Shown here piece after piece: positions 1-64,000 of a stretch of 64,000 bases of DNA. Under the pieces are notes generated by a model. That model worked only from the letters and a program-made list of their open reading frames with translations, ran no database searches and was not told the DNA's origin. Both the position numbers and the translations under genes were made by a program. The stretch's first letter is position 1. The number at the start of each line of letters is the position of its first letter. The stretch comes from Oribacterium sp. P6A1 (GTDB lineage: Bacteria > Bacillota > Clostridia > Lachnospirales > Lachnospiraceae), in NCBI RefSeq assembly GCF_000702885.1, contig NZ_JNKO01000001.1:1-64000 (forward strand), read 5' to 3'.

Positions 1-306
1 TTTATGTTTAGACCAGTCTTTAATAGCCGTAAAGAATGACTTCCAGTCCTTTTCCAATAAACGAAGGATTTGTTGAGCCGACTGAGCGGTAGGCATCTGT
101 TTGTAATCATCAAATTCAAGATCTGCTTTTAACAGCTTATCCATATCTCCGTACCGAAGCCATTTATCATTTTTGACAAATTCGCTACGGACTAGATAGT
201 TTGCATGATTATAGAGATTCTTTGATTTATGGGTAAAGTCACAGAACATTGAGTAGAACGGACTATTATGTTTTATCAGATGTTTCTCTACTCTCTGAGC
301 TATCAT
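1..306 (-). CDS. tnpB: TnpB-type (IS605 OrfB family) RNA-guided endonuclease, N-terminal part only
   Basis: The reading frame is open from an ATG at 304-306 to the left edge, giving 102 residues; the C-terminal nuclease part lies outside the window. The N-terminus has the look of the IS200/IS605 and IS1341 TnpB family: a helix-turn-helix-like start with KSKNLYNHANYLVR, then WLRYGDMDKLLK, then QSAQQILRLLEKDWKSFF, all typical of its first 100 residues. In this family the protein is a transposon-encoded nuclease guided by an RNA from the element's end. A GGGGGG stretch seven bases upstream of the ATG serves as ribosome binding site. The element's boundary on this side must fall between this start and the peptide gene at 384-536. 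No tnpA is visible. Whether the full gene is intact cannot be judged. Confidence 0.82.
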   Translation of the reverse strand, partial: MIAQRVEKHLIKHNSPFYSMFCDFTHKSKNLYNHANYLVRSEFVKNDKWLRYGDMDKLLKADLEFDDYKQMPTAQSAQQILRLLEKDWKSFFTAIKDWSKHK

Positions 307-383
307 CTTCTTCTACCCCCCAAAAATAGCCACAACATTGAATATAAAAAATCTTATATATTTATAATCATTCTTTATTGTAA

Positions 384-536
384 TTAGTGACTATACGCAC
401 CAAACTGTGGATATTCTGCTAAAAGAACTTGATCACCAACTTTGTATTTTGGAGTTGGTGCATTCGCCTCGCTGACACCGCCAGATACCTTAGCCATCAT
501 ATCATCATTAAGTTCTATGTTCTTATTCTCTGACAT
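384..536 (-). CDS. Short double-glycine leader peptide (50 aa), possibly truncated
   Basis: Fifty codons starting at ATG 534-536, with a strong GGAGG site nine bases upstream. Residues 1-20 form a bacteriocin-type leader ending in VSGG. Fifteen of these 20 positions are identical to the leader of the neighbour at 570-836. Leaders of this kind are known to be cut after GG by C39-peptidase ABC exporters. The 30-residue remainder has no cysteine, so thioether-type modification is unlikely. It contains YKVGDQVLLAEYPQFG, which resembles the first strand of a small SH3-like barrel and then stops abruptly. The tnpB element starts about 80 bases downstream, so the gene may have lost its 3' end to that insertion; this is inference. 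No exporter or immunity gene is visible in the window. Confidence 0.72.
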   Translation of the reverse strand: MSENKNIELNDDMMAKVSGGVSEANAPTPKYKVGDQVLLAEYPQFGAYSH

Positions 537-569
537 ATCTGTTTCCTCCTTGTTGTGTTGTTCTTCTCA

Positions 570-836
570 TCAAAGGAATTGAATAATCTCCCATTTGGCT
601 TGTCCTATTAGTTCAACTTTCACCCTTGTACCCGGCTCCAGCAGCTTTCCGATTGCCCAATAGTGAGCGCTTATATCTCGCCCGTCATCCGCATGTACCT
701 TGTAAATCGTCGGATCTCCTGAAACACCAGGGCCAACTACTGTTCCTATTGCAGTACGTCCTCTTTCTTCAGCATTACCACCCGTAGCATTCGCCATCAT
801 CTTATCATTAAGTTCCATGTTCTTATTCTCTGACAT
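570..836 (-). CDS. Double-glycine leader peptide/protein (88 aa)
   Basis: Eighty-eight codons with a GGAGG site nine bases upstream of the ATG. Residues 1-20 are a leader ending in ATGG that matches the leader of the gene 33 bases downstream at 15 of 20 positions, while the rest of the two proteins is unrelated. This is the usual pattern in families of peptides sharing one exporter/protease. The presumed mature part (68 residues) starts with a polar NAEERGR stretch. It then has a beta-rich, glycine-containing sequence (GTVVGPGVSG, RVKVELIG, WEIIQFL) that suggests a small folded barrel rather than an unstructured bacteriocin. It has no cysteine. Family and function are not recognised; secretion is inferred from the leader alone. 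Confidence 0.75.
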   Translation of the reverse strand: MSENKNMELNDKMMANATGGNAEERGRTAIGTVVGPGVSGDPTIYKVHADDGRDISAHYWAIGKLLEPGTRVKVELIGQAKWEIIQFL

Positions 837-914
837 TTTCTTATCCTCCTGTCTTAGTCGAAATTTTTTAGGAATCTTTCTAATTCCTTTTGTTCACGTT
901 TTTTTGATAGATAA

Positions 915-943
915 ACTGTACCATTAATGCATTATTGGCACAA
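915..943 (-). promoter_or_regulatory. Candidate promoter of the double-glycine peptide genes
   Basis: On the minus strand, TTGTGC and TACAGT lie 17 bp apart, about 80 bases upstream of the 88-aa gene. The match to consensus is weak, as is common at promoters needing an activator. The direct repeats at 952-986 lie just upstream of the -35 box. Confidence 0.4.
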
Positions 944-951
944 TGATTCGC

Positions 952-986
952 GTCTATTCGGTAAATTTTAATGTCTATTTGGCAAA
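952..986 (-). promoter_or_regulatory. Pair of 14-bp direct repeats, 21 bp start to start (candidate activator site)
   Basis: On the plus strand the sequence GTCTATTYGGYAAA occurs at 952-965 and again at 973-986. The copies match at 12 of 14 positions and are spaced by exactly 21 bp, about two helical turns. The nearer copy ends eight bases before the candidate -35 box. Direct repeats with this spacing, next to the -35, are the known layout of LytTR response-regulator sites (AgrA, ComE, PlnC type) at bacteriocin promoters. The regulator itself is not in the window, so the assignment is inference. Confidence 0.45.
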
Positions 987-1017
987 AAACTCTGATTTTT
1001 GTGTTTTTTGTACATCA

Positions 1018-1060
1018 AAAAGAGGATGTGGAAATGATCTTTCATTTTCACATCCTCTTT
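1018..1060 (-). terminator. Intrinsic terminator upstream of the peptide unit
   Basis: A near-perfect 19-bp stem (AAAGAGGATGTG and its complement) with a short loop, followed by a T-run on the minus strand. No gene ends just upstream of it; it would insulate the peptide promoter from minus-strand readthrough. Confidence 0.7.
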
Positions 1061-1566
1061 AACTTAATAACTTAGTGACAGATACTTTTGACATTCATAT
1101 CAATTCATGAATCTAACTGCTTATAGAGACCGATTCACTGTTGAATACCATTAAGATAGTTCTGCATTGTTTGAATTTTCTTCTCATATCAATAATCCCT
1201 TCCAAATAACATATTGCACAGAAATGTGTGTTGCATATTATCCCAATAACTTATTTCGACAGGGATTACTAAAAAATATTCTATAATTTTAAGTATTAAA
1301 TATGAGGTAATTAATATTGTTGATACATAAAATTATTAAGTACGGAGAATAAGTTAGGATTTAAATAGTTTACATACAAAAAAACAGCGGCTCCCGAAGG
1401 AACCACTGTTCTGATGTAAAGATAAAGTCTTTGACATTACCTTTCATCCGCATCAGGCTGTTTTTTATATATCCTGAGTTTTACTATTCTATACCCTCTG
1501 CTTTAGCTGCGATTCCATATATTTCGTTTCATACTCAATCCCCTCAAATTGAAATAGAACAATATA
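1061..1566. other. Geneless AT-rich stretch
   Basis: No protein gene is supported. It holds the hairpin at 1383-1410. A nine-codon minus-strand ORF starts near 1513 behind GAGGGG; it may be translated but is too short to judge. Confidence 0.5.
1383..1410 (-). terminator. Intrinsic terminator, orphan
   Basis: A 12-bp stem with G-U pairs and a CGAA-type tetraloop, followed on the minus strand by seven T. Only a very short possible ORF lies upstream of it, so it appears to end a transcript starting near the palindrome at 1567-1580. Confidence 0.75.
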
Positions 1567-1580
1567 TGTAAGCGCTTACA
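1567..1580. promoter_or_regulatory. Perfect palindrome matching a CcpA/LacI-family operator
   Basis: TGTAAGCGCTTACA is a perfect 14-bp palindrome that fits the catabolite response (cre) consensus and related LacI-family sites. It has no obvious target gene: a short leader and the terminator at 1383-1410 lie on one side and the end of rnpB on the other. Confidence 0.5.
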
Positions 1581-1684
1581 ACTCACAAAAGTTATTATAA
1601 CATTAATAAATTAAATTTCAATAAAAACTTATAAAAAGTATTAAAATGGTTGGAATTGAGAGGGATTTGTTCGAAAATGAAAAA

Positions 1685-1720
1685 ACTGCCCCAAAGGAGT
1701 TAATCCTCCTTCAGGGCAGT
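1685..1720 (-). terminator. Intrinsic terminator of rnpB
   Basis: A strong stem made of ACTGCCC, GGAG and their partners, followed by six T on the minus strand, 16 bases after the end of the RNase P RNA. Confidence 0.85.
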
Positions 1721-1736
1721 CTCAAAATCTTAGGAT

Positions 1737-2080
1737 CGAGTATCGTAATAAGCCGGGTTATGTATCAAGTGGTCATCTATCTAGGGCGTATGTTGCCATA
1801 CGTCTCAATCAACCTACCCGGAAACTGACGAGCAGCCATATGTTTCCTATTTGGTCTTTCTTCGAATGGGGTTTATAATGCCGCTCCTGTCACCAGTCGC
1901 GCGGTAGTCTCTTACACTGCCGTTTCACCCTTACCGGCAAAAGCCGGCGGTCTGTTCTCTGTTACACTTTCCTGTGCGTCACCGCAACCTGCCGTTAGCA
2001 GGCATCCTGCTCTGTGAAGCCCGGACTTTCCTCTCCCAGCCGGTTTCCCTTATACTGGCAGCGACCACATCCGATACTCG
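1737..2080 (-). ncRNA. rnpB: RNase P RNA
   Basis: Catalytic RNA of RNase P, which trims tRNA 5' leaders. Read on the minus strand, the conserved GGAAAGTCCGGGC block is at 2019-2031. It is followed by the GGTAAGGGTGAAAC region, AGAGACTACCGC, and near the 3' end AACCCGGCTTATTACG. The ends were set by the P1 helix: CGAGTATCG at 2072-2080 pairs with CGATACTCG at 1737-1745. The resulting length of about 344 nt is within the bacterial range. It has its own promoter (2088-2116) and terminator (1685-1720). The type A/B class was not decided. Confidence 0.93.
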
Positions 2081-2087
2081 AACTAAA

Positions 2088-2116
2088 ATTGTACTATCAA
2101 TTCACAGATAATACAA
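2088..2116 (-). promoter_or_regulatory. Promoter of rnpB
   Basis: TTGTAT and TACAAT on the minus strand with a 17-bp spacer; the -10 box ends seven bases before the start of the P1 helix of rnpB, the expected start-site distance. Confidence 0.65.
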
Positions 2117-2177
2117 GTGCTTTTTCTTTTTGAAACCTGTGTATATTCTTTCTGAAACCTGCGTTACAGGCAATAAC

Positions 2178-3830
2178 CTAACCTACATCCAGGCAGCTTC
2201 CGCCGATGAACTCCCGCACGATGGAGGTTTGAGGAATGAGCTCCGGACTTATAGGAAGGATGTAATCCAGGAACTTGAGAAGACGTTTTGCTTCAACATG
2301 TTCCGGATCTCCTCTCTGTATCTGGAAAAGAAGCGGAGCTGCAAAAATCTTCAAAACCGGAAGCTCGTAAATCATGCTGGAGTTGACCATTACATCTGCG
2401 CTTTCCTGATACGGGAAGATATTTTTATCTTCTCCCTTTCTGACATTCTCCCACATGGCAATGGTGTTCTTTGCACTGTAGCCTCTTGTTCTGTTGTCAC
2501 GGACTATGCGGCGGAGAAGTCTTCCGTCTGTGGTGGCGATGCGGTTGTGGGCGTCAACATTAATCTGCGTAAGAGATGAAATGTATATCCTGTACTTGTC
2601 GTTATCGGACAGTGAGGAAGACATCTCATCATTCAGGCAGTGTATACCCTCGATTACCAGAACATCATTGGCACCGAGCTTGCAGAAATCCCCTTTATAC
2701 TCTCTCGTTCCTGTGAAGAAATTGTAGCGGGGAAGCTGGATGGTCTCGCCCTGAAGGAGCTTCAGCATATCGCTGTTGAACTGCTCTACGTCTACACACT
2801 TGATGGACTCGAAATCCTTGTTTCCGTTTTCATCAAGAGGCGCCAGGTCTCTGTCTCTGAAGTAATTGTCAACAGAGATTGGGTGAGGATTAAATCCCAG
2901 TGCCTTCAGCTGGATGCTGAGGCGTCTTGAAAATGTGGTCTTGCCGGAGCTTGAAGGTCCCGCTATCATAACCACCCTCTTGTTTTTCTCTGCGATATCC
3001 ATGGCGATGTTTCCGATGGTCTTTTCGAAAAGAGCTTCCTGCATAAGGATCAAGTCATCGGAATAACCGTTCATGATCATCTCATTCAGGGAACCGATAC
3101 TTGAACAGCCGATCTTTGAAGCCCACTTTGAGGATGTATGTTCTACTTCATACAGCTTGTTCTGAGGTACGAAAGCTGCCACCTTTTCAGGAGTGCTGCG
3201 GGTAGGAAGCATAAGAACAAAACCTTCACCGTAAGGAATAAGATCATAGTACTTTATATAGCTTGTGTTCAGCACCATGTAGCCGTAGAAATAATCAACA
3301 AAATTCCCCATGTAATAGAGGTTGACGCTTCCTGTCATTCTGAAGTGGAAAAGACGTTCCTTGCTGACCATTCCGTTTTCACGGAAAATCCTGATGGCCT
3401 CTCTGGTGCTGACAGACTTCTTGAGTATAGGAATGCTTTTTTCATGATACTCATCCATCCTGGCTTTTACTTTTTGAAGAAGTTCCGGTGTAGGTTTTAC
3501 TTCACCTCTAAGGTAACAGTAGTATCCGCCGCCCAATGTATAATCAACAACCACTCCGAAGTCCTTGACATCTTCGCAGACATTGTAGAAGGCTTTTAGC
3601 ATCATGAATATGGCGGATCTCTCATAGGTTGACTGACCTATCTTTTCCGTGCAGGTAATGAAATGAATCTCGCCGTCTCCAGGTACTGTATGATAAAGCT
3701 CATAAAGCATGTTGTTGTACCGTGCAAGCAGGATCTCATGCTCGTACAGAGGCTGAAAATGTCTGGCTACTTCAATAAAAGTTGTTCCTGTTGGAAATTC
3801 CTGTGTTTGTCCCTTTGCTGTGATTGTCAT
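2178..3830 (-). CDS. udk: Nucleoside (uridine) kinase with TGS and tRNA-synthetase-like N-terminal domains
   Basis: Protein of 550 residues. It starts with a TGS-like domain (MTITAKGQTQEF...), followed by a threonyl-tRNA-synthetase-like second domain. The C-terminal half is a P-loop uridine kinase/phosphoribulokinase domain with Walker A GPSSSGKTT near residues 291-299. The expected activity is ATP-dependent phosphorylation of uridine or cytidine in pyrimidine salvage; the role of the N-terminal domains is not established. The frame is open up to 3866, but the ATG at 3828-3830 was preferred because GGAG lies six bases upstream and homologues start there. A weak hairpin at about 2156-2170 may end the transcript. 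It is not in an obvious operon. Confidence 0.88.
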   Translation of the reverse strand: MTITAKGQTQEFPTGTTFIEVARHFQPLYEHEILLARYNNMLYELYHTVPGDGEIHFITCTEKIGQSTYERSAIFMMLKAFYNVCEDVKDFGVVVDYTLGGGYYCYLRGEVKPTPELLQKVKARMDEYHEKSIPILKKSVSTREAIRIFRENGMVSKERLFHFRMTGSVNLYYMGNFVDYFYGYMVLNTSYIKYYDLIPYGEGFVLMLPTRSTPEKVAAFVPQNKLYEVEHTSSKWASKIGCSSIGSLNEMIMNGYSDDLILMQEALFEKTIGNIAMDIAEKNKRVVMIAGPSSSGKTTFSRRLSIQLKALGFNPHPISVDNYFRDRDLAPLDENGNKDFESIKCVDVEQFNSDMLKLLQGETIQLPRYNFFTGTREYKGDFCKLGANDVLVIEGIHCLNDEMSSSLSDNDKYRIYISSLTQINVDAHNRIATTDGRLLRRIVRDNRTRGYSAKNTIAMWENVRKGEDKNIFPYQESADVMVNSSMIYELPVLKIFAAPLLFQIQRGDPEHVEAKRLLKFLDYILPISPELIPQTSIVREFIGGSCLDVG

Positions 3831-3954
3831 GTTGATCTCCATTCCGCCGCAAAAAACGCGGCACAAACAGTGATATTAAGTAAAATTTTCAGTATAAAAA
3901 GGTATCGTAGTAAGCTTCACATGACATGATCCCGAAAGTGGAAAACGGGGCTGT

Positions 3955-4827
3955 TTAAATATATTTTACCGGAAATCCGGTTTCATCCTTTATGATCTCC
4001 ACCTCGGGAAAAGATTCCGAAAGGAAACTGCACATGTGTTCCACAAATATATGCTCAAGACCATAGTGTCCTGCATCTATAAGGCTTATACCCTCTTCTG
4101 TAAGGTCAAGTCCTTCGTGATGCCCCATATCTCCGCTGATAAAAGCATCCACATGAAGCTTCATGACTTCCTTAAGTTCTCCTCTGCCGGAACCGGGACA
4201 GCAGGCGATGGTCCTGATGGGGGCTCCTGCATCATAGAATCCGACAAAAGGAAGATGGAATTTATCCTTCACGAGTTTTGCCAGTTCATCACAGGTCATG
4301 GTATGAGAAAGCTTTGCAACAAAACCGATACCATATTCATTTATATCGGCGATGTTTCCATCTGTATCAGTGTCAGGTTCCGGGGTGGGAAGCATTGAAC
4401 CGAAGGAACCGCCGTTTTCGGAGTCTTTAGGGGTGTATCCCGTAGCTTCCATAACAGAGAGCTTTTTAAGCCCCAGTGTTTCACAGACTATGTCTGCCAT
4501 ACCTCCCGGGCAGCTGTCATAGTTCGTGTGCATGGAGTAGACCGAAACATCATTCTGAATGAGGTCAAGAAGCTTCAGCCCCAGAGAGGACTCATCGTTT
4601 ATGGCCTTAATGCCTCTGAATATCACAGGATGATGCGTGACTATGAGATCACAGCCGGATTCAATGGCTTCGGTGACAGCCTCCTGTGTCGCATCAAGTG
4701 CCACATAGACCTTACTCACTTCCTTGTCGTTCCTGCCCACCAGAAGTCCCGGATTGTCCCAGTCACAGGCAGAAGCTTTAGGTGCAAGCTTATCAAGCCT
4801 CTCAACTATATCTCTTACTGTTATCAT
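3955..4827 (-). CDS. Nif3-like dinuclear metal centre protein
   Basis: A 290-residue member of the Nif3/YbgI/YqfO family, which forms toroidal hexamers binding two metal ions per subunit. Metal ligands visible are the THHP motif (His65, His66), His100 and Asp104 (HTNYDSCPGG), and a C-terminal GHYGLEH-E cluster. The length lies between short E. coli-type members and long Bacillus-type members that carry a PII-like insert. The ATG overlaps the TGA of trmK by four bases, so the two are translationally coupled. This pairing with trmK is common in Firmicutes. The biochemical role is not known; GTP cyclohydrolase-like annotations of this family are doubtful. Confidence 0.9.
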   Translation of the reverse strand: MITVRDIVERLDKLAPKASACDWDNPGLLVGRNDKEVSKVYVALDATQEAVTEAIESGCDLIVTHHPVIFRGIKAINDESSLGLKLLDLIQNDVSVYSMHTNYDSCPGGMADIVCETLGLKKLSVMEATGYTPKDSENGGSFGSMLPTPEPDTDTDGNIADINEYGIGFVAKLSHTMTCDELAKLVKDKFHLPFVGFYDAGAPIRTIACCPGSGRGELKEVMKLHVDAFISGDMGHHEGLDLTEEGISLIDAGHYGLEHIFVEHMCSFLSESFPEVEIIKDETGFPVKYI

Positions 4828-5570
4828 CTGTATGCCTCCAATGCCTTAAGACAAATCTCATAGGACTTTCTGACAGTCTCATTTGCGGTTTTTTCCAGGA
4901 TTCCCTCATATCGCAGTTTCTCTTTTTGAAGAAAGCTGAGAAGTGTCTCGTTTTTATCCCTAAGAAGGATACCGCCGTAGATGAAATCCTCATCATTTTT
5001 GTAGAAATCCAAAGTTTCATCCGGAGTAAAGCTGCCGGCTTTGCCCTGTGACAAAGAATCATCACAAGAGGGAAGCGTTTCATCAGGATTAGCTTTTGTT
5101 GTTTTTACGGGAACCGCAGTAATGATGGTATAGTACTTCTTTTCGTCAATCAGCATCTCTTCTTCTATGATGTTCATCCCGTTGTCTATCAGGAAATGAC
5201 GGAAGTGTTCGATGTCCGACTGAGGTGAAAGAACAAAACGGTTAAAATCCTGAAGCCGTCCGGTGAGGATTCTTTCCATCAAAAGTCCGCCCATGCCTGC
5301 GATGATGACAGTATCCGCTTCATGGGGTTTTACTTCCCTGAGCCCGTCACTGAGTCTTGTTTCTATTTTTTCAGACAGTCCCTCCCCTGCGATATTCTGT
5401 GCCGCGCTGTTTAAGGGGCCTTTGTTAATGTCACAGGCCAGGGCTCTTCTCACTTTCCCTGAACGCACCAGCTCTATGGACACATAGGCGTGGTCGCAGC
5501 CTATATCCGCAATGGTTTCAGAAGGAGGAACCATCTCTGCTATTTTTTTTAATCTGTACGGTAAATTCAT
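4824..5570 (-). CDS. trmK: tRNA (adenine-22-N1)-methyltransferase
   Basis: A 248-residue class I SAM-dependent methyltransferase of the TrmK/YqfN family, which methylates N1 of A22 in the D-loop region of some tRNAs. The SAM-binding motif IADIGCDHAYV lies at about residues 19-29, followed by the ACDIN acidic loop and a MGGLL motif. The C-terminal part is the helical extension typical of the family and contains a divergent Ser/Asp-rich stretch. It overlaps the Nif3-like gene by four bases. In many Clostridia rpoD is directly upstream; here only about 100 non-coding bases separate it from dnaG. Confidence 0.9.
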   Translation of the reverse strand: MNLPYRLKKIAEMVPPSETIADIGCDHAYVSIELVRSGKVRRALACDINKGPLNSAAQNIAGEGLSEKIETRLSDGLREVKPHEADTVIIAGMGGLLMERILTGRLQDFNRFVLSPQSDIEHFRHFLIDNGMNIIEEEMLIDEKKYYTIITAVPVKTTKANPDETLPSCDDSLSQGKAGSFTPDETLDFYKNDEDFIYGGILLRDKNETLLSFLQKEKLRYEGILEKTANETVRKSYEICLKALEAYR

Positions 5571-5673
5571 ATAATGTCATTCTGAATCTCCTGTTCCGGT
5601 GAATATCAAATACTTTGGAGATAAGGTTCTTATATCCATTCAGGATATCCCTATTCCGGAATAAGTGATTCTG

Positions 5674-7437
5674 TTAAAGCTTTAAATTCTGAAGATCCGA
5701 CTGCTGTTTGAAAAGCTCTGTCAGCATGTGGGGATCGATTTCATTTTCTATTTTTTTATTTAATGAGGTGAGTTTGATGTTTCGTATCACATCTTCCAGT
5801 CCACGTTTGAACTCATATTCATCGGTGTCATCTGAAAGCAGATTTCCGTTGAACATGCCGGCAACTTTTTCGTACTCCTCATCTGAGTCTCTGAAGCTGT
5901 CCAGAATCTCATTGGCAGGCGTCTCATTATAGACCATGGAGAGAACCTTCTGCATGGATGGGTCACTGAGATCCTCTGGGAAGATATACTCCCTGACCTT
6001 CGGAATGAGCTCTGGCTTTTCCTGAAGCCAGGTAATAAGCTGCTTCTCGGATTTCTGAAGAGCACTTTCCTTTTTCTTCACATTTTTCTTTTCCTGTGTG
6101 AAGCTGGTATGGTTGTAGATCTTTTCGTTTAGAGGCGAGTTATTTCTTTCGCGGAGATCCCCCATGTGATTAACCAGCTTACGGAGGCTGTCGTAATCTA
6201 TCATCTGTTCTCTGGCAACAGCCTTTATATAGTTCTCCCGCTCTATAGGCTCCTTTATCTCACTGAGCTTTGAAGCGACTTCATTTGTGTACTGTGTCAT
6301 GCCTGCAGGATCCGAAAGATCATAGTCCTGTTTCAGCACGTCTATAAGCCAGAGAAAACTGTTTTTGGCATTGTCTATGCGCTCCTGGAATTTATCAACA
6401 CCCATGGCCTTGATAAATTCATCAGGATCCTTGTAGGGACGCATATTAATGACCTTTGTGTTGATTCCTACTGCTTTCAGCATGGGCATGGCTCTTTTAG
6501 CGGCGTTAATACCGGCACCGTCCGAGTCATAGGTCAGGAGAATGTCGCTGACATAACGCTTGAGAAGTTTGCACTGCTGTTCTGTGAGGGCGGTTCCAAG
6601 GGATGCAACAGCATTGTTAAAGCCGGCCTGATGGAGCTGTATGACGTCCATATAACCCTCGCATAGAATGAAGAACTTTTTCCGGGATTTTTTGGCATAA
6701 CAAAGACCGAAAAGATTTCTTGATTTGTCAAAGAGTCTTGTTTCCGGACTGTTCAGGTATTTCGGCTCTCCATCTCCCAGGACACGTCCTCCGAAACCGA
6801 TGACACGGTTGTTGGCATCCATGATAGGAAACATGACACGGTTGAAGAATTTGTCATAGATACCCTTTTCAGAAAAGGTTATGAGTCCGGAATCATGGAG
6901 AATGTTGTCATCGAAACCTGCATTCTTCAGGTACTGATACAATCCGTCCCTTGTCTGGTCGGCGTAGCCCAGTCCCCATGCCCGAAGAGTCTCGTCACTC
7001 AGTTCACGTTTCTTAAAATAGTTCATGCCGTTCTGACCCACAGGGTTTCTCAGAGCGTTGAAAAAATAAACTGCCGCTTTTTTATTTATATCAAGCAGCT
7101 TGATTCGAAGATCCGTATCCTTTTTCTGTTCGGCGCTTTGTTCTATCTCCGGGAGCTTGTAGCCTACATCATCGGCTATTTTTTTTACGGCCTCGGGAAA
7201 GGTCAGGTTCTCATATTCCATGGTGAACTTAATGACATCTCCACCCTTTCCGCAGCCGAAGCAGTGAAAGATCTGCATACGGGGATTTACGGAAAATGAG
7301 GCTGTCTTTTCTCCGTGAAAGGGACACAGACCGAAATAGTTGGCTCCCTTTTTTTTCAGATTTACATACTGCCCGATGACATCAACTATGTCAGCCCGGG
7401 ATCTTAATTCTTGAACTGTCTCTTCAGGATAAAACAA
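5674..7437 (-). CDS. dnaG: DNA primase
   Basis: A 587-residue primase that makes RNA primers at the replication fork. The N-terminal CHC2-type zinc ribbon has Cys38, His41, Cys59 and Cys62. The catalytic TOPRIM domain has EGYMDV at 260-265 and DSDGAG at 304-309. The C-terminal part is the helicase-interacting region and is low in similarity, as usual. The gene lies between dgt and trmK, the standard clostridial setting, but rpoD is missing from this cluster. Confidence 0.96.
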   Translation of the reverse strand: MFYPEETVQELRSRADIVDVIGQYVNLKKKGANYFGLCPFHGEKTASFSVNPRMQIFHCFGCGKGGDVIKFTMEYENLTFPEAVKKIADDVGYKLPEIEQSAEQKKDTDLRIKLLDINKKAAVYFFNALRNPVGQNGMNYFKKRELSDETLRAWGLGYADQTRDGLYQYLKNAGFDDNILHDSGLITFSEKGIYDKFFNRVMFPIMDANNRVIGFGGRVLGDGEPKYLNSPETRLFDKSRNLFGLCYAKKSRKKFFILCEGYMDVIQLHQAGFNNAVASLGTALTEQQCKLLKRYVSDILLTYDSDGAGINAAKRAMPMLKAVGINTKVINMRPYKDPDEFIKAMGVDKFQERIDNAKNSFLWLIDVLKQDYDLSDPAGMTQYTNEVASKLSEIKEPIERENYIKAVAREQMIDYDSLRKLVNHMGDLRERNNSPLNEKIYNHTSFTQEKKNVKKKESALQKSEKQLITWLQEKPELIPKVREYIFPEDLSDPSMQKVLSMVYNETPANEILDSFRDSDEEYEKVAGMFNGNLLSDDTDEYEFKRGLEDVIRNIKLTSLNKKIENEIDPHMLTELFKQQSDLQNLKL

Positions 7438-7564
7438 TGTGGTACTCTCCAGTTTGTTTACAAATATGAGGTATTGAGTATTTCAAATGATGGCAAAGCA
7501 CATAGTTGTGTGCCATGCATCCCATAAGGACCTACCCAATAAAATTCCGGAAGATCCATATGAA

Positions 7565-8623
7565 TCAGTATTTCTGCCATCCGATGGGAACAAAATACTC
7601 TTTGAATTTATATATACAGTAGTCATCTGTCATGCCGGCGATGTAATCACACACGCTTCTTTCATGGGCCAGCAGGATCTTCTTTTCCTTCATGGGATCA
7701 TCTGATCTGATTGCCGAAAGCATATTTTCAAGCATGGTGGTATACTCAGAGGTCATGGATTCAGGATGCTCCATGTAGTAGTTGAAAAGAAGGCGGATCA
7801 TCCGGTTTACCTTCACCTCTTCAGCCTTTGCGGCACCGCCGATGTAAATGTGGTCGAACATCCATTGTCTCAGAATCTGCATGGCTGTCTCTACCTCACG
7901 GGACATACGAAGCTCTTTCTGATCCTGAGAATTGTAAATCACATCATGTATCAGGGTGTTGAGACGTTCTTTTACAGAATGACCCAGCACATCGGTTATT
8001 TCTTTCGGGATGTCACTTTCTTTAATAAGTCCTGCGCGGATGGAATCGTCTGTGTCATGATTTATATAGGCGATCTTGTCTGCAAAACGTACTGCCTGGC
8101 CCTCCAGTGTGTGAGGGTGTCCCGAGGTACGGTGGTTGAGAATTCCGTCACGTACTTCCTTTGTAAGGTTAAGTCCCCTTCCGCCTTTTTCCAGAACCTC
8201 AACGACTCTGACGCTCTGTTCGACATGAGAGAATTTTTCGTGGCAAAGATCATCCAGAACTCTTTCTCCGCTGTGTCCGAAGGGGGTATGTCCCAGGTCA
8301 TGTCCTAGGGCAATGGCTTCTATCAGGTCTTCATTGAGACGAAGGGCTTTTCCGAAGGTACGGGCGATCTGACTTACCTCCAGAGTGTGTGTGAGTCTGG
8401 TACGGTAGTGATCACCTTCAGGCGCTATAAAGACCTGTGTCTTATGCTTCAGTCTTCTGAATGCCTTACAGTGGATGATGCGGTCTCGATCTCTCTCATA
8501 GCATGGTCTGATATCATCCGGCTCTTCAAATCGGTCACGTCCTTCCGAGTTTTTGGATAATGCTGCATAAGGAGATAATGTTTTCTCTTCCAGCTCTTCA
8601 AGTTGTTCACGAATACAGCTCAT
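7565..8623 (-). CDS. dgt: dGTP triphosphohydrolase (HD domain)
   Basis: A protein of 352 residues in the dGTPase/deoxynucleotide triphosphohydrolase family, which cleaves dNTPs to nucleoside and triphosphate. The HD motif is clear: RLTHTLEVSQIAR followed by ALGHDLGHTPFGHSGE (His79 and His108-Asp109 by this start). The start at ATG 8621-8623 was chosen because GGGAGG lies six bases upstream; an upstream GTG two codons earlier overlaps that site. It precedes dnaG by 127 bases and is probably co-transcribed with it. Confidence 0.9.
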   Translation of the reverse strand: MSCIREQLEELEEKTLSPYAALSKNSEGRDRFEEPDDIRPCYERDRDRIIHCKAFRRLKHKTQVFIAPEGDHYRTRLTHTLEVSQIARTFGKALRLNEDLIEAIALGHDLGHTPFGHSGERVLDDLCHEKFSHVEQSVRVVEVLEKGGRGLNLTKEVRDGILNHRTSGHPHTLEGQAVRFADKIAYINHDTDDSIRAGLIKESDIPKEITDVLGHSVKERLNTLIHDVIYNSQDQKELRMSREVETAMQILRQWMFDHIYIGGAAKAEEVKVNRMIRLLFNYYMEHPESMTSEYTTMLENMLSAIRSDDPMKEKKILLAHERSVCDYIAGMTDDYCIYKFKEYFVPIGWQKY

Positions 8624-8753
8624 ACACACCTCCCGATATCAAATAATACGTAAAGCATAGCATTTTGAGCCCATCTCCGCAATAATTTGCGAACGTTTGT
8701 ACATAAAATAGATGGGGTGCAAAGTCGGAAGCCTTCCGGTATCAAATATAAAA

Positions 8754-8778
8754 GGAGGCTTCATCTAACGAAGCCCCC
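8754..8778 (-). terminator. Intrinsic terminator of ridA
   Basis: Stem GGGGGCTTC with TGAAGCCTCC followed by TTTTATA on the minus strand, 50 bases after the ridA stop. Confidence 0.8.
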
Positions 8779-8827
8779 TTCCGATTCAATATTTCTTTTT
8801 GGCTTTATACCGGCCGGCCTTTAGCAT

Positions 8828-9196
8828 TTAAAGCTCTGCAATAGCCTCGATCTCGCACTTCACACCCTTAGGAATGTCCTTTACTGCAACGCAGGATCTT
8901 GCAGGATTTGATACAAAGTACTTTGCATATACTTCGTTGAATGCAGCGAAGTCGTTGATATCGCTTAAGAAGCAGGTAGTCTTAACAACCTTATCCATAG
9001 AGCTTCCCGCAGCCTCTACCAGGGCCTTTACATTTTTGCAGCTCTGCTCTGCCTGTTCTGCTACTGTTTCTGCAACGTTTCCTGTAGCAGGATCAACAGG
9101 AATCTGACCTGAACAGAATACAAGATTTCCCACCTTCATGGCCTGTGAATAAGGTCCGATTGCTGCAGGTGCATTATTTGTTGATACAACTTCCAT
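8828..9196 (-). CDS. ridA: RidA-family enamine/imine deaminase
   Basis: A 122-residue RidA (YjgF/YER057c) protein. The family hydrolyses reactive 2-aminoacrylate and related enamines released by PLP enzymes such as threonine/serine dehydratase. The N-terminus APAAIGPYSQA and the C-terminal part with the substrate-binding arginine in NPARSCVAV and the GVKCEIEAIAEL end are diagnostic. The start at 9194-9196 was chosen because AAAGGAG lies nine bases upstream; the frame extends 22 codons further without a second site. The nearby threonine deaminase (ilvA) is a known source of such enamines, which fits the location. Confidence 0.93.
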   Translation of the reverse strand: MEVVSTNNAPAAIGPYSQAMKVGNLVFCSGQIPVDPATGNVAETVAEQAEQSCKNVKALVEAAGSSMDKVVKTTCFLSDINDFAAFNEVYAKYFVSNPARSCVAVKDIPKGVKCEIEAIAEL

Positions 9197-9360
9197 TGAT
9201 TTATCTCCTTTAGATTGAATTAATATGATTTTACCACCTTCATAATAAATGGCATTTATCAATTACTAATGATATCCATAAAATATTTTGTCGTGCTTTT
9301 TCGTTCTATGGTAATTCCGAAAGTTATATTTATCAGAACCGGATAGAACAGATTTGAGTA

Positions 9361-9855
9361 TTATTTCTCCTCACCCTGATCTTTAATCTTCGTTATAGCG
9401 AGAGTTCCGGTTCGCGCAAGTTCTACTATACGTATAGATTTAAGAGTGTCAAGGAACATCTGAACTCTCTCAGGGGTATCGCACATCTTTATGGTCATCA
9501 TGGACTTTGAAAGATCCACGATTCGGGCTCCCATGATCTGGCAGTTCTCCATGATGTCTTTTCTGTTGTCACGGTTGTATCTGATCTTTACGAGAACCAG
9601 TTCCTGACTTATACCTTCGCTTTCATCAAAGGTCTTTACCTTTATTATATCAAGCTTCTTGTTGAGCTGCTTCTCTATCTGTTCGAGAGTGCGTTCGTCA
9701 CCGCTTGAAACGATGACCATATTGGAAACAGTCTTATCCTCGGTTTCACCAACAGTCAGAGAATCGATGTTGAAGCAGCGTCTCCAGAAAAGACCGGCTA
9801 CCTTGGCAAGAACACCGGATCTGTTCTCAACAAGGCAAGAATATATTCGTTTCAT
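9361..9855 (-). CDS. ilvN: Acetolactate synthase small (regulatory) subunit, full length
   Basis: A 164-residue subunit with an N-terminal ACT domain (ENRSGVLAKVAGLFWRRCFNI) that senses valine, and the C-terminal domain with ELVLVKI and IVDLSKSMMTIK. The usual length of IlvN/IlvH is 155-170. It follows the second large subunit by ten bases and they surely work together. A second, short small subunit is encoded at 12884-13138 with the other large subunit, so each enzyme has its own partner. Confidence 0.94.
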   Translation of the reverse strand: MKRIYSCLVENRSGVLAKVAGLFWRRCFNIDSLTVGETEDKTVSNMVIVSSGDERTLEQIEKQLNKKLDIIKVKTFDESEGISQELVLVKIRYNRDNRKDIMENCQIMGARIVDLSKSMMTIKMCDTPERVQMFLDTLKSIRIVELARTGTLAITKIKDQGEEK

Positions 9856-9865
9856 TTGGTCCTCC

Positions 9866-11500
9866 TTAAGCTATCTCTGATGGGTCAACAGTGACTTCCA
9901 TAAGTATGGATTCATCCTTTTCAAGGAAATCATCCAGCTTTTCGGCCATCTCGCTGTTGTTTGAAAGTTTGATGTATTTCACGCCGTAAGCTTCGGCTAT
10001 CTTATCAAGCTCCGGACTTCCTGAAAGATCCGTAACCGAGAATCTGTCCTTATAGGTAAAATGCTGATACTGCCTTACGAGACCGAGCCAGCCGTTTTTA
10101 ATGACTGCGATCTTTACAGGCACACCGTACTGACGCATGGTGGCAAGCTCCATAAGGCACATCTGGAAGGCACCGTCGCCTATTACCGCAACCACCTGCT
10201 TCTTTGGATCTGCAAGCTTCGCGCCGAGAGCCGCCGGGATGGAATAACCCATGGTTCCCATACCACCTGATGTGAAAAAACGTCCGTTACGCATGATGTA
10301 GTTTCCGCAGCTCCACATCTGGTTCTGTCCTACATCCGCAACATAAACAGCATCATCCTTCATCTTCTGACAGAGCTCAATGATAAATTCTTCGGGAGTG
10401 ACGGTTGAAGATTTTCTCACCCTCTCCAGGAGCTTCTGAAGCTTCTTGTCCTCAGTCTCCTTTTTGTAGGCCTTAAGTCTGTCAACCCACTCGTTGTACT
10501 CGGAGTCGCAATCCTGCTGATTGAAAACCTCAAAAACGCTTGCGATATCACCTACAAGAGGAATCTCAGGTCCGGCGTTTTTTCCGATTTCTGCAGGGTC
10601 AACATCTATGTGGACAAGCGTCTTGTTCTCAGTAATGAGGTCTGGCTGGCTAATGCTTCTGTCCGCAACTCTGGCACCCACCATGATGATCATGTCAGCC
10701 TCATTCATGGCGCGGTTTCCGTAGGAATTACCGTTGTTTCCGACCATGCCGAAAAACATGGGATCGTTGGACTTCATTACGCCTATACCCATCATGGTGC
10801 AGACTACAGGGATCCTGTTGTTGTCGGCAAAGCTTCTTACAGCATTAACAGCCCTTGCCAGGTGAACTCCCCCGCCTACGCAGATGATAGGACGCTTTGC
10901 CTCTTTGAGTCTCGCAAAAACCTTTTTGATCTGTACCGTATTTCCCTGTACGGTAGGTTTATAGGTTCTTAATTTTGCTTCATCCGGGTACTTAAATTCC
11001 TTTATTTCGGCCTGCTGAACGTCTATAGGGATATCAATGAGCACAGGTCCTCTTCGCCCTGAATTGGCAATGTAAAATGCCTCCTTCATGATGCGGGGAA
11101 TGTCTCCTGCGTCACGTACTATATAGGAATACTTAACGAAAGATTCGCAGGCTCCTGAGATATCTGCTTCCTGAAACACATCTGAACCCACAAGACTGCT
11201 CTTCACCTGTCCGGTGATGACCACTATAGGAATGCTGTCTGCAAAGGCAGTGGCTATACCTGTGATGATATTTGTGGCACCGGGACCTGAGGTAACTGCT
11301 GCCACGCCCACATTTCCGGTGGCTCTTGCATAACCGTTTGCGGAATGGGCTGCATTCTGTTCCTGACGGACCAGTACGGTCTTAATGTCTGTGTCCAGAA
11401 TGCTGTTGAAAAAGGGAGCTATGGCAACTCCCGGATATCCGAAAACATATTCAACATGTTCATTCTGGAGACATTTAACTAAAGCGTCTGCACCTGTCAT
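9866..11500 (-). CDS. ilvB: Acetolactate synthase large subunit, copy 2
   Basis: A 544-residue thiamine diphosphate enzyme that condenses pyruvate with pyruvate or 2-oxobutyrate in isoleucine/valine synthesis. Catalytic Glu47 is in RQEQNAAHSANGYARATG, the SGPGATN motif is at about 73-79, and the cofactor motif GDGAFQM...NG is intact. It is shorter than copy 1 and clearly diverged from it. The partner ilvN follows directly. An intergenic gap of 166 bases separates it from ilvA. Confidence 0.92.
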   Translation of the reverse strand: MTGADALVKCLQNEHVEYVFGYPGVAIAPFFNSILDTDIKTVLVRQEQNAAHSANGYARATGNVGVAAVTSGPGATNIITGIATAFADSIPIVVITGQVKSSLVGSDVFQEADISGACESFVKYSYIVRDAGDIPRIMKEAFYIANSGRRGPVLIDIPIDVQQAEIKEFKYPDEAKLRTYKPTVQGNTVQIKKVFARLKEAKRPIICVGGGVHLARAVNAVRSFADNNRIPVVCTMMGIGVMKSNDPMFFGMVGNNGNSYGNRAMNEADMIIMVGARVADRSISQPDLITENKTLVHIDVDPAEIGKNAGPEIPLVGDIASVFEVFNQQDCDSEYNEWVDRLKAYKKETEDKKLQKLLERVRKSSTVTPEEFIIELCQKMKDDAVYVADVGQNQMWSCGNYIMRNGRFFTSGGMGTMGYSIPAALGAKLADPKKQVVAVIGDGAFQMCLMELATMRQYGVPVKIAVIKNGWLGLVRQYQHFTYKDRFSVTDLSGSPELDKIAEAYGVKYIKLSNNSEMAEKLDDFLEKDESILMEVTVDPSEIA

Positions 11501-11666
11501 ATATTGATATCTCCTTTAAAAGATTGATATAAATGTCATAAGTCTTTTTCCACTCGTGCTTCAGCAAATGTGGAGGGAATGCCTGATGGCAAAATGAGAT
11601 TCGGTCCGATATCGCATTTTGTCATTACATCGCTGCAGCATGGCATTTCCTGATATTGCCCGGATA

Positions 11667-12866
11667 TCAGACCAGCTTGAAGCCTTCTTCCACGAACTTT
11701 GATCTGATGGCTTCGATGTGTTCGAAGTTTCTTGTTTCCATCTGTAGAGTAAGATAGCATCCGTTGATGTCTGTGTCCATGGAGATGGTGTTATGGTCAA
11801 CCTTTGTGACATTGGCACCCATGGAAGCAACGATATGTGATACCTCCTCCAGCTGACCCGGCTTATCCAGAAGCTCGATGGTGAGAGTTGCCTTTCTTCC
11901 GGTTTTGATAAGACCTCTGTTGATTACGCGTGAAAGGATATTTACATCGATATTGCCGCCTGATACCACGCAGACAACCTTCTTGCCCTTTACAGGAATC
12001 TTGTTGAAAAGTACTGCAGCTACGGAAACTGCACCTGCACCCTCTGAAACAACCTTCTGCTTCTCCATAAGTGTGAGGATGGCTGCTGCTGTTTCGTCGT
12101 CTGTAACCGTTACGACTTCATCAACATATTTATTTACCATATCGAAGGTGACATCTCCCGGGCACTTTACGGAGATACCGTCTGCAAAGGTATGAACCTC
12201 ACTTAGAGCTTCTACCTTTTTGTCCTTTATGGCTTCTACCATGCTGGCGGCACCTGCTGCCTGGACACCGTATACCTTACAGTTGGGATTAAGCTTCTTT
12301 ACTACGAAGCTGACTCCGGAGATGAGTCCGCCTCCTCCTACAGGAACAACAACGGCGTCTGCATCTGCAAGCTGATCACAGATCTCCATACCGATGGTTC
12401 CCTGGCCTGCGATTACATCAACATCATTGAAAGGATGGATGAACACAGCTCCCGACTCCTTCTGATATTCTACAGAAGCGGCATAAGCGTCATCATAAAC
12501 ACCGTCAATCAAACGAATCTCCGCACCGTAGCTCTTTGTAGCCTCCACCTTGGAAATAGGTGCTATGGCAGGCAGGAAGATGGTTGACCTGATTCCTGCG
12601 CGCTGTGCTGCAAGAGCAACGCCCTGTGCATGATTTCCGGCTGAGCATGCAACAACTCCCTTGGCTTTCTCTTCATCAGTAAGGGTTGAAATCTTGTAGT
12701 ATGCGCCTCTGATCTTGAATGATCCGGTGTTCTGAAGATTCTCAGCCTTTAAGTAGAGATCGCAGCCTGCATCGATTCTGGTGGCATGTACAAGTTCTGT
12801 CTTGTTGATAACCGGTTTAAGTACGTGTGCTGCCTGATAGACCCTGTCCAATGTTAATTCGTTCAT
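11667..12866 (-). CDS. ilvA: Threonine ammonia-lyase (threonine deaminase)
   Basis: A 399-residue PLP enzyme that converts threonine to 2-oxobutyrate, the first step to isoleucine. The PLP lysine is in NTGSFKIRGA, the phosphate-binding loop is VVPVGGGGLISG, and the C-terminus is a single ACT domain (ELLDKPGQLEEVSHIVA). The overall length is like the short IlvA/TdcB type with one ACT domain. The start at 12864-12866 was chosen because GGGAGG lies five bases upstream. It sits between two acetolactate synthases, 17 bases after the short small subunit, so its product feeds directly into them. Confidence 0.93.
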   Translation of the reverse strand: MNELTLDRVYQAAHVLKPVINKTELVHATRIDAGCDLYLKAENLQNTGSFKIRGAYYKISTLTDEEKAKGVVACSAGNHAQGVALAAQRAGIRSTIFLPAIAPISKVEATKSYGAEIRLIDGVYDDAYAASVEYQKESGAVFIHPFNDVDVIAGQGTIGMEICDQLADADAVVVPVGGGGLISGVSFVVKKLNPNCKVYGVQAAGAASMVEAIKDKKVEALSEVHTFADGISVKCPGDVTFDMVNKYVDEVVTVTDDETAAAILTLMEKQKVVSEGAGAVSVAAVLFNKIPVKGKKVVCVVSGGNIDVNILSRVINRGLIKTGRKATLTIELLDKPGQLEEVSHIVASMGANVTKVDHNTISMDTDINGCYLTLQMETRNFEHIEAIRSKFVEEGFKLV

Positions 12867-12883
12867 AATTCCTCCCAAATCTT

Positions 12884-13138
12884 TTAGTCTTCCATCATTT
12901 CTGTTCTTAAGTCAACCTTCCGGATATCGTAGAGCTTTTCAAGCTGGGATATGACCTGGGTTCTCATATAGTCATCTCCTGTGGAAACGATCTCTATCTT
13001 CGTCACTCCGGGAATATCCGTAGGACCGGCATGAATTGTCTCGATATTGTAGCCCCGCTTTGAATAAAGGCCTGTGATCCTGTTGAGTACGCCGAAACGG
13101 TTATTTACCCAAAGATCGATAATGAATCTCTCTTCCAT
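12884..13138 (-). CDS. ilvN: Acetolactate synthase small subunit, short form (single ACT domain)
   Basis: An 84-residue protein that is only an ACT domain (LWVNNRFGVLNRITGLYSKRGYNI) and lacks the second domain of normal IlvN. Such short subunits are known in Gram-positive bacteria and in enterobacterial IlvM. It lies 13 bases downstream of the first large subunit and 17 bases upstream of ilvA. Alternative reading as a truncated gene is less likely because the stop is followed at once by the ilvA ribosome binding site. Confidence 0.9.
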   Translation of the reverse strand: MEERFIIDLWVNNRFGVLNRITGLYSKRGYNIETIHAGPTDIPGVTKIEIVSTGDDYMRTQVISQLEKLYDIRKVDLRTEMMED

Positions 13139-13151
13139 AAAAACCTCCTGT

Positions 13152-14810
13152 TTAATCCTTCAGTATGATGTTCTTTATTGACTTTCCGGGCGGGATCATC
13201 GGAAGAACCTTTTCATCCTGATTTATATGACAATCAATTACGTAGGAACCTGTATCTCCGGTATCGGTCTCTGTCAGTACCTTTTCAAGTTCTTCAAGAG
13301 TGGATACCGAATATCCCTTTGCTCCGAAGGCGTCTGCAAGGGCTGCGAAGTCAGTTTTTCTGTTAAGGGTTGTCTGGGAATATCTTCCCTCGTAGAAGAT
13401 TCCCTGCCACTGTCTTACCATACCGAGAACATTGTTATCGAGGATTACAACAGTGATGGGAAGATCCTGACTGACTACGGTACAGAGTTCATTGAGATTC
13501 ATTCCGAAGGAACCTTCCGATGTGAAAAGAACGGTTCTCTTTCTTCCTGAGCCGATACATCCTCCGATGGCAGCTCCCAGACCGTATCCCATGGTTCCAA
13601 GACCACCTGAAGTAAGAAGAGTTCTAGGAGCTTCAAAGTCGTAGAACTGAACGGTCCACATCTGATGCTGTCCCACATCCGTTGCAACAACTGTTGTATC
13701 GGTTGTGTGCTTTCTTACTGCATTTATGATGTTCTTCGGACAGAACTCACCGGGACGATCGGGAATCACTACCTTCTTGAACTCCTCTACTTCATTTCTC
13801 CACTCCTGATGGCGAACTCCCTTGAGTTCTGAAAGAAGATCCTGAAGTATGGTCTTTACATCACCCTGTAAACAGAAGTCTGAATTTACATTCTTTCCGA
13901 ATTCGGCCTTATCTATATCGATATGGATGACTGTGCACTTTCTGGTGTATTCATTGATATCACCTGTGGCTCTGTCTGAGAAACGTACTCCCACTGCAAG
14001 CATGAGATCACATTCGGACTGAGCCTTTGTGGCGGCGTACTGACCGTGCATTCCGCACATTCCCAGATTGTATTCGTAGGAATCCGGCAATGCTGTTCTT
14101 CCCATCATACTGAGTCCTACAGGTGCATCCAGACGATGTGAAAGCTCCAGAACCTCCTTCTCGGCATTGGCAGAGATAACTCCGCCTCCGCAGTAGATGA
14201 AAGGTCTCTGACAGTTTCTGATGGCTTCCAGAACCTTTTCCTTTACGAAAGGAACCTTGGGCTTGTCAGGCATGCGCGGAACAACCGCGATTCCGTATTC
14301 ACAGAGATCTGTCTGAACGCTCTTTGGAATGTCTATAAGAACCGGACCCTTACGTCCTGAGTTTGCGATGAGAAATGCTTCCTTGATGGTCTGCTCCAGC
14401 TCCTGTACGTGGCGTACCATGAAATTGTGTTTAACAACAGGCTGGGTGATACCTACGATATCAACTTCCTGGAAACTGTCACGTCCTAAAGCATTGATGG
14501 AGACATTGCCGGTGATGGCAACCAGAGGAACGGAATCAAGATATGCATTGGCGATACCTGTTACAAGATTTGTTGCACCCGGACCTGAGGTGGCGATGAC
14601 AACGCCTGTTCTTCCGGTGGCTCTTGCATAACCGTCAGCAGCATGACATGCTCCCTGCTCGTGGGCAGTGATCACATGATTGATTCTGTCTGAACTTTTA
14701 TAAAGCTCGTCATAAATATCCAGAACAGCACCGCCGGGATAACCGAAAACTGTATCAACACCCTGTTTGATAAGCTCCTCTATCAGGATTTCTGCGCCTT
14801 TTAATCTCAT
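13152..14810 (-). CDS. ilvB: Acetolactate synthase large subunit, copy 1
   Basis: A 552-residue thiamine diphosphate enzyme of the biosynthetic acetolactate synthase type. Catalytic Glu51 is in TAHEQGACHAADGYARATG and the SGPGATN and QEVDIVG motifs are present. One thing is odd: the metal/cofactor motif normally written GDGSF reads SEGSF at residues 431-435, so the magnesium-binding Asp is a Glu (codon at 13515-13517). The following NNVLGMVRQWQ is normal. The gene leads the ilvB-ilvN-ilvA unit and has a promoter at 14887-14914 and AAAGGAG upstream of the ATG. Confidence 0.93.
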   Translation of the reverse strand: MRLKGAEILIEELIKQGVDTVFGYPGGAVLDIYDELYKSSDRINHVITAHEQGACHAADGYARATGRTGVVIATSGPGATNLVTGIANAYLDSVPLVAITGNVSINALGRDSFQEVDIVGITQPVVKHNFMVRHVQELEQTIKEAFLIANSGRKGPVLIDIPKSVQTDLCEYGIAVVPRMPDKPKVPFVKEKVLEAIRNCQRPFIYCGGGVISANAEKEVLELSHRLDAPVGLSMMGRTALPDSYEYNLGMCGMHGQYAATKAQSECDLMLAVGVRFSDRATGDINEYTRKCTVIHIDIDKAEFGKNVNSDFCLQGDVKTILQDLLSELKGVRHQEWRNEVEEFKKVVIPDRPGEFCPKNIINAVRKHTTDTTVVATDVGQHQMWTVQFYDFEAPRTLLTSGGLGTMGYGLGAAIGGCIGSGRKRTVLFTSEGSFGMNLNELCTVVSQDLPITVVILDNNVLGMVRQWQGIFYEGRYSQTTLNRKTDFAALADAFGAKGYSVSTLEELEKVLTETDTGDTGSYVIDCHINQDEKVLPMIPPGKSIKNIILKD

Positions 14811-14886
14811 ATCTTTAAACTCCTTTGATGGTGAATTTATATATGTGAATGTGTTACCAAAACCAAGCGAAATGTTAAAAATATTT

Positions 14887-14914
14887 AGTATAAATTATAA
14901 ATATAACTATACAA
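14887..14914 (-). promoter_or_regulatory. Promoter of the ilvB-ilvN-ilvA unit
   Basis: TTGTAT and TATACT on the minus strand with a 16-bp spacer, about 75 bases before the ATG. No T-box or leader peptide is seen in the short leader. Confidence 0.5.
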
Positions 14915-14931
14915 CAAATTACCAAAAAAAT

Positions 14932-14959
14932 AACCTTGCAGTTGTAAAGCTGCAAGGTT
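14932..14959 (-). terminator. Intrinsic terminator upstream of ilvB
   Basis: A perfect 10-bp stem AACCTTGCAG with an eight-base loop, followed by TATTTTTTT-like sequence on the minus strand. It lies just upstream of the ilvB promoter and probably ends transcription coming from the AAA+ ATPase gene. Confidence 0.75.
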
Positions 14960-15061
14960 TAAAAACATATCTGTCTTATCAATCTTGAAAAGCTTTACGC
15001 AAATAAGCACTATTGTTAATCACAATAATGTTCACGAGAATAATAATGACAGATGTAATAA

Positions 15062-15262
15062 CACTGTAATTACTCATGCGTCTTTGCGTCACCTTTCATT
15101 GAAATAGTTTCAAAACATGATCCTGATGATGTAAAAACAAGAGACTCAAAGCTGTACGATCCAATAAGATCAAAAGGACAGCTTCCTGCCATGAATGTTC
15201 TAAAACTTGTACAACAATTATGCGATTCCGAAGTCGGCATGTCAATGAACAAAAAGTTATAA
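15062..15262 (+). pseudogene. Possible gene remnant, plus strand
   Basis: One plus-strand frame is open for 66 codons and ends at TAA 15260-15262. The sequence is protein-like (for example SKHDPDDVKTRDSKLYD and NVLKLVQQLCDSEV). It has no start codon near the beginning, stops lie directly upstream, and no ribosome binding site is visible. The first ATG leaves only 23 codons. It runs against the direction of all neighbours. It may be the 3' end of a lost gene; the family is not recognised. A minus-strand ORF over the same bases looks worse in composition. Confidence 0.25.
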
Positions 15263-15277
15263 GAGATATAGCGCCAT

Positions 15278-16579
15278 TTACGGATTCAGGGAATTGATGA
15301 ACTGCTGTGCTACTCTGCCGGTATGGCCGCCCTTTCTTACGGACCAGACATTGGCCTTTGCAAGAAGCTCCTTTTCAGGCATATCGATGCCATGCTTACG
15401 TGCGAGGCTTATGACGATCTGCTGGAATTCCTGGAAGGTAGGCTTCGTATAAAGAATATTGAGTCCGAAGCGGTCAACCAGAGACAGCTTTTCCTCAAGG
15501 GTATCGGAATGATGAACATCTCCGCCTGCCCCCATATCATCACGATCCGCAGTACTTTCTTTTATGAGGTGGCGGCGGTTGGATGTGGCGTAGATGAGAA
15601 TGTTGTCGGGCTTTGTTTCCATTCCGCCTTCGATAACTGCCTTCAGGTACTTGTACTCGATCTCGAAGTCCTCAAAGGAAAGGTCGTCCATGTAAATGAT
15701 GAACTTGTAATTACGGGTCTTTACCCTGGAAATCACATATGAAAGATCCTTGAACTGGTGCTTGTAGATTTCGATGAGACGAAGGCCCTCAGGATAGAAC
15801 TCGTTAAGTGTCGCCTTGATGGTAGTGGACTTTCCTGTTCCGGCATCACCGTAAAGAAGTACGTTGTTGGCACGTTTTCCTTCGATGAAGTTCCGGGTAT
15901 TGTCGAAAATCTGCTTCTTCTGAAGCTCGTATCCAACCAGATCATCGTAGTTTACGGCATCAAGGTTGTTTATGGGAATAAGCTCAGGGGTGCCGTCCTG
16001 GTCGTTTCTTATACGGAAAGCTTTGTTGAGACCGAACATGCCCACACCATGCTCATGATAATACTTACCTACAGCGTCATAGAATTCATCAGCGGTTCCG
16101 GCAGCAAGAAGTTTATCCTTTAACTCATTTACTGTTTTTGAGATGTAACTGAAATACATACGCTCATGCTTTTTTACTGCGTGATAGTTCTGGAGTGTGG
16201 TGAAACAGTCGGTGCAGAGCAGGTCTTCCAGCTTTGAGAAATCATAATGCATAAGGCGGATGATGTATTCGAAATCATGCTTTGCAAAATGAGCCGCAGA
16301 ACCTTCCGGAATAGAGGCATTTTCAGATATCATGGCCAGAGGATTCTCATCTGTCATGAGAAGGAAGGTAATGTATCCGGCCCAGAGATCGTCTGTAAAG
16401 CCGTAGTTTGTGGCTGTTTCCATGATTTTATGAACCTGATCGAAGCAGGCGGAAAGCAAGCTGAATACCTTTGCTTCTTCTCCGGCTTCCGCTGCATCCG
16501 AAATGACGGCTATGGTGTCCAGAGTTTCATCATGTTTCAGATTTCCGTACACTATAAGATTTGATAAAAGGTTTTTCAT
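15278..16579 (-). CDS. AAA+ ATP-binding protein (DUF815 family)
   Basis: A 433-residue protein. Residues 1-200 form a helical N-terminal region, followed by an AAA+ module with Walker A GDAGTGKST at 244-252. Walker B-like FIIYMDDLSFE lies near residue 285, and YATSNRRHLI follows as a sensor region. This matches the DUF815 family of uncharacterised ATPases common in Firmicutes. The function is not known. It is transcribed alone, between terminators of neighbouring units. Confidence 0.88.
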   Translation of the reverse strand: MKNLLSNLIVYGNLKHDETLDTIAVISDAAEAGEEAKVFSLLSACFDQVHKIMETATNYGFTDDLWAGYITFLLMTDENPLAMISENASIPEGSAAHFAKHDFEYIIRLMHYDFSKLEDLLCTDCFTTLQNYHAVKKHERMYFSYISKTVNELKDKLLAAGTADEFYDAVGKYYHEHGVGMFGLNKAFRIRNDQDGTPELIPINNLDAVNYDDLVGYELQKKQIFDNTRNFIEGKRANNVLLYGDAGTGKSTTIKATLNEFYPEGLRLIEIYKHQFKDLSYVISRVKTRNYKFIIYMDDLSFEDFEIEYKYLKAVIEGGMETKPDNILIYATSNRRHLIKESTADRDDMGAGGDVHHSDTLEEKLSLVDRFGLNILYTKPTFQEFQQIVISLARKHGIDMPEKELLAKANVWSVRKGGHTGRVAQQFINSLNP

Positions 16580-16645
16580 AAGGGCTCCATTCTGTTGCGG
16601 ATTAACACATAAGTTTTTAATGTGACGGGGATATAAATAACTTAA

Positions 16646-16681
16646 CAGACCGGCGTTATGCAGAACATAACAGCCGGTCTG
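16646..16681 (-). terminator. Intrinsic terminator of ilvC
   Basis: A stem of CAGACCGGC plus TTATG with their complements, in a T-rich setting on the minus strand, 45 bases after the ilvC stop. Confidence 0.7.
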
Positions 16682-16725
16682 AGGTTTGTTTTATTTAATT
16701 AATAAAGACCGAAGGATCCTTTTTA

Positions 16726-17745
16726 TCAGTTGTTTACGAGCTTGTCTGATTCATTGTTCCAGCTGTAGAGCTTTCTGATATCCGCACCTACAGTCTCTGT
16801 CGGGTGCTGGGCAGCCTTTGCTCTCATTGCCTGGAAGTGAACCTTACCGTTGTTCATATCCTGAAGGAACTCAGATGCAAATGTTCCGTCCTGGATGTCA
16901 GCAAGGATCTTCTTCATAGCCTTCTTTGTATCCTCTGTAACGATCTTTGGACCTGTTACATAGTCACCGAACTCGGCTGTGTTTGAGATGGAATATCTCA
17001 TGCCTGCAAAGCCTGACTGATAGATGAGGTCAACGATAAGCTTCATCTCGTGTACACACTCGAAGTAAGCATTACGTGGGTCATAGCCTGCTTCAACGAG
17101 AGTCTCGAAGCCTGCCTGCATAAGTGCGCAGACACCGCCGCAAAGAACAGCCTGCTCACCGAAAAGGTCGGTCTCTGTCTCGGTCTTGAATGTTGTCTCA
17201 AGAAGACCTGCACGTGCACCGCCGATTCCTGCACCGTATGCAAGAGCATAGTCAAGTGCGTGACCTGTAGCATCCTGATGGATGGCAACAAGACAAGGGG
17301 TTCCCTTACCTGCCTGATACTCGGAACGAACTGTATGACCAGGAGCCTTAGGAGCGATCATAGCAACATCTACGTCAGCAGGAGGAACGATAAGCTTGTA
17401 GTTGATGTTGAAACCATGAGCAAACATGAGCATATCGCCGGCCTTTAAGTTAGGCTCGACATCTTTCTTGTACATGCCTGCCTGAAGCTCATCATTGATG
17501 AGGATCATAATGATGTCAGACTGCTTAACAGCTTCTGCTGTAGGAAGAACTGTAAGTCCCTGAGACTCAGCCTTTGCCTTTGACTTTGAACCCTCATAGA
17601 GTCCAACTACTACATCACAGCCGGATTCCTTCAGGTTAAGTGCATGTGCATGTCCCTGAGAACCATATCCGATGATGCAGATCTTCTTTCCGTTAAGAAA
17701 AGATATATCACAGTCTTTTTCATAAAATAATCTTGGTTCTGCCAT
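16726..17745 (-). CDS. ilvC: Ketol-acid reductoisomerase
   Basis: A 339-residue class I enzyme that isomerises and reduces acetolactate or acetohydroxybutyrate with NAD(P)H, the step after acetolactate synthase. The Rossmann motif [17 protein letters not shown] lies near residue 26. The metal-binding acidic residues of the knotted C-terminal domain ([23 protein letters not shown]) are present. TTTTGGAGGAATAAAA precedes the ATG. It is a separate transcript from the two acetolactate synthases, with a promoter at 17882-17910 and an unusually long 5' leader of about 130 bases. Confidence 0.96.
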
Positions 17746-17881
17746 TTTTATTCCTCCAAAATATTATAATTTCGACAATCGCTCCATGATGTGCAGCAAT
17801 CATTTTTTCGTGTATTTCGGTCAAAAACCATAATTCATGTATATGTATACTGATAATTATTAGTGACCTTCACAATTAAAA

Positions 17882-17910
17882 ATTATAAATATCGAAAAAT
17901 GAAAATGCAA
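17882..17910 (-). promoter_or_regulatory. Promoter of ilvC
   Basis: TTGCAT and TATAAT on the minus strand with a 17-bp spacer. This leaves a 5' leader of about 130 bases before ilvC. The leader contains no recognised riboswitch. Confidence 0.65.
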
Positions 17911-17970
17911 TATGAATTATGAAAAGATAATATGATATAACTTCATAGAATGTATAACCTGACATAGAAA

Positions 17971-17999
17971 AAGAGGCATTACCCGATGGTATGCCTCTT
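17971..17999 (-). terminator. Intrinsic terminator of the flavoprotein gene
   Basis: A nine-bp stem AAGAGGCAT with its complement, followed by TTTTT on the minus strand. It lies about 150 bases after the flavoprotein stop and just upstream of the ilvC promoter. Confidence 0.75.
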
Positions 18000-18018
18000 A
18001 TAGTAAAAATATCTGTTA

Positions 18019-18142
18019 TTTAGGGAAATACTGATTAAAGTGTTTCTCCGGCCGGATTATCCATGCGAAGCAGCAATTTCCTTTAAAAATCCCTGCCATC
18101 CGAATTAGGATCTTAGGAAACGCTGATTAAATCAGTAGTTTC
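18019..18142. repeat. Short sequence bounded by two similar palindromes
   Basis: Two related units lie at 18019-18046 and 18113-18142. Both contain TTAGG and CTGATTAAA, and each can fold on itself (GAAA...TTTC). They frame 124 bp between the flavoprotein stop and its terminator. The layout suggests a small non-autonomous repeat element, but no second copy is seen in this window. Confidence 0.3.
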
Positions 18143-18153
18143 TTATATCCGTC

Positions 18154-19533
18154 TTATCCGATTCTCTTTGATATCTCTCTTGCTACGTGGACACCGCTGG
18201 CACTTGCATGTGAAAGTGAATGAGTGACTCCGCTTCCGTCTCCGATGCAGAAAAGATCAGGATAAATGGTCTCGAGTTTGTCATCCACCGAAACCTCCAT
18301 GTTATAGAACTTGACCTCTACACCATAAAGCAGGGTGTCATCATTGGCAGTACCCGGAGCAATCTTATCAAGAGCGTAAATCATCTCGATGATGCCGTCG
18401 AGTATGCGCTTTGGAAGTACGAGACTGAGATCTCCCGGTGTGGCCTTAAGAGTAGGTCTCACTGTTCCCTCTTCGATTCTCTTCACTGTACTGCGGCGTC
18501 CTCTTTCGAGATCTCCGAAACGCTGAACGATAACTCCGCCTCCCAGCATGTTGGAGAGTCTGGCAATGCTTTCGCCGTAGCCGTTGCTGTCTTTGAATGG
18601 CTCTGAGAAATGCTTGCTGACAAGCAGGGCGAAATTGGTATTCTCTGTCTGAAGAGACGGGTCCTCGTAGCTGTGACCGTTTACTGTGATGATACCGTTT
18701 GTGTTCTCATTAACCACCGCTCCGTGAGGGTTCATACAGAAGGTACGGACAGAGTCTTCAAACTTCTGGGTCTGATAAACGATCTTTCCTTCATAAAGCG
18801 CATTTGTAATGTCTTCAAATACAACTGCAGGAAGCTCCACTCTTACACCAAGATCCACTCTGTTTGACTTTGTAGGGATCTTGAGATCATCACATACTGT
18901 TTTCATCCATTTGCTGCCGCTGCGGCCTACGGAGATAACACAGTACTTACAGGAAGCAGTACCGTCTTTATAATCAACTTCATAACCGTCATCAAGTTTC
19001 TTTACCTTTTCAATCGGTGTTCTGAAGAAGAACTGAACCTTGTCCTTCATTTCCTTGTAGATGTTATCAAGAACGATATAGTTTTTGTCGGTTCCCAGAT
19101 GACGAACGGATGCGTCAAGAAGTGTAAGTCTGCTCTGGATACACTTTTTCTTGAACTCGGATCCTGAGGTGGAGTAAAGCTTTGTGCCCTCTCCTCCGTG
19201 AGTCATATTGATGGTATCAACATACTTCATAAGATCTGTAGCGTTTTCTCTTCCCACATGCTCGTAGAGTGTTCCGCCGAAGGCATTGGTAATGTTGTAC
19301 TTGCCGTCCGAAAAGGCTCCTGCTCCGCCGAATCCGCTCATGATGGAGCAGGTCGGACAGTTGATGCATGACTTTATCTTGTCGCCGTCGATAGGACATT
19401 TTCTCTTCTCCAGAGGATTTCCGGCCTCAAATACTGCAACGGAAAGAGAAGGCTGAAGCTTCATGAGCTCATAGGCTGCAAATATTCCTCCCGGACCGGC
19501 GCCGATTATGATTACATCAAATTTAGTGTTCAT
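18154..19533 (-). CDS. FAD-dependent oxidoreductase (uncharacterised dehydrogenase family)
   Basis: A 459-residue flavoprotein. The N-terminal dinucleotide fold has IIIGAGPGGIFAAYEL. A conserved cysteine cluster CINCPTCSIMSGFGGAG follows near residue 57, and the C-terminus has the second FAD motif (FCIGDGSGVTHSLSHASASG). This pattern matches the FAD-dependent dehydrogenase group found widely in Clostridia and annotated NAD(P)/FAD-dependent oxidoreductase. The substrate is not known. GAGGGG lies upstream of the ATG. It is a single-gene unit, ending at the terminator 17971-17999. Confidence 0.82.
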   Translation of the reverse strand: MNTKFDVIIIGAGPGGIFAAYELMKLQPSLSVAVFEAGNPLEKRKCPIDGDKIKSCINCPTCSIMSGFGGAGAFSDGKYNITNAFGGTLYEHVGRENATDLMKYVDTINMTHGGEGTKLYSTSGSEFKKKCIQSRLTLLDASVRHLGTDKNYIVLDNIYKEMKDKVQFFFRTPIEKVKKLDDGYEVDYKDGTASCKYCVISVGRSGSKWMKTVCDDLKIPTKSNRVDLGVRVELPAVVFEDITNALYEGKIVYQTQKFEDSVRTFCMNPHGAVVNENTNGIITVNGHSYEDPSLQTENTNFALLVSKHFSEPFKDSNGYGESIARLSNMLGGGVIVQRFGDLERGRRSTVKRIEEGTVRPTLKATPGDLSLVLPKRILDGIIEMIYALDKIAPGTANDDTLLYGVEVKFYNMEVSVDDKLETIYPDLFCIGDGSGVTHSLSHASASGVHVAREISKRIG

Positions 19534-19617
19534 TTATTTCCCCTCAAATAATTATTTTTCCCTTTGTGCTTTTAAAAAGGACTGAATATATACCGATCAT
19601 TGTATATTTCGGCAAAA

Positions 19618-19685
19618 TACAAGCTGCCACTAACAGAATCTTATGACAAATAAAAGTCATAAGGTGCTGTTAATGGCAGCTTGTA
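19618..19685. repeat. 68-nt nearly perfect inverted repeat
   Basis: The two arms pair over three blocks: TACAAGCTGCCA, TAACAG and CTTATGAC with their complements, around an eight-base loop. No T-run follows on either strand, so it is not a normal terminator. It lies between metY and the flavoprotein gene and could act as an RNA processing or stabilising element, or be a small mobile repeat. Confidence 0.6.
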
Positions 19686-19884
19686 GAAACGCCCAACCAT
19701 ATAATGGGCATATTATGACGATGAGATTTTAATGGTTTTCCCGCACATCGTCAAGCAAGTACTTGATGTCAATACTCACAAAAAACTATACGCAGATATG
19801 TGAGAAATCACAGTGGGAACAAGATGTTAAGCCGGAATCGGATGACCCGGATATCTGATATGAGAATAATTCCCTTTATAGAAC

Positions 19885-21168
19885 TTATGCCTTCTGTGAA
19901 GCTTCAAGAGCCTGCTTGAGATCCTCTATGATATCATCAACATTCTCGATGCCTACGGAAAGACGAACCATATCCGGCTTTACACCGCCTGCAAGAAGCT
20001 CCTCGTCTGTCAGCTGGCGATGGGTGGATGATGCCGGGTGAAGAACACAGGTATGTGCATCTGCAACGTGAGTTGCAATGATAGCAAGCTTAAGGTGCTT
20101 CATGAATTCCTCTGCTGTCTTTCGTCCTCCCTTTACACCGAAGGAAATAACACCGCAGGTTCCATCAGGCATGTACTTCTGAGCTCTCTCGTAGTACTTG
20201 TCCCCGGGAAGGCCGGGATATGTCACGTAGGAAACATTGGCATTTTCCTGAAGGAATTCAGCCACTTTCTGAGCATTCCTGCAATGTCTCTCCATTCTCA
20301 CTGCAAGAGACTCGAGACCCAGGTTAAGGAGATAACAGTTCATGGGTGAAGGTATGGAACCAAGGTCACGCATAAGCTGGGCTGTTGCCTTTGTGATATA
20401 GGCTTTTTCCTTTCCGAACTTCTCTGCATAGGTTATTCCGTGATATGACTCGTCGGGAGTGCAGAGACCCGGGAATTTGTCGGCATGTGCCATCCAGTCA
20501 AACTTTCCTGAATCAACGATAACACCGCCTACTGTTGCGTCATGACCATCCATGTATTTTGTTGTTGAATGGATAACGATATCAGCCCCCCATTCAAAAG
20601 GTCTGCAGTTAATAGGTGTTGCAAAGGTATTGTCTACGATAAGAGGAACACCATGCTTATGTGCGGCTGCAGCAAATCTTTCGATATCAAAAACAATCAG
20701 TGCGGGGTTAGCGATGGTTTCGCCGAATACTGCCTTAGTGTTTGGCTTGAAGGCAGCCTCAAGCTCTTCATCACTGCAGTCAGGATCAACGAAAGTGAAA
20801 TCAATGCCCATTTTTCTCATGGTGACATTGAAAAGATTGAAGCTTCCGCCATAGATGCTTGAAGATGCGATTACATGATCTCCTGCATTGGCAAGGTTGA
20901 ATACCGAGATGAATGATGCTGCCTGACCTGATGAGGTGAGCATGGCAGCGGTTCCGCCCTCAAGGGCAGCTATCTTTGCGGCAACAAAATCGTTTGTAGG
21001 ATTTTGAAGTCTTGTATAGAAGTAGCCTTCCGCTTCAAGATCAAACAGCTTACCCATATCAGCACTGGTATCATACTTGAAAGTAGTGCTCTGAATGATG
21101 GGAATCATTCTTGGCTCGCCATTCTTTGGTGTATACCCTGCTTCTATACATTTGGTTTCTTTTCTCAT
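19885..21168 (-). CDS. metY: O-acetylhomoserine sulfhydrylase
   Basis: A 427-residue PLP enzyme of the Cys/Met metabolism family. It makes homocysteine from O-acetylhomoserine and sulfide. The PLP lysine is in HSTTKYMDGHDATVGG, and the N-terminal QSTTFKY and YTRLQNPTND motifs are present. The length and the insert around FDWMAHADKFPGL fit MetY rather than the shorter cystathionine gamma-synthase types. No SAM riboswitch was found in the 400 bases upstream. A GGAG lies 12 bases before the ATG. A small membrane ORF (21306-21473) lies upstream in the same direction. Confidence 0.92.
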   Translation of the reverse strand: MRKETKCIEAGYTPKNGEPRMIPIIQSTTFKYDTSADMGKLFDLEAEGYFYTRLQNPTNDFVAAKIAALEGGTAAMLTSSGQAASFISVFNLANAGDHVIASSSIYGGSFNLFNVTMRKMGIDFTFVDPDCSDEELEAAFKPNTKAVFGETIANPALIVFDIERFAAAAHKHGVPLIVDNTFATPINCRPFEWGADIVIHSTTKYMDGHDATVGGVIVDSGKFDWMAHADKFPGLCTPDESYHGITYAEKFGKEKAYITKATAQLMRDLGSIPSPMNCYLLNLGLESLAVRMERHCRNAQKVAEFLQENANVSYVTYPGLPGDKYYERAQKYMPDGTCGVISFGVKGGRKTAEEFMKHLKLAIIATHVADAHTCVLHPASSTHRQLTDEELLAGGVKPDMVRLSVGIENVDDIIEDLKQALEASQKA

Positions 21169-21305
21169 TTTACTTCAAAGCTCCTTCGTTCTTTTGATTT
21201 ACGGCATAAATCAGGTGCAAGGTACTTATGTAACAGGATAGATACTTGTAAGAATACAAAAATCTATGCAGCATGGTGATGTGTTGGCTGTACAATGCAT
21301 GAGAT

Positions 21306-21473
21306 TTATACTCGCAGTATTTCGGATTTAGATATTTGGTAAAAGCACAGGATCATCTTAGTCTTCTGTTTCTTTTTTACAGGATGTGTCATCCTGTAAC
21401 CCGACCACATACAGATAATTGTGACGATGAACAAGATCACAATGCTCATACTATGCCACTCATGATAACTCAT
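21306..21473 (-). CDS. Small single-span membrane protein (55 aa), hypothetical
   Basis: A 55-codon frame starting at ATG 21471-21473, preceded by AAGG five bases upstream. Residues 9-24 are hydrophobic (MSIVILFIVTIICMW), followed by a basic stretch (KKKQKTK), the arrangement of a one-pass membrane protein with a cytoplasmic C-terminus. It lies between the tRNA-Pro terminator and metY, in the same direction as metY. The family is not recognised, and it could be a chance ORF within a metY leader. Confidence 0.4.
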   Translation of the reverse strand: MSYHEWHSMSIVILFIVTIICMWSGYRMTHPVKKKQKTKMILCFYQISKSEILRV

Positions 21474-21556
21474 AGCAGCCTTGTTTTTGAACTAGATTAA
21501 TTCTATAACTGGTAATAGCAACAGTCTAGCACGAAGAAAATGATAATAAAAGAAAA

Positions 21557-21580
21557 GACCCGGTACTTTCGTACTGAGTC
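21557..21580 (-). terminator. Intrinsic terminator after tRNA-Pro
   Basis: A ten-bp imperfect stem with a GAAA tetraloop on the minus strand, followed by TTTTCTTTT, 15 bases after the tRNA. Confidence 0.7.
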
Positions 21581-21595
21581 AGTCCCAAGGGTTAG

Positions 21596-21669
21596 TCGAT
21601 GCGACAAGATTCGAACTTGCGACCTCTGCGTCCCGAACGCAGCGCTCTACCAAGCTGAGCCACGCATCG
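21596..21669 (-). tRNA. tRNA-Pro (anticodon CGG)
   Basis: A 74-nt cloverleaf on the minus strand. The acceptor stem is CGATGCG with CGCATCG. The D-arm is GCTC...GAGC, the anticodon stem CTGCG/CGCAG carries loop TTCGGGA, and the T-arm is GCAAG-TTCGAAT-CTTGT. The discriminator is A and CCA is not encoded. It reads proline CCG codons. Confidence 0.95.
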
Positions 21670-21847
21670 CTTTTTTATGCAAGTGAAATCTTAGCAGACA
21701 GATTAAGGCATGTCAAGTTATATATAAAAATAGAATAAAAAGTTATGGCTTTAAGTCCAAAACTGAATTCTGCTGCCATACAGCACAGAGTGATAAAAGT
21801 CATTCCGCTTTAAAGGCTGTATGGAAGCCCATGCTGACAGCTAAGAA

Positions 21848-21881
21848 ACAGAGTATCTCATGATATCATGAAATACTCTGT
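21848..21881 (-). terminator. Intrinsic terminator of the coiled-coil protein gene
   Basis: A long stem ACAGAGTAT plus TCATGAT with their partners, followed by TTTCTT on the minus strand, 26 bases after the stop. Confidence 0.6.
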
Positions 21882-21907
21882 AAAAGATGAATCAAATATA
21901 ATGAAGA

Positions 21908-22516
21908 TTACTGCTGAAAGCTGTCCTGTGCTGAAGGATAAGCTTCAGGGTACTGGGCATCCTGAGCTGTCTGAGGATTCATAGCCCGGTTAAGCTCTCT
22001 TCGATTGTTTGTTACTACATTATAGGTGTTCTGCATGCTGTCAAGTAAGGACTGGTATCTTGTCTGCTGCTCTGAGATGGAATTTCCCAAAAGTACTTCG
22101 ATGGATTCAAGGATGCCGTCTGTATAAGTGATGGCACTTGCCTTAACACTGTTTGCTTCAGCCTGTGCCTCGGCAAGAATCTGATCAGCCTTGGCCTGAG
22201 CCTGCTGAACAAGAGCATTGGCCTCATTGTATGCCTGCTGCATGATCTCATTCTCTGATACCATCTCCTCAGTCTGCTGTCTTGCGTCCTGAAGCATGCT
22301 TTCAGCCTGATTCTTTGCATCTGCAAGAATAGCTTCCTGCTGTGATATGATCTTCTGATACTTTTTGATCTCATCAGGTACTCTGAGACGGAGCTCAACC
22401 AAAAGCTCTTCCATCTCTTCCTTGTTTACAAGGATCTTTGTGTTTGAAAGAGGCTGGTACTTGCAGCTATCAATATATTCTTCAATCTCACCGATTAACT
22501 GTTCAATTCTGCTCAT
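21908..22516 (-). CDS. Coiled-coil protein of unknown function
   Basis: A 202-residue soluble protein. Residues 1-50 are a small helical start, residues about 50-130 are a continuous Ala/Gln/Glu-rich coiled coil (for example NALVQQAQAKADQILAEAQ), and the C-terminus is a disordered Gln/Pro/Tyr-rich tail. The composition resembles DivIVA-like proteins and the protein is often mis-annotated as an H+-ATPase subunit; neither function is shown by the sequence. It follows coaD by 31 bases and probably shares its transcript. Confidence 0.75.
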   Translation of the reverse strand: MSRIEQLIGEIEEYIDSCKYQPLSNTKILVNKEEMEELLVELRLRVPDEIKKYQKIISQQEAILADAKNQAESMLQDARQQTEEMVSENEIMQQAYNEANALVQQAQAKADQILAEAQAEANSVKASAITYTDGILESIEVLLGNSISEQQTRYQSLLDSMQNTYNVVTNNRRELNRAMNPQTAQDAQYPEAYPSAQDSFQQ

Positions 22517-22547
22517 TTATCTAATCCACCTTATATTAACTAATAAT

Positions 22548-23027
22548 TTACTTTTTATACTTTTCTTTCATTTTTCTCTCTACCTCGGCAGGTACAAACT
22601 CATGGATATCTCCGTCGAAGCTGGCGATTTCCTTGACTGTGCTGGAGCTGAGATAAGAGAACTTGAGATTTGTAGTAAGAAAAATCGTATCGATATCGGG
22701 GGCAATGACTTTGTTTGTCTGCGCAAGCTGCAGTTCGTATTCGAAATCGGTTACTGCGCGCAGTCCTCTTACTATAACTGTAGCACCGCACTCGCGGGCA
22801 AAGTTGACAGTTAGACCACCGAAGGATTTAACCTCAACATTTCCGAAATTTTGGGTCAAATCTTCAATCATTTTAACACGTTCTGACATGGAAAACAACG
22901 GGGTTTTTGCACTGTTCTGCAAAACTCCGACAATCAGTTTGTCTACCATCTTAGAAGCTCGTTCTATTATGTCGAGGTGACCAAATGTGACTGGATCAAA
23001 GGATCCCGGATAGATACCTATTATCAT
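22548..23027 (-). CDS. coaD: Pantetheine-phosphate adenylyltransferase
   Basis: A 159-residue nucleotidyltransferase that makes dephospho-CoA from 4'-phosphopantetheine and ATP. The nucleotide-binding motif [12 protein letters not shown] lies at the N-terminus, [13 protein letters not shown] near residue 90, and the [11 protein letters not shown] motif near 125. The start at 23025-23027 was chosen over the upstream in-frame ATG because it gives the usual family length and the native MIIGIYPG beginning. It lies 67 bases after rsmD, a common pairing in Firmicutes. Confidence 0.95.
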
Positions 23028-23094
23028 AGTATTTCTTCTTTCTCGGTTTATATTTATAGCACGTTCAATTATGGTATGTAAATATATGGAAGAG

Positions 23095-23661
23095 TTATTC
23101 TGTAATTCTTTTTTTGAAAAAAACATGTTTATTTGTCTTATATGTTTTTTCCCTCTGAAGAGAATAACCCATAGCTGCTATTTCGTCAGCGATGTCATCG
23201 TTTATATCAGCCTCTACAACGAACAGTGTGTTTTCATCCACATAATCCATGTCCCGAATGAGCTGCATGGCTTTACGTTCAAAACCGCGGTTGTATGGTG
23301 GATCCATAAATACGATTCCGAATCTGTAGCCCTTTCCGTTAAGTCTGTTAAGTGCTGCCATATAGTCAGTAGTCATAACAAGAGCCCTGTCACCGAACTT
23401 ACAATGCTCGATGTTTTCATTTATGCAGGCTGCAGCCTTTGGATTGTTTTCTACAAATACCGCTCTTTTAGAACCTCTTGAAAGAGCTTCTATACCGATG
23501 GCACCTGATCCGGAAAAAAGATCCAGGAAATCAATGCCAGGTACTTCGAATTGAAGCATATTGAAAAGGGTTTCTTTTATTCTGTCTGTAGTTGGACGTG
23601 TGTCCGCTGAATCAATGGTTTTAAGAAGAAGTCTTCTTGCGCTTCCCGCAATTACTCTCAT
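23095..23661 (-). CDS. rsmD: 16S rRNA (guanine-966-N2)-methyltransferase
   Basis: A 188-residue SAM-dependent methyltransferase that modifies G966 of 16S rRNA. It has the N-terminal [13 protein letters not shown], the [16 protein letters not shown] motif, SAM motif [19 protein letters not shown] and catalytic DPPY. The start at 23659-23661 was chosen because GAGGAG lies eight bases upstream; the frame runs 16 codons further back without a site. It is upstream of coaD. Confidence 0.94.
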
Positions 23662-23794
23662 TTTAATCTCCTCTAATATGATGACATAAGTGTCATAAGT
23701 CAATCTCACATTTTGACACTTACTTAAATGAATATTTCAAATACACTATGGTTATATTCCGGAGGACAGCATGCCTGTTTAAAAAAGCAGGCTG

Positions 23795-25831
23795 TTAAAG
23801 GATACAGCTCTCTTCCAGATATCTGTTGAGTCTTTCTTTTAGATCATGATGATCCTCATTATTAAGCTCAGGATCGGAACGAAGAACATACAGCGCATCC
23901 TCAGATGCTTTTCTCAGCAGTTCCTTATCCTGATAAATGTCGGCGATGGTGAAATCAAGTGCACCCGACTGCCTTATTCCGAAGATATCTCCGGGGCCTC
24001 TCAGCTTAAGGTCCTCTTCTGCTATATGGAAACCGTCATTGGAGGTGGCCAGTATATGAAGCCTTTCTTTTGACTTATCAGAATTGGAACTGTCTACAAA
24101 GATGCAGTAGCTCTGATGCCCGGATCTTCCCACACGCCCTCTTAGCTGATGGAGCTGTGCAAGTCCGAAGCGTTCTGCATTTTCAACCATCATTACGGTT
24201 GAGTTCGGAACATCCACGCCTACTTCAACTACTGTTGTTGAAACCAGAATATCGATTTCTTTATGGAGAAATCGATTCATGATCTCGTCCTTCTCTTTAG
24301 GCTTCATCTTTCCGTGAAGCTTTTCGATCCTGACATCGGATGGGAATACCTTTCGTATCTTTAACAGATAATCTGTCACGTTCTCAAGATCAAGCATATC
24401 ATTTTCTTCGACCATAGGACAGATAATATAGGCCTGTCTGCCCTTTTTTATTTCATCATATATAAATTTATATGATTTTTCCCGGTAGCTTTCATTTACT
24501 ACCGCATTTTTAATAGGCAGACGATTGGAGGGCAGACCTTTTATCAGACTGACCTTCATATCCGCGTATAACAGCATGGCCAGTGTTCTCGGTATGGGTG
24601 TGGCAGACATGACCAGAGTATGGGGACTGTGTCCTTTCTCTCCCAGAGTTTTTCTCTGATTTACACCGAAGCGGTGCTGCTCGTCCGTCACAACAAGTGC
24701 CAGATCGTCATAGATGACATTGTCCTGAAACAGGGCATGGGTTCCGATAATGATATCTGCCTCGTGGCTTTCTATCTCTTTATATACGGCCTTCTTTTCA
24801 GAAGCTTTAAGTGAACCTGTGACAAGTACGATCTTCAGGTCGTAGGCATTGTCCGAAACTATCTTTTTAAGCTTTTCATAGTGCTGGGATGCCAGAATCT
24901 CAGTGGGAGCCATAATGGCTGCCTGATGTCCGTTAAAGGCGGTTTCCAGTGCGGCTATAAATGAAACTATGGTCTTTCCGGAACCTACATCTCCCTGAAG
25001 AAGTCGGTTCATTATAAATCCTGATGAAAGATCCGTTCTTATATCTTCCACTGCTGCTGCCTGTCCATCGGTGAGTTTGAAGGGAAGACCGGTAATAAAG
25101 GAATCGATTCGTTCATCACGTTTCAGGATATATCCGGATTTTTTCTCATCCGTATTCTGCTTCTTTTTAACAAGGGCCATGGAGAATAAAAAGAGCTCAT
25201 TATATGCATGACGCTCTCTTGCTTTTTTATAGTCCTCCATGTTTACGGGAAAATGAATATGTCCGATTGCCTCGTTCATACTCATAAGTTCCCTGTTGTA
25301 AAGTATGTTTCCGGGAATGAAGTCCTTCTGTGCTTCCGAAACCTCCATAGCCTGCTTTATGGCTTTTTGGATCAGGGAATTGGAAAGCCCCTTTGTCTGG
25401 CCGTATACAGGTTCCAGAGTATCTTCCTTTTTTGAGTATTCATCAACTGAAAAGATTTTCGGCTGGTTCAGGGTCTTTTGTCCTTTATAATCCCCTACCT
25501 TTCCGAAAAAAACAAAGGCAGAGCCTGCTCTCAGTGTATTTTTTAAAAAGGGTGCATTGAACCAGGTGAGGCGCATCTTTCCGGACAGGTCTCTGATGTA
25601 AGCTGTTGTCATCCTGAGTCCATGAAGATTTATTATGGATGCATCTTTTTCAAGCATGCCTTTAACAGCACCCGTTTCCCCTTCGGTGAGGCTGCCTATA
25701 GGTGATGGTTTCCTGTAGCAAAGGTAAGTATGAGGGAAATAATACAGAAGATCCTTAACTGTAAATATTCCCAGCTTGTTGAAGAGTTTTTCTGTTTTTG
25801 GTCCTATTCCCTTTAAATCTGTCAGAGTCAT
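23795..25831 (-). CDS. recG: ATP-dependent DNA helicase RecG
   Basis: A 678-residue superfamily 2 helicase that regresses stalled forks and processes recombination intermediates. The N-terminal wedge/OB domain begins MTLTDLKGIGPKTEKLFNKLG. The helicase core has Walker A LLQGDVGSGKT, the DEQH box in VVTDEQHRFGV, SATPIPRT, and motif VI QLRGRVGRSG. The length is normal. It precedes rsmD by 133 bases. A terminator of the upstream fakA unit lies just before its start. Confidence 0.97.
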   Translation of the reverse strand: MTLTDLKGIGPKTEKLFNKLGIFTVKDLLYYFPHTYLCYRKPSPIGSLTEGETGAVKGMLEKDASIINLHGLRMTTAYIRDLSGKMRLTWFNAPFLKNTLRAGSAFVFFGKVGDYKGQKTLNQPKIFSVDEYSKKEDTLEPVYGQTKGLSNSLIQKAIKQAMEVSEAQKDFIPGNILYNRELMSMNEAIGHIHFPVNMEDYKKARERHAYNELFLFSMALVKKKQNTDEKKSGYILKRDERIDSFITGLPFKLTDGQAAAVEDIRTDLSSGFIMNRLLQGDVGSGKTIVSFIAALETAFNGHQAAIMAPTEILASQHYEKLKKIVSDNAYDLKIVLVTGSLKASEKKAVYKEIESHEADIIIGTHALFQDNVIYDDLALVVTDEQHRFGVNQRKTLGEKGHSPHTLVMSATPIPRTLAMLLYADMKVSLIKGLPSNRLPIKNAVVNESYREKSYKFIYDEIKKGRQAYIICPMVEENDMLDLENVTDYLLKIRKVFPSDVRIEKLHGKMKPKEKDEIMNRFLHKEIDILVSTTVVEVGVDVPNSTVMMVENAERFGLAQLHQLRGRVGRSGHQSYCIFVDSSNSDKSKERLHILATSNDGFHIAEEDLKLRGPGDIFGIRQSGALDFTIADIYQDKELLRKASEDALYVLRSDPELNNEDHHDLKERLNRYLEESCIL

Positions 25832-25849
25832 ATATTTTATGTTAAAAAT

Positions 25850-25875
25850 GCTCCTGAGATGTATTTCTCAGGAGC
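25850..25875 (-). terminator. Intrinsic terminator of fakA
   Basis: A perfect 10-bp stem GCTCCTGAGA with its complement, then ATTTTTAA on the minus strand, between fakA and recG. Confidence 0.8.
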
Positions 25876-25896
25876 TTGTATATTCTCAATAATGAT

Positions 25897-27612
25897 TTAT
25901 TCCACAGAAATGAAATAATAGTAAATAGGCTGTCCGCCGTACTGAAGCTCTGTTTCAACAGAAGGATACTTCTTTCTGATATCACCGGAAAGCTTTTCCG
26001 CATCCTCTTTCTTTACATCCTTACCGTAATAGATGGTAACGATTTCAGATTCGTTGTTGATCATTTTGGCTACTGCTTCGTTGACTGCATATTCGATGTC
26101 TTTCTGTACAGAAAGGAGTCCGTCATCACCGATTACCATGATGTCATTTTCCTGAATGGCATGTCCGTCGATGGTGGTGTTACGTACAGCGTATGTTACT
26201 TCTGCAGAGTTCACACATTCGGAAGCATCCTTCATGGCTTCCAAGTTCTCTTCTGCCGTCATATCCGGGCTGAAGCTGATCATGGCTGTGATACCCTGAG
26301 GGATGGTCTTGGTAGGTACTACGATGATGGTCTTGTCTTCTATGATATCCTTGGCCTGATTTGCCGCAAGGATAATGTTTTTGTTGTTTGGAAGAACAAA
26401 TATGGTCTTAGCATTGACCTCGGCACAGGCATTTAAAATGTCCTCTGTTGAAGGATTCATAGTCTGGCCGCCTTCGATCACATAGTCAACACCTACACCC
26501 TTGAAGATCTCTGTGAGTCCCTCTCCGGCAGATACTGATATGAAGCCGAAATCCCTGGCAGGACCGAGATCCTTCTTTGGCTCTTCCTGAGGGGCTGCTG
26601 AACTCTTTGACTTTTCGCTTTCGGCAATCTTTGAGGCATCCTTGATAAGAACTTCATTGTGCTCAAGACGCATATTGTCTACTTTCATTTTTGAAAGGTA
26701 TCCCATGGAAAGGCCCTTTTCGAAAGCATTGCCCGGGTGGTTTGTATGTACGTGAACCTTGATTATGTTCTCATCTGAGAAGCATACGATGGAATCACCG
26801 ACACCGTTAAGCCAGGATCTTAATTCATCAACTTCTTCATCACTGAACTCGTGATCACCGTTTACCATGAATTCTGTACAGTATCCGAACTTGATATCAG
26901 CTGTGGATATGTCTCCGCGGGACTTGCGCTCTGCCTGAGGTGCAGCTGCAGGTGACATCTCTACGTCATCTATGTCAATGCTGACATCCTCTCCCTTAAG
27001 GGAAGCAAGGGCGCCCTTTACAACAGTCATAAGACCCTGTCCGCCTGAATCAACTACACCGGCTTCCTTAAGTACGGGAAGCATGTCGGGAGTCTTGGCA
27101 AGAACATCATCACCGTAAGCGATAACCTTTTCAAGCATGGTGAGAGTATCCTCATCAAGTACAGACAATTCTGTTATTCTGTCAGCCATTCCCTTGGCAA
27201 CTGTAAGGATAGTACCCTCCTTGGGCTTCATAACAGCTTTGTAGGCTGTTTCTATAGCACGATTAAAAGCTCGTGCAAGGATAACATCATCAATCACGCC
27301 TGCTTCTGCATTCTCACGGATTTCCTTTGTGAAACCACGAATGAGCTGGCTTAAGATTACGCCGGAATTTCCTCTTGCTCCGCGGAGTGAACCGCTGGCC
27401 ATAGCCTTTGCCACATTGTCAATAGTGGGCTCGGAAATCGCAGCTACCTCTCTTGCAGCTGACATGATTGTCATAGTCATATTTGTTCCTGTATCACCAT
27501 CAGGTACAGGGAATACATTGAGTTCGTTGATGTACTCTTTCTTGGCGTTAAGACTGTTAGCGCCTGCAAGAAAAGCGTTTTTCAACGCCATTGCATCAAT
27601 TTGATTACCCAC
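25897..27612 (-). CDS. fakA: Fatty acid kinase catalytic subunit FakA (DAK2/YloV family)
   Basis: A protein of about 571 residues. The N-terminal DhaL/DAK2-like kinase domain has PVPDGDTGTNM near residues 36-46 and LRGARGNSGVILSQ near 88, and the middle and C-terminal parts match the YloV family. FakA phosphorylates fatty acids held by a FakB protein for incorporation into phospholipid. The start was set at GTG 27610-27612: AAGGAGG lies eight bases upstream, the product then begins as in homologues, and the gene no longer overlaps the Asp23 gene. An upstream in-frame ATG at 27643-27645 is the alternative. FakB is not in the window. Confidence 0.9.
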   Translation of the reverse strand: MGNQIDAMALKNAFLAGANSLNAKKEYINELNVFPVPDGDTGTNMTMTIMSAAREVAAISEPTIDNVAKAMASGSLRGARGNSGVILSQLIRGFTKEIRENAEAGVIDDVILARAFNRAIETAYKAVMKPKEGTILTVAKGMADRITELSVLDEDTLTMLEKVIAYGDDVLAKTPDMLPVLKEAGVVDSGGQGLMTVVKGALASLKGEDVSIDIDDVEMSPAAAPQAERKSRGDISTADIKFGYCTEFMVNGDHEFSDEEVDELRSWLNGVGDSIVCFSDENIIKVHVHTNHPGNAFEKGLSMGYLSKMKVDNMRLEHNEVLIKDASKIAESEKSKSSAAPQEEPKKDLGPARDFGFISVSAGEGLTEIFKGVGVDYVIEGGQTMNPSTEDILNACAEVNAKTIFVLPNNKNIILAANQAKDIIEDKTIIVVPTKTIPQGITAMISFSPDMTAEENLEAMKDASECVNSAEVTYAVRNTTIDGHAIQENDIMVIGDDGLLSVQKDIEYAVNEAVAKMINNESEIVTIYYGKDVKKEDAEKLSGDIRKKYPSVETELQYGGQPIYYYFISVE

Positions 27613-27637
27613 AGGTAATTCCTCCTTATAAACTTCA

Positions 27638-27997
27638 TCAGTCAATGACTCTTACGCCTTCAACGAAGATATTGACATCTTTAACCTTCATGCCGGTATA
27701 CTCTGTAACTTTATATCTGACGTTTTCGATAAGATTGTCAGCTACGGCACGAATGCTCACACCGTAAGCAACAATAACGTGGAAATCAAGAGATATCTCG
27801 TTGTTCTCAATCTTTACCATGATGCCCTTAGTGAGACTTTCACGCTTAAGAAGCTTTACAAGCCCGCCGGACTGGTAAGAGACCTTAGCCATACCAACGA
27901 TACCAAAACACTCTATTGCGGTAGTTCCTGCATAGGTAGCAATAACATCAGGATCGATCTGAATTTCACCCAGCTTGGATGCAATTGTTCCTTTCAT
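27638..27997 (-). CDS. Asp23/Gls24 family protein
   Basis: A 119-residue member of the Asp23/Gls24 (YloU) family. The pattern is GEIQIDPDVIATYAGTTAIECFGIVGMA, a central variable part, and the end VKDVNIFVEGVRV. Members are linked to cell-envelope stress, and this one regularly sits before fakA. GGAGG lies seven bases before the ATG. The fakA ribosome binding site follows its stop immediately. Confidence 0.92.
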   Translation of the reverse strand: MKGTIASKLGEIQIDPDVIATYAGTTAIECFGIVGMAKVSYQSGGLVKLLKRESLTKGIMVKIENNEISLDFHVIVAYGVSIRAVADNLIENVRYKVTEYTGMKVKDVNIFVEGVRVID

Positions 27998-28047
27998 ATA
28001 TTACCTCCGGAAAGATACTGTAATGTAGTAAGTCTTATAAAAATCGG

Positions 28048-28075
28048 ATTGCTGCGCGTTCAGCGTCTGCGCAAT
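28048..28075. terminator. Hairpin flanked by T-runs on both strands
   Basis: ATTGC and GCGC blocks pair around a loop. T-runs on the minus strand (left) and plus strand (right) suggest a bidirectional terminator or an attenuator in the leader of the Asp23 gene. Confidence 0.35.
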
Positions 28076-28108
28076 GCTTTTTTATAAAAGCAAGCTTGAT
28101 TATAGCAT

Positions 28109-28138
28109 ATTATACCGTTGTGTGCACTCTGACTTTAA
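28109..28138 (-). promoter_or_regulatory. Candidate promoter of the Asp23-fakA unit
   Basis: TTAAAG and TATAAT on the minus strand with an 18-bp spacer; a second TATAAT lies ten bases further downstream at 28099-28104. Confidence 0.4.
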
Positions 28139-28160
28139 TTTATGGTTTTGCATGAAAAAA

Positions 28161-28186
28161 GGGTATTACGAGTGATCGTAATACCC
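28161..28186 (-). terminator. Intrinsic terminator of rpmB
   Basis: A perfect 11-bp stem GGGTATTACGA with a four-base loop, then six T on the minus strand, 28 bases after rpmB. Confidence 0.9.
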
Positions 28187-28214
28187 TGTCATGCATCAAT
28201 TAGACGATCCTGAA

Positions 28215-28433
28215 TTAAGCGTTTGCCTCAACAGTCTTAGATGTACCGATTGCACGCTGAACCTTGCCAGATCTTAAGCAGGAAGTACATACATACATCT
28301 TCTTTGTACCGCCATTTACCATAACTCTAACTGACTTAATGTTAGCCTTCCAGATCTTGTTTGATCTTCTATGTGAATGGCTTACCTTATTTCCGAAGTG
28401 AACTGCCTTCTCACAAACTGCGCATTTTGCCAT
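28215..28433 (-). CDS. rpmB: 50S ribosomal protein L28
   Basis: A 72-residue ribosomal protein. It begins MAKCAVCEKAVHFGNKVSHSH and has a second cysteine pair (YVCTSC), so it is the zinc-binding form. GGGAGG lies eight bases before the ATG at 28431-28433; the longer frame upstream has no support. It forms its own transcript with a strong terminator. Confidence 0.96.
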   Translation of the reverse strand: MAKCAVCEKAVHFGNKVSHSHRRSNKIWKANIKSVRVMVNGGTKKMYVCTSCLRSGKVQRAIGTSKTVEANA

Positions 28434-28620
28434 GGTTGCACCTCCCTTTTCAAAATATATCGAATCAGATACGCTCTGAATTCGCGACTCAACTATACTA
28501 GCAAAGTTACCGGGAATTTGCAAGCTTTTTTTAGGAAAAATATCATGGGGCATTTAAACGTGCTTTAAATAGGAATTTACCCTCGGTTAATGTATAGTAA
28601 AAGATATAGACTCCGGTTAT

Positions 28621-29025
28621 TCAGACTTCGTTTTCGATAATGTCCAATGCGGCTTTTTCGGCATCCTTTGATACTCTGCTGCCGCCTGTAAACTTATCTA
28701 TGGCATCAGGTATCATGTCCAGTATTTTTGTGAATGCGTCCTGATTCTTGACATTGATAAGCTTACTGTTTCCGTTCTGAAGAATGAGGATGGCTGTAGG
28801 AGTGATCCTGGAGCTTAGAGCTCCGGCACCGCCGTCATCTTTGTTACTGTCTTTTGGCTTGGAAAAGCCTCCGGCTCCCATTCCGCAGCTAACCTCAATA
28901 AGTGGGATAAGTGTGGCATCCCCCACCTTAACGGGCTCGCCTACTACTGTTTTTGAATTTACAAATCCGTCCATTCCATGAAATAGAGTGTCCAGAATCT
29001 CTGTTACATTATTTTTGTCAGCCAT
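28621..29025 (-). CDS. gerW: GerW/YtfJ family sporulation protein
   Basis: A 134-residue protein of the YtfJ/GerW family, linked in Bacillus to spore germination. The typical features are TVVGEPVKVGDATLIPLIEVSCGMGAGG, the Ser/Asp/Gly-rich linker with GGAGALSSRITPTAILI, and a helical end. It directly follows the DUF2953 gene (10 bases), which is the usual partner. Presence suggests a spore-forming lineage, but the family also occurs in non-sporulating relatives. Confidence 0.9.
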   Translation of the reverse strand: MADKNNVTEILDTLFHGMDGFVNSKTVVGEPVKVGDATLIPLIEVSCGMGAGGFSKPKDSNKDDGGAGALSSRITPTAILILQNGNSKLINVKNQDAFTKILDMIPDAIDKFTGGSRVSKDAEKAALDIIENEV

Positions 29026-29035
29026 GGGTGCCTCC

Positions 29036-30160
29036 TTACAAATGATTTATGACAAGTTGTCGTATTTTTTTATTTAGCATCAGTTCTATAAGTACAATCA
29101 AAAGATGAATGAGTCTTATTCTGCCTTTGAAATTCATATCTCCGCATATCACGGACCTGTCAAAGACAGGCTCGATGGTGAAGTTTTCTCCATATACAGG
29201 ATAAAGCAGGCTCAGATACATCATGGCGCTGCCTACTGATGCCGGATCCTCTGAACCATAGGTCAGATTGCCTTCAAGGCTTCTGAAACGGTAATGTTTA
29301 AGAAGATACTTTGTATTTTTTATTATAAGCTTCAGCGCTTTTCTGTTTTCTTCATCAGTTATTGCAGCCTTTATGCCGGATATCTTTTCTGCAACATTCT
29401 CTATTTTACCAGGAATTTTTCTGAATTTCTCCACTGTTTTTTCTCTTAGTGAGGGGCCTCTCTTTTCTTTAGGAAGAGGGGCTTCAGTATTTTCGGTTTT
29501 TTCAGACTGTTCGAAGACATCAGAATCAGCAGGATCTGCGTCAATTTCAGAGACCTCGGAATCGGCGGATGTATCGGATTCAGAGATGTTATCGCTGATT
29601 TGAGAGACATTGACATCAATGGCGATATCAGAATCAGTAACATGATCGTCAATTTCAGAGGAATCGGAATCAGCAGGTGTATCAGATTCGGCAGGTATAT
29701 CAGAATCGGTGATATCGTCACTTATACCGGTGTTATCCAAAACCTCTGTGATATCAGATTCGGAATCTGTGACTGGAGATTTTCCCGAGCCGGTTAATGA
29801 ACTGTTTTCAGTGTTTGAAACAGAGTCTGATGCTGATCCGGGATTCTCTTCCTGATTGCATATATCAGTTTCATCGGAAGATGATTCCTCATCATCCCCT
29901 TCAGAATCCATCAGTGTGAGCCACAGGAATTTGAGATTCATTTTCAGACCATCCGGATCAAATGCAGCCTTAAATCTAAGGGCCTTTAGAAGCCAGCTTG
30001 CGTTAAGGTCAATGTAGTAGTCATTTTCCGATTCTTTTTTATATCCCATGGATCTGTATCTGACAGGGACAAACAGGATGATAGAAAGCAGAAATAAAAT
30101 GAGCAATAAAATAACGAGGAGCACAATGCCTATGACCTTTAATATTGTCAGGACAATCAT
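29036..30160 (-). CDS. DUF2953 membrane protein with acidic repeat insert
   Basis: A 374-residue protein. Residues 3-32 form one transmembrane segment (leucine/isoleucine-rich), followed by a DUF2953-type domain with FVPVRYRS. Residues about 95-220 are an Asp/Ser-rich, low-complexity insert with repeated units such as SDIPAESDTPADSDSSEID. The C-terminal domain resumes with LLKHYRFRSLEGNLTYGSEDPASVG. DUF2953 proteins are about 200-250 residues, so the insert is unusual. The function is unknown. It lies before gerW in one unit. Confidence 0.82.
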   Translation of the reverse strand: MIVLTILKVIGIVLLVILLLILFLLSIILFVPVRYRSMGYKKESENDYYIDLNASWLLKALRFKAAFDPDGLKMNLKFLWLTLMDSEGDDEESSSDETDICNQEENPGSASDSVSNTENSSLTGSGKSPVTDSESDITEVLDNTGISDDITDSDIPAESDTPADSDSSEIDDHVTDSDIAIDVNVSQISDNISESDTSADSEVSEIDADPADSDVFEQSEKTENTEAPLPKEKRGPSLREKTVEKFRKIPGKIENVAEKISGIKAAITDEENRKALKLIIKNTKYLLKHYRFRSLEGNLTYGSEDPASVGSAMMYLSLLYPVYGENFTIEPVFDRSVICGDMNFKGRIRLIHLLIVLIELMLNKKIRQLVINHL

Positions 30161-30242
30161 GTAAGCCTCCTCGTTTTAATTAACGTCCCCATACATCAGT
30201 TATCTGTACGGACGCTCATGTGTTTTTTTGACAGGGATGAGA

Positions 30243-30518
30243 TCAACAGATCACATCCTTTCTCTGCATCAGCATAGTTGTGACACATTCAACGGCATCT
30301 TTATAGCCGTAACCTATTCCAAGGATTTCCACGTTTTCCGTGTTCATCTTTGGGTTCAAAAACATAGCCTGATTATATATTTCATACAGATTCGGTGCTT
30401 TTGCCGCTATGATGACATAGGCACCCGGTTGAAAATGTCTTTTTCGCAGATTATCAAGAATATATTTCTTATGTTCCCTGGCATGTCTGCCCCAGTAAAG
30501 ATTCTCAGAAAAAATCAT
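30243..30518 (-). CDS. Conserved-looking small protein of unknown function (91 aa)
   Basis: A 91-residue mixed alpha/beta protein with no signal or membrane segment. It follows pgsA by 12 bases, with an AGGTCGG-like site before the ATG, so it is probably the last gene of the rimO-pgsA unit. Visible features are a basic N-terminal part (GRHAREHKKYILDNLRKR) and a VEILGIGYGYKDAVECV motif near the end. The family is not recognised. Confidence 0.6.
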   Translation of the reverse strand: MIFSENLYWGRHAREHKKYILDNLRKRHFQPGAYVIIAAKAPNLYEIYNQAMFLNPKMNTENVEILGIGYGYKDAVECVTTMLMQRKDVIC

Positions 30519-30530
30519 ATTTCCGACCTG

Positions 30531-31073
30531 TTACATACCGCCTTCTGTAATGACACGGATGTTTTTAATCATGTAATCCACAAGAGACACAATGGTAAGT
30601 ACCAAAGCTATTCCGGCAATAATGTCAGTGATCAGCTTTAATACAGGAATGTCTATAATCAGTAAAATGACTGTGAGCATCTGGAAAGTGGTTTTGAATT
30701 TGCCCCACCAGGATGCAGCGATAACTATGCCTTTGTCAGCAGCCACAAGCCTGAATCCGGAGATGATAAACTCTCTTGCTATGATAACGATAACGTACCA
30801 TGCAGGCAGCTGATTCAGCTCTATAAGGCATATAAGAGCCGAACATACCAGAAGCTTATCAGCCAGAGGATCCATAAATTTCCCAAAATCTGTAACCAAA
30901 TTCCGCTTTCTTGCTATCTGTCCATCCAAAAAATCCGTAAATGAAGCAAGACAAAAAACAATCAAAGCAGCAATACGTAAATTCTGATCCTGTCCACCGT
31001 TAAACAGAAGCAAAACGACAAACAGCGGAATCATGAGTATACGAAGTATCGTCAGTTTGTTTGGTAAATTCAT
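30531..31073 (-). CDS. pgsA: CDP-diacylglycerol-glycerol-3-phosphate phosphatidyltransferase
   Basis: A 180-residue integral membrane enzyme that makes phosphatidylglycerol phosphate, the route to phosphatidylglycerol and cardiolipin. The CDP-alcohol phosphotransferase signature is complete: TDFLDGQIARKRNLVTDFGK then FMDPLADK. Several hydrophobic segments are present. The start codon shares a base with the rimO stop, giving tight coupling; rimO-pgsA is a standard Firmicutes order. Confidence 0.95.
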   Translation of the reverse strand: MNLPNKLTILRILMIPLFVVLLLFNGGQDQNLRIAALIVFCLASFTDFLDGQIARKRNLVTDFGKFMDPLADKLLVCSALICLIELNQLPAWYVIVIIAREFIISGFRLVAADKGIVIAASWWGKFKTTFQMLTVILLIIDIPVLKLITDIIAGIALVLTIVSLVDYMIKNIRVITEGGM

Positions 31074-32341
31074 TAGATGCGCTCTCCAATCAAGTCATAT
31101 CCATCTGCATCGATGATACGACAATCTATCATATCACCGGAGATTTTGTTGTTATATGTTCCTGCGTCTACAAATACCATACTATCTATGTCGGGATTGT
31201 CCATATAAGAACGTGTGAGATACATGTTGTTTTCAGGGTCGTAGCCTATAACCATAACTCTGAGCTCTCTTCCGATCTGCTCTCTGGCCTTTTCAAAAGC
31301 GATGCGCTGCTGAAGTCTCATGATCTCATCCTGACGCTGAAGCTTTATCTTTTCCGGAATCTGACCGGTCATCTCAGCGGCAGCTGTATCTTCTTCCTGT
31401 GAGTATGGGAAAACACCCAGACGTTCGAATCGCATTTCTCTGACAAAATTCTTCAGGATCTCAAAATCCTCTTCTGTCTCACCAGGGAATCCGGTGATAA
31501 GTGTGGTACGTAATGCGATATCCGGAATTGCTTTACGGAGCGTAGCTATACGTTCCTTAAGCTCAGCCTGTCTTGTTTTTCTGTGCATATTCTTAAGGAC
31601 TGCATCAGATGCGTGCTGGATAGGTATATCAAGATAATGAACCACCTTCCTGTTATCACGAATGGTCTCGATGAGCTCATCTGTGATCTCTTCAGGATAG
31701 CAGTAAAGTATACGTATCCACTCTATTCCCTCTATCTCTGAAAGTCTGTTGAGAAGCTCCGGAAGTGCTTTCTTCTTATAAAGATCAACACCGTAAAGAG
31801 TTGTCTCCTGAGCAACAAGGATCAGTTCCTTTGTGCCGTGGGATGCAAGCATCTTTGCTTCTTCAATGAGATGTTCCATAGGTACGGAACGGTAGTGTCC
31901 TCTGAGACTCGGAATAATGCAGTAAGTACAGTACTTATCGCAGCCCTCCGCTATCTTAAGATATGAAGTATAATTCTCGGAGTTTTCGACACGTGCCATC
32001 TGGATATCCAGCTTGTCAACGTAGTCCTTTACTCCCATAACTTCGTCTACTTCAGGAAGCTCTTTTCTTATCTGGTCTTTGTAGCGTTCAACTAAACAGC
32101 CGGCAACGATTATTTTCTTAAGCTTTGCCGACTGCTTGTATTCGCCCATCTCGATGATGGTATTAATACTTTCTTCCTTGGCATCACCAATAAAAGAACA
32201 GGTATTGATCACAGCGATATCTGCTTCAGCAGGATCATCGGTTATCTCGGATCCGGGATACTTTTCCAGTAGGTTGCTGAGCATCTTTTCGCTGTCTACC
32301 CTGTTCTTATCACAGCCAAGTGATATCATATGAATCTTCAT
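31073..32341 (-). CDS. rimO: Ribosomal protein S12 methylthiotransferase
   Basis: A 422-residue radical SAM enzyme that adds a methylthio group to Asp89 of ribosomal protein S12. It has the N-terminal UPF0004 domain with cysteines (SLGCDKNRVDSE, NTCSF) that hold the second iron-sulfur cluster. The radical SAM motif CDKYCTYCIIP and a C-terminal TRAM domain are present. It follows rpoZ by two bases. Confidence 0.95.
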   Translation of the reverse strand: MKIHMISLGCDKNRVDSEKMLSNLLEKYPGSEITDDPAEADIAVINTCSFIGDAKEESINTIIEMGEYKQSAKLKKIIVAGCLVERYKDQIRKELPEVDEVMGVKDYVDKLDIQMARVENSENYTSYLKIAEGCDKYCTYCIIPSLRGHYRSVPMEHLIEEAKMLASHGTKELILVAQETTLYGVDLYKKKALPELLNRLSEIEGIEWIRILYCYPEEITDELIETIRDNRKVVHYLDIPIQHASDAVLKNMHRKTRQAELKERIATLRKAIPDIALRTTLITGFPGETEEDFEILKNFVREMRFERLGVFPYSQEEDTAAAEMTGQIPEKIKLQRQDEIMRLQQRIAFEKAREQIGRELRVMVIGYDPENNMYLTRSYMDNPDIDSMVFVDAGTYNNKISGDMIDCRIIDADGYDLIGERI

Positions 32342-32343
32342 GC

Positions 32344-32736
32344 TTATGCTTCGCTGTCAGAATTGTAATCATCTTCTGAAGATGCTGAAGGGCTGTTGTC
32401 GATAAGCTCTGCAGTTCCGTCATCATCCTCATCAAACTCTTCTGTTGCAAAATCGAAACGCTTTTCAACAGCATTTGTTCTGAACTCGTCTTCGACCTCA
32501 GATCCGCGCTTGATGGTGATGGCGTTCTTGGCAAGCTCCTCTACTGCGATAGAAAGAGGCTTTCTGCTTGGGTCTACAGGGAGAACCGGAGAAGCTCCGT
32601 CTATTAACTGTCTTGCACGCTTGGCACTTGCGATAACAACAGAATATCTGCTTTCTACAAGTTTGTCTGTGTCGTCCTGAATCGCATTGGTGTTGTTTGC
32701 TGCATCGATCAGTTCGTTATATGATTGCTGTGACAT
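32344..32736 (-). CDS. rpoZ: RNA polymerase omega subunit with acidic tail
   Basis: A 130-residue omega subunit. The conserved part is residues about 20-75 (DKLVESRYSVVIASAKRARQLIDG and KPLSIAVEELAKNAI). The rest is an acidic, Ser-rich C-terminal extension (for example DEDDDGTAELID), making the protein longer than the usual 65-90 residues. The start overlaps the end of gmk by 20 bases, so the two are translationally coupled. Confidence 0.88.
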   Translation of the reverse strand: MSQQSYNELIDAANNTNAIQDDTDKLVESRYSVVIASAKRARQLIDGASPVLPVDPSRKPLSIAVEELAKNAITIKRGSEVEDEFRTNAVEKRFDFATEEFDEDDDGTAELIDNSPSASSEDDYNSDSEA

Positions 32737-33355
32737 CTTCTATCCTCCTAAGATCTCTTCTAACATTTTCTATTATATCAATATGGTTTTTAGCCTTTTC
32801 GTGCTGAGCACGAATGAGATTATGCAATTTTTCGGTGCAGGTGTCAATATCATCATTAATTAAAATGTAATCGTAGGCCTCCACACCTTCAGACTCCTGA
32901 ATTGCACGTTTAAGCCTCTTTTCCACCACATCCATGGACTCGGTTCCTCTTCCGATGAGTCTGTTTTTGAGCTCAGCCCCTGATGGTGGTGTAATGAATA
33001 CCAGCACTGAATCAGGAAACTTCTGCTTGATCTTCAAAGCACCCTGAATCTCAATTTCCAGTAGAACATCCTTTCCTTCCGAAAGATTGGAATCCACAAA
33101 TGCTTTTGGTGTACCGTAATAGTTCTCTACGTACTGGGCGTATTCGATAAGCTCATCTTTTTCTATCATATCAAGAAATTCTTCTTTTGTTTTGAAGAAA
33201 TACTCTCGACCGTCCTGTTCGCCCTCTCTCGGATTACGTGTTGTACATGAAATGGAAAGAGCGTAATTGTCATATTTAGCGAGCAGACTCTTCATGAGTG
33301 TGCCCTTGCCGGCACCGGAAAATCCCGATACGACTACCAAAGATCCTTTGTTCAT
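32717..33355 (-). CDS. gmk: Guanylate kinase
   Basis: A 212-residue enzyme that phosphorylates GMP to GDP. The P-loop GFSGAGKGT is at residues 9-17, the GMP-binding region TTRNPREGEQDGREYFF follows, and the lid region contains RLIGRGTE. It precedes rpoZ, with a 20-base overlap. The small remA gene that often precedes gmk is absent: only 67 bases separate it from yicC. Confidence 0.96.
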   Translation of the reverse strand: MNKGSLVVVSGFSGAGKGTLMKSLLAKYDNYALSISCTTRNPREGEQDGREYFFKTKEEFLDMIEKDELIEYAQYVENYYGTPKAFVDSNLSEGKDVLLEIEIQGALKIKQKFPDSVLVFITPPSGAELKNRLIGRGTESMDVVEKRLKRAIQESEGVEAYDYILINDDIDTCTEKLHNLIRAQHEKAKNHIDIIENVRRDLRRIEDVTAII

Positions 33356-33422
33356 ACTTATCCTCTTAATGTCTGAATTCTGTAGTTATGCGAAACACTT
33401 TGTTTGCTGTTTCGTGTAGGGA

Positions 33423-34304
33423 TCACTCCAGATTCTGTATCTGCTCTCTGATTTTTTCTATCAATGTCTTAAGACCGATGGCATCATCGGATATGATAAG
33501 ATCATTTGCCTTACTGAGAGTTGTATTGGCCTCTCTGTTCATTTCCTGGGCGAGGAAATCAAGTTCTCTTCCCACAGAACCGCCGGCTTCAAGCTTTCCG
33601 CGCATGTTCTTTATGTGGCTGTGGAGTCTTACTCTCTCCTCATCTGTACAGATCTTATCGGAATACATGGTGACTTCCTGAACTATACGGGATTCATCAA
33701 TACCCGCTGTTCCCAGAAGTTCGGTAACCTTTGCGCGGAGCTTCTGCTCGTATGCGGCTGTGATCTCGGGTGAACGCTCGTCTATGCGAAGAACGATAGA
33801 TTCCATTTCTGAAAGCTTGCTCAGAAGGTCGCTCTTTAAATTCATACCCTCTGATACTCTTGTGGCCACAAAGTTTGTGAGAGCCTGAGTAAGAGCAGGA
33901 TTAAGCCGGTTCCAAAGCTCGTTATCATCTTCCGATTCCTCGGAGAGAACAAGAACATCAGGAAGGCTTGCAATGTTGGTGACTTTGACATTGTCATCTA
34001 CTTTAAGCTCTGTGCATATCTTTCTCATGGAATCGAGATACTCTCTTGCAAGATCAAGGTTAAGTCTCAGGGACTTGGAACCCTCTCCGAACTCGTCATA
34101 GGTGATGAATAGATCAACCTTTCCGCGGGAGATGTACTCCTTGATGGTATTTCGGATATTGGCCTCAAGTGCATTGAACTTCTTGGGCATCTTGATGTTG
34201 AGATCAAGAAAACGTGAATTTACGGATTTGACTTCGACGGAAAGACGATAGATTTCATTGGAAACTTCACATCTGCCAAATCCGGTCATGCTTTTTAAAT
34301 CCAT
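33423..34304 (-). CDS. yicC: YicC-family endoribonuclease
   Basis: A 293-residue protein of the YicC/YloC family, recently recognised as endoribonucleases. The N-terminus MTGFGRCEVSNEIYRLSVEVKSVNSRFLDLNIKMP and the C-terminal HIKNMRGKLEAGGSVGRELDFLAQEMNREANT are diagnostic. It heads the yicC-gmk-rpoZ-rimO-pgsA cluster. A terminator-like hairpin lies in its leader at 34384-34406. Confidence 0.93.
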   Translation of the reverse strand: MDLKSMTGFGRCEVSNEIYRLSVEVKSVNSRFLDLNIKMPKKFNALEANIRNTIKEYISRGKVDLFITYDEFGEGSKSLRLNLDLAREYLDSMRKICTELKVDDNVKVTNIASLPDVLVLSEESEDDNELWNRLNPALTQALTNFVATRVSEGMNLKSDLLSKLSEMESIVLRIDERSPEITAAYEQKLRAKVTELLGTAGIDESRIVQEVTMYSDKICTDEERVRLHSHIKNMRGKLEAGGSVGRELDFLAQEMNREANTTLSKANDLIISDDAIGLKTLIEKIREQIQNLE

Positions 34305-34383
34305 AGCATACCTCTTTTGAGTTAATGAAGAAAAAACTGATTATAGAAGTGTTTCTTCATAAATATAAAATAGTGTAAAAAAC

Positions 34384-34406
34384 ATTCGGACTAAAGTCAT
34401 CCGAAT
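34384..34406 (-). terminator. Terminator-like hairpin in the yicC leader
   Basis: ATTCGGA pairs with TCCGAAT around nine bases, followed on the minus strand by GTTTTTT. No minus-strand gene lies upstream, so it would act inside the yicC leader as an attenuator or insulate it from antisense reading of the rqcH region. Confidence 0.45.
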
Positions 34407-34556
34407 TGTATCTTTATGCCGGAAATCTGTACCCTGTCTGCGGCTTGTGTTTTCCGAACATTTGTTATAAATTATAATCTACCCTAAAAAATAAGTAAAG
34501 TTAAAGAAAAGTGCATGTATTATTGTACATAAAACAGGAATTGAGAGGTGATCAAC

Positions 34557-36338
34557 ATGGCTTATGACGGACTGGTTGTTTCGGCAACGGTTAAAGAATT
34601 CAGGGAAAAACTAATCGGTGGAAAGATCTCAAAGATCACCCAGCCTGAAAAAGACGAGATCGATTTTGTTATACGTAATCAGAAGGATAATTACCGTTTA
34701 AAGATTTCCGTAAATCCTTCGCTTCCATTATGTATACTTTCCGATGAAAAGAAGCTCTCTCCTATTTCCGTACCTACTTTTTGCATGGCTCTTCGTAAGC
34801 ATATAGGAAACGGTGCCATACTTGATGTAAAGCAGCCGGATCAGACATTGAAATGCAAGGGTCTGGAAAGAGTTGTCATTTTTGAGATTGAGCATCTAGA
34901 TGAAATGGGTGATCTGGGAAAGAGATATCTGTCTGTTGAGCTCATGGGTAAGTATTCGAATATCATATTATATAGAGAAGATTTTACCATCATTGATGCG
35001 GTGAAGAGGATTTCACTGTCCCAGTCTTCTGTTCGTGAGGTGCTTCCCAACAGGGAGTACTTTATTCCGGATGCGGGAGGGAAGAAGAATCCGCTGGAGC
35101 TTACAGAAGAGTCTTTCGTTAGTCTTCTTTGTGATAAGCCTGAGCCTGTTTTTAAAGCTCTCTTCCATAATATAACAGGATTAAGTCCTCTGACTGCTTC
35201 CGAGATGTGCCACAGAAGTTCTGTTGATCCCGATCTTTCCGCCAACTGCCAGCCTAAAGAAGCATTGGCGAAGCTCTATCAGGGATTTAATGAGGTGGTA
35301 AGCTCTGTTGCTGCACGGCAGTCTCCTGATCCTGTCATAGTTTATAAGGACGGAGTACCTTCCGATTTTTCGGCATTTCCTCTTACAATCTATGATACTG
35401 ACAGTCAGTATGAGGTCAGACATTTTGAATCCATGAGTGATGTCATTTCGCGTTTTTATAGTGAAAAAGATAAAAGTTCAAGAATCCGTCAGAGGTCTAC
35501 AGATCTTCGCAAGGTTATAAATACTTTGCTGGAGCGTACCGGAAAGAAGCTTAATATTCAGGAAAAACAGCTTAAGGATACGGAGGACATGGATAAGTTC
35601 CGCGTTTACGGAGAGCTGCTTCATACCTATGGTTATTCACTTACCGGTGGCGAAGAGGTACTTCGCTGCGAGAACTTTTATACCAATGAAGAAATTGACA
35701 TCCCGCTTAAAAAGGATCTGACTGCTTCTGAAAATGCAAAGCATTATCTTGAAAAGTACGATAAGCTGAAGCGTACCAGGGAAAATGTCACTGTTCAGCT
35801 TGGGGAAACAAGACAGGAACTTTCACACCTTGAGTCCATTCAGACCGCCCTTGACATCGCTGAAAGCGAGGAGGATCTTCAGGATATAAGAAGAGAAATG
35901 GGGGATTTCGGTTTCATTCACAAAGCCCAGGGAAAGGATAAGGGGAAACTTCAGAGAAAGTCAAAGCCCTATCATTTTGTTTCGGAAGATGGCTATGAGA
36001 TCTTTGTCGGAAAAAATAATTATCAGAATGAGGATGTAACCTTTAAAATCGGTGACGGAGGTGACATTTGGTTCCATGCCAAGAATGTTGCCGGTTCTCA
36101 TGTTATCGTGAAGACCGGAGGACAGCCTATGGAGGATATTCCGGACAGACTTTTCATAGAAGCTGCAGGACTCGCTGCCTACTACTCTTCTCACAGGGAT
36201 GATAAAAAGGTGGATGTTGACTATACTATAAGAAAGAATCTGAAAAAGGTTCCTAACGCAGCGCCGGGTTTTGTTATTTATCATCAGAACTGGTCTGTTA
36301 CCGTTGAACCTAAAAATATGACAGAAGTAAATGATTGA
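34557..36338 (+). CDS. rqcH: Ribosome quality control protein RqcH (NFACT family)
   Basis: A 593-residue NFACT protein, the bacterial Rqc2 homologue. It binds stalled 50S subunits and recruits alanyl-tRNA to add degradation tails. The N-terminal domain begins MAYDGLVVSATVKEFREKL, a coiled-coil region spans about residues 290-430, and the C-terminal NFACT-R domain has DIWFHAKNVAGSHVIVK. Older annotations call it fibronectin-binding protein. The start at ATG 34557 was preferred to GTG 34548 because the GTG is part of the GAGAGGTG binding site. It is the only confident plus-strand gene in the window and diverges from yicC. Confidence 0.94.
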   Translation: MAYDGLVVSATVKEFREKLIGGKISKITQPEKDEIDFVIRNQKDNYRLKISVNPSLPLCILSDEKKLSPISVPTFCMALRKHIGNGAILDVKQPDQTLKCKGLERVVIFEIEHLDEMGDLGKRYLSVELMGKYSNIILYREDFTIIDAVKRISLSQSSVREVLPNREYFIPDAGGKKNPLELTEESFVSLLCDKPEPVFKALFHNITGLSPLTASEMCHRSSVDPDLSANCQPKEALAKLYQGFNEVVSSVAARQSPDPVIVYKDGVPSDFSAFPLTIYDTDSQYEVRHFESMSDVISRFYSEKDKSSRIRQRSTDLRKVINTLLERTGKKLNIQEKQLKDTEDMDKFRVYGELLHTYGYSLTGGEEVLRCENFYTNEEIDIPLKKDLTASENAKHYLEKYDKLKRTRENVTVQLGETRQELSHLESIQTALDIAESEEDLQDIRREMGDFGFIHKAQGKDKGKLQRKSKPYHFVSEDGYEIFVGKNNYQNEDVTFKIGDGGDIWFHAKNVAGSHVIVKTGGQPMEDIPDRLFIEAAGLAAYYSSHRDDKKVDVDYTIRKNLKKVPNAAPGFVIYHQNWSVTVEPKNMTEVND

Positions 36339-36341
36339 TAT

Positions 36342-36375
36342 AAAAAAGAAGCGGTCCGAAGACTGCTTCTTTTTT
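36342..36375. terminator. Bidirectional intrinsic terminator between rqcH and yebC
   Basis: A stem AAAAAAGAAGCGGTC with a CGAA loop and a T-run on each strand. It serves the convergent ends of rqcH (plus) and yebC (minus). Confidence 0.9.
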
Positions 36376-36395
36376 CGAATCAGAGTCTTTAAAAC

Positions 36396-37157
36396 TTATC
36401 CCTGAACGCTGTCGTCGTTCTCTTCTGCCCAGTTGGTGTAAACATTCTGAACATCCTCTGATGCGTCAAGAAGATCGAGAGTTCTGCGAAGTCCCTTTAC
36501 TGCCTCAGGGTCTGTTACAGATACATAGTTCTGAGGAACCATAACCACATCAGCCTCTGCCATAGGGATACCCTGCTTCTCGATGTTCTCGCGAACTGTC
36601 TCGAAATCGCTGGGAGCTGTGTAGATTACGTAAGAATCTTCCTCATCCTGAATATCCTCAGCACCGGCCTCTATAGCCATTTCCATAAGTGTATCGAAGT
36701 CCTTGTCCAGGTCGTCCATAGCCTCGCGGTCAAGGATGATCTGTCCCTTCTCATCGAACATGAAGGATACTGCACCCTGTGTTGCGAGGGAACCCTTACC
36801 CTTTGTGAAAGCGGAACGGATATCTGCTGCGGCACGGTTCTTGTTATCTGTAAGAACCTTTACGATGAGAGCAACACCGTTAGGACCGTAGCCCTCATAC
36901 TGAAGCTCCTCGAAGTTATCAGCTTCCATGGATCCGGCAGCCTTCTTGATACCGTTGTTGATGGTATCATTAGGCATGTTGTTTGCCTTAGCCTTTGCGA
37001 TAACGGCTGCAAGCTTTGAGTTGTTGGAAGGGTCAGGACCGCCAGCCTTAACAGCAAGCGCAATCTCATGGCCGATCATTGTGAATATTTTACCCTTAGC
37101 GGCATCATTCTTTTCTTTCTTAGCTCGAATGTTAGAAAATTTTGAATGTCCTGACAT
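36396..37157 (-). CDS. yebC: YebC/PmpR-family protein
   Basis: A 253-residue protein. It starts MSGHSKFSNIRAKKEKNDAAKGKIFT and has GPNGVALIVKVLTDNKNRAAADIR, both diagnostic. The family was long described as transcription regulators; some members are now reported to help ribosomes through proline-rich stretches. It is a single-gene unit, convergent with rqcH. Confidence 0.95.
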   Translation of the reverse strand: MSGHSKFSNIRAKKEKNDAAKGKIFTMIGHEIALAVKAGGPDPSNNSKLAAVIAKAKANNMPNDTINNGIKKAAGSMEADNFEELQYEGYGPNGVALIVKVLTDNKNRAAADIRSAFTKGKGSLATQGAVSFMFDEKGQIILDREAMDDLDKDFDTLMEMAIEAGAEDIQDEEDSYVIYTAPSDFETVRENIEKQGIPMAEADVVMVPQNYVSVTDPEAVKGLRRTLDLLDASEDVQNVYTNWAEENDDSVQG

Positions 37158-37228
37158 ATCATTCTCCTCAAATCATATATAAAAATCATTGTTTATAAAT
37201 CAAACTCTAGTACTATAACGTAAATGAA

Positions 37229-37259
37229 GCGCAGAATCAAGAGTTTCATGAATCTGCGC
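37229..37259 (-). terminator. Hairpin after nnrD, probable terminator
   Basis: GCGCAGA pairs with TCTGCGC around 17 bases, with an inner TCATGA/TTGAT match; followed by TTCATTT on the minus strand. The T-run is weak. Confidence 0.4.
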
Positions 37260-37273
37260 CTGAAAAATGAATT

Positions 37274-38341
37274 CTATTGTTCTGATAAGGAATCAATGAT
37301 ACGTCCAAGAGAATTTGCGGTGTCCCTTGCCAGAACTCCGTTTATGCCGTATTGTTTCGCTGCAAGCACTCCTGCTTCTGCATGAATAATAACTGCAAGA
37401 ACCGCGGCATTATAGGCCGTGTTCTTAAAACTTACGGATTCTGATATTTCGTATCCGGATCCATCAGTAATGTATGAGCCTGATTCATCAGTGGGAACAG
37501 AGGACAGGTCAACTCTATTTGAAGGTTCACAGTCAAATTTGTTCCTGCTGCCCATATTACCTGATTCTGCCCTGAGCAAAGTATACATACCTGCTATGGC
37601 TCCGCTTAGAACATCCCCTGATCCGCCCTTGCTGAGGGCCGGACTTTTTAGTGTGTTTTTGAAGAGCTTCTCTCCTGTTTTGTCTGAAACTATGGTCTCA
37701 CTGCCCTTCATTATAGTAATCAGTTTATGGCTTTTTGAATATTCCGAAGCGGTTAAAGCCGGATTTTCCAGAATTTCCTGCAGGGATTTACCGGATAATC
37801 TGCTCATTTCCATGGGATGAGGTGTGATTATGACAGGAATCCTTTCCGTAATTTCAGAAAGTTCTTCCTTTAAAGAAGGACTTTTGCTAAGGATATTAAG
37901 TCCGTCGGCATCCAATATGAGAAGAGGTGACTTCTTTTTTATAAGGTCATCATCAAGAGAGAAAGCTTTTATGGATTTTAATGTCTCTCTCAGGACATTT
38001 TGACTAAGAAGAGAGTTTCCAAGGCCGGGACCTGCAATTATTACATCCGCCCATTGAACATTTCTTTTGGCAAGCTCATTTACGTCACCTGACTCCTCAT
38101 AGCCTTCATAAACCGCCTCCGGGAGAAGTGTCTGCAGTATAGTTCTGTTATCTTCATGGGTCAGGAATTTTACCAGTCCCGCACCGGTACGGTAAGAGGC
38201 AAGGGCCGAAAGATAGGCTGCCCCGCTCATGCCTTTGCAGCCTGCAAGTACGAGAACCTTTCCGTAGGTTCCTTTATTGCTGTCCGGAAGACGTAAAGGT
38301 ATGGAATTGAAATAAGGGGATGGGTCAGTTTGGATATTCAT
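37274..38341 (-). CDS. nnrD: NAD(P)H-hydrate dehydratase, stand-alone
   Basis: A 355-residue ADP-dependent dehydratase of the NnrD/CARKD family that repairs hydrated NAD(P)H. It contains KVLVLAGCKGMSGAAYLSALA, DVIIAGPGLGNS, and the active-site loop GGSGDVLSGAIAGM. The epimerase (NnrE) domain that is usually fused at the N-terminus is absent. A low-complexity stretch (about residues 270-300) is inserted before the last helices. acpS is the upstream neighbour, an order seen in many Clostridia. Confidence 0.88.
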   Translation of the reverse strand: MNIQTDPSPYFNSIPLRLPDSNKGTYGKVLVLAGCKGMSGAAYLSALASYRTGAGLVKFLTHEDNRTILQTLLPEAVYEGYEESGDVNELAKRNVQWADVIIAGPGLGNSLLSQNVLRETLKSIKAFSLDDDLIKKKSPLLILDADGLNILSKSPSLKEELSEITERIPVIITPHPMEMSRLSGKSLQEILENPALTASEYSKSHKLITIMKGSETIVSDKTGEKLFKNTLKSPALSKGGSGDVLSGAIAGMYTLLRAESGNMGSRNKFDCEPSNRVDLSSVPTDESGSYITDGSGYEISESVSFKNTAYNAAVLAVIIHAEAGVLAAKQYGINGVLARDTANSLGRIIDSLSEQ

Positions 38342-38421
38342 GGATGTATCCTTTCATTTTAGGAGCCTTATGTCCGGTTTACGATTTTCCGAAACTTATT
38401 GTGTCCGGAAGCGGGGATGAA

Positions 38422-38781
38422 CTACCCTTCCACCACTGCCATGGCTGAAACCAGATCCTTGGTATCGGTTATGGAAACAAGGATGTTTTTTCCGCCCAGT
38501 TCTTCGAACTTTTCCAGAGCTTTCCCATGCAGTACAACGTAAGGCCTGCCGTTTTCCGTTCGCAGAATTTCGATATCAGCCGGGCGTATGCCCTCTGAAA
38601 AGCCGGTGCCGAAACATTTGACCACACATTCCTTACATGCAAAATCACCGGCAAGCATCGAGTCCTTGTCTGATGCCTGCCGGAGTTCTTCTTCGGTAAA
38701 AATACGTTCTGCAGTATGGTTCTTTCTGGTGTTTGCTATACGCTTTATTTCTAAAAGGTCAGTACCTATACCGATGATCAT
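38422..38781 (-). CDS. acpS: Holo-[acyl carrier protein] synthase
   Basis: A 119-residue phosphopantetheinyl transferase. It starts MIIGIGTDLLEIKRI with the metal-binding Asp, and has the second motif AGDFACKECVVKCFGTG, whose Glu and Lys are catalytic. It activates acyl carrier protein for fatty acid synthesis. GAGG lies five bases upstream, nine bases after the rex stop, so it is probably in the rex-acpS-nnrD unit. Confidence 0.95.
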   Translation of the reverse strand: MIIGIGTDLLEIKRIANTRKNHTAERIFTEEELRQASDKDSMLAGDFACKECVVKCFGTGFSEGIRPADIEILRTENGRPYVVLHGKALEKFEELGGKNILVSITDTKDLVSAMAVVEG

Positions 38782-38790
38782 GATGACCTC

Positions 38791-39429
38791 TTATTCAGCA
38801 TTGAGAGATTCTCCCATACGGTAGCTCAAACGCATAAGAGACTCGGAAAGATGTACATTCTCTATAACGATGTTCTCGGGAACATCCAGATCCACATGGG
38901 CGAAGTTCCAGATGCCCACGATTCCGTCATTGATAAGCTGCTCAACCACCTTTATTGCCGCGTTCTTGGGGATACATACAGCAGCCATCTTGATATTGGA
39001 TGACTTGATGATTTCATCCATGCTTTCCATGGACTGAATCTCTATATCACCGACTTTTTTTCCGACAATGCTTGGATCCTTATCAAAGATGGCTTTAACT
39101 ATAAAGCCTCTCTTACGGAAATTAGTGTAATTTGCAAGAGCCTGTCCAAGGTGTCCGGCTCCTACGATGATCATCTCATGCTCATTGTCAATGTTAAGAA
39201 TTTTGGCAATCTCGTCATGGAGGTTTTTGATGTTATAGCCGTATCCCTGTTGACCGAATCCGCCGAAATTGTTCAGATCCTGTCTGATCTGGGAAGCGGT
39301 GAGCTTCATTCTTTTACTGAGCTCGCTGGAGGATATACGTTCAATGCCCTGATCCATAAGATCTTCAAGATAACGGTAATATCTTGGAAGTCTCTGAATG
39401 ACTGCCTGAGAAATCTCTTTTTTTGCCAT
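38791..39429 (-). CDS. rex: Redox-sensing transcriptional repressor Rex
   Basis: A 212-residue repressor that responds to the NADH/NAD ratio. It has an N-terminal winged helix (QAVIQRLPRYYRYLEDL...TASQIRQDLNNFGGFG) and a Rossmann domain with IIVGAGHLGQALANY. The start at 39427-39429 was chosen because GAGGG lies seven bases upstream and the product then begins as in homologues. A degenerate Rex-type site lies at 39519-39536, suggesting autoregulation. Confidence 0.95.
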   Translation of the reverse strand: MAKKEISQAVIQRLPRYYRYLEDLMDQGIERISSSELSKRMKLTASQIRQDLNNFGGFGQQGYGYNIKNLHDEIAKILNIDNEHEMIIVGAGHLGQALANYTNFRKRGFIVKAIFDKDPSIVGKKVGDIEIQSMESMDEIIKSSNIKMAAVCIPKNAAIKVVEQLINDGIVGIWNFAHVDLDVPENIVIENVHLSESLMRLSYRMGESLNAE

Positions 39430-39518
39430 AAAATAACCCTCTATATTTTCAATCTTTTTATTATCTGAATTTGATGTGATCATGTTTCCTCTTTCATCAC
39501 CTAACATATTATACAGTT

Positions 39519-39536
39519 TTGTTAATTATATGTCAA
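39519..39536. promoter_or_regulatory. Candidate Rex operator
   Basis: TTGTTAATTATATGTCAA compared with the consensus TTGTTAAnnnnTTAACAA: the left half is perfect and the right half matches at four of seven positions. It lies about 90 bases upstream of rex. A second perfect half-site TTAACAA is at 39553-39559. Confidence 0.3.
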
Positions 39537-39619
39537 AAGTTATAGTAGAATTCTTAACAAAGTTTTATAGATGCTTTTTTAATAAAACCATGCTTATTCT
39601 GTAAAAAAATACATTGAAA

Positions 39620-39646
39620 GGCGGATCGGATATGATCCGACCCGCC
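39620..39646 (-). terminator. Intrinsic terminator of purA
   Basis: A 12-bp GC-rich stem GGCGGGTCGGAT with its partner and a three-base loop, 18 bases after the purA stop on the minus strand. Confidence 0.75.
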
Positions 39647-39664
39647 GATTGATTAATAAATATA

Positions 39665-40951
39665 TCAGATCTTAGGTGTACGCTTAAGAATCTCGTGTCT
39701 CTCGGGACCGTTTGAAACCATGGTTATAGGAGTCTCTATCTGCTTCTCGATGAAGTCGATATAATCCTTACACTCCTTTGGAAGCTCGTCATAGTTCTTG
39801 ATACCGCGGATATCGCAGTTCCATCCCGGAAGGGTCTCATAAACAGGTTTTGCCTTGTTGAGAAGCGGTGTAACAGGGAAATCATTTGTTACTTCACCAT
39901 CAATCTCATAACCTGTACAAACCTTAAGCTCCTTGAGATAACCAAGTACATCAAGAACAGTAAGAACTGCCTCTGTTGCACCCTGAAGCTGACAGCCGTA
40001 CTTTGAAGCAACTGCATCATACCAGCCCACTCTTCTCGGACGGCCTGTGGTTGCGCCGTACTCACCCTTATCTCCGCCTCTTCTTCTGAGCTCCTCTGCT
40101 TCATCACCGAAAAGCTCTGAAACAAAGTCTCCGGCTCCTACTGCTGAAGAATATGCCTTGGTTACGGCAATGATATCCTTTATCTCATAAGGAGGGATAC
40201 CTGCACCTACCGCACCGTAAGCTGCAAGAGTTGAGCTTGATGTAACCATAGGATAAATACCATGATCGGGATCCTTCATGGTTCCAAGCTGACCCTCAAG
40301 AAGAATAGTCTTTCCTGCCTTAAGAGCCTCTCTAAGGAACTTTGAAGTATCTGTAACGTATGGTGCAATGAGGTCTCTCTGCTTGTGGAGTTCTGTGAGG
40401 AGCTCATCATAGTTTATCTCTGCTGCATGATAAAGCTCGCGAAGTGCCGCATTCTTTATTTCCACAACCTTGTGAAGTCTGTCTGTAAGAACTTCTTCAT
40501 CAAAGAGCTCACAAACCTGAAGGCCGATCTTTGCGAATTTATCGGAGAAGAAAGGAGCGATACCTGACTTTGTGGAACCGTAGCTTTTTCCGGCAAGTCT
40601 CGCTTCCTCAAGAGTATCAAAAAGTACATGATAGGGCATCATGACCTGTGCACGATTGGAAACAAGTATCTTAGGCTTTGGAACACCTGCATCAACCAGA
40701 GACTTGAGCTCGGCACAGAACTTTTCTATATCCAGTGCCACACCGTTGCCAAGTACAGAAGTTGTGTGATCGTAAAATACACCGCTTGGAAGAAGGTGAA
40801 GTGAAAAACGTCCGTAGTTGTTTATGATGGTGTGACCTGCATTGGCACCGCCCTGAAAACGTACTACGATATCCGAAGTCTCGGCAAGCATGTCAGTGAT
40901 CTTGCCCTTTCCTTCGTCTCCCCAGTTTGCACCTACGATTGCTCGAACCAT
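39665..40951 (-). CDS. purA: Adenylosuccinate synthase
   Basis: A 428-residue GTP-dependent enzyme that converts IMP and aspartate to adenylosuccinate. The N-terminal loop GANWGDEGKGKITD, GGANAGHTI, and the GTTGRPRRVGWYD region are normal. The start at 40949-40951 was chosen because TAGGAGG lies seven bases upstream. A perfect eight-bp hairpin (TAGTATCC...GGATACTA, 40971-40989) sits just before the binding site. purB, the next enzyme, is encoded separately at 44896-46332. Confidence 0.96.
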   Translation of the reverse strand: MVRAIVGANWGDEGKGKITDMLAETSDIVVRFQGGANAGHTIINNYGRFSLHLLPSGVFYDHTTSVLGNGVALDIEKFCAELKSLVDAGVPKPKILVSNRAQVMMPYHVLFDTLEEARLAGKSYGSTKSGIAPFFSDKFAKIGLQVCELFDEEVLTDRLHKVVEIKNAALRELYHAAEINYDELLTELHKQRDLIAPYVTDTSKFLREALKAGKTILLEGQLGTMKDPDHGIYPMVTSSSTLAAYGAVGAGIPPYEIKDIIAVTKAYSSAVGAGDFVSELFGDEAEELRRRGGDKGEYGATTGRPRRVGWYDAVASKYGCQLQGATEAVLTVLDVLGYLKELKVCTGYEIDGEVTNDFPVTPLLNKAKPVYETLPGWNCDIRGIKNYDELPKECKDYIDFIEKQIETPITMVSNGPERHEILKRTPKI

Positions 40952-41064
40952 ATTAATCCTCCTAAAGAGATAGTATCCCAAGGATACTACTGATGCCCCT
41001 CACCTTTTTGACACATTATGCAGAACTGCTTCTGTGAGAGATTCGTGACCGAAGCACCAAAAAA

Positions 41065-41250
41065 TTATTTTTTTGTTAGCTTTGTGAACCAGATAAATAC
41101 ATAAAGTACCGACGGGATCACTATGAGGCAAAAAAGAACAGCCAGAAGATACTCTTTTTTAGCGCCGGTAAAAGCGAAAAACAGTAAAAGTATAAGCAGT
41201 ATGGCTATGATTATCAGAGCTAAAATTGCAAGCACTCTTTTTAAAGTCAA
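41065..41250 (-). CDS. Small two-span membrane protein (61 aa), TTG start
   Basis: Sixty-one residues starting at TTG 41248-41250 with GGAGGTG five bases upstream. Residues about 6-27 and 35-55 are strongly hydrophobic, with a positively charged loop (TGAKKEY) between them. A longer frame exists upstream but lacks a binding site. It lies between yjeM and purA. The family is not recognised. Confidence 0.6.
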   Translation of the reverse strand: MTLKRVLAILALIIIAILLILLLFFAFTGAKKEYLLAVLFCLIVIPSVLYVFIWFTKLTKK

Positions 41251-41412
41251 AACTGCACCTCCATGATGATCTAATTTGCACAGACATGAAGAATTATATA
41301 AATAAAACACTGAATTTTCAAGTTGTATCATTAGCGTAAGCTGCATATTTAAGAGTTCTAAAGTCAGAGCCCCTCCGGCTCTTCTGAAATATCTGCTTGA
41401 CTGTATTAAAAA

Positions 41413-41458
41413 AACTCCGACATATAGTATCTCGATATGGATACCTTATGTCGGAGTT
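41413..41458 (-). terminator. Intrinsic terminator of yjeM
   Basis: A 12-bp stem AACTCCGACATA with an inner GTATC/GATAC stem, followed by TTTTTTT on the minus strand, 30 bases after yjeM. Confidence 0.85.
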
Positions 41459-41487
41459 GGATATTTTAATATTATTTTTAACTTATC

Positions 41488-43014
41488 TCAGGCAATCTTC
41501 TTTACCTTCTCTTCAGGGCCTACAGCCTTTCTCTTCTCATATCTTGTGTAGATAACATAAGCGGCAAATCCGAAAAGCACGGGACCTATGATGGACCAGA
41601 AAGTAGTCTTGTAATCTCCGTCCAGGGCCGGCTGAATGATGGCAAAAAGGTTTGCAAGGAACAGAGTCATAGTAACGACATAGCCCCAGAAAGATGCTGA
41701 CTTCTGGGATTTGTATACTTCAAAGCTTCTGTCTATGCCCTTAAGCTTCTTGAACTTAGGGAAGGCGTAGGAAATGAACATGTAAGGGATGGTCATACCA
41801 ACGTTTACCATGGCTGTAAGGATAAGGAAGAACTGCTGCATGGTATCTCCGCCGAAGGAAACAAGAAGTACCATGGTGCATACGATGGCGCACTGAATCC
41901 ACATTGCATTCTTAGGCATGCCATCCTTTTCAATAACGCCCATCTTTCCCGGCCAGAGATCCTCAGGTGTTCCCTCGATCATCTGCTTAAGAGGTGAGTA
42001 AACAAGTGTAAACATTGCACCCATAAGGGCAAGGAACATAATAAGTGCGTAGATTCGTGCAAAACCGTGAGCGAGAGTTACCTGCAGTGCCTCTGAAGCA
42101 CCGAAGGCTCTTCCGAAGGTTGATGCAAAGTTAGACATTATTACATAGGATACGTTTCCAAGGGTAATGTTACCGGCCCCGAGAATTTCCTCATAATTTG
42201 TGAATGAACCAACCAGCATGATAAGGAGCGCATAACCCACAAGGATAACCATTGCAGCTGTTACGATACCCTTAGGGAAGTTCTTCTTGGGATTTTCAGT
42301 CTTATCTACAAGACCGCCCACAGCTTCTATTCCGCCGTATGCAAAAAGTGCGTATACGATGAAGGACAGGATCATGATGAAATTGCCCTGGTATGCCGCA
42401 TTAAGAGGAGTCTTTAATGACTCAAAGCCAAGGAACGGCTGCTCGAGCTGACCGTGGCGGGCGATGATCATTACGATAGAACCCACAAGTACAAGAACAT
42501 TGATGGTGAGAACCGCAGAGCCGCCGATGGATGTAACCTTACTAATCTTGTCAATGCCTTTGGTATCAAAGTAGGTGATCACCATGAAAAATGCTGCAGC
42601 CAGTATTCCAAGAAGTCTTGAACCGGATAATAGCTCTGAACCGAAAAGTGACCATGTGGAAGTTGTATCGCTTCCGAAGATGATGTTTGAAATGGGTACC
42701 CAGATTCCGGAGGAGACATTGACCATCCAGAGAACGTAGGAGGTATACCACATGAATGTTCCGATAAATGCATATTTGGGACCTACGGACTTCTCCATCC
42801 ATGAGTACATTCCTCCGGTCTCGTTACGGAAGGCGGAACCGAACTCCGCTATCATAAATGCAAAGGGAATAAAAAACAGGATTCCTGCGATAACAAACCA
42901 TGGAATCGCCGCATATCCCATGAGATAGTAGGATCTTGGGATGTTATTGAATCCGTATACTGATGTAAAGATCATCAGTATAAGTGACATTAAACCGAGT
43001 TTCTTTTCTTTCAT
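41488..43014 (-). CDS. yjeM: YjeM-like amino acid permease (APC superfamily)
   Basis: A 508-residue transporter with about 12 to 14 hydrophobic segments. The sequence follows the YjeM pattern closely: LILMIFTSVYGFNNIPRSYY, GGMYSWMEKSVGPKYAFIGT, FAYGGIEAVGGLVDKTENP and YSPLKQMIEGTPEDLWP. The family is grouped with glutamate/GABA-type antiporters, but the substrate of YjeM is not established. There is no good ribosome binding site directly before the ATG; a ten-codon ORF with its own AAAGGAG ends one base before it, so translation is probably coupled. It is transcribed alone. Confidence 0.88.
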   Translation of the reverse strand: MKEKKLGLMSLILMIFTSVYGFNNIPRSYYLMGYAAIPWFVIAGILFFIPFAFMIAEFGSAFRNETGGMYSWMEKSVGPKYAFIGTFMWYTSYVLWMVNVSSGIWVPISNIIFGSDTTSTWSLFGSELLSGSRLLGILAAAFFMVITYFDTKGIDKISKVTSIGGSAVLTINVLVLVGSIVMIIARHGQLEQPFLGFESLKTPLNAAYQGNFIMILSFIVYALFAYGGIEAVGGLVDKTENPKKNFPKGIVTAAMVILVGYALLIMLVGSFTNYEEILGAGNITLGNVSYVIMSNFASTFGRAFGASEALQVTLAHGFARIYALIMFLALMGAMFTLVYSPLKQMIEGTPEDLWPGKMGVIEKDGMPKNAMWIQCAIVCTMVLLVSFGGDTMQQFFLILTAMVNVGMTIPYMFISYAFPKFKKLKGIDRSFEVYKSQKSASFWGYVVTMTLFLANLFAIIQPALDGDYKTTFWSIIGPVLFGFAAYVIYTRYEKRKAVGPEEKVKKIA

Positions 43015-43015
43015 C

Positions 43016-43048
43016 TTACTTCTGTGATGTACGTTCCTTCTGATGCAT
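43016..43048 (-). CDS. Leader peptide of yjeM (10 aa)
   Basis: ATG at 43046-43048 with AAAGGAG five bases upstream encodes MHQKERTSQK and a TAA, one base before the yjeM ATG. CTGTGATG and CATCACAG can pair across most of this ORF, so its translation would open the yjeM start. The layout suggests translational coupling or control. Confidence 0.45.
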   Translation of the reverse strand: MHQKERTSQK

Positions 43049-43107
43049 CACAGCTCCTTTCTTTAGTGCTCCGCATGAATTCAAAAAAATACACGCGAGG
43101 TTATATA

Positions 43108-43139
43108 TTACATAAATTTAGGTTATATGTAAATGTCAA
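43108..43139 (-). promoter_or_regulatory. Perfect -35 box with adjacent palindrome upstream of yjeM
   Basis: TTGACA is at 43134-43139 on the minus strand. Directly downstream lies the palindrome TTACATA...TATGTAA (43108-43132), where a repressor could cover the promoter. The -10 box is not clear. Confidence 0.4.
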
Positions 43140-43176
43140 TTTTGCACAATTTGTACAAAATTATATTTATACCAAA

Positions 43177-43205
43177 AAGAGGATGAAGCACCGCTTCATC
43201 CTCTT
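43177..43205 (-). terminator. Intrinsic terminator of the ccdA-tlpA gene
   Basis: A perfect 13-bp stem AAGAGGATGAAGC with a three-base loop, then TTTTT on the minus strand, 18 bases after the stop. Confidence 0.9.
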
Positions 43206-43223
43206 ATATAAAGTTTCAACATA

Positions 43224-44708
43224 TTAGGATACCGAAACATGGTTACGGTATCGTGCTGACTCTCTTCTTGCTCTGTCTATAACATCTTCCATCATTTCTT
43301 TGTTCATGCCTCCCGGAACATAGCCAAGTATGTTGCCATGAGGATCAATGAGGAAGGTGGTGGGAAAGGCATTGATATAATACTGCTCTTCCGTGATGTA
43401 TTCCGTGTCCATAAGGACAGGGAAGGTATAGCCATGATCATTTGTGAATTTCTTTATTCCGGTAACATTCTTTTCCTGCCCCAGGCCCGGAAAAGTGATA
43501 GTGAGGAATACTATATCAGAATCTGTTTTCTCACTGTATTCTTCGAAAAGCTCCTGAATATATGGAAGTTCTTCCTTACATGGTGGACACCATGTGGCCC
43601 AGAAGTTCAGGAAAACGATTTTCCCCTTGTAATCTGAAAGGGTATGAGTGTTGCCGTGCTGGTCTTTCAGTGTGAAATCAAAAGCCAGATAGACATCTTC
43701 GTTTGAAGCATTTTCCGAAGATTCTTCTGTTTCATCAAGGGTCTCTTCCCGGCTTTCATTGATATGATCATTTACGGATTCATCGTTTTTTTTGCTGATT
43801 GAATCCCTTACAGATTCTTTCAATGATTCATCATTTTGCTTTGAGCTTTCAGCATCTGTCTTCTGACTTGTATCGGTTACTGAATTTATATCAGATCCCC
43901 CTGATTTAACTACACTGTCTTTGACAATGTTTCCGGTATTATCTCCTTGAGTAGTGCTGCCTGTATCTATGGAAACCGATGACAGATAGGATGATAATCC
44001 GTTTAGCTGTCCTGTGAACATCATAAGCCCGATGACTATAAGAAGTGCCCCTCCGATTTTCACAGAGTACCGGACTATGGATTTGTGCCTTGAGAAAAAT
44101 TCAAGAAGTGTTGTTGTGAATAATCCCACCAACAGAAAGGGAATTACATAACCTAAGGTATAGACAAAAATCAGCAGTAGGCCCTTTAGCACGGTATCTG
44201 CCGATGCCGTCATTATAAGTATGGATGACAGAACAGGACCTATGCAGGGGGTCCAGGCAAAGCTCAGTAAAAAGCCGAACAGAAATGCCGCGAAAGGAGA
44301 CATTGTCATATTCTTTGTGTCAAAGGGGAGCCTGAATTCTCTGCTCATAAGGCTGCTCATTCCGAAGAATCCAAGCTGATACAGACCGAAAAGTATGATA
44401 ATGATGCCGCCGATTTTTGAAAAAAGAAGCTGATGCCCTGAAAACAATCGCCCAATGGCACTCATTCCCAGACCCAGGATCAGAAAAGCAAAGCTTATGC
44501 CCACAGTAAAGAAAAAGGTGTTGATCAAAACCTTTTTCCTGTTGTAATGAAAGCTGCCATCCGACTCTTTTTTCAGGGTTCCGCCGGATAGATAAGCGAT
44601 ATAAACAGGTATAAGAGGTAGAACGCATGGAGAGAAAAAACTGATAATTCCTTCAAGAAAAACAGTCAATATGGAAATGCCGGAAGTTACCGGTAGGTTC
44701 ATAGCCAT
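43224..44708 (-). CDS. CcdA-type membrane thiol transporter fused to a TlpA-like thioredoxin
   Basis: A 494-residue membrane protein. Residues 1-230 match the CcdA/DsbD membrane domain with six spans and cysteine motifs FFSPCVLPLIP and FAWTPCIGPVLS. Residues about 240-340 are a Ser/Asp-rich, probably extracellular linker. The C-terminal domain is thioredoxin-like with active site FWATWCPPCKEELPY. It should carry reducing power from cytoplasmic thioredoxin across the membrane to its own outer thioredoxin domain. The two parts are usually separate genes. AAGGAGAG lies four bases before the ATG. Single-gene unit. Confidence 0.88.
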   Translation of the reverse strand: MAMNLPVTSGISILTVFLEGIISFFSPCVLPLIPVYIAYLSGGTLKKESDGSFHYNRKKVLINTFFFTVGISFAFLILGLGMSAIGRLFSGHQLLFSKIGGIIIILFGLYQLGFFGMSSLMSREFRLPFDTKNMTMSPFAAFLFGFLLSFAWTPCIGPVLSSILIMTASADTVLKGLLLIFVYTLGYVIPFLLVGLFTTTLLEFFSRHKSIVRYSVKIGGALLIVIGLMMFTGQLNGLSSYLSSVSIDTGSTTQGDNTGNIVKDSVVKSGGSDINSVTDTSQKTDAESSKQNDESLKESVRDSISKKNDESVNDHINESREETLDETEESSENASNEDVYLAFDFTLKDQHGNTHTLSDYKGKIVFLNFWATWCPPCKEELPYIQELFEEYSEKTDSDIVFLTITFPGLGQEKNVTGIKKFTNDHGYTFPVLMDTEYITEEQYYINAFPTTFLIDPHGNILGYVPGGMNKEMMEDVIDRARRESARYRNHVSVS

Positions 44709-44839
44709 GATACTCTCCTTATTTCATATGAAATTGCAATGTCTGTTAATTAATATATTAAGCCATTAAGCAAAAGATGTCTATTAATGGCATATTTGAT
44801 TTCTCGTATATGAAATTGGTTAGTAATGAGATTTTAATA

Positions 44840-44875
44840 AGAGCCAGAGGGCTCCATATAAGCCCCTCTGGCTCT
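44840..44875 (-). terminator. Intrinsic terminator of purB
   Basis: A 12-bp stem AGAGCCAGAGGG with its complement, 20 bases after the purB stop; T-rich flank on the minus strand. Confidence 0.75.
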
Positions 44876-44895
44876 GTTTTAAAACTAATTCTGTT

Positions 44896-46332
44896 TTAAA
44901 CCTTTATCTCAGCAGTGAGTCCAAGAAGCTCCTTGTTATCTTCAAGTATCGGCTTCACAACTTCGTTAATGTAGTCTTCTGTCTGCTTTGGTGAACGTCC
45001 TACATAACGCTCAGGCTGCATGCTTGCCTCAAGGTCGTTAAGGGAAAGGTGGAAGCTTGGGTCAGCAGCTATAAGCTCAAGAAGGTTGTTGTCCTTACCC
45101 TCTTCCTTTACTGTCTTTCCTGCTTCCATGCTGAGCTGTCTGATCTTCTCATGAAGCTCCTGACGGTCTCCGCCTGCCTTAACTGCATCCATCATGATAT
45201 TCTCGGTTGCCATGAATGGAAGCTCTGCCATAAGGTGCTTTCTGATAACCTTAGGATAAACAACAAGACCGTCAACAACATTGAGATAAAGATCAAGGAT
45301 ACCGTCTATGGCAAGGAATCCCTCAGGTACTGAAAGGCGCTTGTTAGCGGAGTCATCAAGAGTTCTCTCAAACCACTGTGTGCTGGACACAAGCATTGGG
45401 TTCATAAGATCTGACATAACATAATCCGCAAGAGATGCGATACGCTCAGAACGCATAGGATTACGCTTGTAAGCCATGGCACTTGAACCGATCTGATGTT
45501 TCTCAAAAGGCTCTTCGATCTCCTTCATGTGCTGAAGCATACGGATGTCGTTTGTGAATTTGTGTGCTGACTGTGCGATTCCGGCGAGGATGCTTAATAC
45601 ACGGAAATCCACCTTACGGCTGTATGTCTGACCTGAAACAGGATAGCAGGACTTGAAGCCCATCTTCTCTGCTATCTTCTGGTCAAGCTCACGGCACTTA
45701 CTGTGGTCGCCGTCAAAAAGCTCAAGGAAGGAAGCCTGAGTTCCGGTGGTTCCCTTGGAACCTAATAATTTTAGAGAATCGAGAACATAATCGAGATCCT
45801 GGAGATCCATAACGAGATCATTGATCCAGAGAGTAGAACGCTTGCCCACAGTTGTTGGCTGTGCCGGCTGGAAATGAGTATAAGCAAGAGTCGGAAGATC
45901 CTTATGCTTTAGAGCGAACTTGCTGAGCTCGTTGATACAGTTGATGAGCTTTTTACGAACAAGCTCGAGACCCTGACGCATGATGATGATATCTGTGTTG
46001 TCACCTACATAGCATGAAGTTGCACCAAGGTGAATGATTCCTTTGGCATTGGGACACTGAACGCCATAAGCGTAAACGTGGCTCATTACATCGTGACGAA
46101 CTTCTTTTTCACGTGCTTCGGCAACCTCATAGTTGATCTCATCCTGATGTGCCTTCAACTCATCGATCTGTTCTTTGGTGATGTTGAGTCCAAGCTCATG
46201 CTCTGTTTCCGCAAGGGCTATCCAAAGCTTTCTCCATGTACGGAACTTGTTGTCCTGTGAAAAGATGTACTGCATTTCCTCTGAAGCATAACGTCCTGTC
46301 AGTGGGCTTGTGTAACGATTATGTTCTGCCAT
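44896..46332 (-). CDS. purB: Adenylosuccinate lyase
   Basis: A 478-residue fumarase/aspartase-superfamily enzyme acting at two steps of purine synthesis. Signature SSAMAYKRNPMRSERI and the TYTHFQPAQPTTVGKR region are clear; the protein is of the longer type found in Clostridia and eukaryotes. AAAGGAG lies before the ATG. It is transcribed alone. The 330 bases upstream hold no confident gene. Confidence 0.95.
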   Translation of the reverse strand: MAEHNRYTSPLTGRYASEEMQYIFSQDNKFRTWRKLWIALAETEHELGLNITKEQIDELKAHQDEINYEVAEAREKEVRHDVMSHVYAYGVQCPNAKGIIHLGATSCYVGDNTDIIIMRQGLELVRKKLINCINELSKFALKHKDLPTLAYTHFQPAQPTTVGKRSTLWINDLVMDLQDLDYVLDSLKLLGSKGTTGTQASFLELFDGDHSKCRELDQKIAEKMGFKSCYPVSGQTYSRKVDFRVLSILAGIAQSAHKFTNDIRMLQHMKEIEEPFEKHQIGSSAMAYKRNPMRSERIASLADYVMSDLMNPMLVSSTQWFERTLDDSANKRLSVPEGFLAIDGILDLYLNVVDGLVVYPKVIRKHLMAELPFMATENIMMDAVKAGGDRQELHEKIRQLSMEAGKTVKEEGKDNNLLELIAADPSFHLSLNDLEASMQPERYVGRSPKQTEDYINEVVKPILEDNKELLGLTAEIKV

Positions 46333-46668
46333 CTTGATCTCCTTTAAATAAAGCTTGTGTGAACTTATTCTTTTATCTGTGTGCCAATGTTTAAACCCTG
46401 CTCTGAGAGCAAAACATCAGACCACAGCAATTAGAACTATATAACATTTTTTCTTTGCTGTCGAATGCTTTTGCCACGCTCGGCATAATGCACAATAAAG
46501 TTCCGGAAAAGAAAGTACGCGACTACCCTTTTTTACATCGTATGCTTAAAACCTTTACCGAGTCTGCCATTCCTGATATCAGATTCCTCGTCGGTTATCA
46601 AGAGTTCAAATTTTCTTTTGTGCAGGCACAACAACCTTTTGAGAGTTTAACAAGTCTTATAACGTAAA
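46333..46668. other. Intergenic stretch with an unusual plus-strand ORF
   Basis: No gene is confidently supported. A plus-strand frame at 46455-46667 encodes 70 residues of fairly protein-like sequence (for example KVRDYPFLHRMLKTF) but has no ribosome binding site and runs against its neighbours. The stretch may be a dispersed repeat or a gene relic. The purB promoter should lie in its left part. Confidence 0.35.
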
Positions 46669-46695
46669 AAGCAGAATCCGATTTGGATCCTGCTT
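46669..46695 (-). terminator. Intrinsic terminator of dapB
   Basis: An 11-bp stem AAGCAGGATCC with a five-base loop, then TTTA on the minus strand, 12 bases after dapB. Confidence 0.75.
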
Positions 46696-46707
46696 GAATC
46701 TTTCATA

Positions 46708-47472
46708 TCAACGCAGAACATCCTGCATGGAATAAAGACCCGCTTCCTTGTTCTTAAGGAATTTTGCAGCATTGAGTGCTCCGTTTGCAAAAATGTTTCT
46801 GGAGTATGCTGTATGGTTAAAGGTTATGACCTCGTCTTCACCTGCGAAGATTATATCATGTACACCTGCAATGGTTCCTCCGCGGACTGAACTGATACCG
46901 ATCTCTTCATGTGGTCTCTGCTGACGGCGTTCTGAACGATCGTAAATATAATCAAGCTTATTATCAAGAGCATCATTCACAGCATCTGCGAGAGCTAAAG
47001 CTGTACCTGAAGGAGCATCAGCCTTTCTTCTGTGGTGCTGCTCTACGATATCTATATCGAAGCCTCTCTCGTAAAGCTTCTGCGCGGCTGTCTTTACAAG
47101 TTCTAAAAGAAGGTTTACACCGATGGACATATTGGCACTTCTGAGTATTGGAGCCTTCTTTGAAATTTCCTTCACTCTTTCAAGCTGAGCATCATTTAGA
47201 CCTGTTGTGCACTGAACACATGCCTTGCCGGTCTTCTCCACATAATCCAAAAGCTTGTCTATGGCAAGGGCAACCGAGAAATCAATGATTACATCAAACT
47301 CTTCTGTCACCTTATCGAAACTGTCATATACAGGAAATCCGATAGCTGGATCATCAAGGTGATCTTCCCTGTCTATTCCTGCTACTATCTCGATGTCATC
47401 CATAGCCTTTGCGCAATTTGCAACGTTCTTACACATAACACCCATGGCACCGAATAATAAAACTTTTGTCAT
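46708..47472 (-). CDS. dapB: 4-hydroxy-tetrahydrodipicolinate reductase
   Basis: A 254-residue NAD(P)H enzyme of the lysine/diaminopimelate pathway. It has the N-terminal Rossmann motif (LFGAMGVMCKNVANC), the catalytic EQHHRRKADAPSGTALA, and the C-terminal FNHTAYSR. It follows dapA, the previous enzyme, with a terminator-like hairpin between them. Confidence 0.95.
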   Translation of the reverse strand: MTKVLLFGAMGVMCKNVANCAKAMDDIEIVAGIDREDHLDDPAIGFPVYDSFDKVTEEFDVIIDFSVALAIDKLLDYVEKTGKACVQCTTGLNDAQLERVKEISKKAPILRSANMSIGVNLLLELVKTAAQKLYERGFDIDIVEQHHRRKADAPSGTALALADAVNDALDNKLDYIYDRSERRQQRPHEEIGISSVRGGTIAGVHDIIFAGEDEVITFNHTAYSRNIFANGALNAAKFLKNKEAGLYSMQDVLR

Positions 47473-47501
47473 AACAACCTCACTTTCAATTTATATCAAA
47501 A

Positions 47502-47528
47502 CAGCAGTGATCAGGTAGACCACTGCTG
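47502..47528 (-). terminator. Intrinsic terminator between dapA and dapB
   Basis: CAGCAGTG pairs with CACTGCTG around 11 bases, then TTTTG on the minus strand. It is probably partial, allowing some readthrough into dapB. Confidence 0.6.
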
Positions 47529-47548
47529 AAATTTACTTTTGATCCTGA

Positions 47549-48433
47549 TCAAAGAACTCCGAACTTTGTCATCTCTTCCTTAAGAAGAGCCTTTGTCTTG
47601 TCAGTTGCCTCTGTAAGAGGAAGTCTCATGGAACCAACGTTCTTTCCCTGAAGATTGAGAGCTGCCTTTACAGGAATAGGATTTACTTCTGAGAAAAGAG
47701 CCTTGATAAGCGGAAATGCCTTGAGCTGCGCATCAAGAGATCCCTTGATGTCGCCGTTAAACCACTTCTCACAAATGTCGTGAGTCTCTTTTGGAGCAAT
47801 GTTTGAAAGCACTGAGATAACTCCTGAACCACCGAGGGCAAGAAGAGGAACCACCTCATCATCATCTCCGGAATAAAGAGCGAAATCCTCATCAACGAGA
47901 GTCATGAGCTTGGTGCTCATCTCGATGTTTCCTGTAGCGTCCTTGACACCTGCGATGTTCTTGACATTCTTATAAAGATATGCCATGGTCTCAGGCTGTA
48001 TGGTAACACCTGTTCTTGAGGGTATATTGTAAAGGATACAAGGAATGCTTATGGCCTCTGCAATAGTTGTGAAATGCTTTATAAGACCTTCCTGTGTTGC
48101 TTTATTGTAGTATGGAGTAACCAGAAGAACTCCGTCAGCTCCCGCTTCTTCAGCCTGCTTTGAGAGCTCAACAGCAGTTGCTGTACAATTACTTCCTGTT
48201 CCGGCGAGTACCGGTATACGGTGAGCTACCTTATCTATGATGAAACGTACAACATCCATGTGTTCTTTCTCTGACATGGTTGATGCCTCACCTGTAGTGC
48301 CGCAAGCTATAATGGCGTCTGTGCCGCCTGCAATCTGTTCTTCTATGAGCTCTGTAAGTTTTTCGTAATTTACAGATTCATCCTCATTAAATGGAGTAAT
48401 GAGAGCTACTCCTGCTCCTTTGAATATTGCCAT
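47549..48433 (-). CDS. dapA: 4-hydroxy-tetrahydrodipicolinate synthase
   Basis: A 294-residue class I aldolase that condenses pyruvate with aspartate semialdehyde. Visible motifs are CGTTGEASTMSEKEH, YYNKATQEGL, the catalytic Tyr in YNIPSRTGV and the Schiff-base Lys in AGVKDATGN. No lysine riboswitch was found in the short upstream region. Confidence 0.96.
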   Translation of the reverse strand: MAIFKGAGVALITPFNEDESVNYEKLTELIEEQIAGGTDAIIACGTTGEASTMSEKEHMDVVRFIIDKVAHRIPVLAGTGSNCTATAVELSKQAEEAGADGVLLVTPYYNKATQEGLIKHFTTIAEAISIPCILYNIPSRTGVTIQPETMAYLYKNVKNIAGVKDATGNIEMSTKLMTLVDEDFALYSGDDDEVVPLLALGGSGVISVLSNIAPKETHDICEKWFNGDIKGSLDAQLKAFPLIKALFSEVNPIPVKAALNLQGKNVGSMRLPLTEATDKTKALLKEEMTKFGVL

Positions 48434-48497
48434 AACAACCTCCGTTATTTATGGTTTTAGCATTAAACTTCACCTATTATACAATATGATTTAAAAA

Positions 48498-48522
48498 CAG
48501 GCGACAGAAAATCTGCCGCCTG
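48498..48522 (-). terminator. Intrinsic terminator of typA
   Basis: A ten-bp stem CAGGCGGCAG with a five-base loop, then TTTTT on the minus strand, 25 bases after typA. Confidence 0.85.
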
Positions 48523-48547
48523 CCATAGTTTTTTATTATTTCTGTGA

Positions 48548-50383
48548 TTAGCTGTTCTTTCTGGCAATTCCGGCTCTCTTTCTGAGAGTAGGATCAAGAA
48601 TCTTCTTACGGATACGGAGATTCTCAGGTGTAACCTCAAGAAGCTCGTCTGTATCGATGAAGTCGATGCACTGCTCAAGAGACATGATCTTCTTAGGTGT
48701 GAGCTTAAGTGCTTCGTCAGATGATGAAGTACGTGTGTTTGTAAGGTGCTTTGTCTTACATACGTTAAGCTCGATGTCCTCAGACTTAGGTGACTGACCG
48801 ATGACCATACCTGAGTAAACCTTCTCACCCGGTCCGATGAAAAGAGTACCTCTTGCCTGTGCCTGGAAAAGACCGTATGTTACAGCCTCACCGTTCTCGA
48901 AGGCAATGAGTGAACCCTGGTGACGGTATGAAAGCTCGCCTCTGAACTCGCCGTAGCCATCAAACTCTGTATTAAGGATACCGTTACCCTTTGTATCTGT
49001 CATGAACTCGCCTCTGTATCCGATAAGACCTCTTGAAGGGATATCGAACTCAAGACGTGTGTAGCCTGTTGCAAGCGGGCTCATGCCGTTAAGAACACCT
49101 TTACGCTGTGTGAGCTTCTGGATAACTGTACCTGTGCAGTCATCCGGAACATCGATGTAAGCGATCTCCATAGGCTCCATCTTCTTGCCCTGCTCGTTGG
49201 TCTTGTAGATAACCTCTGCCTTGGAAACAGCAAACTCGAAGCCTTCACGACGCATAGTCTCGATAAGAACTGAAAGGTGAAGCTCACCACGTCCTGAAAC
49301 CTTGAGAGTATCGGCTGAATCAGTTTCCTCAACACGGAGAGATACGTCAGTCTGAAGCTCTCTCATAAGACGGTCACGGATATGTCTTGATGTAACGAAC
49401 TTACCTTCCTGACCTGCAAGAGGAGAATCGTTAACGATGAAGTCCATAGAGATGGTAGGCTCAGTGATCTTCTGGAACGGAATAGCCTCAGCCTCTCCTG
49501 TGATAACAGTATCACCAACGTGGAGATCTTCGATACCGGAAATGGCAACTATCTCACCGCACTGAGCTTCCTGAACATCCACTCTCTTAAGTCCATCGAA
49601 GGTATAAAGCTTTGTGATTCTTACCTTGCTCTTCTTTGATGGATCATGGTGATTAACTACGTATGCATCCTGATTGAGCTTGAGAGAACCGTTCTCTATC
49701 TTACCGATACCGATACGACCAACGAACTCGTTGTAGTCGATGGTAGAGATGAGCATCTGTGTATCAGCCTCAACATCTCCAACAGGCGCCGGGATATAAT
49801 CGAGGATAGCCTGGAAAAGAGGCTCCATGTCCTTCTCTTCGTCTGAAAGATTTGCCTTGGCAAAACCTTCCTTGGATGATGCATAAAGGAATGGGCAGTC
49901 AAGCTGCTCGTCGGAAGCATTGAGATCCATCATAAGCTCAAGAACCTCATCCTCTACATCAGTAGGACGAGCCTGTGGCTTATCGATCTTGTTGATTACA
50001 CACATTACAGGAAGTCTGAGATCGAGAGCCTTCTGAAGTACGAATCTTGTCTGAGGCATAGGACCTTCGAAAGCGTCAACAAGAAGGATGGCACCGTCAA
50101 CCATCTTAAGGATACGCTCAACTTCTCCACCGAAGTCTGCGTGGCCCGGAGTATCAATGATATTGATCTTTGTATCCTTGTAAGTAACAGCTGTGTTCTT
50201 TGAAAGGATGGTGATACCTCTCTCACGCTCAAGAGGGTTGGAATCCATTACACGGATACCTACGTCCTGATTGTCACGGAATACACCTGACTGCTTTAAA
50301 AGCTCGTCAACAAGTGTTGTTTTACCATGGTCAACGTGGGCGATGATTGCGACGTTACGAATATTTTCTCTCTTCTGCTTCAT
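48548..50383 (-). CDS. typA: Ribosome-associated GTPase TypA/BipA
   Basis: A 611-residue translational GTPase. The G1 motif AHVDHGKTT is at about 14-22, G2 RGITI, G3 DTPGHADF and G4 NKIDKP follow, then EF-G-like domains and the BipA-specific C-terminal domain (KAMTNTR region reads KHLTNTR). It acts on ribosomes under stress and in 50S assembly. The gene stands alone between terminators. Confidence 0.96.
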
Positions 50384-50412
50384 TCTTGTACCTCATCTAT
50401 ACAGTATAAAAA

Positions 50413-50478
50413 CCCAGTCGCATATAGTATGCGAACTGAAAAATTGAGTTTCAGAGCGCATAGGTTTTAGCGACCGGG
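50413..50478 (-). terminator. Complex intrinsic terminator after yigZ
   Basis: A 66-nt structure on the minus strand: outer stem CCCGGTCGC/GCGACTGGG and an inner TATGCG...TTTCAG pairing, followed by TTTTTAT. It ends yigZ and lies just before typA. Confidence 0.75.
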
Positions 50479-50516
50479 CTTAATATGCGCCTTGAGTACA
50501 TACACTCAAAAAAATC

Positions 50517-51131
50517 CTACGCATTATACCACCGGTGTTTCTCGATTGCAAGAGAAATACTTCCACCGGACATCTCCTGTATCTGATTTTGAAACAGAGT
50601 CAGTTTATCTTCCGGAACCAGCCATGTCATGTTCACGTTGTTTCCGTACTCTGCAGTTTCTTCTGTTATACCCTCTGTTTCTGTGAAATATTTTATTTTT
50701 CCTACCAGTGTATATGGAATCTCGGCAGCTGCACGATAGCCTTCAACAGCTTCCAGTACAACTGCATTATCAATTGCTGCTTTGCTTGCATTAGTATAGC
50801 TTCTGACCAGTCCTCCCGTGCCAAGGAGTGTTCCTCCGAAGTACCGGGTTACAACTATAAGGGCATCATGTATCTCCTGTCCCTTAAGAACATTCAGTAT
50901 AGGCATGCCGGCGGTCTGGGAAGGCTCACCGTCATCGGACTGCTTTACGGTTTCATAATTGTCTCCCAGAACATAAGCATAACAGTGATGGCGTGCGTCA
51001 TAGTACTTCTTTCTAATGGCGGCTATATGCTCCTGAGCCTCTTCTTCTGATTCAATAGGAAAGATTTCACCTATAAACCGTGATTTTTTTTCTTCGTATT
51101 CACCTGTTGCGTACTCTTTTATATATCTCAT
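50517..51131 (-). CDS. yigZ: YigZ/IMPACT family protein
   Basis: A 204-residue protein of the YigZ/UPF0029 (IMPACT) family. It has KKSRFIGEIFPIESEEEA, DARHHCYAYVLG and SDDGEPSQTAGMPIL, then the C-terminal ferredoxin-fold domain. The family is linked to translation control in eukaryotes; the bacterial role is not known. It follows the PBP gene, with a hairpin (CACCCATCTC...GAGATGGGTG, 51149-51171) in between. Confidence 0.92.
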   Translation of the reverse strand: MRYIKEYATGEYEEKKSRFIGEIFPIESEEEAQEHIAAIRKKYYDARHHCYAYVLGDNYETVKQSDDGEPSQTAGMPILNVLKGQEIHDALIVVTRYFGGTLLGTGGLVRSYTNASKAAIDNAVVLEAVEGYRAAAEIPYTLVGKIKYFTETEGITEETAEYGNNVNMTWLVPEDKLTLFQNQIQEMSGGSISLAIEKHRWYNA

Positions 51132-51242
51132 GTTTATTATCCAAGTACACCCATCTCTGCAGGAGATGGGTGCTGAAAAATATTTATTTATTTTTAATGT
51201 CTCTGCCGTTACTCTCGTGCTGTGAATCCATACAGAAAATCC

Positions 51243-53873
51243 TTAGTTCACTATGACCACCGGCGCTTCTATGCCTGTTGCAGGGGGTCTGCCGGTAGGA
51301 CCGTATTCATAGGTTTCTGCCGCCTGAGTCTCTGCCGTGGTTTCGGTAATGGTTGGAAATACAAACTGAGGTATCTGAACTGCCTGATAATCGGAATAGC
51401 TGTATCCGCTGTCATCAGTTCCTCTGTCTTCTCCCTCGGGTATCTTTATTCCGCCCCAGCTGTAGTGAAGTTCACACTTGTCTTTAGGCACCGTACCCTC
51501 TGCGAAGTACTCTGTAATCACGGCACTTCCGCGGTGATCGTGGTAGCATCCTCCGGAAGGCAGCTTCCCTGACTTGCGGCATACTTTTTCTGTGACTATT
51601 CCTGTCGGCTCGTCAAAACCGATATCCGGGAGTCCCTCGTGAACCCTTTGCATTATTTTTCTCCATATGTCCTTATGGAAACCGGAACCGCCGTTGTATT
51701 CACCGCTGGCATTGTCGATAAGAGGCTGGTTTTCGTCGCAGCCGCCCCAAACGCCTGCAGTATAATATGGAGAGAAACCTACGAACCATATGTCCACATC
51801 CTTGGTGGTTGTTCCGGATTTACCCGCAAGACTCATACCGTCAAAATGTGCTCTTGTGGAAGTAGAGTTTACACTGAGACCGGATGCAAATGCCCTGTTG
51901 GGAAGCATGGACTGGCTCATGGCATCAGTAAGAAGAAAGGCTGTGGTTTCTTTCATGGCCTGTCTCGGTTTATCCAAAGTTGTGTCAATGATTACATTTC
52001 CGTCCTGGTCCACTATTTTTGTGAAAAACTTTGCTTTATTAAAGGTTCCGTTGTTTGCAATGGTTGCAAATGCCTGCGTAAGTTCAAGATTGGTTACGCC
52101 GTTTGTAAGACCTCCCAGGGCAAGAGCGGGGTTCTCGTCTTCATCAACAAGAGATGTGATTCCGAGATTTTCCGCATACATGCGGCCCTTATGGGGATCC
52201 AGCTGTTCCATGAGACATCTTACAGCGATTATATTTAGGGAGTAAATGATACCGTCTCTTATGGTCTGATATCCAAGATATCCCTTGCTGTACCAGTTCT
52301 TGAAGGTCTTTTCTCCTATAGTATAGCTTCCGTCATAATAGCTGGAAGCAAGAGTGGCACCGTAAAGATCTATGGCAGGTGCAAAGCTTGAAATGACCTT
52401 GAAGGTTGAACCGGGCTGTCTCAGTGTGTTTGTGGCACGGTTCAGTGAACGTGAGAAAAGCTTCTCTCCTCTTCCGCCGCTGATGGCCTTGACCTGACCG
52501 GTGTACTGATCCATGAGAACGAAGGATACCTGAGGCTCAAGTGTTGCAAAATACTTTTCTCCAAGTATCACATCCGTATCAGTAAGTAGTTCGGACTTAT
52601 ACTCTTCAATATATGTCTTGGCAGTATCTTCTGATTTGTAAAGGCCGTTAAAGGAAATGCCCCTTACTTCTTTTATATAACGGCTCAGATCTCTTTCCGA
52701 GTAGTTGACTATGGTTCCGTCTTCATGACGTACAGTAAATCTCCAGGTTATGGAATACTTTTCAGTATCGTAATTCTCAGGATTGTTTACTTCCTCATCA
52801 ACTATGGCCTGAAGTGAAGGATCCTGTGTGGAGTAGATGGTGAGTCCACCGGAATAAAGAAGATCCGTTGCCTTCTCCTTTGAGTAATCGAAACGGCTCT
52901 GAAGCTCTTCCACAACCTGTTCCGTAAGTTCATCAACAAAGTAGGAATATGGTTCATCCACCTCTGCGGATTTCTGTGTATCAACGTCCTTTATCCTGGA
53001 GTAGACATCATCCGCCATAGCTGCATCATACTGGGCCTTTGTGATGTATTCCTGCTTCAGCATATTGGAAAGAACCTGAGCTCGACGATTGGCATTTTTC
53101 TCGGGGTGTGTGATAGGGTTCAATGCTGACGGATTCTTTGTGATAGCTGCAATAACCGCACATTCGGAAAGGGTAAGGGTATTGACTTCCTTATTAAAAT
53201 ATCTTCTTGCTGCAACCTTGACACCCAGTGTATTGGAACCGAGGTTTATGGTGTTGAGATACGCGGTTATGATATTCTGTTTTAACTCCTCTTTCGAGAT
53301 ATCCGACTGACTTTCAAGCTCCAGAGCCAGATACTGTTCCTGGAACTTTCGGACATATTTCTCAAAGGTTCCTTCATTTAAACCGCCGCCGAAGACATTG
53401 TTCTTGATAAGCTGCTGGGTTATGGTGGAACCGCCGCCGTCGGAGCTGTTATTTGAAACTACGCCTCGGGCTGCACGGAGTATGGATTTAATGTCTATAC
53501 CGTTGTGTTCCCAGAAACGTTCGTCCTCTATGGCTACGAAAGCATTGATGAGGTCCGTTGGAATCTGATCGTAAGTTACTCTTTCTCTGTTTGAGCCCGC
53601 CTGTACGAGGGTTGCAGTGACATTGCCCTCGGTATCAAGTACTTTTGAAGCATAGGCTGTAGGACCTATATGAATTGATTTTATGTTTGGAGCGGAATCC
53701 AGGATTCCCTGAAACATACCATATCCCAAAGCTGCTGCGAGTATGCCTCCCGACAGAGCTCCCAGGATCAGAGCCATCTGAAAAAAATAAGATATGCGGC
53801 GTCCGACCTTTCCTTTGGTATCGTCCAAAGCATAAAGGGTTTTATCTATATTGTATTTCGTGTATTTTGTCAT
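51243..53873 (-). CDS. Class A penicillin-binding protein (transglycosylase/transpeptidase)
   Basis: An 876-residue bifunctional peptidoglycan synthase. There is one membrane segment at about residues 30-52. The transglycosylase domain has EDERFWEHNGID and GGSTITQQLIKN. The transpeptidase domain has the active serine in RQPGSTFK, SLN in YSLNIIAV, and KSGTT. The C-terminus is a short Thr/Pro/Gly-rich tail outside the cell. It is of PBP1A type. It is transcribed toward yigZ. Confidence 0.94.
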   Translation of the reverse strand: MTKYTKYNIDKTLYALDDTKGKVGRRISYFFQMALILGALSGGILAAALGYGMFQGILDSAPNIKSIHIGPTAYASKVLDTEGNVTATLVQAGSNRERVTYDQIPTDLINAFVAIEDERFWEHNGIDIKSILRAARGVVSNNSSDGGGSTITQQLIKNNVFGGGLNEGTFEKYVRKFQEQYLALELESQSDISKEELKQNIITAYLNTINLGSNTLGVKVAARRYFNKEVNTLTLSECAVIAAITKNPSALNPITHPEKNANRRAQVLSNMLKQEYITKAQYDAAMADDVYSRIKDVDTQKSAEVDEPYSYFVDELTEQVVEELQSRFDYSKEKATDLLYSGGLTIYSTQDPSLQAIVDEEVNNPENYDTEKYSITWRFTVRHEDGTIVNYSERDLSRYIKEVRGISFNGLYKSEDTAKTYIEEYKSELLTDTDVILGEKYFATLEPQVSFVLMDQYTGQVKAISGGRGEKLFSRSLNRATNTLRQPGSTFKVISSFAPAIDLYGATLASSYYDGSYTIGEKTFKNWYSKGYLGYQTIRDGIIYSLNIIAVRCLMEQLDPHKGRMYAENLGITSLVDEDENPALALGGLTNGVTNLELTQAFATIANNGTFNKAKFFTKIVDQDGNVIIDTTLDKPRQAMKETTAFLLTDAMSQSMLPNRAFASGLSVNSTSTRAHFDGMSLAGKSGTTTKDVDIWFVGFSPYYTAGVWGGCDENQPLIDNASGEYNGGSGFHKDIWRKIMQRVHEGLPDIGFDEPTGIVTEKVCRKSGKLPSGGCYHDHRGSAVITEYFAEGTVPKDKCELHYSWGGIKIPEGEDRGTDDSGYSYSDYQAVQIPQFVFPTITETTAETQAAETYEYGPTGRPPATGIEAPVVIVN

Positions 53874-54005
53874 TACTTCCTGCCTAAAATGGTTAATACT
53901 GTCTCCTGTTGATTATACATTTCACAGAAATTGTATGCAATGCCATCACACTTACAAAATAATGTCAGTTAATCAGGAAGGTTAGGGATTAATATACAAA
54001 AAGAA

Positions 54006-54027
54006 GAACCGGCATCCCTGCCGGCTC
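54006..54027 (-). terminator. Intrinsic terminator of the RpiB-family gene
   Basis: A nine-bp stem GAGCCGGCA with a four-base loop, then TTCTTTTT on the minus strand, 36 bases after the stop. Confidence 0.85.
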
Positions 54028-54063
54028 CCCTTTGATTAAGAAGGATACATCATGTAGAAAAGG

Positions 54064-54705
54064 TCAGTCTACAAGTGATTTAATATATGCTCCTATTTTC
54101 TCATCCTTGCAGTTTGCAAAGAATAACTCCTTGAAGTGCTCACCCTTGAAAGCGCCCTTTACAAGCTCAGGATCAAGCTCCTTGAGAACCTCTACAAGAT
54201 CCTGTTTAAGAGTATGTCTGCGTACCTCGTCGAGAATCTTCTTGTTTCTCTGCTCAGGCTCACGTCTCTCTGGCGGATATCCGCCGCCGAATGGCTGTGA
54301 AAAGAGCTTCTCGAAGATGTATACGAGGTTAAGGTCTCCGCCCCATCCGAACTTCAGTGCGAAAGGAAGTGCTACTGCATTACCATCGTTGATCTGTGCA
54401 AATGTGAAAGCATCAAGAGGATCCTCGATATGTCCGCAGATAACACCCGGGAATGAGTTGAGAGCAAGCATTGCGCCCTCACCTGTTCCGCAGCCTGTTA
54501 CAACGAAGTCTGCAGCACCGCTGTTCAGGAGAACGGCTGCCAGAATACCGTTCTGAACGTATGTGAGCTGTGCTTCATCCTCAGCGCTGTACATACCGTA
54601 ATTGTCTACGGTATAGCCCTTCTCGTCTGCAACCTTCTTGAGAGAACCGTAGATCATGGCATTCTTCGCTGCCTGAGAGTTCTCATTGATTAAAGCTATT
54701 CTCAT
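54064..54705 (-). CDS. RpiB/LacA/LacB family sugar-phosphate isomerase
   Basis: A 213-residue protein. The RpiB fold is shown by MRIALINENSQAAKN, the active-site-like VVTGCGTGEGAML and the VICGHIEDPLDAFTFAQIND region. It is longer than typical RpiB (about 150) because of a C-terminal helical extension with FGGGYPPERREPEQR, as in a known subgroup of unknown substrate. Ribose-5-phosphate isomerase activity is possible but not shown. Confidence 0.85.
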   Translation of the reverse strand: MRIALINENSQAAKNAMIYGSLKKVADEKGYTVDNYGMYSAEDEAQLTYVQNGILAAVLLNSGAADFVVTGCGTGEGAMLALNSFPGVICGHIEDPLDAFTFAQINDGNAVALPFALKFGWGGDLNLVYIFEKLFSQPFGGGYPPERREPEQRNKKILDEVRRHTLKQDLVEVLKELDPELVKGAFKGEHFKELFFANCKDEKIGAYIKSLVD

Positions 54706-54820
54706 GATTCATATATCTCCTTGTTTATTTGGTTAACCGATTTACTAATTAGTATTTTAGATGATAAGTCGGACAAATACAAGAGGAGTTTTGTGAAAAT
54801 GTACAGATTGTAATACAAAA

Positions 54821-54862
54821 ACAGTTCAGTCCATAAACCAAATTAATTATCGATTGAACTGT
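54821..54862 (-). terminator. Intrinsic terminator of the suf operon
   Basis: ACAGTTCA pairs with TGAACTGT around a long loop, then TTTTTG on the minus strand, 15 bases after sufU. Confidence 0.6.
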
Positions 54863-54876
54863 TTTTATAAAAGAGT

Positions 54877-55344
54877 TTATTGTTCGAATTTCCCGTCGTA
54901 TTTATCGATTTTTCCTTCATCTGCATCTTTGAAGATCTGGCCCATGGTATGCCAGCCGAGGACAGCACACTTGACTCTTGCAGGCATGTGATGTATATCC
55001 TCAAGAATCCCCGCCTCCTCAAGTTCTTCCTTTTCTTCCGGGGTTATGGTGTCCTTTATCATCCTTAGGAAAATATCTGAAAGTCTCAGAGCCTCTTCCC
55101 TGGATTTTCCGATGATAAGATCGCACATCATGTCGGCGCTGGCCTGGGAAATGGCACAGCCGTCACCGAAAAAGGATGCCTCCTCAATGGTGTTCTGATC
55201 ATTTACTTTTATATAGAGTACAACGTCATCACCACAGCTTGGATTTACGCCTTCAAGAGAAAAGGTGGCATCCTCCATTTTGTACTTGTGGGTGGGATGA
55301 ATATTGTGATCTGTTAATATTTCATTGTAAAACGTATTTGCCAT
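54877..55344 (-). CDS. sufU: SufU-type sulfur transfer/iron-sulfur assembly protein
   Basis: A 155-residue NifU-like protein. It carries the three zinc/sulfur-accepting cysteines in VNPSCGDDV, GDGCAISQAS and RVKCAVLGW. In Firmicutes it takes persulfide from SufS. The start at 55342-55344 was chosen because TTGGAGG precedes it; the upstream in-frame TTG overlaps that site. It is the last gene of the operon and is preceded by the hairpin element 55351-55430. Confidence 0.95.
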   Translation of the reverse strand: MANTFYNEILTDHNIHPTHKYKMEDATFSLEGVNPSCGDDVVLYIKVNDQNTIEEASFFGDGCAISQASADMMCDLIIGKSREEALRLSDIFLRMIKDTITPEEKEELEEAGILEDIHHMPARVKCAVLGWHTMGQIFKDADEGKIDKYDGKFEQ

Positions 55345-55350
55345 TATTAC

Positions 55351-55430
55351 CTCCAAGGGTCATGCGCAAATCGAATTTATTCGGATTTGCATATGACCCG
55401 CTCATAAGCCGGGAAGTCTACTTCCCGGCT
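55351..55430 (-). promoter_or_regulatory. Two-hairpin element in front of sufU
   Basis: On the minus strand a perfect 11-bp hairpin (AGCCGGGAAGT, 55407-55430) is followed by a long stem GGGTCAT...ATGACCC (55357-55399), then TTGGAGG and the sufU start. A 16-bp sequence including this GGAGG (55347-55362) is repeated exactly at 55431-55446 upstream. The element resembles the one before sufD. Confidence 0.6.
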
Positions 55431-55449
55431 TTACCTCCAAGGGTCAGGT

Positions 55450-56694
55450 TCAGTCATTATATCCCATTTCCGTTCTTATCTTCTTCAGGGCATCCAGGAA
55501 TTTATATACATCCTCTTCTGTGTTGTAGAGACCTATGCTGGCCCTTACGGTGCTCGGTGTGTGACAGAACTTCATAAGAGGCTGGGCGCAGTGATGTCCT
55601 GCGCGAATGTCTACATTATGCTCATCAAAGATAGCTGCAATATCATGAGGATGTACTCCGTCTATTGTAAAAGTGACTATGCCGTGATGATCTTCAGGAT
55701 CCTTCTTTCCCAGAATGTGTATATAGGGAAGCTTCTTCATCTCGTCCATCATGAGACGTGTAAGATGAAGCTCTCGTTCTTCGATTCTTTCAAATCCTAT
55801 GGAGCTTACATATTTAAGGGCTGCACTGAGACCCACAGCGCCGCCGTCATTGACAGTACCAGCCTCAAACTTGTGGGGAAGCTCATTCCATGTGGCACCC
55901 TCTGTTGTTACGTATTCTATCATTTCTCCGCCGAAAAGGAAGGGAGGCATCTTTTCCAGCAATGCCTTTTTTCCGTACAAAACGCCGATTCCCATAGGGG
56001 CATAGATCTTGTGACCAGAGAAGGACAGAAAATCCACGTCAAGGTCCTGTACATCCACCTTTGTATGAGGTATGGACTGAGCACCGTCCAGTGAAAATAC
56101 TGCTCCGTTTTCGTGGGCGATACGTGCAAATGTCTTTACATCATTTTTTACACCCAGAACATTGGAAATGTGAGTCATGCTTACAAGTTTGACATTTGGA
56201 TTCATATAGGAGCGGAACATTTCTTCGGTTATGCTTCCGTCAGGTTCCGGCATGATGTATGTGAGTTTTGCTCCTTTTTCCATACAGAGCTGCTGCCAGG
56301 GAATCATGTTGCTGTGATGCTCCATGATGGTTATAACCACTTCGTCCCCTTCCTTTATAAAAGCTCTTCCATAGGTGTAAGCCACGAGATTAAGACTTTC
56401 TGTTGCATTTCTGGTGAAGATTATTTCCTCTGTGGATGCAGCATTTATGAAGGAACGGACGGTCTCTCTGGCCTCCTCATAGGCTTCTGTTGCTGCAAGA
56501 CTTAATTTATAAAGGCCTCTCATGGGGTTTGCGTTCATGGTCCTGTAATATCTGTCTACTGCTTCAAGAACGCACTTCGGTTTCTGGGTGGTGGCACCGT
56601 TATCGAGATATGTGAAGCTTCCGTCAAGGATGGGGAAGTCTCTCCTGATTCTCTCGTCCTCATCCTGACGGTTTTCTTTTGTTATTTCGGGCAT
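55450..56694 (-). CDS. sufS: Cysteine desulfurase
   Basis: A 414-residue PLP enzyme that takes sulfur from cysteine as a persulfide. The PLP lysine is in DFLSFSGHKIYAPMG and the active cysteine in RAGHHCAQPLM. NATESLNLVAY and QSIPHTKVDVQDLDVDF are normal. It transfers sulfur to SufU. Its position after sufD is the standard order. Confidence 0.96.
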   Translation of the reverse strand: MPEITKENRQDEDERIRRDFPILDGSFTYLDNGATTQKPKCVLEAVDRYYRTMNANPMRGLYKLSLAATEAYEEARETVRSFINAASTEEIIFTRNATESLNLVAYTYGRAFIKEGDEVVITIMEHHSNMIPWQQLCMEKGAKLTYIMPEPDGSITEEMFRSYMNPNVKLVSMTHISNVLGVKNDVKTFARIAHENGAVFSLDGAQSIPHTKVDVQDLDVDFLSFSGHKIYAPMGIGVLYGKKALLEKMPPFLFGGEMIEYVTTEGATWNELPHKFEAGTVNDGGAVGLSAALKYVSSIGFERIEERELHLTRLMMDEMKKLPYIHILGKKDPEDHHGIVTFTIDGVHPHDIAAIFDEHNVDIRAGHHCAQPLMKFCHTPSTVRASIGLYNTEEDVYKFLDALKKIRTEMGYND

Positions 56695-56773
56695 AAAACT
56701 TTACTCCTTTATAGACTCGGTTCATTTCTGTTCAGTCTGAAATATCTTATGATAGACTTAAGGACTCGCCGGA

Positions 56774-57835
56774 TCACCTGTTTTCTTCAAGATATTTCGA
56801 AATGAGGCTCTTTGTTTCTTCATCCGGGATTTTTGAGACAACGGAATCTATCCTTGCCTTAGCCATCATTTCGTATACTTCTTCCCTGTTCATACCTCTT
56901 GATTCCATGTAGAAAAGGAGGTCTTCATTGAGACTTCCGATGGTGGCACCGTGATTTCCTTCTACATCGTCTTCGTCGCACAGGATAACGGGAATGGTCT
57001 GGTTAATAACTTCGTCATCCATGAGAAGAACATCTTCAAGCTCATTTCCCACAGCTCCCTTTGCACCTTTCCGGAGATCAATGGTGCCTCTGAAAAGCTT
57101 GAAAGCTTCGCCTCTCAATACACCGTTTACCTTTATATCACATACACTTTTCTTTCCGATGTGGTTTGCAATATAGTTCATATCAAGGTGATCCCGGTTC
57201 TTAAGAAGATAAGCAATATCAGTCTTTAGACTGCTGCCCTTTCCCGAAAGATCTGTACGTGATCCCTTATAAGTCTCCTTGCCGGAAAGCACAAGCTGCA
57301 TCTCCTCAAAGGAGCCATTGTCATCGGCTCTTGAAGCTATATCGTTGAAGAACCTGAATCCATTCCCCAGTCTCTGAATCTGAACAAGAAGTACTTTTGC
57401 ATTCTTTCCGATACGGACCTTGGTCTGCAAAGCAGCAAAACCGTTTGCTTCTTTTTCTGATGAAAAATCCATGATTACAGTCACGTCGCTGTCCGGTGCT
57501 GCATCTATGTAAACTGCATTTACAGAGTTTGCATCACAAGTGTAATTAAAGTCAATCTTTACGGGAGAGCTTACTTTCTGCCCATTTCCCAAAGATATCT
57601 TAAGTACATCTGCACCTGACTTTTGTACCAGACTATCCATGTCATAGCCCATTCCGCCGGGAATATCCATGATTTCATCATAGGCTGCAGCCGAAACCGA
57701 AACTTCAGAACTCCTTGTTACAAAAGGGTTTCCTTCTGTTAATTCAGCCGGAACCTTCACCGGGGCATCATTCATCTTAAGCCAGTTATAAGTCGGTGCA
57801 GGCATGGCATTTATCAATAATGTATTATTTTCCAT
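56774..57835 (-). CDS. sufD: Iron-sulfur assembly scaffold protein SufD
   Basis: A 353-residue protein with the SufB/SufD C-terminal core (KSVCDIKVNGVLRGEAFKLFRGTIDLRKGAKG, EGNHGATIGSLNEDLLFYMESRGM). It works with SufB and SufC as the scaffold. The N-terminus is shorter and divergent, as usual. TGGAGG lies before the ATG, following the hairpin element 57842-57917. Confidence 0.93.
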   Translation of the reverse strand: MENNTLLINAMPAPTYNWLKMNDAPVKVPAELTEGNPFVTRSSEVSVSAAAYDEIMDIPGGMGYDMDSLVQKSGADVLKISLGNGQKVSSPVKIDFNYTCDANSVNAVYIDAAPDSDVTVIMDFSSEKEANGFAALQTKVRIGKNAKVLLVQIQRLGNGFRFFNDIASRADDNGSFEEMQLVLSGKETYKGSRTDLSGKGSSLKTDIAYLLKNRDHLDMNYIANHIGKKSVCDIKVNGVLRGEAFKLFRGTIDLRKGAKGAVGNELEDVLLMDDEVINQTIPVILCDEDDVEGNHGATIGSLNEDLLFYMESRGMNREEVYEMMAKARIDSVVSKIPDEETKSLISKYLEENR

Positions 57836-57841
57836 ATTTCC

Positions 57842-57917
57842 TCCAGGATCAGGAATGTACCGGATTTGTCCGGACTCACCTCTGACCCGCCAATTTAGTT
57901 TGAAAGCTTACTTTCAA
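57842..57917 (-). promoter_or_regulatory. Two-hairpin element in front of sufD
   Basis: On the minus strand TTGAAAG/CTTTCAA (57900-57917) is followed by a stem GGGTCAG/CTGATCC (57846-57888) that encloses CCGGA/TCCGG. TGGAGG and the sufD start follow. The order and the shared GCGGGTCA match the element in front of sufU. Confidence 0.5.
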
Positions 57918-57930
57918 TCCCTGATATCCA

Positions 57931-59349
57931 TTAACCTATTGCTCCGACCATCTCAAGACGGATCAGATTGTTCATTTCTACTGCATATTCCAGCGGCAGC
58001 TCCTTGGATACAGAATCCGCAAAGCCTGATACTATAAGGGCCCTTGCCTCTTCCTCTGAAATACCTCGTGACATGAGATAGAAAACCGCATCATCGGATA
58101 TTCTTCCGATCTTTGCCTCGTGTCCCACGTCCGCCTGCTGTGTTCGTACATCCATGGCCGGTATGGTATCGGATCTTGAAATATCGTCAAGCATCAGTGA
58201 CTGGCAGGATACAGAGTTCTTTGCATTCTTTGCCTTATTGTTAATGACTACGGATGAACGGTATGTGCTTGCTCCGCCGTCCTTGCTTATGGAACGGGTG
58301 CTGATGTAGGAGCTTGTATCCGGACCCATGTGAACCACCTTTGCTCCGGTATCGAGATTCTGTCCTTTTCCTGCAAATGTCACGCCCGTAAAATCCATGT
58401 GGGAATGTGCGCCCTTAAGTATGGTCATGGGGTAAAGGTAGGAAACGTGAGAACCAAATGAACCGGATACCCACTCCATGTTTCCTCCTTCTTCCACTAT
58501 GGCACGCTTTGTATTCAGGTTGTACATGTTCTTTGACCAGTTCTCGATAGTCGAGTATCGGAGCTTTGCATTTTTGCCTACGAAAAGCTCTACGCAGCCT
58601 GCGTGTAAGTTTGCGATATTGTACTTAGGCGCTGAGCAGCCTTCGATAAAATGAAGGTTTGCGCCTTCATCCACTATGATGAGGGTGTGCTCGAACTGCC
58701 CCGCTCCGGGAGCATTTAAACGGAAGTATGACTGGAGAGGTATCTCCACAGTAACTCCCTTGGGAACATATACGAAGGAACCGCCTGACCATACAGCACC
58801 GTGGAGTGCCGCGAATTTATGATCTGTTGGAGGCACCAGATGCATGAAATGATCCTTTATCATATCGGCATAGGGGCCGTGAAGAGCGGATTCAATATCG
58901 GTATATACCACGCCCTTGTCTGCAACTTCCTTCTGAAGATTATGATAAACAAGTTCGGAATCGTACTGGGCACCTACTCCCGCAAGGGACGCACGCTCAG
59001 CCTGAGGGATTCCAAGTTTTTCAAAGGTGTTCTTGATGTCTTCCGGAACCTCTTCCCAATCTGCGGTCATTTTTGTCTTCGGTTTTACATAGGTCACGAT
59101 GTTATTCATATCGAGACCTTCGATACTGGGACCCCACTGAGGGATCTCCTTCTCATTGTATATTTCAAGGGATCTTAAGCGGAAATCACGCATCCACTGA
59201 GGATCTCCTTTTTTATCTGATATTTCCTCTACTATTTCTCTGGTGAGACCTTCCTGTATTTTGTAAAAGTCCTGATCCTTTTCTTCGTAGCGGAAATCAT
59301 ACATTGAACGGTCAATGTCATTGACCTCTGCTCTTTCCTTCTTGGCCAT
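57931..59349 (-). CDS. sufB: Iron-sulfur assembly scaffold protein SufB
   Basis: A 472-residue scaffold subunit that assembles clusters with SufC and SufD. Recognisable parts are GVGAQYDSE, VPKGVTVEIPLQSYFRLN, the HFIEGCSAPKY region with a cluster-related cysteine, and SRGISEEEARALIVSGF near the end. It follows sufC by 101 bases. Confidence 0.96.
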   Translation of the reverse strand: MAKKERAEVNDIDRSMYDFRYEEKDQDFYKIQEGLTREIVEEISDKKGDPQWMRDFRLRSLEIYNEKEIPQWGPSIEGLDMNNIVTYVKPKTKMTADWEEVPEDIKNTFEKLGIPQAERASLAGVGAQYDSELVYHNLQKEVADKGVVYTDIESALHGPYADMIKDHFMHLVPPTDHKFAALHGAVWSGGSFVYVPKGVTVEIPLQSYFRLNAPGAGQFEHTLIIVDEGANLHFIEGCSAPKYNIANLHAGCVELFVGKNAKLRYSTIENWSKNMYNLNTKRAIVEEGGNMEWVSGSFGSHVSYLYPMTILKGAHSHMDFTGVTFAGKGQNLDTGAKVVHMGPDTSSYISTRSISKDGGASTYRSSVVINNKAKNAKNSVSCQSLMLDDISRSDTIPAMDVRTQQADVGHEAKIGRISDDAVFYLMSRGISEEEARALIVSGFADSVSKELPLEYAVEMNNLIRLEMVGAIG

Positions 59350-59450
59350 GTTGTATCCTCTGTATCCGGATAGTTATCACTATCTCTTTTTGTATCAATT
59401 ACGAAAACCCATGCTTTGTTTCATCTATTCTGTAATTACCCGGGTCTTCG

Positions 59451-60191
59451 TCACTTCAAAAATTCTTCGAAGCCTTCCTTGTTGATCTTTTCAACAAGAG
59501 AAGCATCACCCTCTGCCTGCATATTTCCGTTCACAAGTACATGTGTGTGATCCACCTTGAGAGATTCAAGGATCCTTGTGGAGTGGGTAATGATAATGAG
59601 AGCTCCGTCCATGGATTTCTGGTATTCCTCCACACCCTTTGAAACAGTACGGACAGCATCTACATCAAGACCCGAATCGGTCTCGTCCAGGATAGCAAGG
59701 GATGGCTTAAGCATAAGGAGCTGAAGTATCTCTGCCTTTTTCTTCTCTCCGCCTGAGAAGCCTACATTGAGATCACGGTCTGCATAGGAAGGATCCATAT
59801 TGAGTATCTCCATAGCTTTTCGCATTTCTTTTTTGAAATCCCAGAGACGGATATGCTGTCCTGTTCTCTGCTGAAGTGCAGATCGGATGAAGTTTCCGAG
59901 AGTGATACCAGGAACCTCAAGAGGATTCTGGAAAGAAAGGAACATACCGAGCTTTGCTCGCTTGTCAGCTGAATCAGCAGTGATGTCCTGACCGTTAAAG
60001 AATATGTTTCCTCCTGTTATTTCATACTGGGGATTACCCATGAGAGCATTGCCAAGGGTTGACTTTCCGGCTCCGTTTGGTCCCATAAGAACATGGGTCT
60101 CTCCTTTATTTACAGTAAGGCTGATTTTGTGAAGGATTTCCTTATCCTCTACATTCACAGCCAGATCTTTGACCTTAAGTAAATCTGCCAT
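59451..60191 (-). CDS. sufC: SUF system ATPase SufC
   Basis: A 246-residue ABC-type ATPase. It has Walker A MGPNGAGKSTLGNAL, the signature FSGGEKKKAEI and Walker B LAILDETDSGLDVDAV, all in the SufC form. It drives conformational change of the SufBD scaffold. It is the first gene of the sufCBDSU operon, with a consensus-like promoter at 60261-60289. Confidence 0.97.
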   Translation of the reverse strand: MADLLKVKDLAVNVEDKEILHKISLTVNKGETHVLMGPNGAGKSTLGNALMGNPQYEITGGNIFFNGQDITADSADKRAKLGMFLSFQNPLEVPGITLGNFIRSALQQRTGQHIRLWDFKKEMRKAMEILNMDPSYADRDLNVGFSGGEKKKAEILQLLMLKPSLAILDETDSGLDVDAVRTVSKGVEEYQKSMDGALIIITHSTRILESLKVDHTHVLVNGNMQAEGDASLVEKINKEGFEEFLK

Positions 60192-60260
60192 AATGATTCT
60201 CCCAAAATATATCCATTAAATTTAAAATGATTAATTGAAAAATGTCCTCCAGACATGATG

Positions 60261-60289
60261 ATTATAATTCCTAGCAAACTACTATGCAA
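60261..60289 (-). promoter_or_regulatory. Promoter of the suf operon
   Basis: TTGCAT and TATAAT on the minus strand with a 17-bp spacer, 70 bases before the sufC ATG. No operator was recognised. Confidence 0.7.
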
Positions 60290-60377
60290 TATAATCCCCA
60301 CCATTTATATAGGATTTTGCAAAAAAATACAAGTGATTTAGTAGGAATTAAGAAACATAACTAAAGATATATATAAA

Positions 60378-60416
60378 AAAAGCCTCTGACCATTAACTTA
60401 ATGGTCAAAGACTTTT
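60378..60416 (-). terminator. Intrinsic terminator of the radical SAM/rhodanese unit
   Basis: A 19-bp stem with G-U pairs (AAAAG, TTTGACCATTAA and partners) and a one-base-centred loop, followed by seven T on the minus strand. It lies 135 bases after the radical SAM stop. Confidence 0.85.
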
Positions 60417-60551
60417 AAATCATAAAATATAAAAATATGTGCTGCGCATTATTAGTAACAGTCAGAAAGGGCAGGTTCTACTGCTCCCATTCAGGATGCA
60501 GAGAAGTTCAGGCTGTATCCGCAGGCCTAAACAGTAAACCGGCTAATGGTT

Positions 60552-61544
60552 TCAGACTCCTTCTCCGTTCCACTCCGGTATAAAGCTTTCCTTTGCCACG
60601 CTTCCGTCCTGAATAAAGGCATTGGTAATTCCTCTTGTCATAGCGTGATCAAGAAGCCTTTCATATTCTCTGTGAGTTACCTTCCGGTTTATTTCGGGAT
60701 ATTTATCAAGCCTTTCGAAAGGCGTAAACTGATGCATGAGGCTAAGGTAAACATTGTCACCGTAGGTATCATAAACGTAGTCAACTACCTGTTTTGCGTT
60801 TTTAACCATTCCGGGCATAAGAAGATGACGTACGATGACACCCTTCTGCATGATTCCGTTTTCATCAAAGGAAGGCACGGGACACTGTCTTACCATTTCT
60901 TCGAGGCTTTCCTTCGCATGCTCCGGATAGTCCCCGGCTCCTGAATATCTGGCAGCTTTATCGCTGTCCATGTACTTGAAATCATCAAGGTAGATATCAG
61001 CAAGTCCATCAAGCTCTCTTATAAGATCACGGGTCTCATATCCTGAACAGTTAATCACGTAAGGAATCCGAAGACCCTTATCACGTCCCTTTATCATGGC
61101 TTCACGTATAAGAGGGATATAGTGATCCGGAGTTACCAGGTTAATGTTATTGGCACCCTTTTCCTCAAGCTCCAGGAAGATTTCCGACAGCCGGTCAACA
61201 GAAACCTTCTTTCCGTATTCTCCATGGCTCAGCTCATAGTTCTGGCAGAACACGCACTTAAGTGTGCAGCCTGAGAAAAAAACCGCGCCGGACCCTTTTG
61301 TTCCGGATATGCAGGGCTCCTCCCAGAAGTGGAGGGCGGCCCTTGCAACGTAAATGTCTGAAGAAACCCCACAGACCCCGTGCTTTCCTTTATTTCTTTC
61401 AGCCCCGCATTGTCTCGGACAGAGACGGCAGCTTTCCATAAGAGGATGTGATGAGTGAAGTAAGTCTTCTTTTACTGAAGATATATCTGCAGCGCCACTT
61501 GGGCTTTTGGTGTGATTTCTATGATTAATTAAATCGCTATGCAT
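60552..61544 (-). CDS. PflA-like radical SAM protein of unknown target
   Basis: A 330-residue protein. The N-terminus has a cysteine cluster (MESCRLCPRQCGAERNKGKHG) and the radical SAM motif is SGCTLKCVFCQNYELS. This matches the uncharacterised PflA-like (PflX) group, not a true pyruvate formate-lyase activator; there is no pfl gene nearby. It needs iron-sulfur clusters, which fits its place next to the suf operon. A later ATG at residue 36 is an alternative start. It lies 15 bases after the rhodanese fusion gene. Confidence 0.85.
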   Translation of the reverse strand: MHSDLINHRNHTKSPSGAADISSVKEDLLHSSHPLMESCRLCPRQCGAERNKGKHGVCGVSSDIYVARAALHFWEEPCISGTKGSGAVFFSGCTLKCVFCQNYELSHGEYGKKVSVDRLSEIFLELEEKGANNINLVTPDHYIPLIREAMIKGRDKGLRIPYVINCSGYETRDLIRELDGLADIYLDDFKYMDSDKAARYSGAGDYPEHAKESLEEMVRQCPVPSFDENGIMQKGVIVRHLLMPGMVKNAKQVVDYVYDTYGDNVYLSLMHQFTPFERLDKYPEINRKVTHREYERLLDHAMTRGITNAFIQDGSVAKESFIPEWNGEGV

Positions 61545-61559
61545 AACCTGTTTCGATAG

Positions 61560-62903
61560 TTAATTCTCTTTTTGGGGCTTCAGTTTACGGAAATTAGCAT
61601 TTTTCCTGTTCTCTTCCGCATTCTTTCTTGCCTGCTCTGATTTCGGCATGGAATCAATTCTGGCCTTTTCCTTTTGGAGCTCCTGGGCTTTTCTCTTTTC
61701 GTCCTCCATACGGATCTCCTCTTCATTGAGGACTCCGATCTTCAGATTATTCTCATCCTCATACCACTCAAGGAAGCTGTGCTTTACATGCTGACGTTTG
61801 AATCCCAGGATCTTATTGAGACTCACGTTTTCCATGGCGCTGAAGATGTTTCTCTCAACATAAGGATTTGATTCCTTAAGCTTAGCTATGAGATGCTTCG
61901 TTTCAAGACGCTTAGAGCTTGTCTGTCCATCTGTGTGACAGGTTGAACATGTGGCTGTGAAATGGCAGGCACACTGAATGAAGTTAAGGCTGTTGTAGTC
62001 TCGCCAGTGCTGGATCTCTGCCTCATGAATAAGATAAAGAGGTCTTATAAGCTCCATTCCCGGAAAATTGGTGGAGTGAAGCTTCGGCATCATGGCTTCG
62101 TACTGACCGGCATAAAGCATTCCCATAAGTATAGTCTCGATGACATCATCGAAGTGATGACCGAGGGCGATCTTGTTGCAACCCAGCTTCTGTGCTTCCT
62201 TATAGAGATAACCTCTTCTCATTCTGGCACAGACATAGCACGGGGACTTGGGAATGTTGTAAACAGAGTCAAAGATATTGGTCTCAAAGATGGTAAGGGG
62301 AATGCCTAAAAGCTCTGCATTTCTCTCGATTATCTTTCGGTTGGCTTCATTGTATCCCGGATCCATGCAGAGGTATACAACCTCAAAGGGAAGTTTGTTA
62401 TGACGCTTAAGCTCCTGAAAAAGCTTCGCCATAAGCATGGAATCCTTGCCTCCGGAAATGCAGACTGCAATCTTATCACCCTCTTCCACAAGATTGTAAT
62501 CACAGATGGCTTTTACAAACATGCTGTAAATATTTCTCTTGAACTTCTTTCTAAGGGACTTTTCGATATCTTCCCGTCTCTTCTCCGAATCAAGGTCCTT
62601 CTGAATCTGACGGAGAACCCATTTTCCGTAACCGCCCTGAAGGCTGTAGGCTTCGTATCCCTGGTCTGCAAGCTGTTCCGCCGCCAAAAGCGAAAGCTCT
62701 CCGTACTTACAGTAAAGTACAAGCTTTTTATCCTTTGGGATAGTGTGTGTTTTTTCAGCTATATCGGAGAGCTCGACTCTTAGAGCATCCGGCATCTTGC
62801 CTGTAAGAAAATCCTGTTCTTCCCGGACATCGATGAGATAGTAGTCCTCTCTCTTCCAGCTTTCAAATTCATCTATAGTTATTTCTCTTCCTGTTGTCTC
62901 CAT
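61560..62903 (-). CDS. Rhodanese domain fused to a TtcA/TtuA-like PP-loop tRNA sulfur enzyme
   Basis: A 447-residue fusion. Residues 1-100 are a rhodanese domain with LIDVREEQDF and active-site CKYGELS. Residues about 125-375 are a PP-loop ATPase with CISGGKDSM and cysteine pairs PCYVCARMRRG and CACHFTATCSTC, as in TtcA/TtuA proteins that thiolate tRNA. The C-terminus is a charged, probably disordered tail. The rhodanese would hand sulfur to the PP-loop site; this role is inferred. It is co-transcribed with the radical SAM gene. Confidence 0.85.
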   Translation of the reverse strand: METTGREITIDEFESWKREDYYLIDVREEQDFLTGKMPDALRVELSDIAEKTHTIPKDKKLVLYCKYGELSLLAAEQLADQGYEAYSLQGGYGKWVLRQIQKDLDSEKRREDIEKSLRKKFKRNIYSMFVKAICDYNLVEEGDKIAVCISGGKDSMLMAKLFQELKRHNKLPFEVVYLCMDPGYNEANRKIIERNAELLGIPLTIFETNIFDSVYNIPKSPCYVCARMRRGYLYKEAQKLGCNKIALGHHFDDVIETILMGMLYAGQYEAMMPKLHSTNFPGMELIRPLYLIHEAEIQHWRDYNSLNFIQCACHFTATCSTCHTDGQTSSKRLETKHLIAKLKESNPYVERNIFSAMENVSLNKILGFKRQHVKHSFLEWYEDENNLKIGVLNEEEIRMEDEKRKAQELQKEKARIDSMPKSEQARKNAEENRKNANFRKLKPQKEN

Positions 62904-62924
62904 AAAATCCTCTTAATATATTTC

Positions 62925-63053
62925 AATCCGGCAAAAATAACTTCCTGCCGGATTCCGCGACAGCCTGCCATGGGCATTATATAAACACAGTGCCCGCCTG
63001 GCGGCTTTATAGCGTAAAAAGAATCGCCGTGCTGAAAACAGCAGCGACGATTC
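62925..63053 (-). repeat. Three-hairpin module, copy A
   Basis: In plus-strand order: hairpin AATCCGGCA/TGCCGGATT (62925-62954), a larger hairpin beginning CCGCG (62955-63014), then a terminator stem GAATCG...CGATTC (63021-63053) with TTTTT on the minus strand. Same order and junction GATTCCGCG as copy B. No protein gene fits this stretch. Confidence 0.55.
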
Positions 63054-63145
63054 GATGTCGTGTTTTAGCTCACGCCATTATATGCGATGTGCCGGTATTC
63101 GGCAAGTTATAGATTCTTTTTCATTTCTTTTTCTGTTTGTTTAAT

Positions 63146-63272
63146 AATCGAGTAGGGTAAATACGCCCTACTCGATTCCGCGTTGGCCGTCACATGTGCT
63201 TTTGTACAAGTACAACGCACGCGTGACAGCCTTATCGCGAAAAAAAGAACGTCTGATAAAATCAGACGTTCT
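63146..63272 (-). repeat. Three-hairpin module, copy B, with the terminator of the S1-domain gene
   Basis: In plus-strand order: a perfect 12-bp hairpin AATCGAGTAGGG (63146-63177), a nested long hairpin CCGCG...CGCG (63178-63239), and the terminator AGAACGTCTGA/TCAGACGTTCT (63246-63272) with seven T on the minus strand. Stem sequences differ from copy A while the pairing is kept. Confidence 0.6.
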
Positions 63273-63294
63273 GAAAATTTCATATTTTAGTTAA

Positions 63295-64000
63295 TCAGGA
63301 AAAACTGATTCCGCTCTTTTTGAAGAGATCTCCGAGAGATGTGGTAGCTGCACCGGACTCTTTGTAGTTTGCACGGAAATCCTCACGTTCTTCCCTTTCC
63401 TTACGTTCCTTGCGCTCAGTCTCAAGAGACTTCATGGAAAGAGAAATCCTGCCATCTTTAACATCGATAACCTGTACCTTAACAGTTTCACCTTCCTTAA
63501 GTACTTCTGAAGGAGATTTAATACGCTTGTTTGAGATCTGGGAAACATGAAGAAGTCCTGTAACACCATCTCCTATATCTACGAAAGCACCGTAATCCTT
63601 TATGGAATCAACCTTACCTTCAGTTACGAGACCTACCTGAATCTTCTGAGTCTTTTCTTCCTTTGCTTTCTCCTGCTCTTCGCGAAGAACATCTCTTGCG
63701 GAAAGAACAAGCTTGTTGTTCTCAGGCTCAGCAGTAATGATGCGGACATTGAGTTTCTTTCCTACATAGTCCTTTAACTCTTCATCCTTTACAAAACCGA
63801 GAGAAAGCTTTGATGCAGGGATAAATGCTCTGAGTCCATCAATAGTGGCTGTTACACCGCTCTTTACAGCCTCTGCGACTTCAACTTCAATGGTGTTCTT
63901 ATTCTCGAAATCATCAAGAACCTTTTCCCACTTGCTCATGTCTACACGCTTTGTTTTAGCATGCTCTTTGAAGGAAGCTTCAAGCTCGTCCTTGAAGTCA
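63295..64000 (-). CDS. S1-domain RNA-binding protein, 3' part (rpsA-like)
   Basis: The frame is open from the right edge to the stop at 63295, giving 235 codons; the 5' part is outside the window. Two S1 domains are visible. The first contains VEVAEAVKSGVTATIDGLRAFIPASKL. The second contains GLVTEGKVDSIKDYGAFVDIGDGVTGLLHVSQIS. An Arg/Glu-rich tail (RKERKEREE) follows. It is most like the C-terminal part of a ribosomal protein S1 homologue, which in Lachnospiraceae is sometimes fused to IspH; the fusion cannot be seen here. The internal ATG at 63937 is not taken as the start. Confidence 0.85.
   Translation of the reverse strand, partial: DFKDELEASFKEHAKTKRVDMSKWEKVLDDFENKNTIEVEVAEAVKSGVTATIDGLRAFIPASKLSLGFVKDEELKDYVGKKLNVRIITAEPENNKLVLSARDVLREEQEKAKEEKTQKIQVGLVTEGKVDSIKDYGAFVDIGDGVTGLLHVSQISNKRIKSPSEVLKEGETVKVQVIDVKDGRISLSMKSLETERKERKEREEREDFRANYKESGAATTSLGDLFKKSGISFS

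Follow-up and report, generated by a model that had tools for sequence, protein, structure and literature searches.

A partly truncated double-glycine peptide pair in Oribacterium is likely the decayed head of a LytTR/DUF3021-linked export island with exchangeable cargo

Introduction

Several described systems share features with the locus analyzed here, as far as the accessible parts of the respective reports describe them. In the LytTR Regulatory Systems, a membrane protein inhibits the LytTR regulator with which it is paired; the repeats measure 9 bp, are separated by 11-13 bp and mostly by 12 bp, and tend to lie 10 bp before the -35 element; two of these systems, HdrRM and BrsRM of Streptococcus mutans, control bacteriocin genes (PMC6193735). 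PCAT1 of Clostridium thermocellum is an ABC exporter with a C39 domain, and its substrate CtA is a protein of 90 residues made up of a 24-residue Gly-Gly (GG) leader and a 66-residue cargo (PMC6959990). The precursors of NHLP/Nif11 export are scattered in the genome and join a constant leader to a variable core (PMC2887384). In the same family as Oribacterium, the LahA1-9 precursors of Lachnospiraceae bacterium C6A11 have conserved GG leaders and diverse cores, but their leaders are of the Nif11 type and they belong to a lanthipeptide cluster (PMC6363468). The EbfG proteins of Synechococcus elongatus are likewise small, secreted and marked by a GG motif, and serve a role other than a shown antibiotic action; they come from another lineage and differ in role, and the likeness is one of description (PMC4997328). 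Among the literature matches listed, as judged by titles and the starts of abstracts, none joined LytTR Regulatory Systems, NHLM exporters and folded cargo.

We analyzed a stretch of 64,000 nucleotides, hereafter the window, at the start of contig C1 of Oribacterium sp. P6A1 (genome G000). The initial annotation had read two small genes near its left end as a quorum-sensing-like unit. Our analysis suggests that they are likely the decayed head of a LytTR/DUF3021-linked export island with exchangeable cargo instead of a working quorum-sensing unit.

Results

Layout of the locus and its promoter

The features of the locus are listed in Table 1. The two direct repeats are identical at 12 of 14 positions and lie 21 bp apart from start to start, with eight bases between repeat 2 and the weak -35 element TTGTGC. 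This layout had been described in the initial annotation and was borne out by our re-reading, as was the absence of cysteine from both cargoes. Both genes carry the 20-residue GG leader that had been called near-identical, a generous wording for leaders that agree at 15 of 20 residues.

Table 1 Features of the peptide locus and of related cassettes. Positions are those of the window unless a locus handle is given.
Feature	Position	Strand	Evidence
IS200/605-like element, left part; tnpB N-terminus at 1-306	1..391	-	TnpB model and second copy
pepA ORF, 50 aa	384-536	-	ORF translation
Truncated pepA cargo; homology to intact 85-aa gene stops near 392	384..476	-	Homologue comparison
pepA Gly-Gly leader, 20 residues (MSENKNIELNDDMMAKVSGG)	477..536	-	ORF and leader alignment
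pepB ORF, 88 aa	570-836	-	ORF translation
pepB cargo, 68 residues and stop, predicted five-stranded barrel, OB-like	570..776	-	ORF and predicted structure
pepB Gly-Gly leader, 20 residues (MSENKNMELNDKMMANATGG)	777..836	-	ORF, leader alignment and leader profile
Promoter-like: -35 TTGTGC 938-943, 17-bp spacer, -10 TACAGT 915-920	915..943	-	By eye
Direct repeat 2 (TTTACCGAATAGAC), LytTR-type half site, 21 bp from repeat 1	952..965	-	Aligned sites and held-out matrix
Direct repeat 1 (TTTGCCAAATAGAC), LytTR-type half site	973..986	-	Aligned sites and held-out matrix
RNase P RNA (RF00010), anchor of synteny with G012 exporter locus	1733..2080	-	Rfam model and blastn
Cassette-flanking repeats	L006 7513-7585, 8622-8689, 8771-8838; L025 8442-8504, 9399-9466; L029 8719-8791

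Taken by itself, the window sequence makes the repeats no more than mildly unusual, of marginal significance: a pair of this quality arose at a frequency of 0.079 for any spacing of 15-40 (1000 shuffles) and of 0.003 at a spacing of 21-22 (2000 shuffles). With relatives included, they are far beyond chance. Nine promoter sites align gap-free over 76 columns with a mean column identity of 80%, and in all nine the ACCGAATAG-type repeats are separated by a 12-bp gap and stand 10 bp before the -35 element as we place it; the alignment also has the 17-bp spacing to the -10 element. A held-out matrix, built without the window site and without its closest sibling, gave its top score, 47.9 bits, to the window site, against 0.1 for the runner-up position in the window and a best of 1.5 bits over 20 shuffles. 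It is conceivable that chance repeats and a chance GG leader adorn ordinary cytoplasmic proteins, as the marginal statistics of the repeats and the weak results with the leader model TIGR01847 (15.2 bits for pepA against a cutoff of 15.7, no match for pepB) could suggest. However, the held-out matrix and the synteny described below contradict this, and promoter and leader recur before different cargo and before an exporter; we regard a chance origin as hardly credible.

The repeats as a strict pattern recovered the window site alone, and a loose pattern with three mismatches was swamped in the own genome, with 66 matches against 36 in a reversed control. A profile promoter model, R1, was therefore run on 17 genomes of the genus. 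It gave 12 matches at E<=0.01 in five of them, 11 of which are strong (E<=4e-17) and fall in four genomes: G000 (3), G006, which is Oribacterium sp. C9 (1), G012 (6) and G013 (1). The weak match (E 0.0076) is in G010, apparently the Oribacterium MAG RUI013, with no GG ORF flagged nearby. Nine of the 12 matches are training sites; those outside the training set are G000 contig C7, G013 and the weak G010 match, so that the independent strong matches are C7, whose promoter is near-identical to the C9 training site, and G013. Downstream of the 12 matches stand eight intact GG-leader genes and two leader remnants (before the G012 exporter and in G013), while one strong match precedes a 182-aa gene that lacks a GG leader and appears membrane-like by eye.

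Leaders and their relatives in other genera

In a sample of 250 Lachnospiraceae genomes, five, including the own genome, had a leader-profile match at E<=0.01. The matches in G074 and G205 were confined to leader positions 8-20 and were discounted. Leader-cargo proteins of the pepA/pepB kind are encoded at two loci in G095 and at one in G057, and upstream of each of the three lies an ACCG-type pair with 21-bp spacing. For two of these none of 2000 shuffles was as good, and the value for the third was 0.0065. The repeats are thus conserved before related leader genes, including those of two other genera, where two sites are clear and one is weak. No ACCG pair was found beside the short LytTR genes of G095 and G057, which sit away from the cassettes.

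Leucine occupies position -12 in 12 of 13 leaders, and position -7 is methionine in 11 and leucine in two; these are the leader residues gripped by C39 domains (PMC6959990). With TIGR01847, three of ten relatives scored 14.0-14.5 bits and seven gave no match, all under the cutoff. No relative in IMG/VR viral contigs or plasmids was confirmed. In G074, an exporter-like operon of the same gene order (L127 4321-9865, -) lies near a small protein with a longer leader that looks Nif11-like by eye.

A LytTR/DUF3021 pair is linked to the repeats

On contig C8 of the own genome and contig C57 of G012, a gene for a LytTR protein (PF04397) adjoins one for DUF3021 (PF11457); Pfam detected no receiver model, and the motif-linked LytTR proteins have 156 and 163 aa. 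The regulator gene run behind the repeats in G012 consists of pep1, pep2, a membrane protein, LytTR and DUF3021, unlike the arrangement on C8, where the LytTR gene is upstream of the repeats. DUF3021 occurs in six of the 17 genus genomes and stands beside cassettes in two of them (G000 and G012), the other four (G001, G002, G003 and G016) having no promoter match. Conversely, G006, G010 (77% complete) and G013 contain cassettes or remnants with no DUF3021 match; G006 carries intact peptides and promoter, with C39 genes elsewhere.

Several features are shared with the LytTR Regulatory Systems (PMC6193735). A LytTR gene adjoins a membrane-protein gene (here DUF3021), the 9-bp repeats leave a gap of 12 bp and stand about 10 bp upstream of a weak -35 element, and the motif precedes GG peptides and, in G012, the gene run of the regulator itself. 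The repeats are ACCxxTTAT-like in the systems of that report (PMC6193735) and ACCGAATAG here, and the Oribacterium motif precedes an NHLM-type exporter and OB-like cargo; the sites here are putative and the likeness is one of layout. The layout fits these published systems rather than kinase-based quorum sensing. LytTR-type control, as the initial annotation had proposed, is supported by this layout, and the G012 repeats precede both the C39 exporter operon and the LytTR gene run.

The quorum-sensing label itself did not hold, as the linked regulator is a LytTR/DUF3021 pair without an adjoining histidine kinase, and no sensed peptide was identified. In a classical peptide quorum-sensing circuit, a histidine kinase and a LytTR response regulator of the Agr/Blp type would sense a peptide and activate the repeats. 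The repeat spacing is compatible with either regulator type, and the own genome does have two LytTR regulator genes with kinase-like neighbours (by eye) on contig C17 and one more on C5. However, a repeat scan found no repeat pair beside the C17 and C5 genes and no GG peptide was flagged there, whereas the motif-linked LytTR proteins lack a receiver domain and adjoin DUF3021. In addition, 60-70 residues is large for a peptide pheromone. We thus consider such a circuit improbable.

Synteny with an exporter island

On G012 contig C57, counterparts of window positions 797-1064 and of the RNase P RNA lie in synteny, at 94-99% identity (blastn). C57 has the same promoter and first leader codons, fused by an internal deletion to the pepA tail. 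Following this remnant are, in order, a HlyD-like gene, ABC1 with a C39 domain, and ABC2. ABC1 is assigned to TIGR03796 (896 bits; NCBIfam cutoff 853), ABC2 scored 703 bits with TIGR03797, 6 below the cutoff of 709, and the HlyD-like protein is short with a weak TIGR03794 match (24.8 bits; cutoff 156). Beyond the exporter, a second repeat promoter stands ahead of genes for two GG peptides, a small membrane-like protein, LytTR and DUF3021. Since this synteny places the promoter before the exporter operon, the window pair most likely once stood at the head of an export island.

A complete exporter together with LytTR/DUF3021 and peptides was found in one of the 17 genus genomes (G012). A C39 domain matched at E<=0.001 in nine of the 17, eight of them over the cutoff. 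A HlyD/C39-ABC/ABC-like operon with the same neighbour genes was noted in G012, G004, G013, G010 and G007 (L086, L087, L088, L089 and L093), and the ORF filter flagged no GG ORF beside it in those five genomes.

The G012 gene order of HlyD-like, C39-containing ABC1 and ABC2 is also that of NHLP/Nif11 export (TIGR03794/03796/03797; PMC2887384). The Oribacterium proteins differ from those precursors in their short leader (20 residues), the cargo that is predicted to fold, and the lack of any noticed modification enzyme (PMC2887384). The combination of a C39 ABC exporter and a GG-leader substrate is shared with PCAT1 and CtA, but the exporter here is of the two-ABC NHLM type, and the available part of the PCAT1 report describes one substrate and neither LytTR control nor cargo swapping (PMC6959990). 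Because PCAT1 carries a 90-residue substrate, cargo size would be no obstacle to export (PMC6959990).

The exporter type raises the question of whether the peptides could be RiPP precursors, of the NHLP, Nif11 or another kind, that leave the cell through an NHLM exporter, as this type has been described with NHLP/Nif11 precursors (PMC2887384), and a cyclophane RiPP model picked up one G012 peptide weakly (13.8 bits; cutoff 36; E 0.048). However, the 20-residue leaders compare with averages of 83 and 70 (PMC2887384), no NHLP/Nif11 model matched the window peptides or ten relatives at E<=1, and among the ORFs at the G012 and C8 loci, inspected by eye and in part searched, we noticed none for a modification enzyme. 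A RiPP precursor therefore appears very unlikely.

A transposon interrupts pepA

The second GG gene, which the initial annotation had treated as intact, is truncated. The homologue in Oribacterium sp. C9 is intact with 85 aa, and the window pepA tracks it to residue 48 (tblastn match 1-49) before departing at TATA. An IS200/605-like element starts at this break point. The element lies 3' of the TATA at 392-395 inside pepA, contig C1 starts within the element, and the last pepA codons and the stop are supplied by transposon sequence. We read the element as an IS200/605-like insertion 3' of TATA. The TnpB model scored 31.4 bits on a 102-residue fragment, under the cutoff of 100, and the sequence at hand covers the left part of the element. 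Contig C18 opens with another copy (13-406, locus L071), 99% identical and with the same end and the same TATA flank. Two contigs of G000 are thus terminated by near-identical IS200/605-like copies, and the cut peptide gene runs off its contig. The 3' half of pepA had no match in the own genome at E<=1 and is either lost or unassembled. Because the insertion cut pepA, its 50-residue product is not a natural cargo.

The system in the window's genome

No C39 domain was matched in G000, which is 97.6% complete, and no complete exporter of the NHLM type was found there. Contig C8 retains ABC2 (TIGR03797, 715 bits; cutoff 709), while its ABC1 is a 103-aa stump (positions 611-710 of 710) with a piece of a PD-(D/E)XK gene (PF08011) upstream. 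C8 also encodes STAS, HATPase, LytTR and DUF3021 proteins, followed by a repeat promoter ahead of two GG-leader genes, one for a peptide and one for a zinc-ribbon-like protein. LytTR genes are present in the genome, but of the C39 exporter that the annotation had expected there is a remnant only. The unit in G000 is probably not working: a transposon has interrupted pepA, and the search brought up no exporter together with its protease.

Contig C7 has a third promoter and two GG peptides. In the G000 stretches that we read, which do not amount to a full census, six GG-leader genes lie in three places; two have longer leaders and one (pepA) is broken. The leader profile also gave a fifth match in the own genome, a partial one on C5 (positions 5-14 in a 30-aa frame). 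The STAS protein and anti-sigma-like HATPase between ABC2 and LytTR (L024 10211-11086, -) may provide an additional switch; we did not notice them at the G012 locus. GG-leader proteins of 111 aa with zinc-ribbon-like cargo (weak Pfam matches) occur at L024 8391-8726 (-) and L027 12978-13313 (+), and the zinc-ribbon-like GG protein of G012 stands behind its own repeat promoter.

Cargo is exchanged behind a near-constant promoter and leader

We compared 14 chosen cassette pairs for DNA identity over the upstream 150, the leader 60 and the cargo. Three of the 14 show a swap: pepB of C9 against the own C7 peptide (99/92/60% for upstream, leader and cargo), pepA of C9 against an RUI013 peptide (99/97/60%, the upstream DNA there being the end of pepB) and G012 C67 against C81 (90/95/59%). 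Shuffled cargo gave a mean identity of 58% and a maximum of 64% in 200 trials. The window pepA and the same RUI013 peptide are at 99/100 upstream and in the leader, the window cargo being truncated; the two are identical through the leader up to the Gly-Gly codons and divergent after them, and their blastn match (99.6%) stops at leader base 61. Several other pairs have diverged both upstream and in the cargo, such as the own C8 against G012 C57 (60/68/60). The reverse case is seen for the window and C9 pepB, which share cargo at 99% with just 71% identity in the upstream DNA. In G012 (before the exporter) and G013, the cargo was lost while the promoter and part of the leader were kept. Near-constant promoter or leader DNA thus carries unrelated cargo, and the clearest pair switches at the Gly-Gly codons. 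This modularity of promoter and leader versus cargo is the strongest new point of our analysis.

Short repeats of 60-75 bp occur in the intergenic DNA on either side of cassettes from different genomes, lying at times upstream in one and downstream in another. When compared as a possible mechanism of movement, they showed some similarity and no clear recombination site. A membrane-like protein of 64-65 aa, its copies similar as judged by eye, recurs near cassettes (L024 6899-7093, -; L027 9475-9672, +; L083 about 8530-8680, +).

Predicted fold of the cargo

The pepB model, built from three aligned sequences, has five strands, with a cargo pLDDT of 74-94, mostly about 90. Its Foldseek neighbours include RsgA/YjeQ, small-ribosomal-subunit chains and proteasome-ATPase N-domains in the PDB and IF-1/S1-like proteins in a viral set, none matching at E below 0.001; we take these neighbours to be OB-folds. 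The complete peptide, PepB, is thus predicted to be a small barrel, OB-like. The annotation's suggestion of small folded barrels is in keeping with the prediction for this 68-residue product, whereas the model for the pepA class (AlphaFold, pLDDT 60) is too poor to tell.

In hhalign, cargo from G095 could be aligned to the pepB class (E 1e-5, probability 83%, 38 columns). The second cargo class, that of pepA, showed no relation to pepB (probability 0.6%) and drew weak SH3/Tudor-like names (DUF3553, 17.3 bits with a cutoff of 20.3; PDB E 0.098 and above); because the matches are weak and the model is poor, no fold is claimed for it. The cargo had nothing over cutoff against Pfam, NCBIfam, PHROGs or PDB sequences; one relative matched PF10439 weakly (12 bits; cutoff 27.1).

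Discussion

We propose that the window pair is likely the decayed head of an export island whose intact relatives would work as follows. A short LytTR regulator would be held, and thereby inhibited, by its DUF3021 membrane partner as in a LytTR Regulatory System. As the layout suggests, LytTR would bind the two ACCGAATAG-type sites 21 bp apart and turn the weak promoter on. In G012, the motif stands before the GG-leader small proteins, the NHLM-type HlyD/C39-ABC1/ABC2 genes and the regulator gene run. The C39 domain would cut after Gly-Gly and the exporter would release a cargo of about 60-70 residues. Cargo exchange probably proceeds by recombination through the conserved leader DNA.

As to the cargo, our tentative guess, with a likelihood somewhat short of even, is that its members are secreted and act as antagonists in the manner of bacteriocins; the small membrane protein that accompanies some cassettes would then be a candidate for immunity. 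Alternatively, the cargo could be secreted proteins without antagonistic function, such as matrix or biofilm proteins or adhesins, comparable to the cyanobacterial EbfG proteins with their GG secretion motif. Small GG-motif biofilm proteins are on record (PMC4997328), and no toxin-like match was found for the cargo. However, cargo exchange behind a constant leader and two cargo losses look more like diversifying antagonism, and we consider the non-antagonistic alternative rather unlikely, though a good deal less so than quorum sensing or a RiPP precursor.

Returning to the export island with exchangeable cargo, it may, with a likelihood just below an even chance, represent a wider Lachnospiraceae family of LytTR/DUF3021-controlled, NHLM-exported small folded proteins, neither RiPP nor standard bacteriocin, in which a constant cassette receives swapped cargo. 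Its cargo classes would include an OB-like, a second beta-rich and a zinc-ribbon-like one, recombined at the Gly-Gly codons. If so, LytTR Regulatory Systems, NHLM exporters and folded cargo would be joined in one system, and target genes would be predicted for the unstudied LytTR/DUF3021 pair. The locus would provide a naturally occurring cassette of promoter and leader into which various small proteins can be fitted, with cargo exchange and loss displayed among close relatives, and these bacteria would possess a modular arsenal of secreted proteins.
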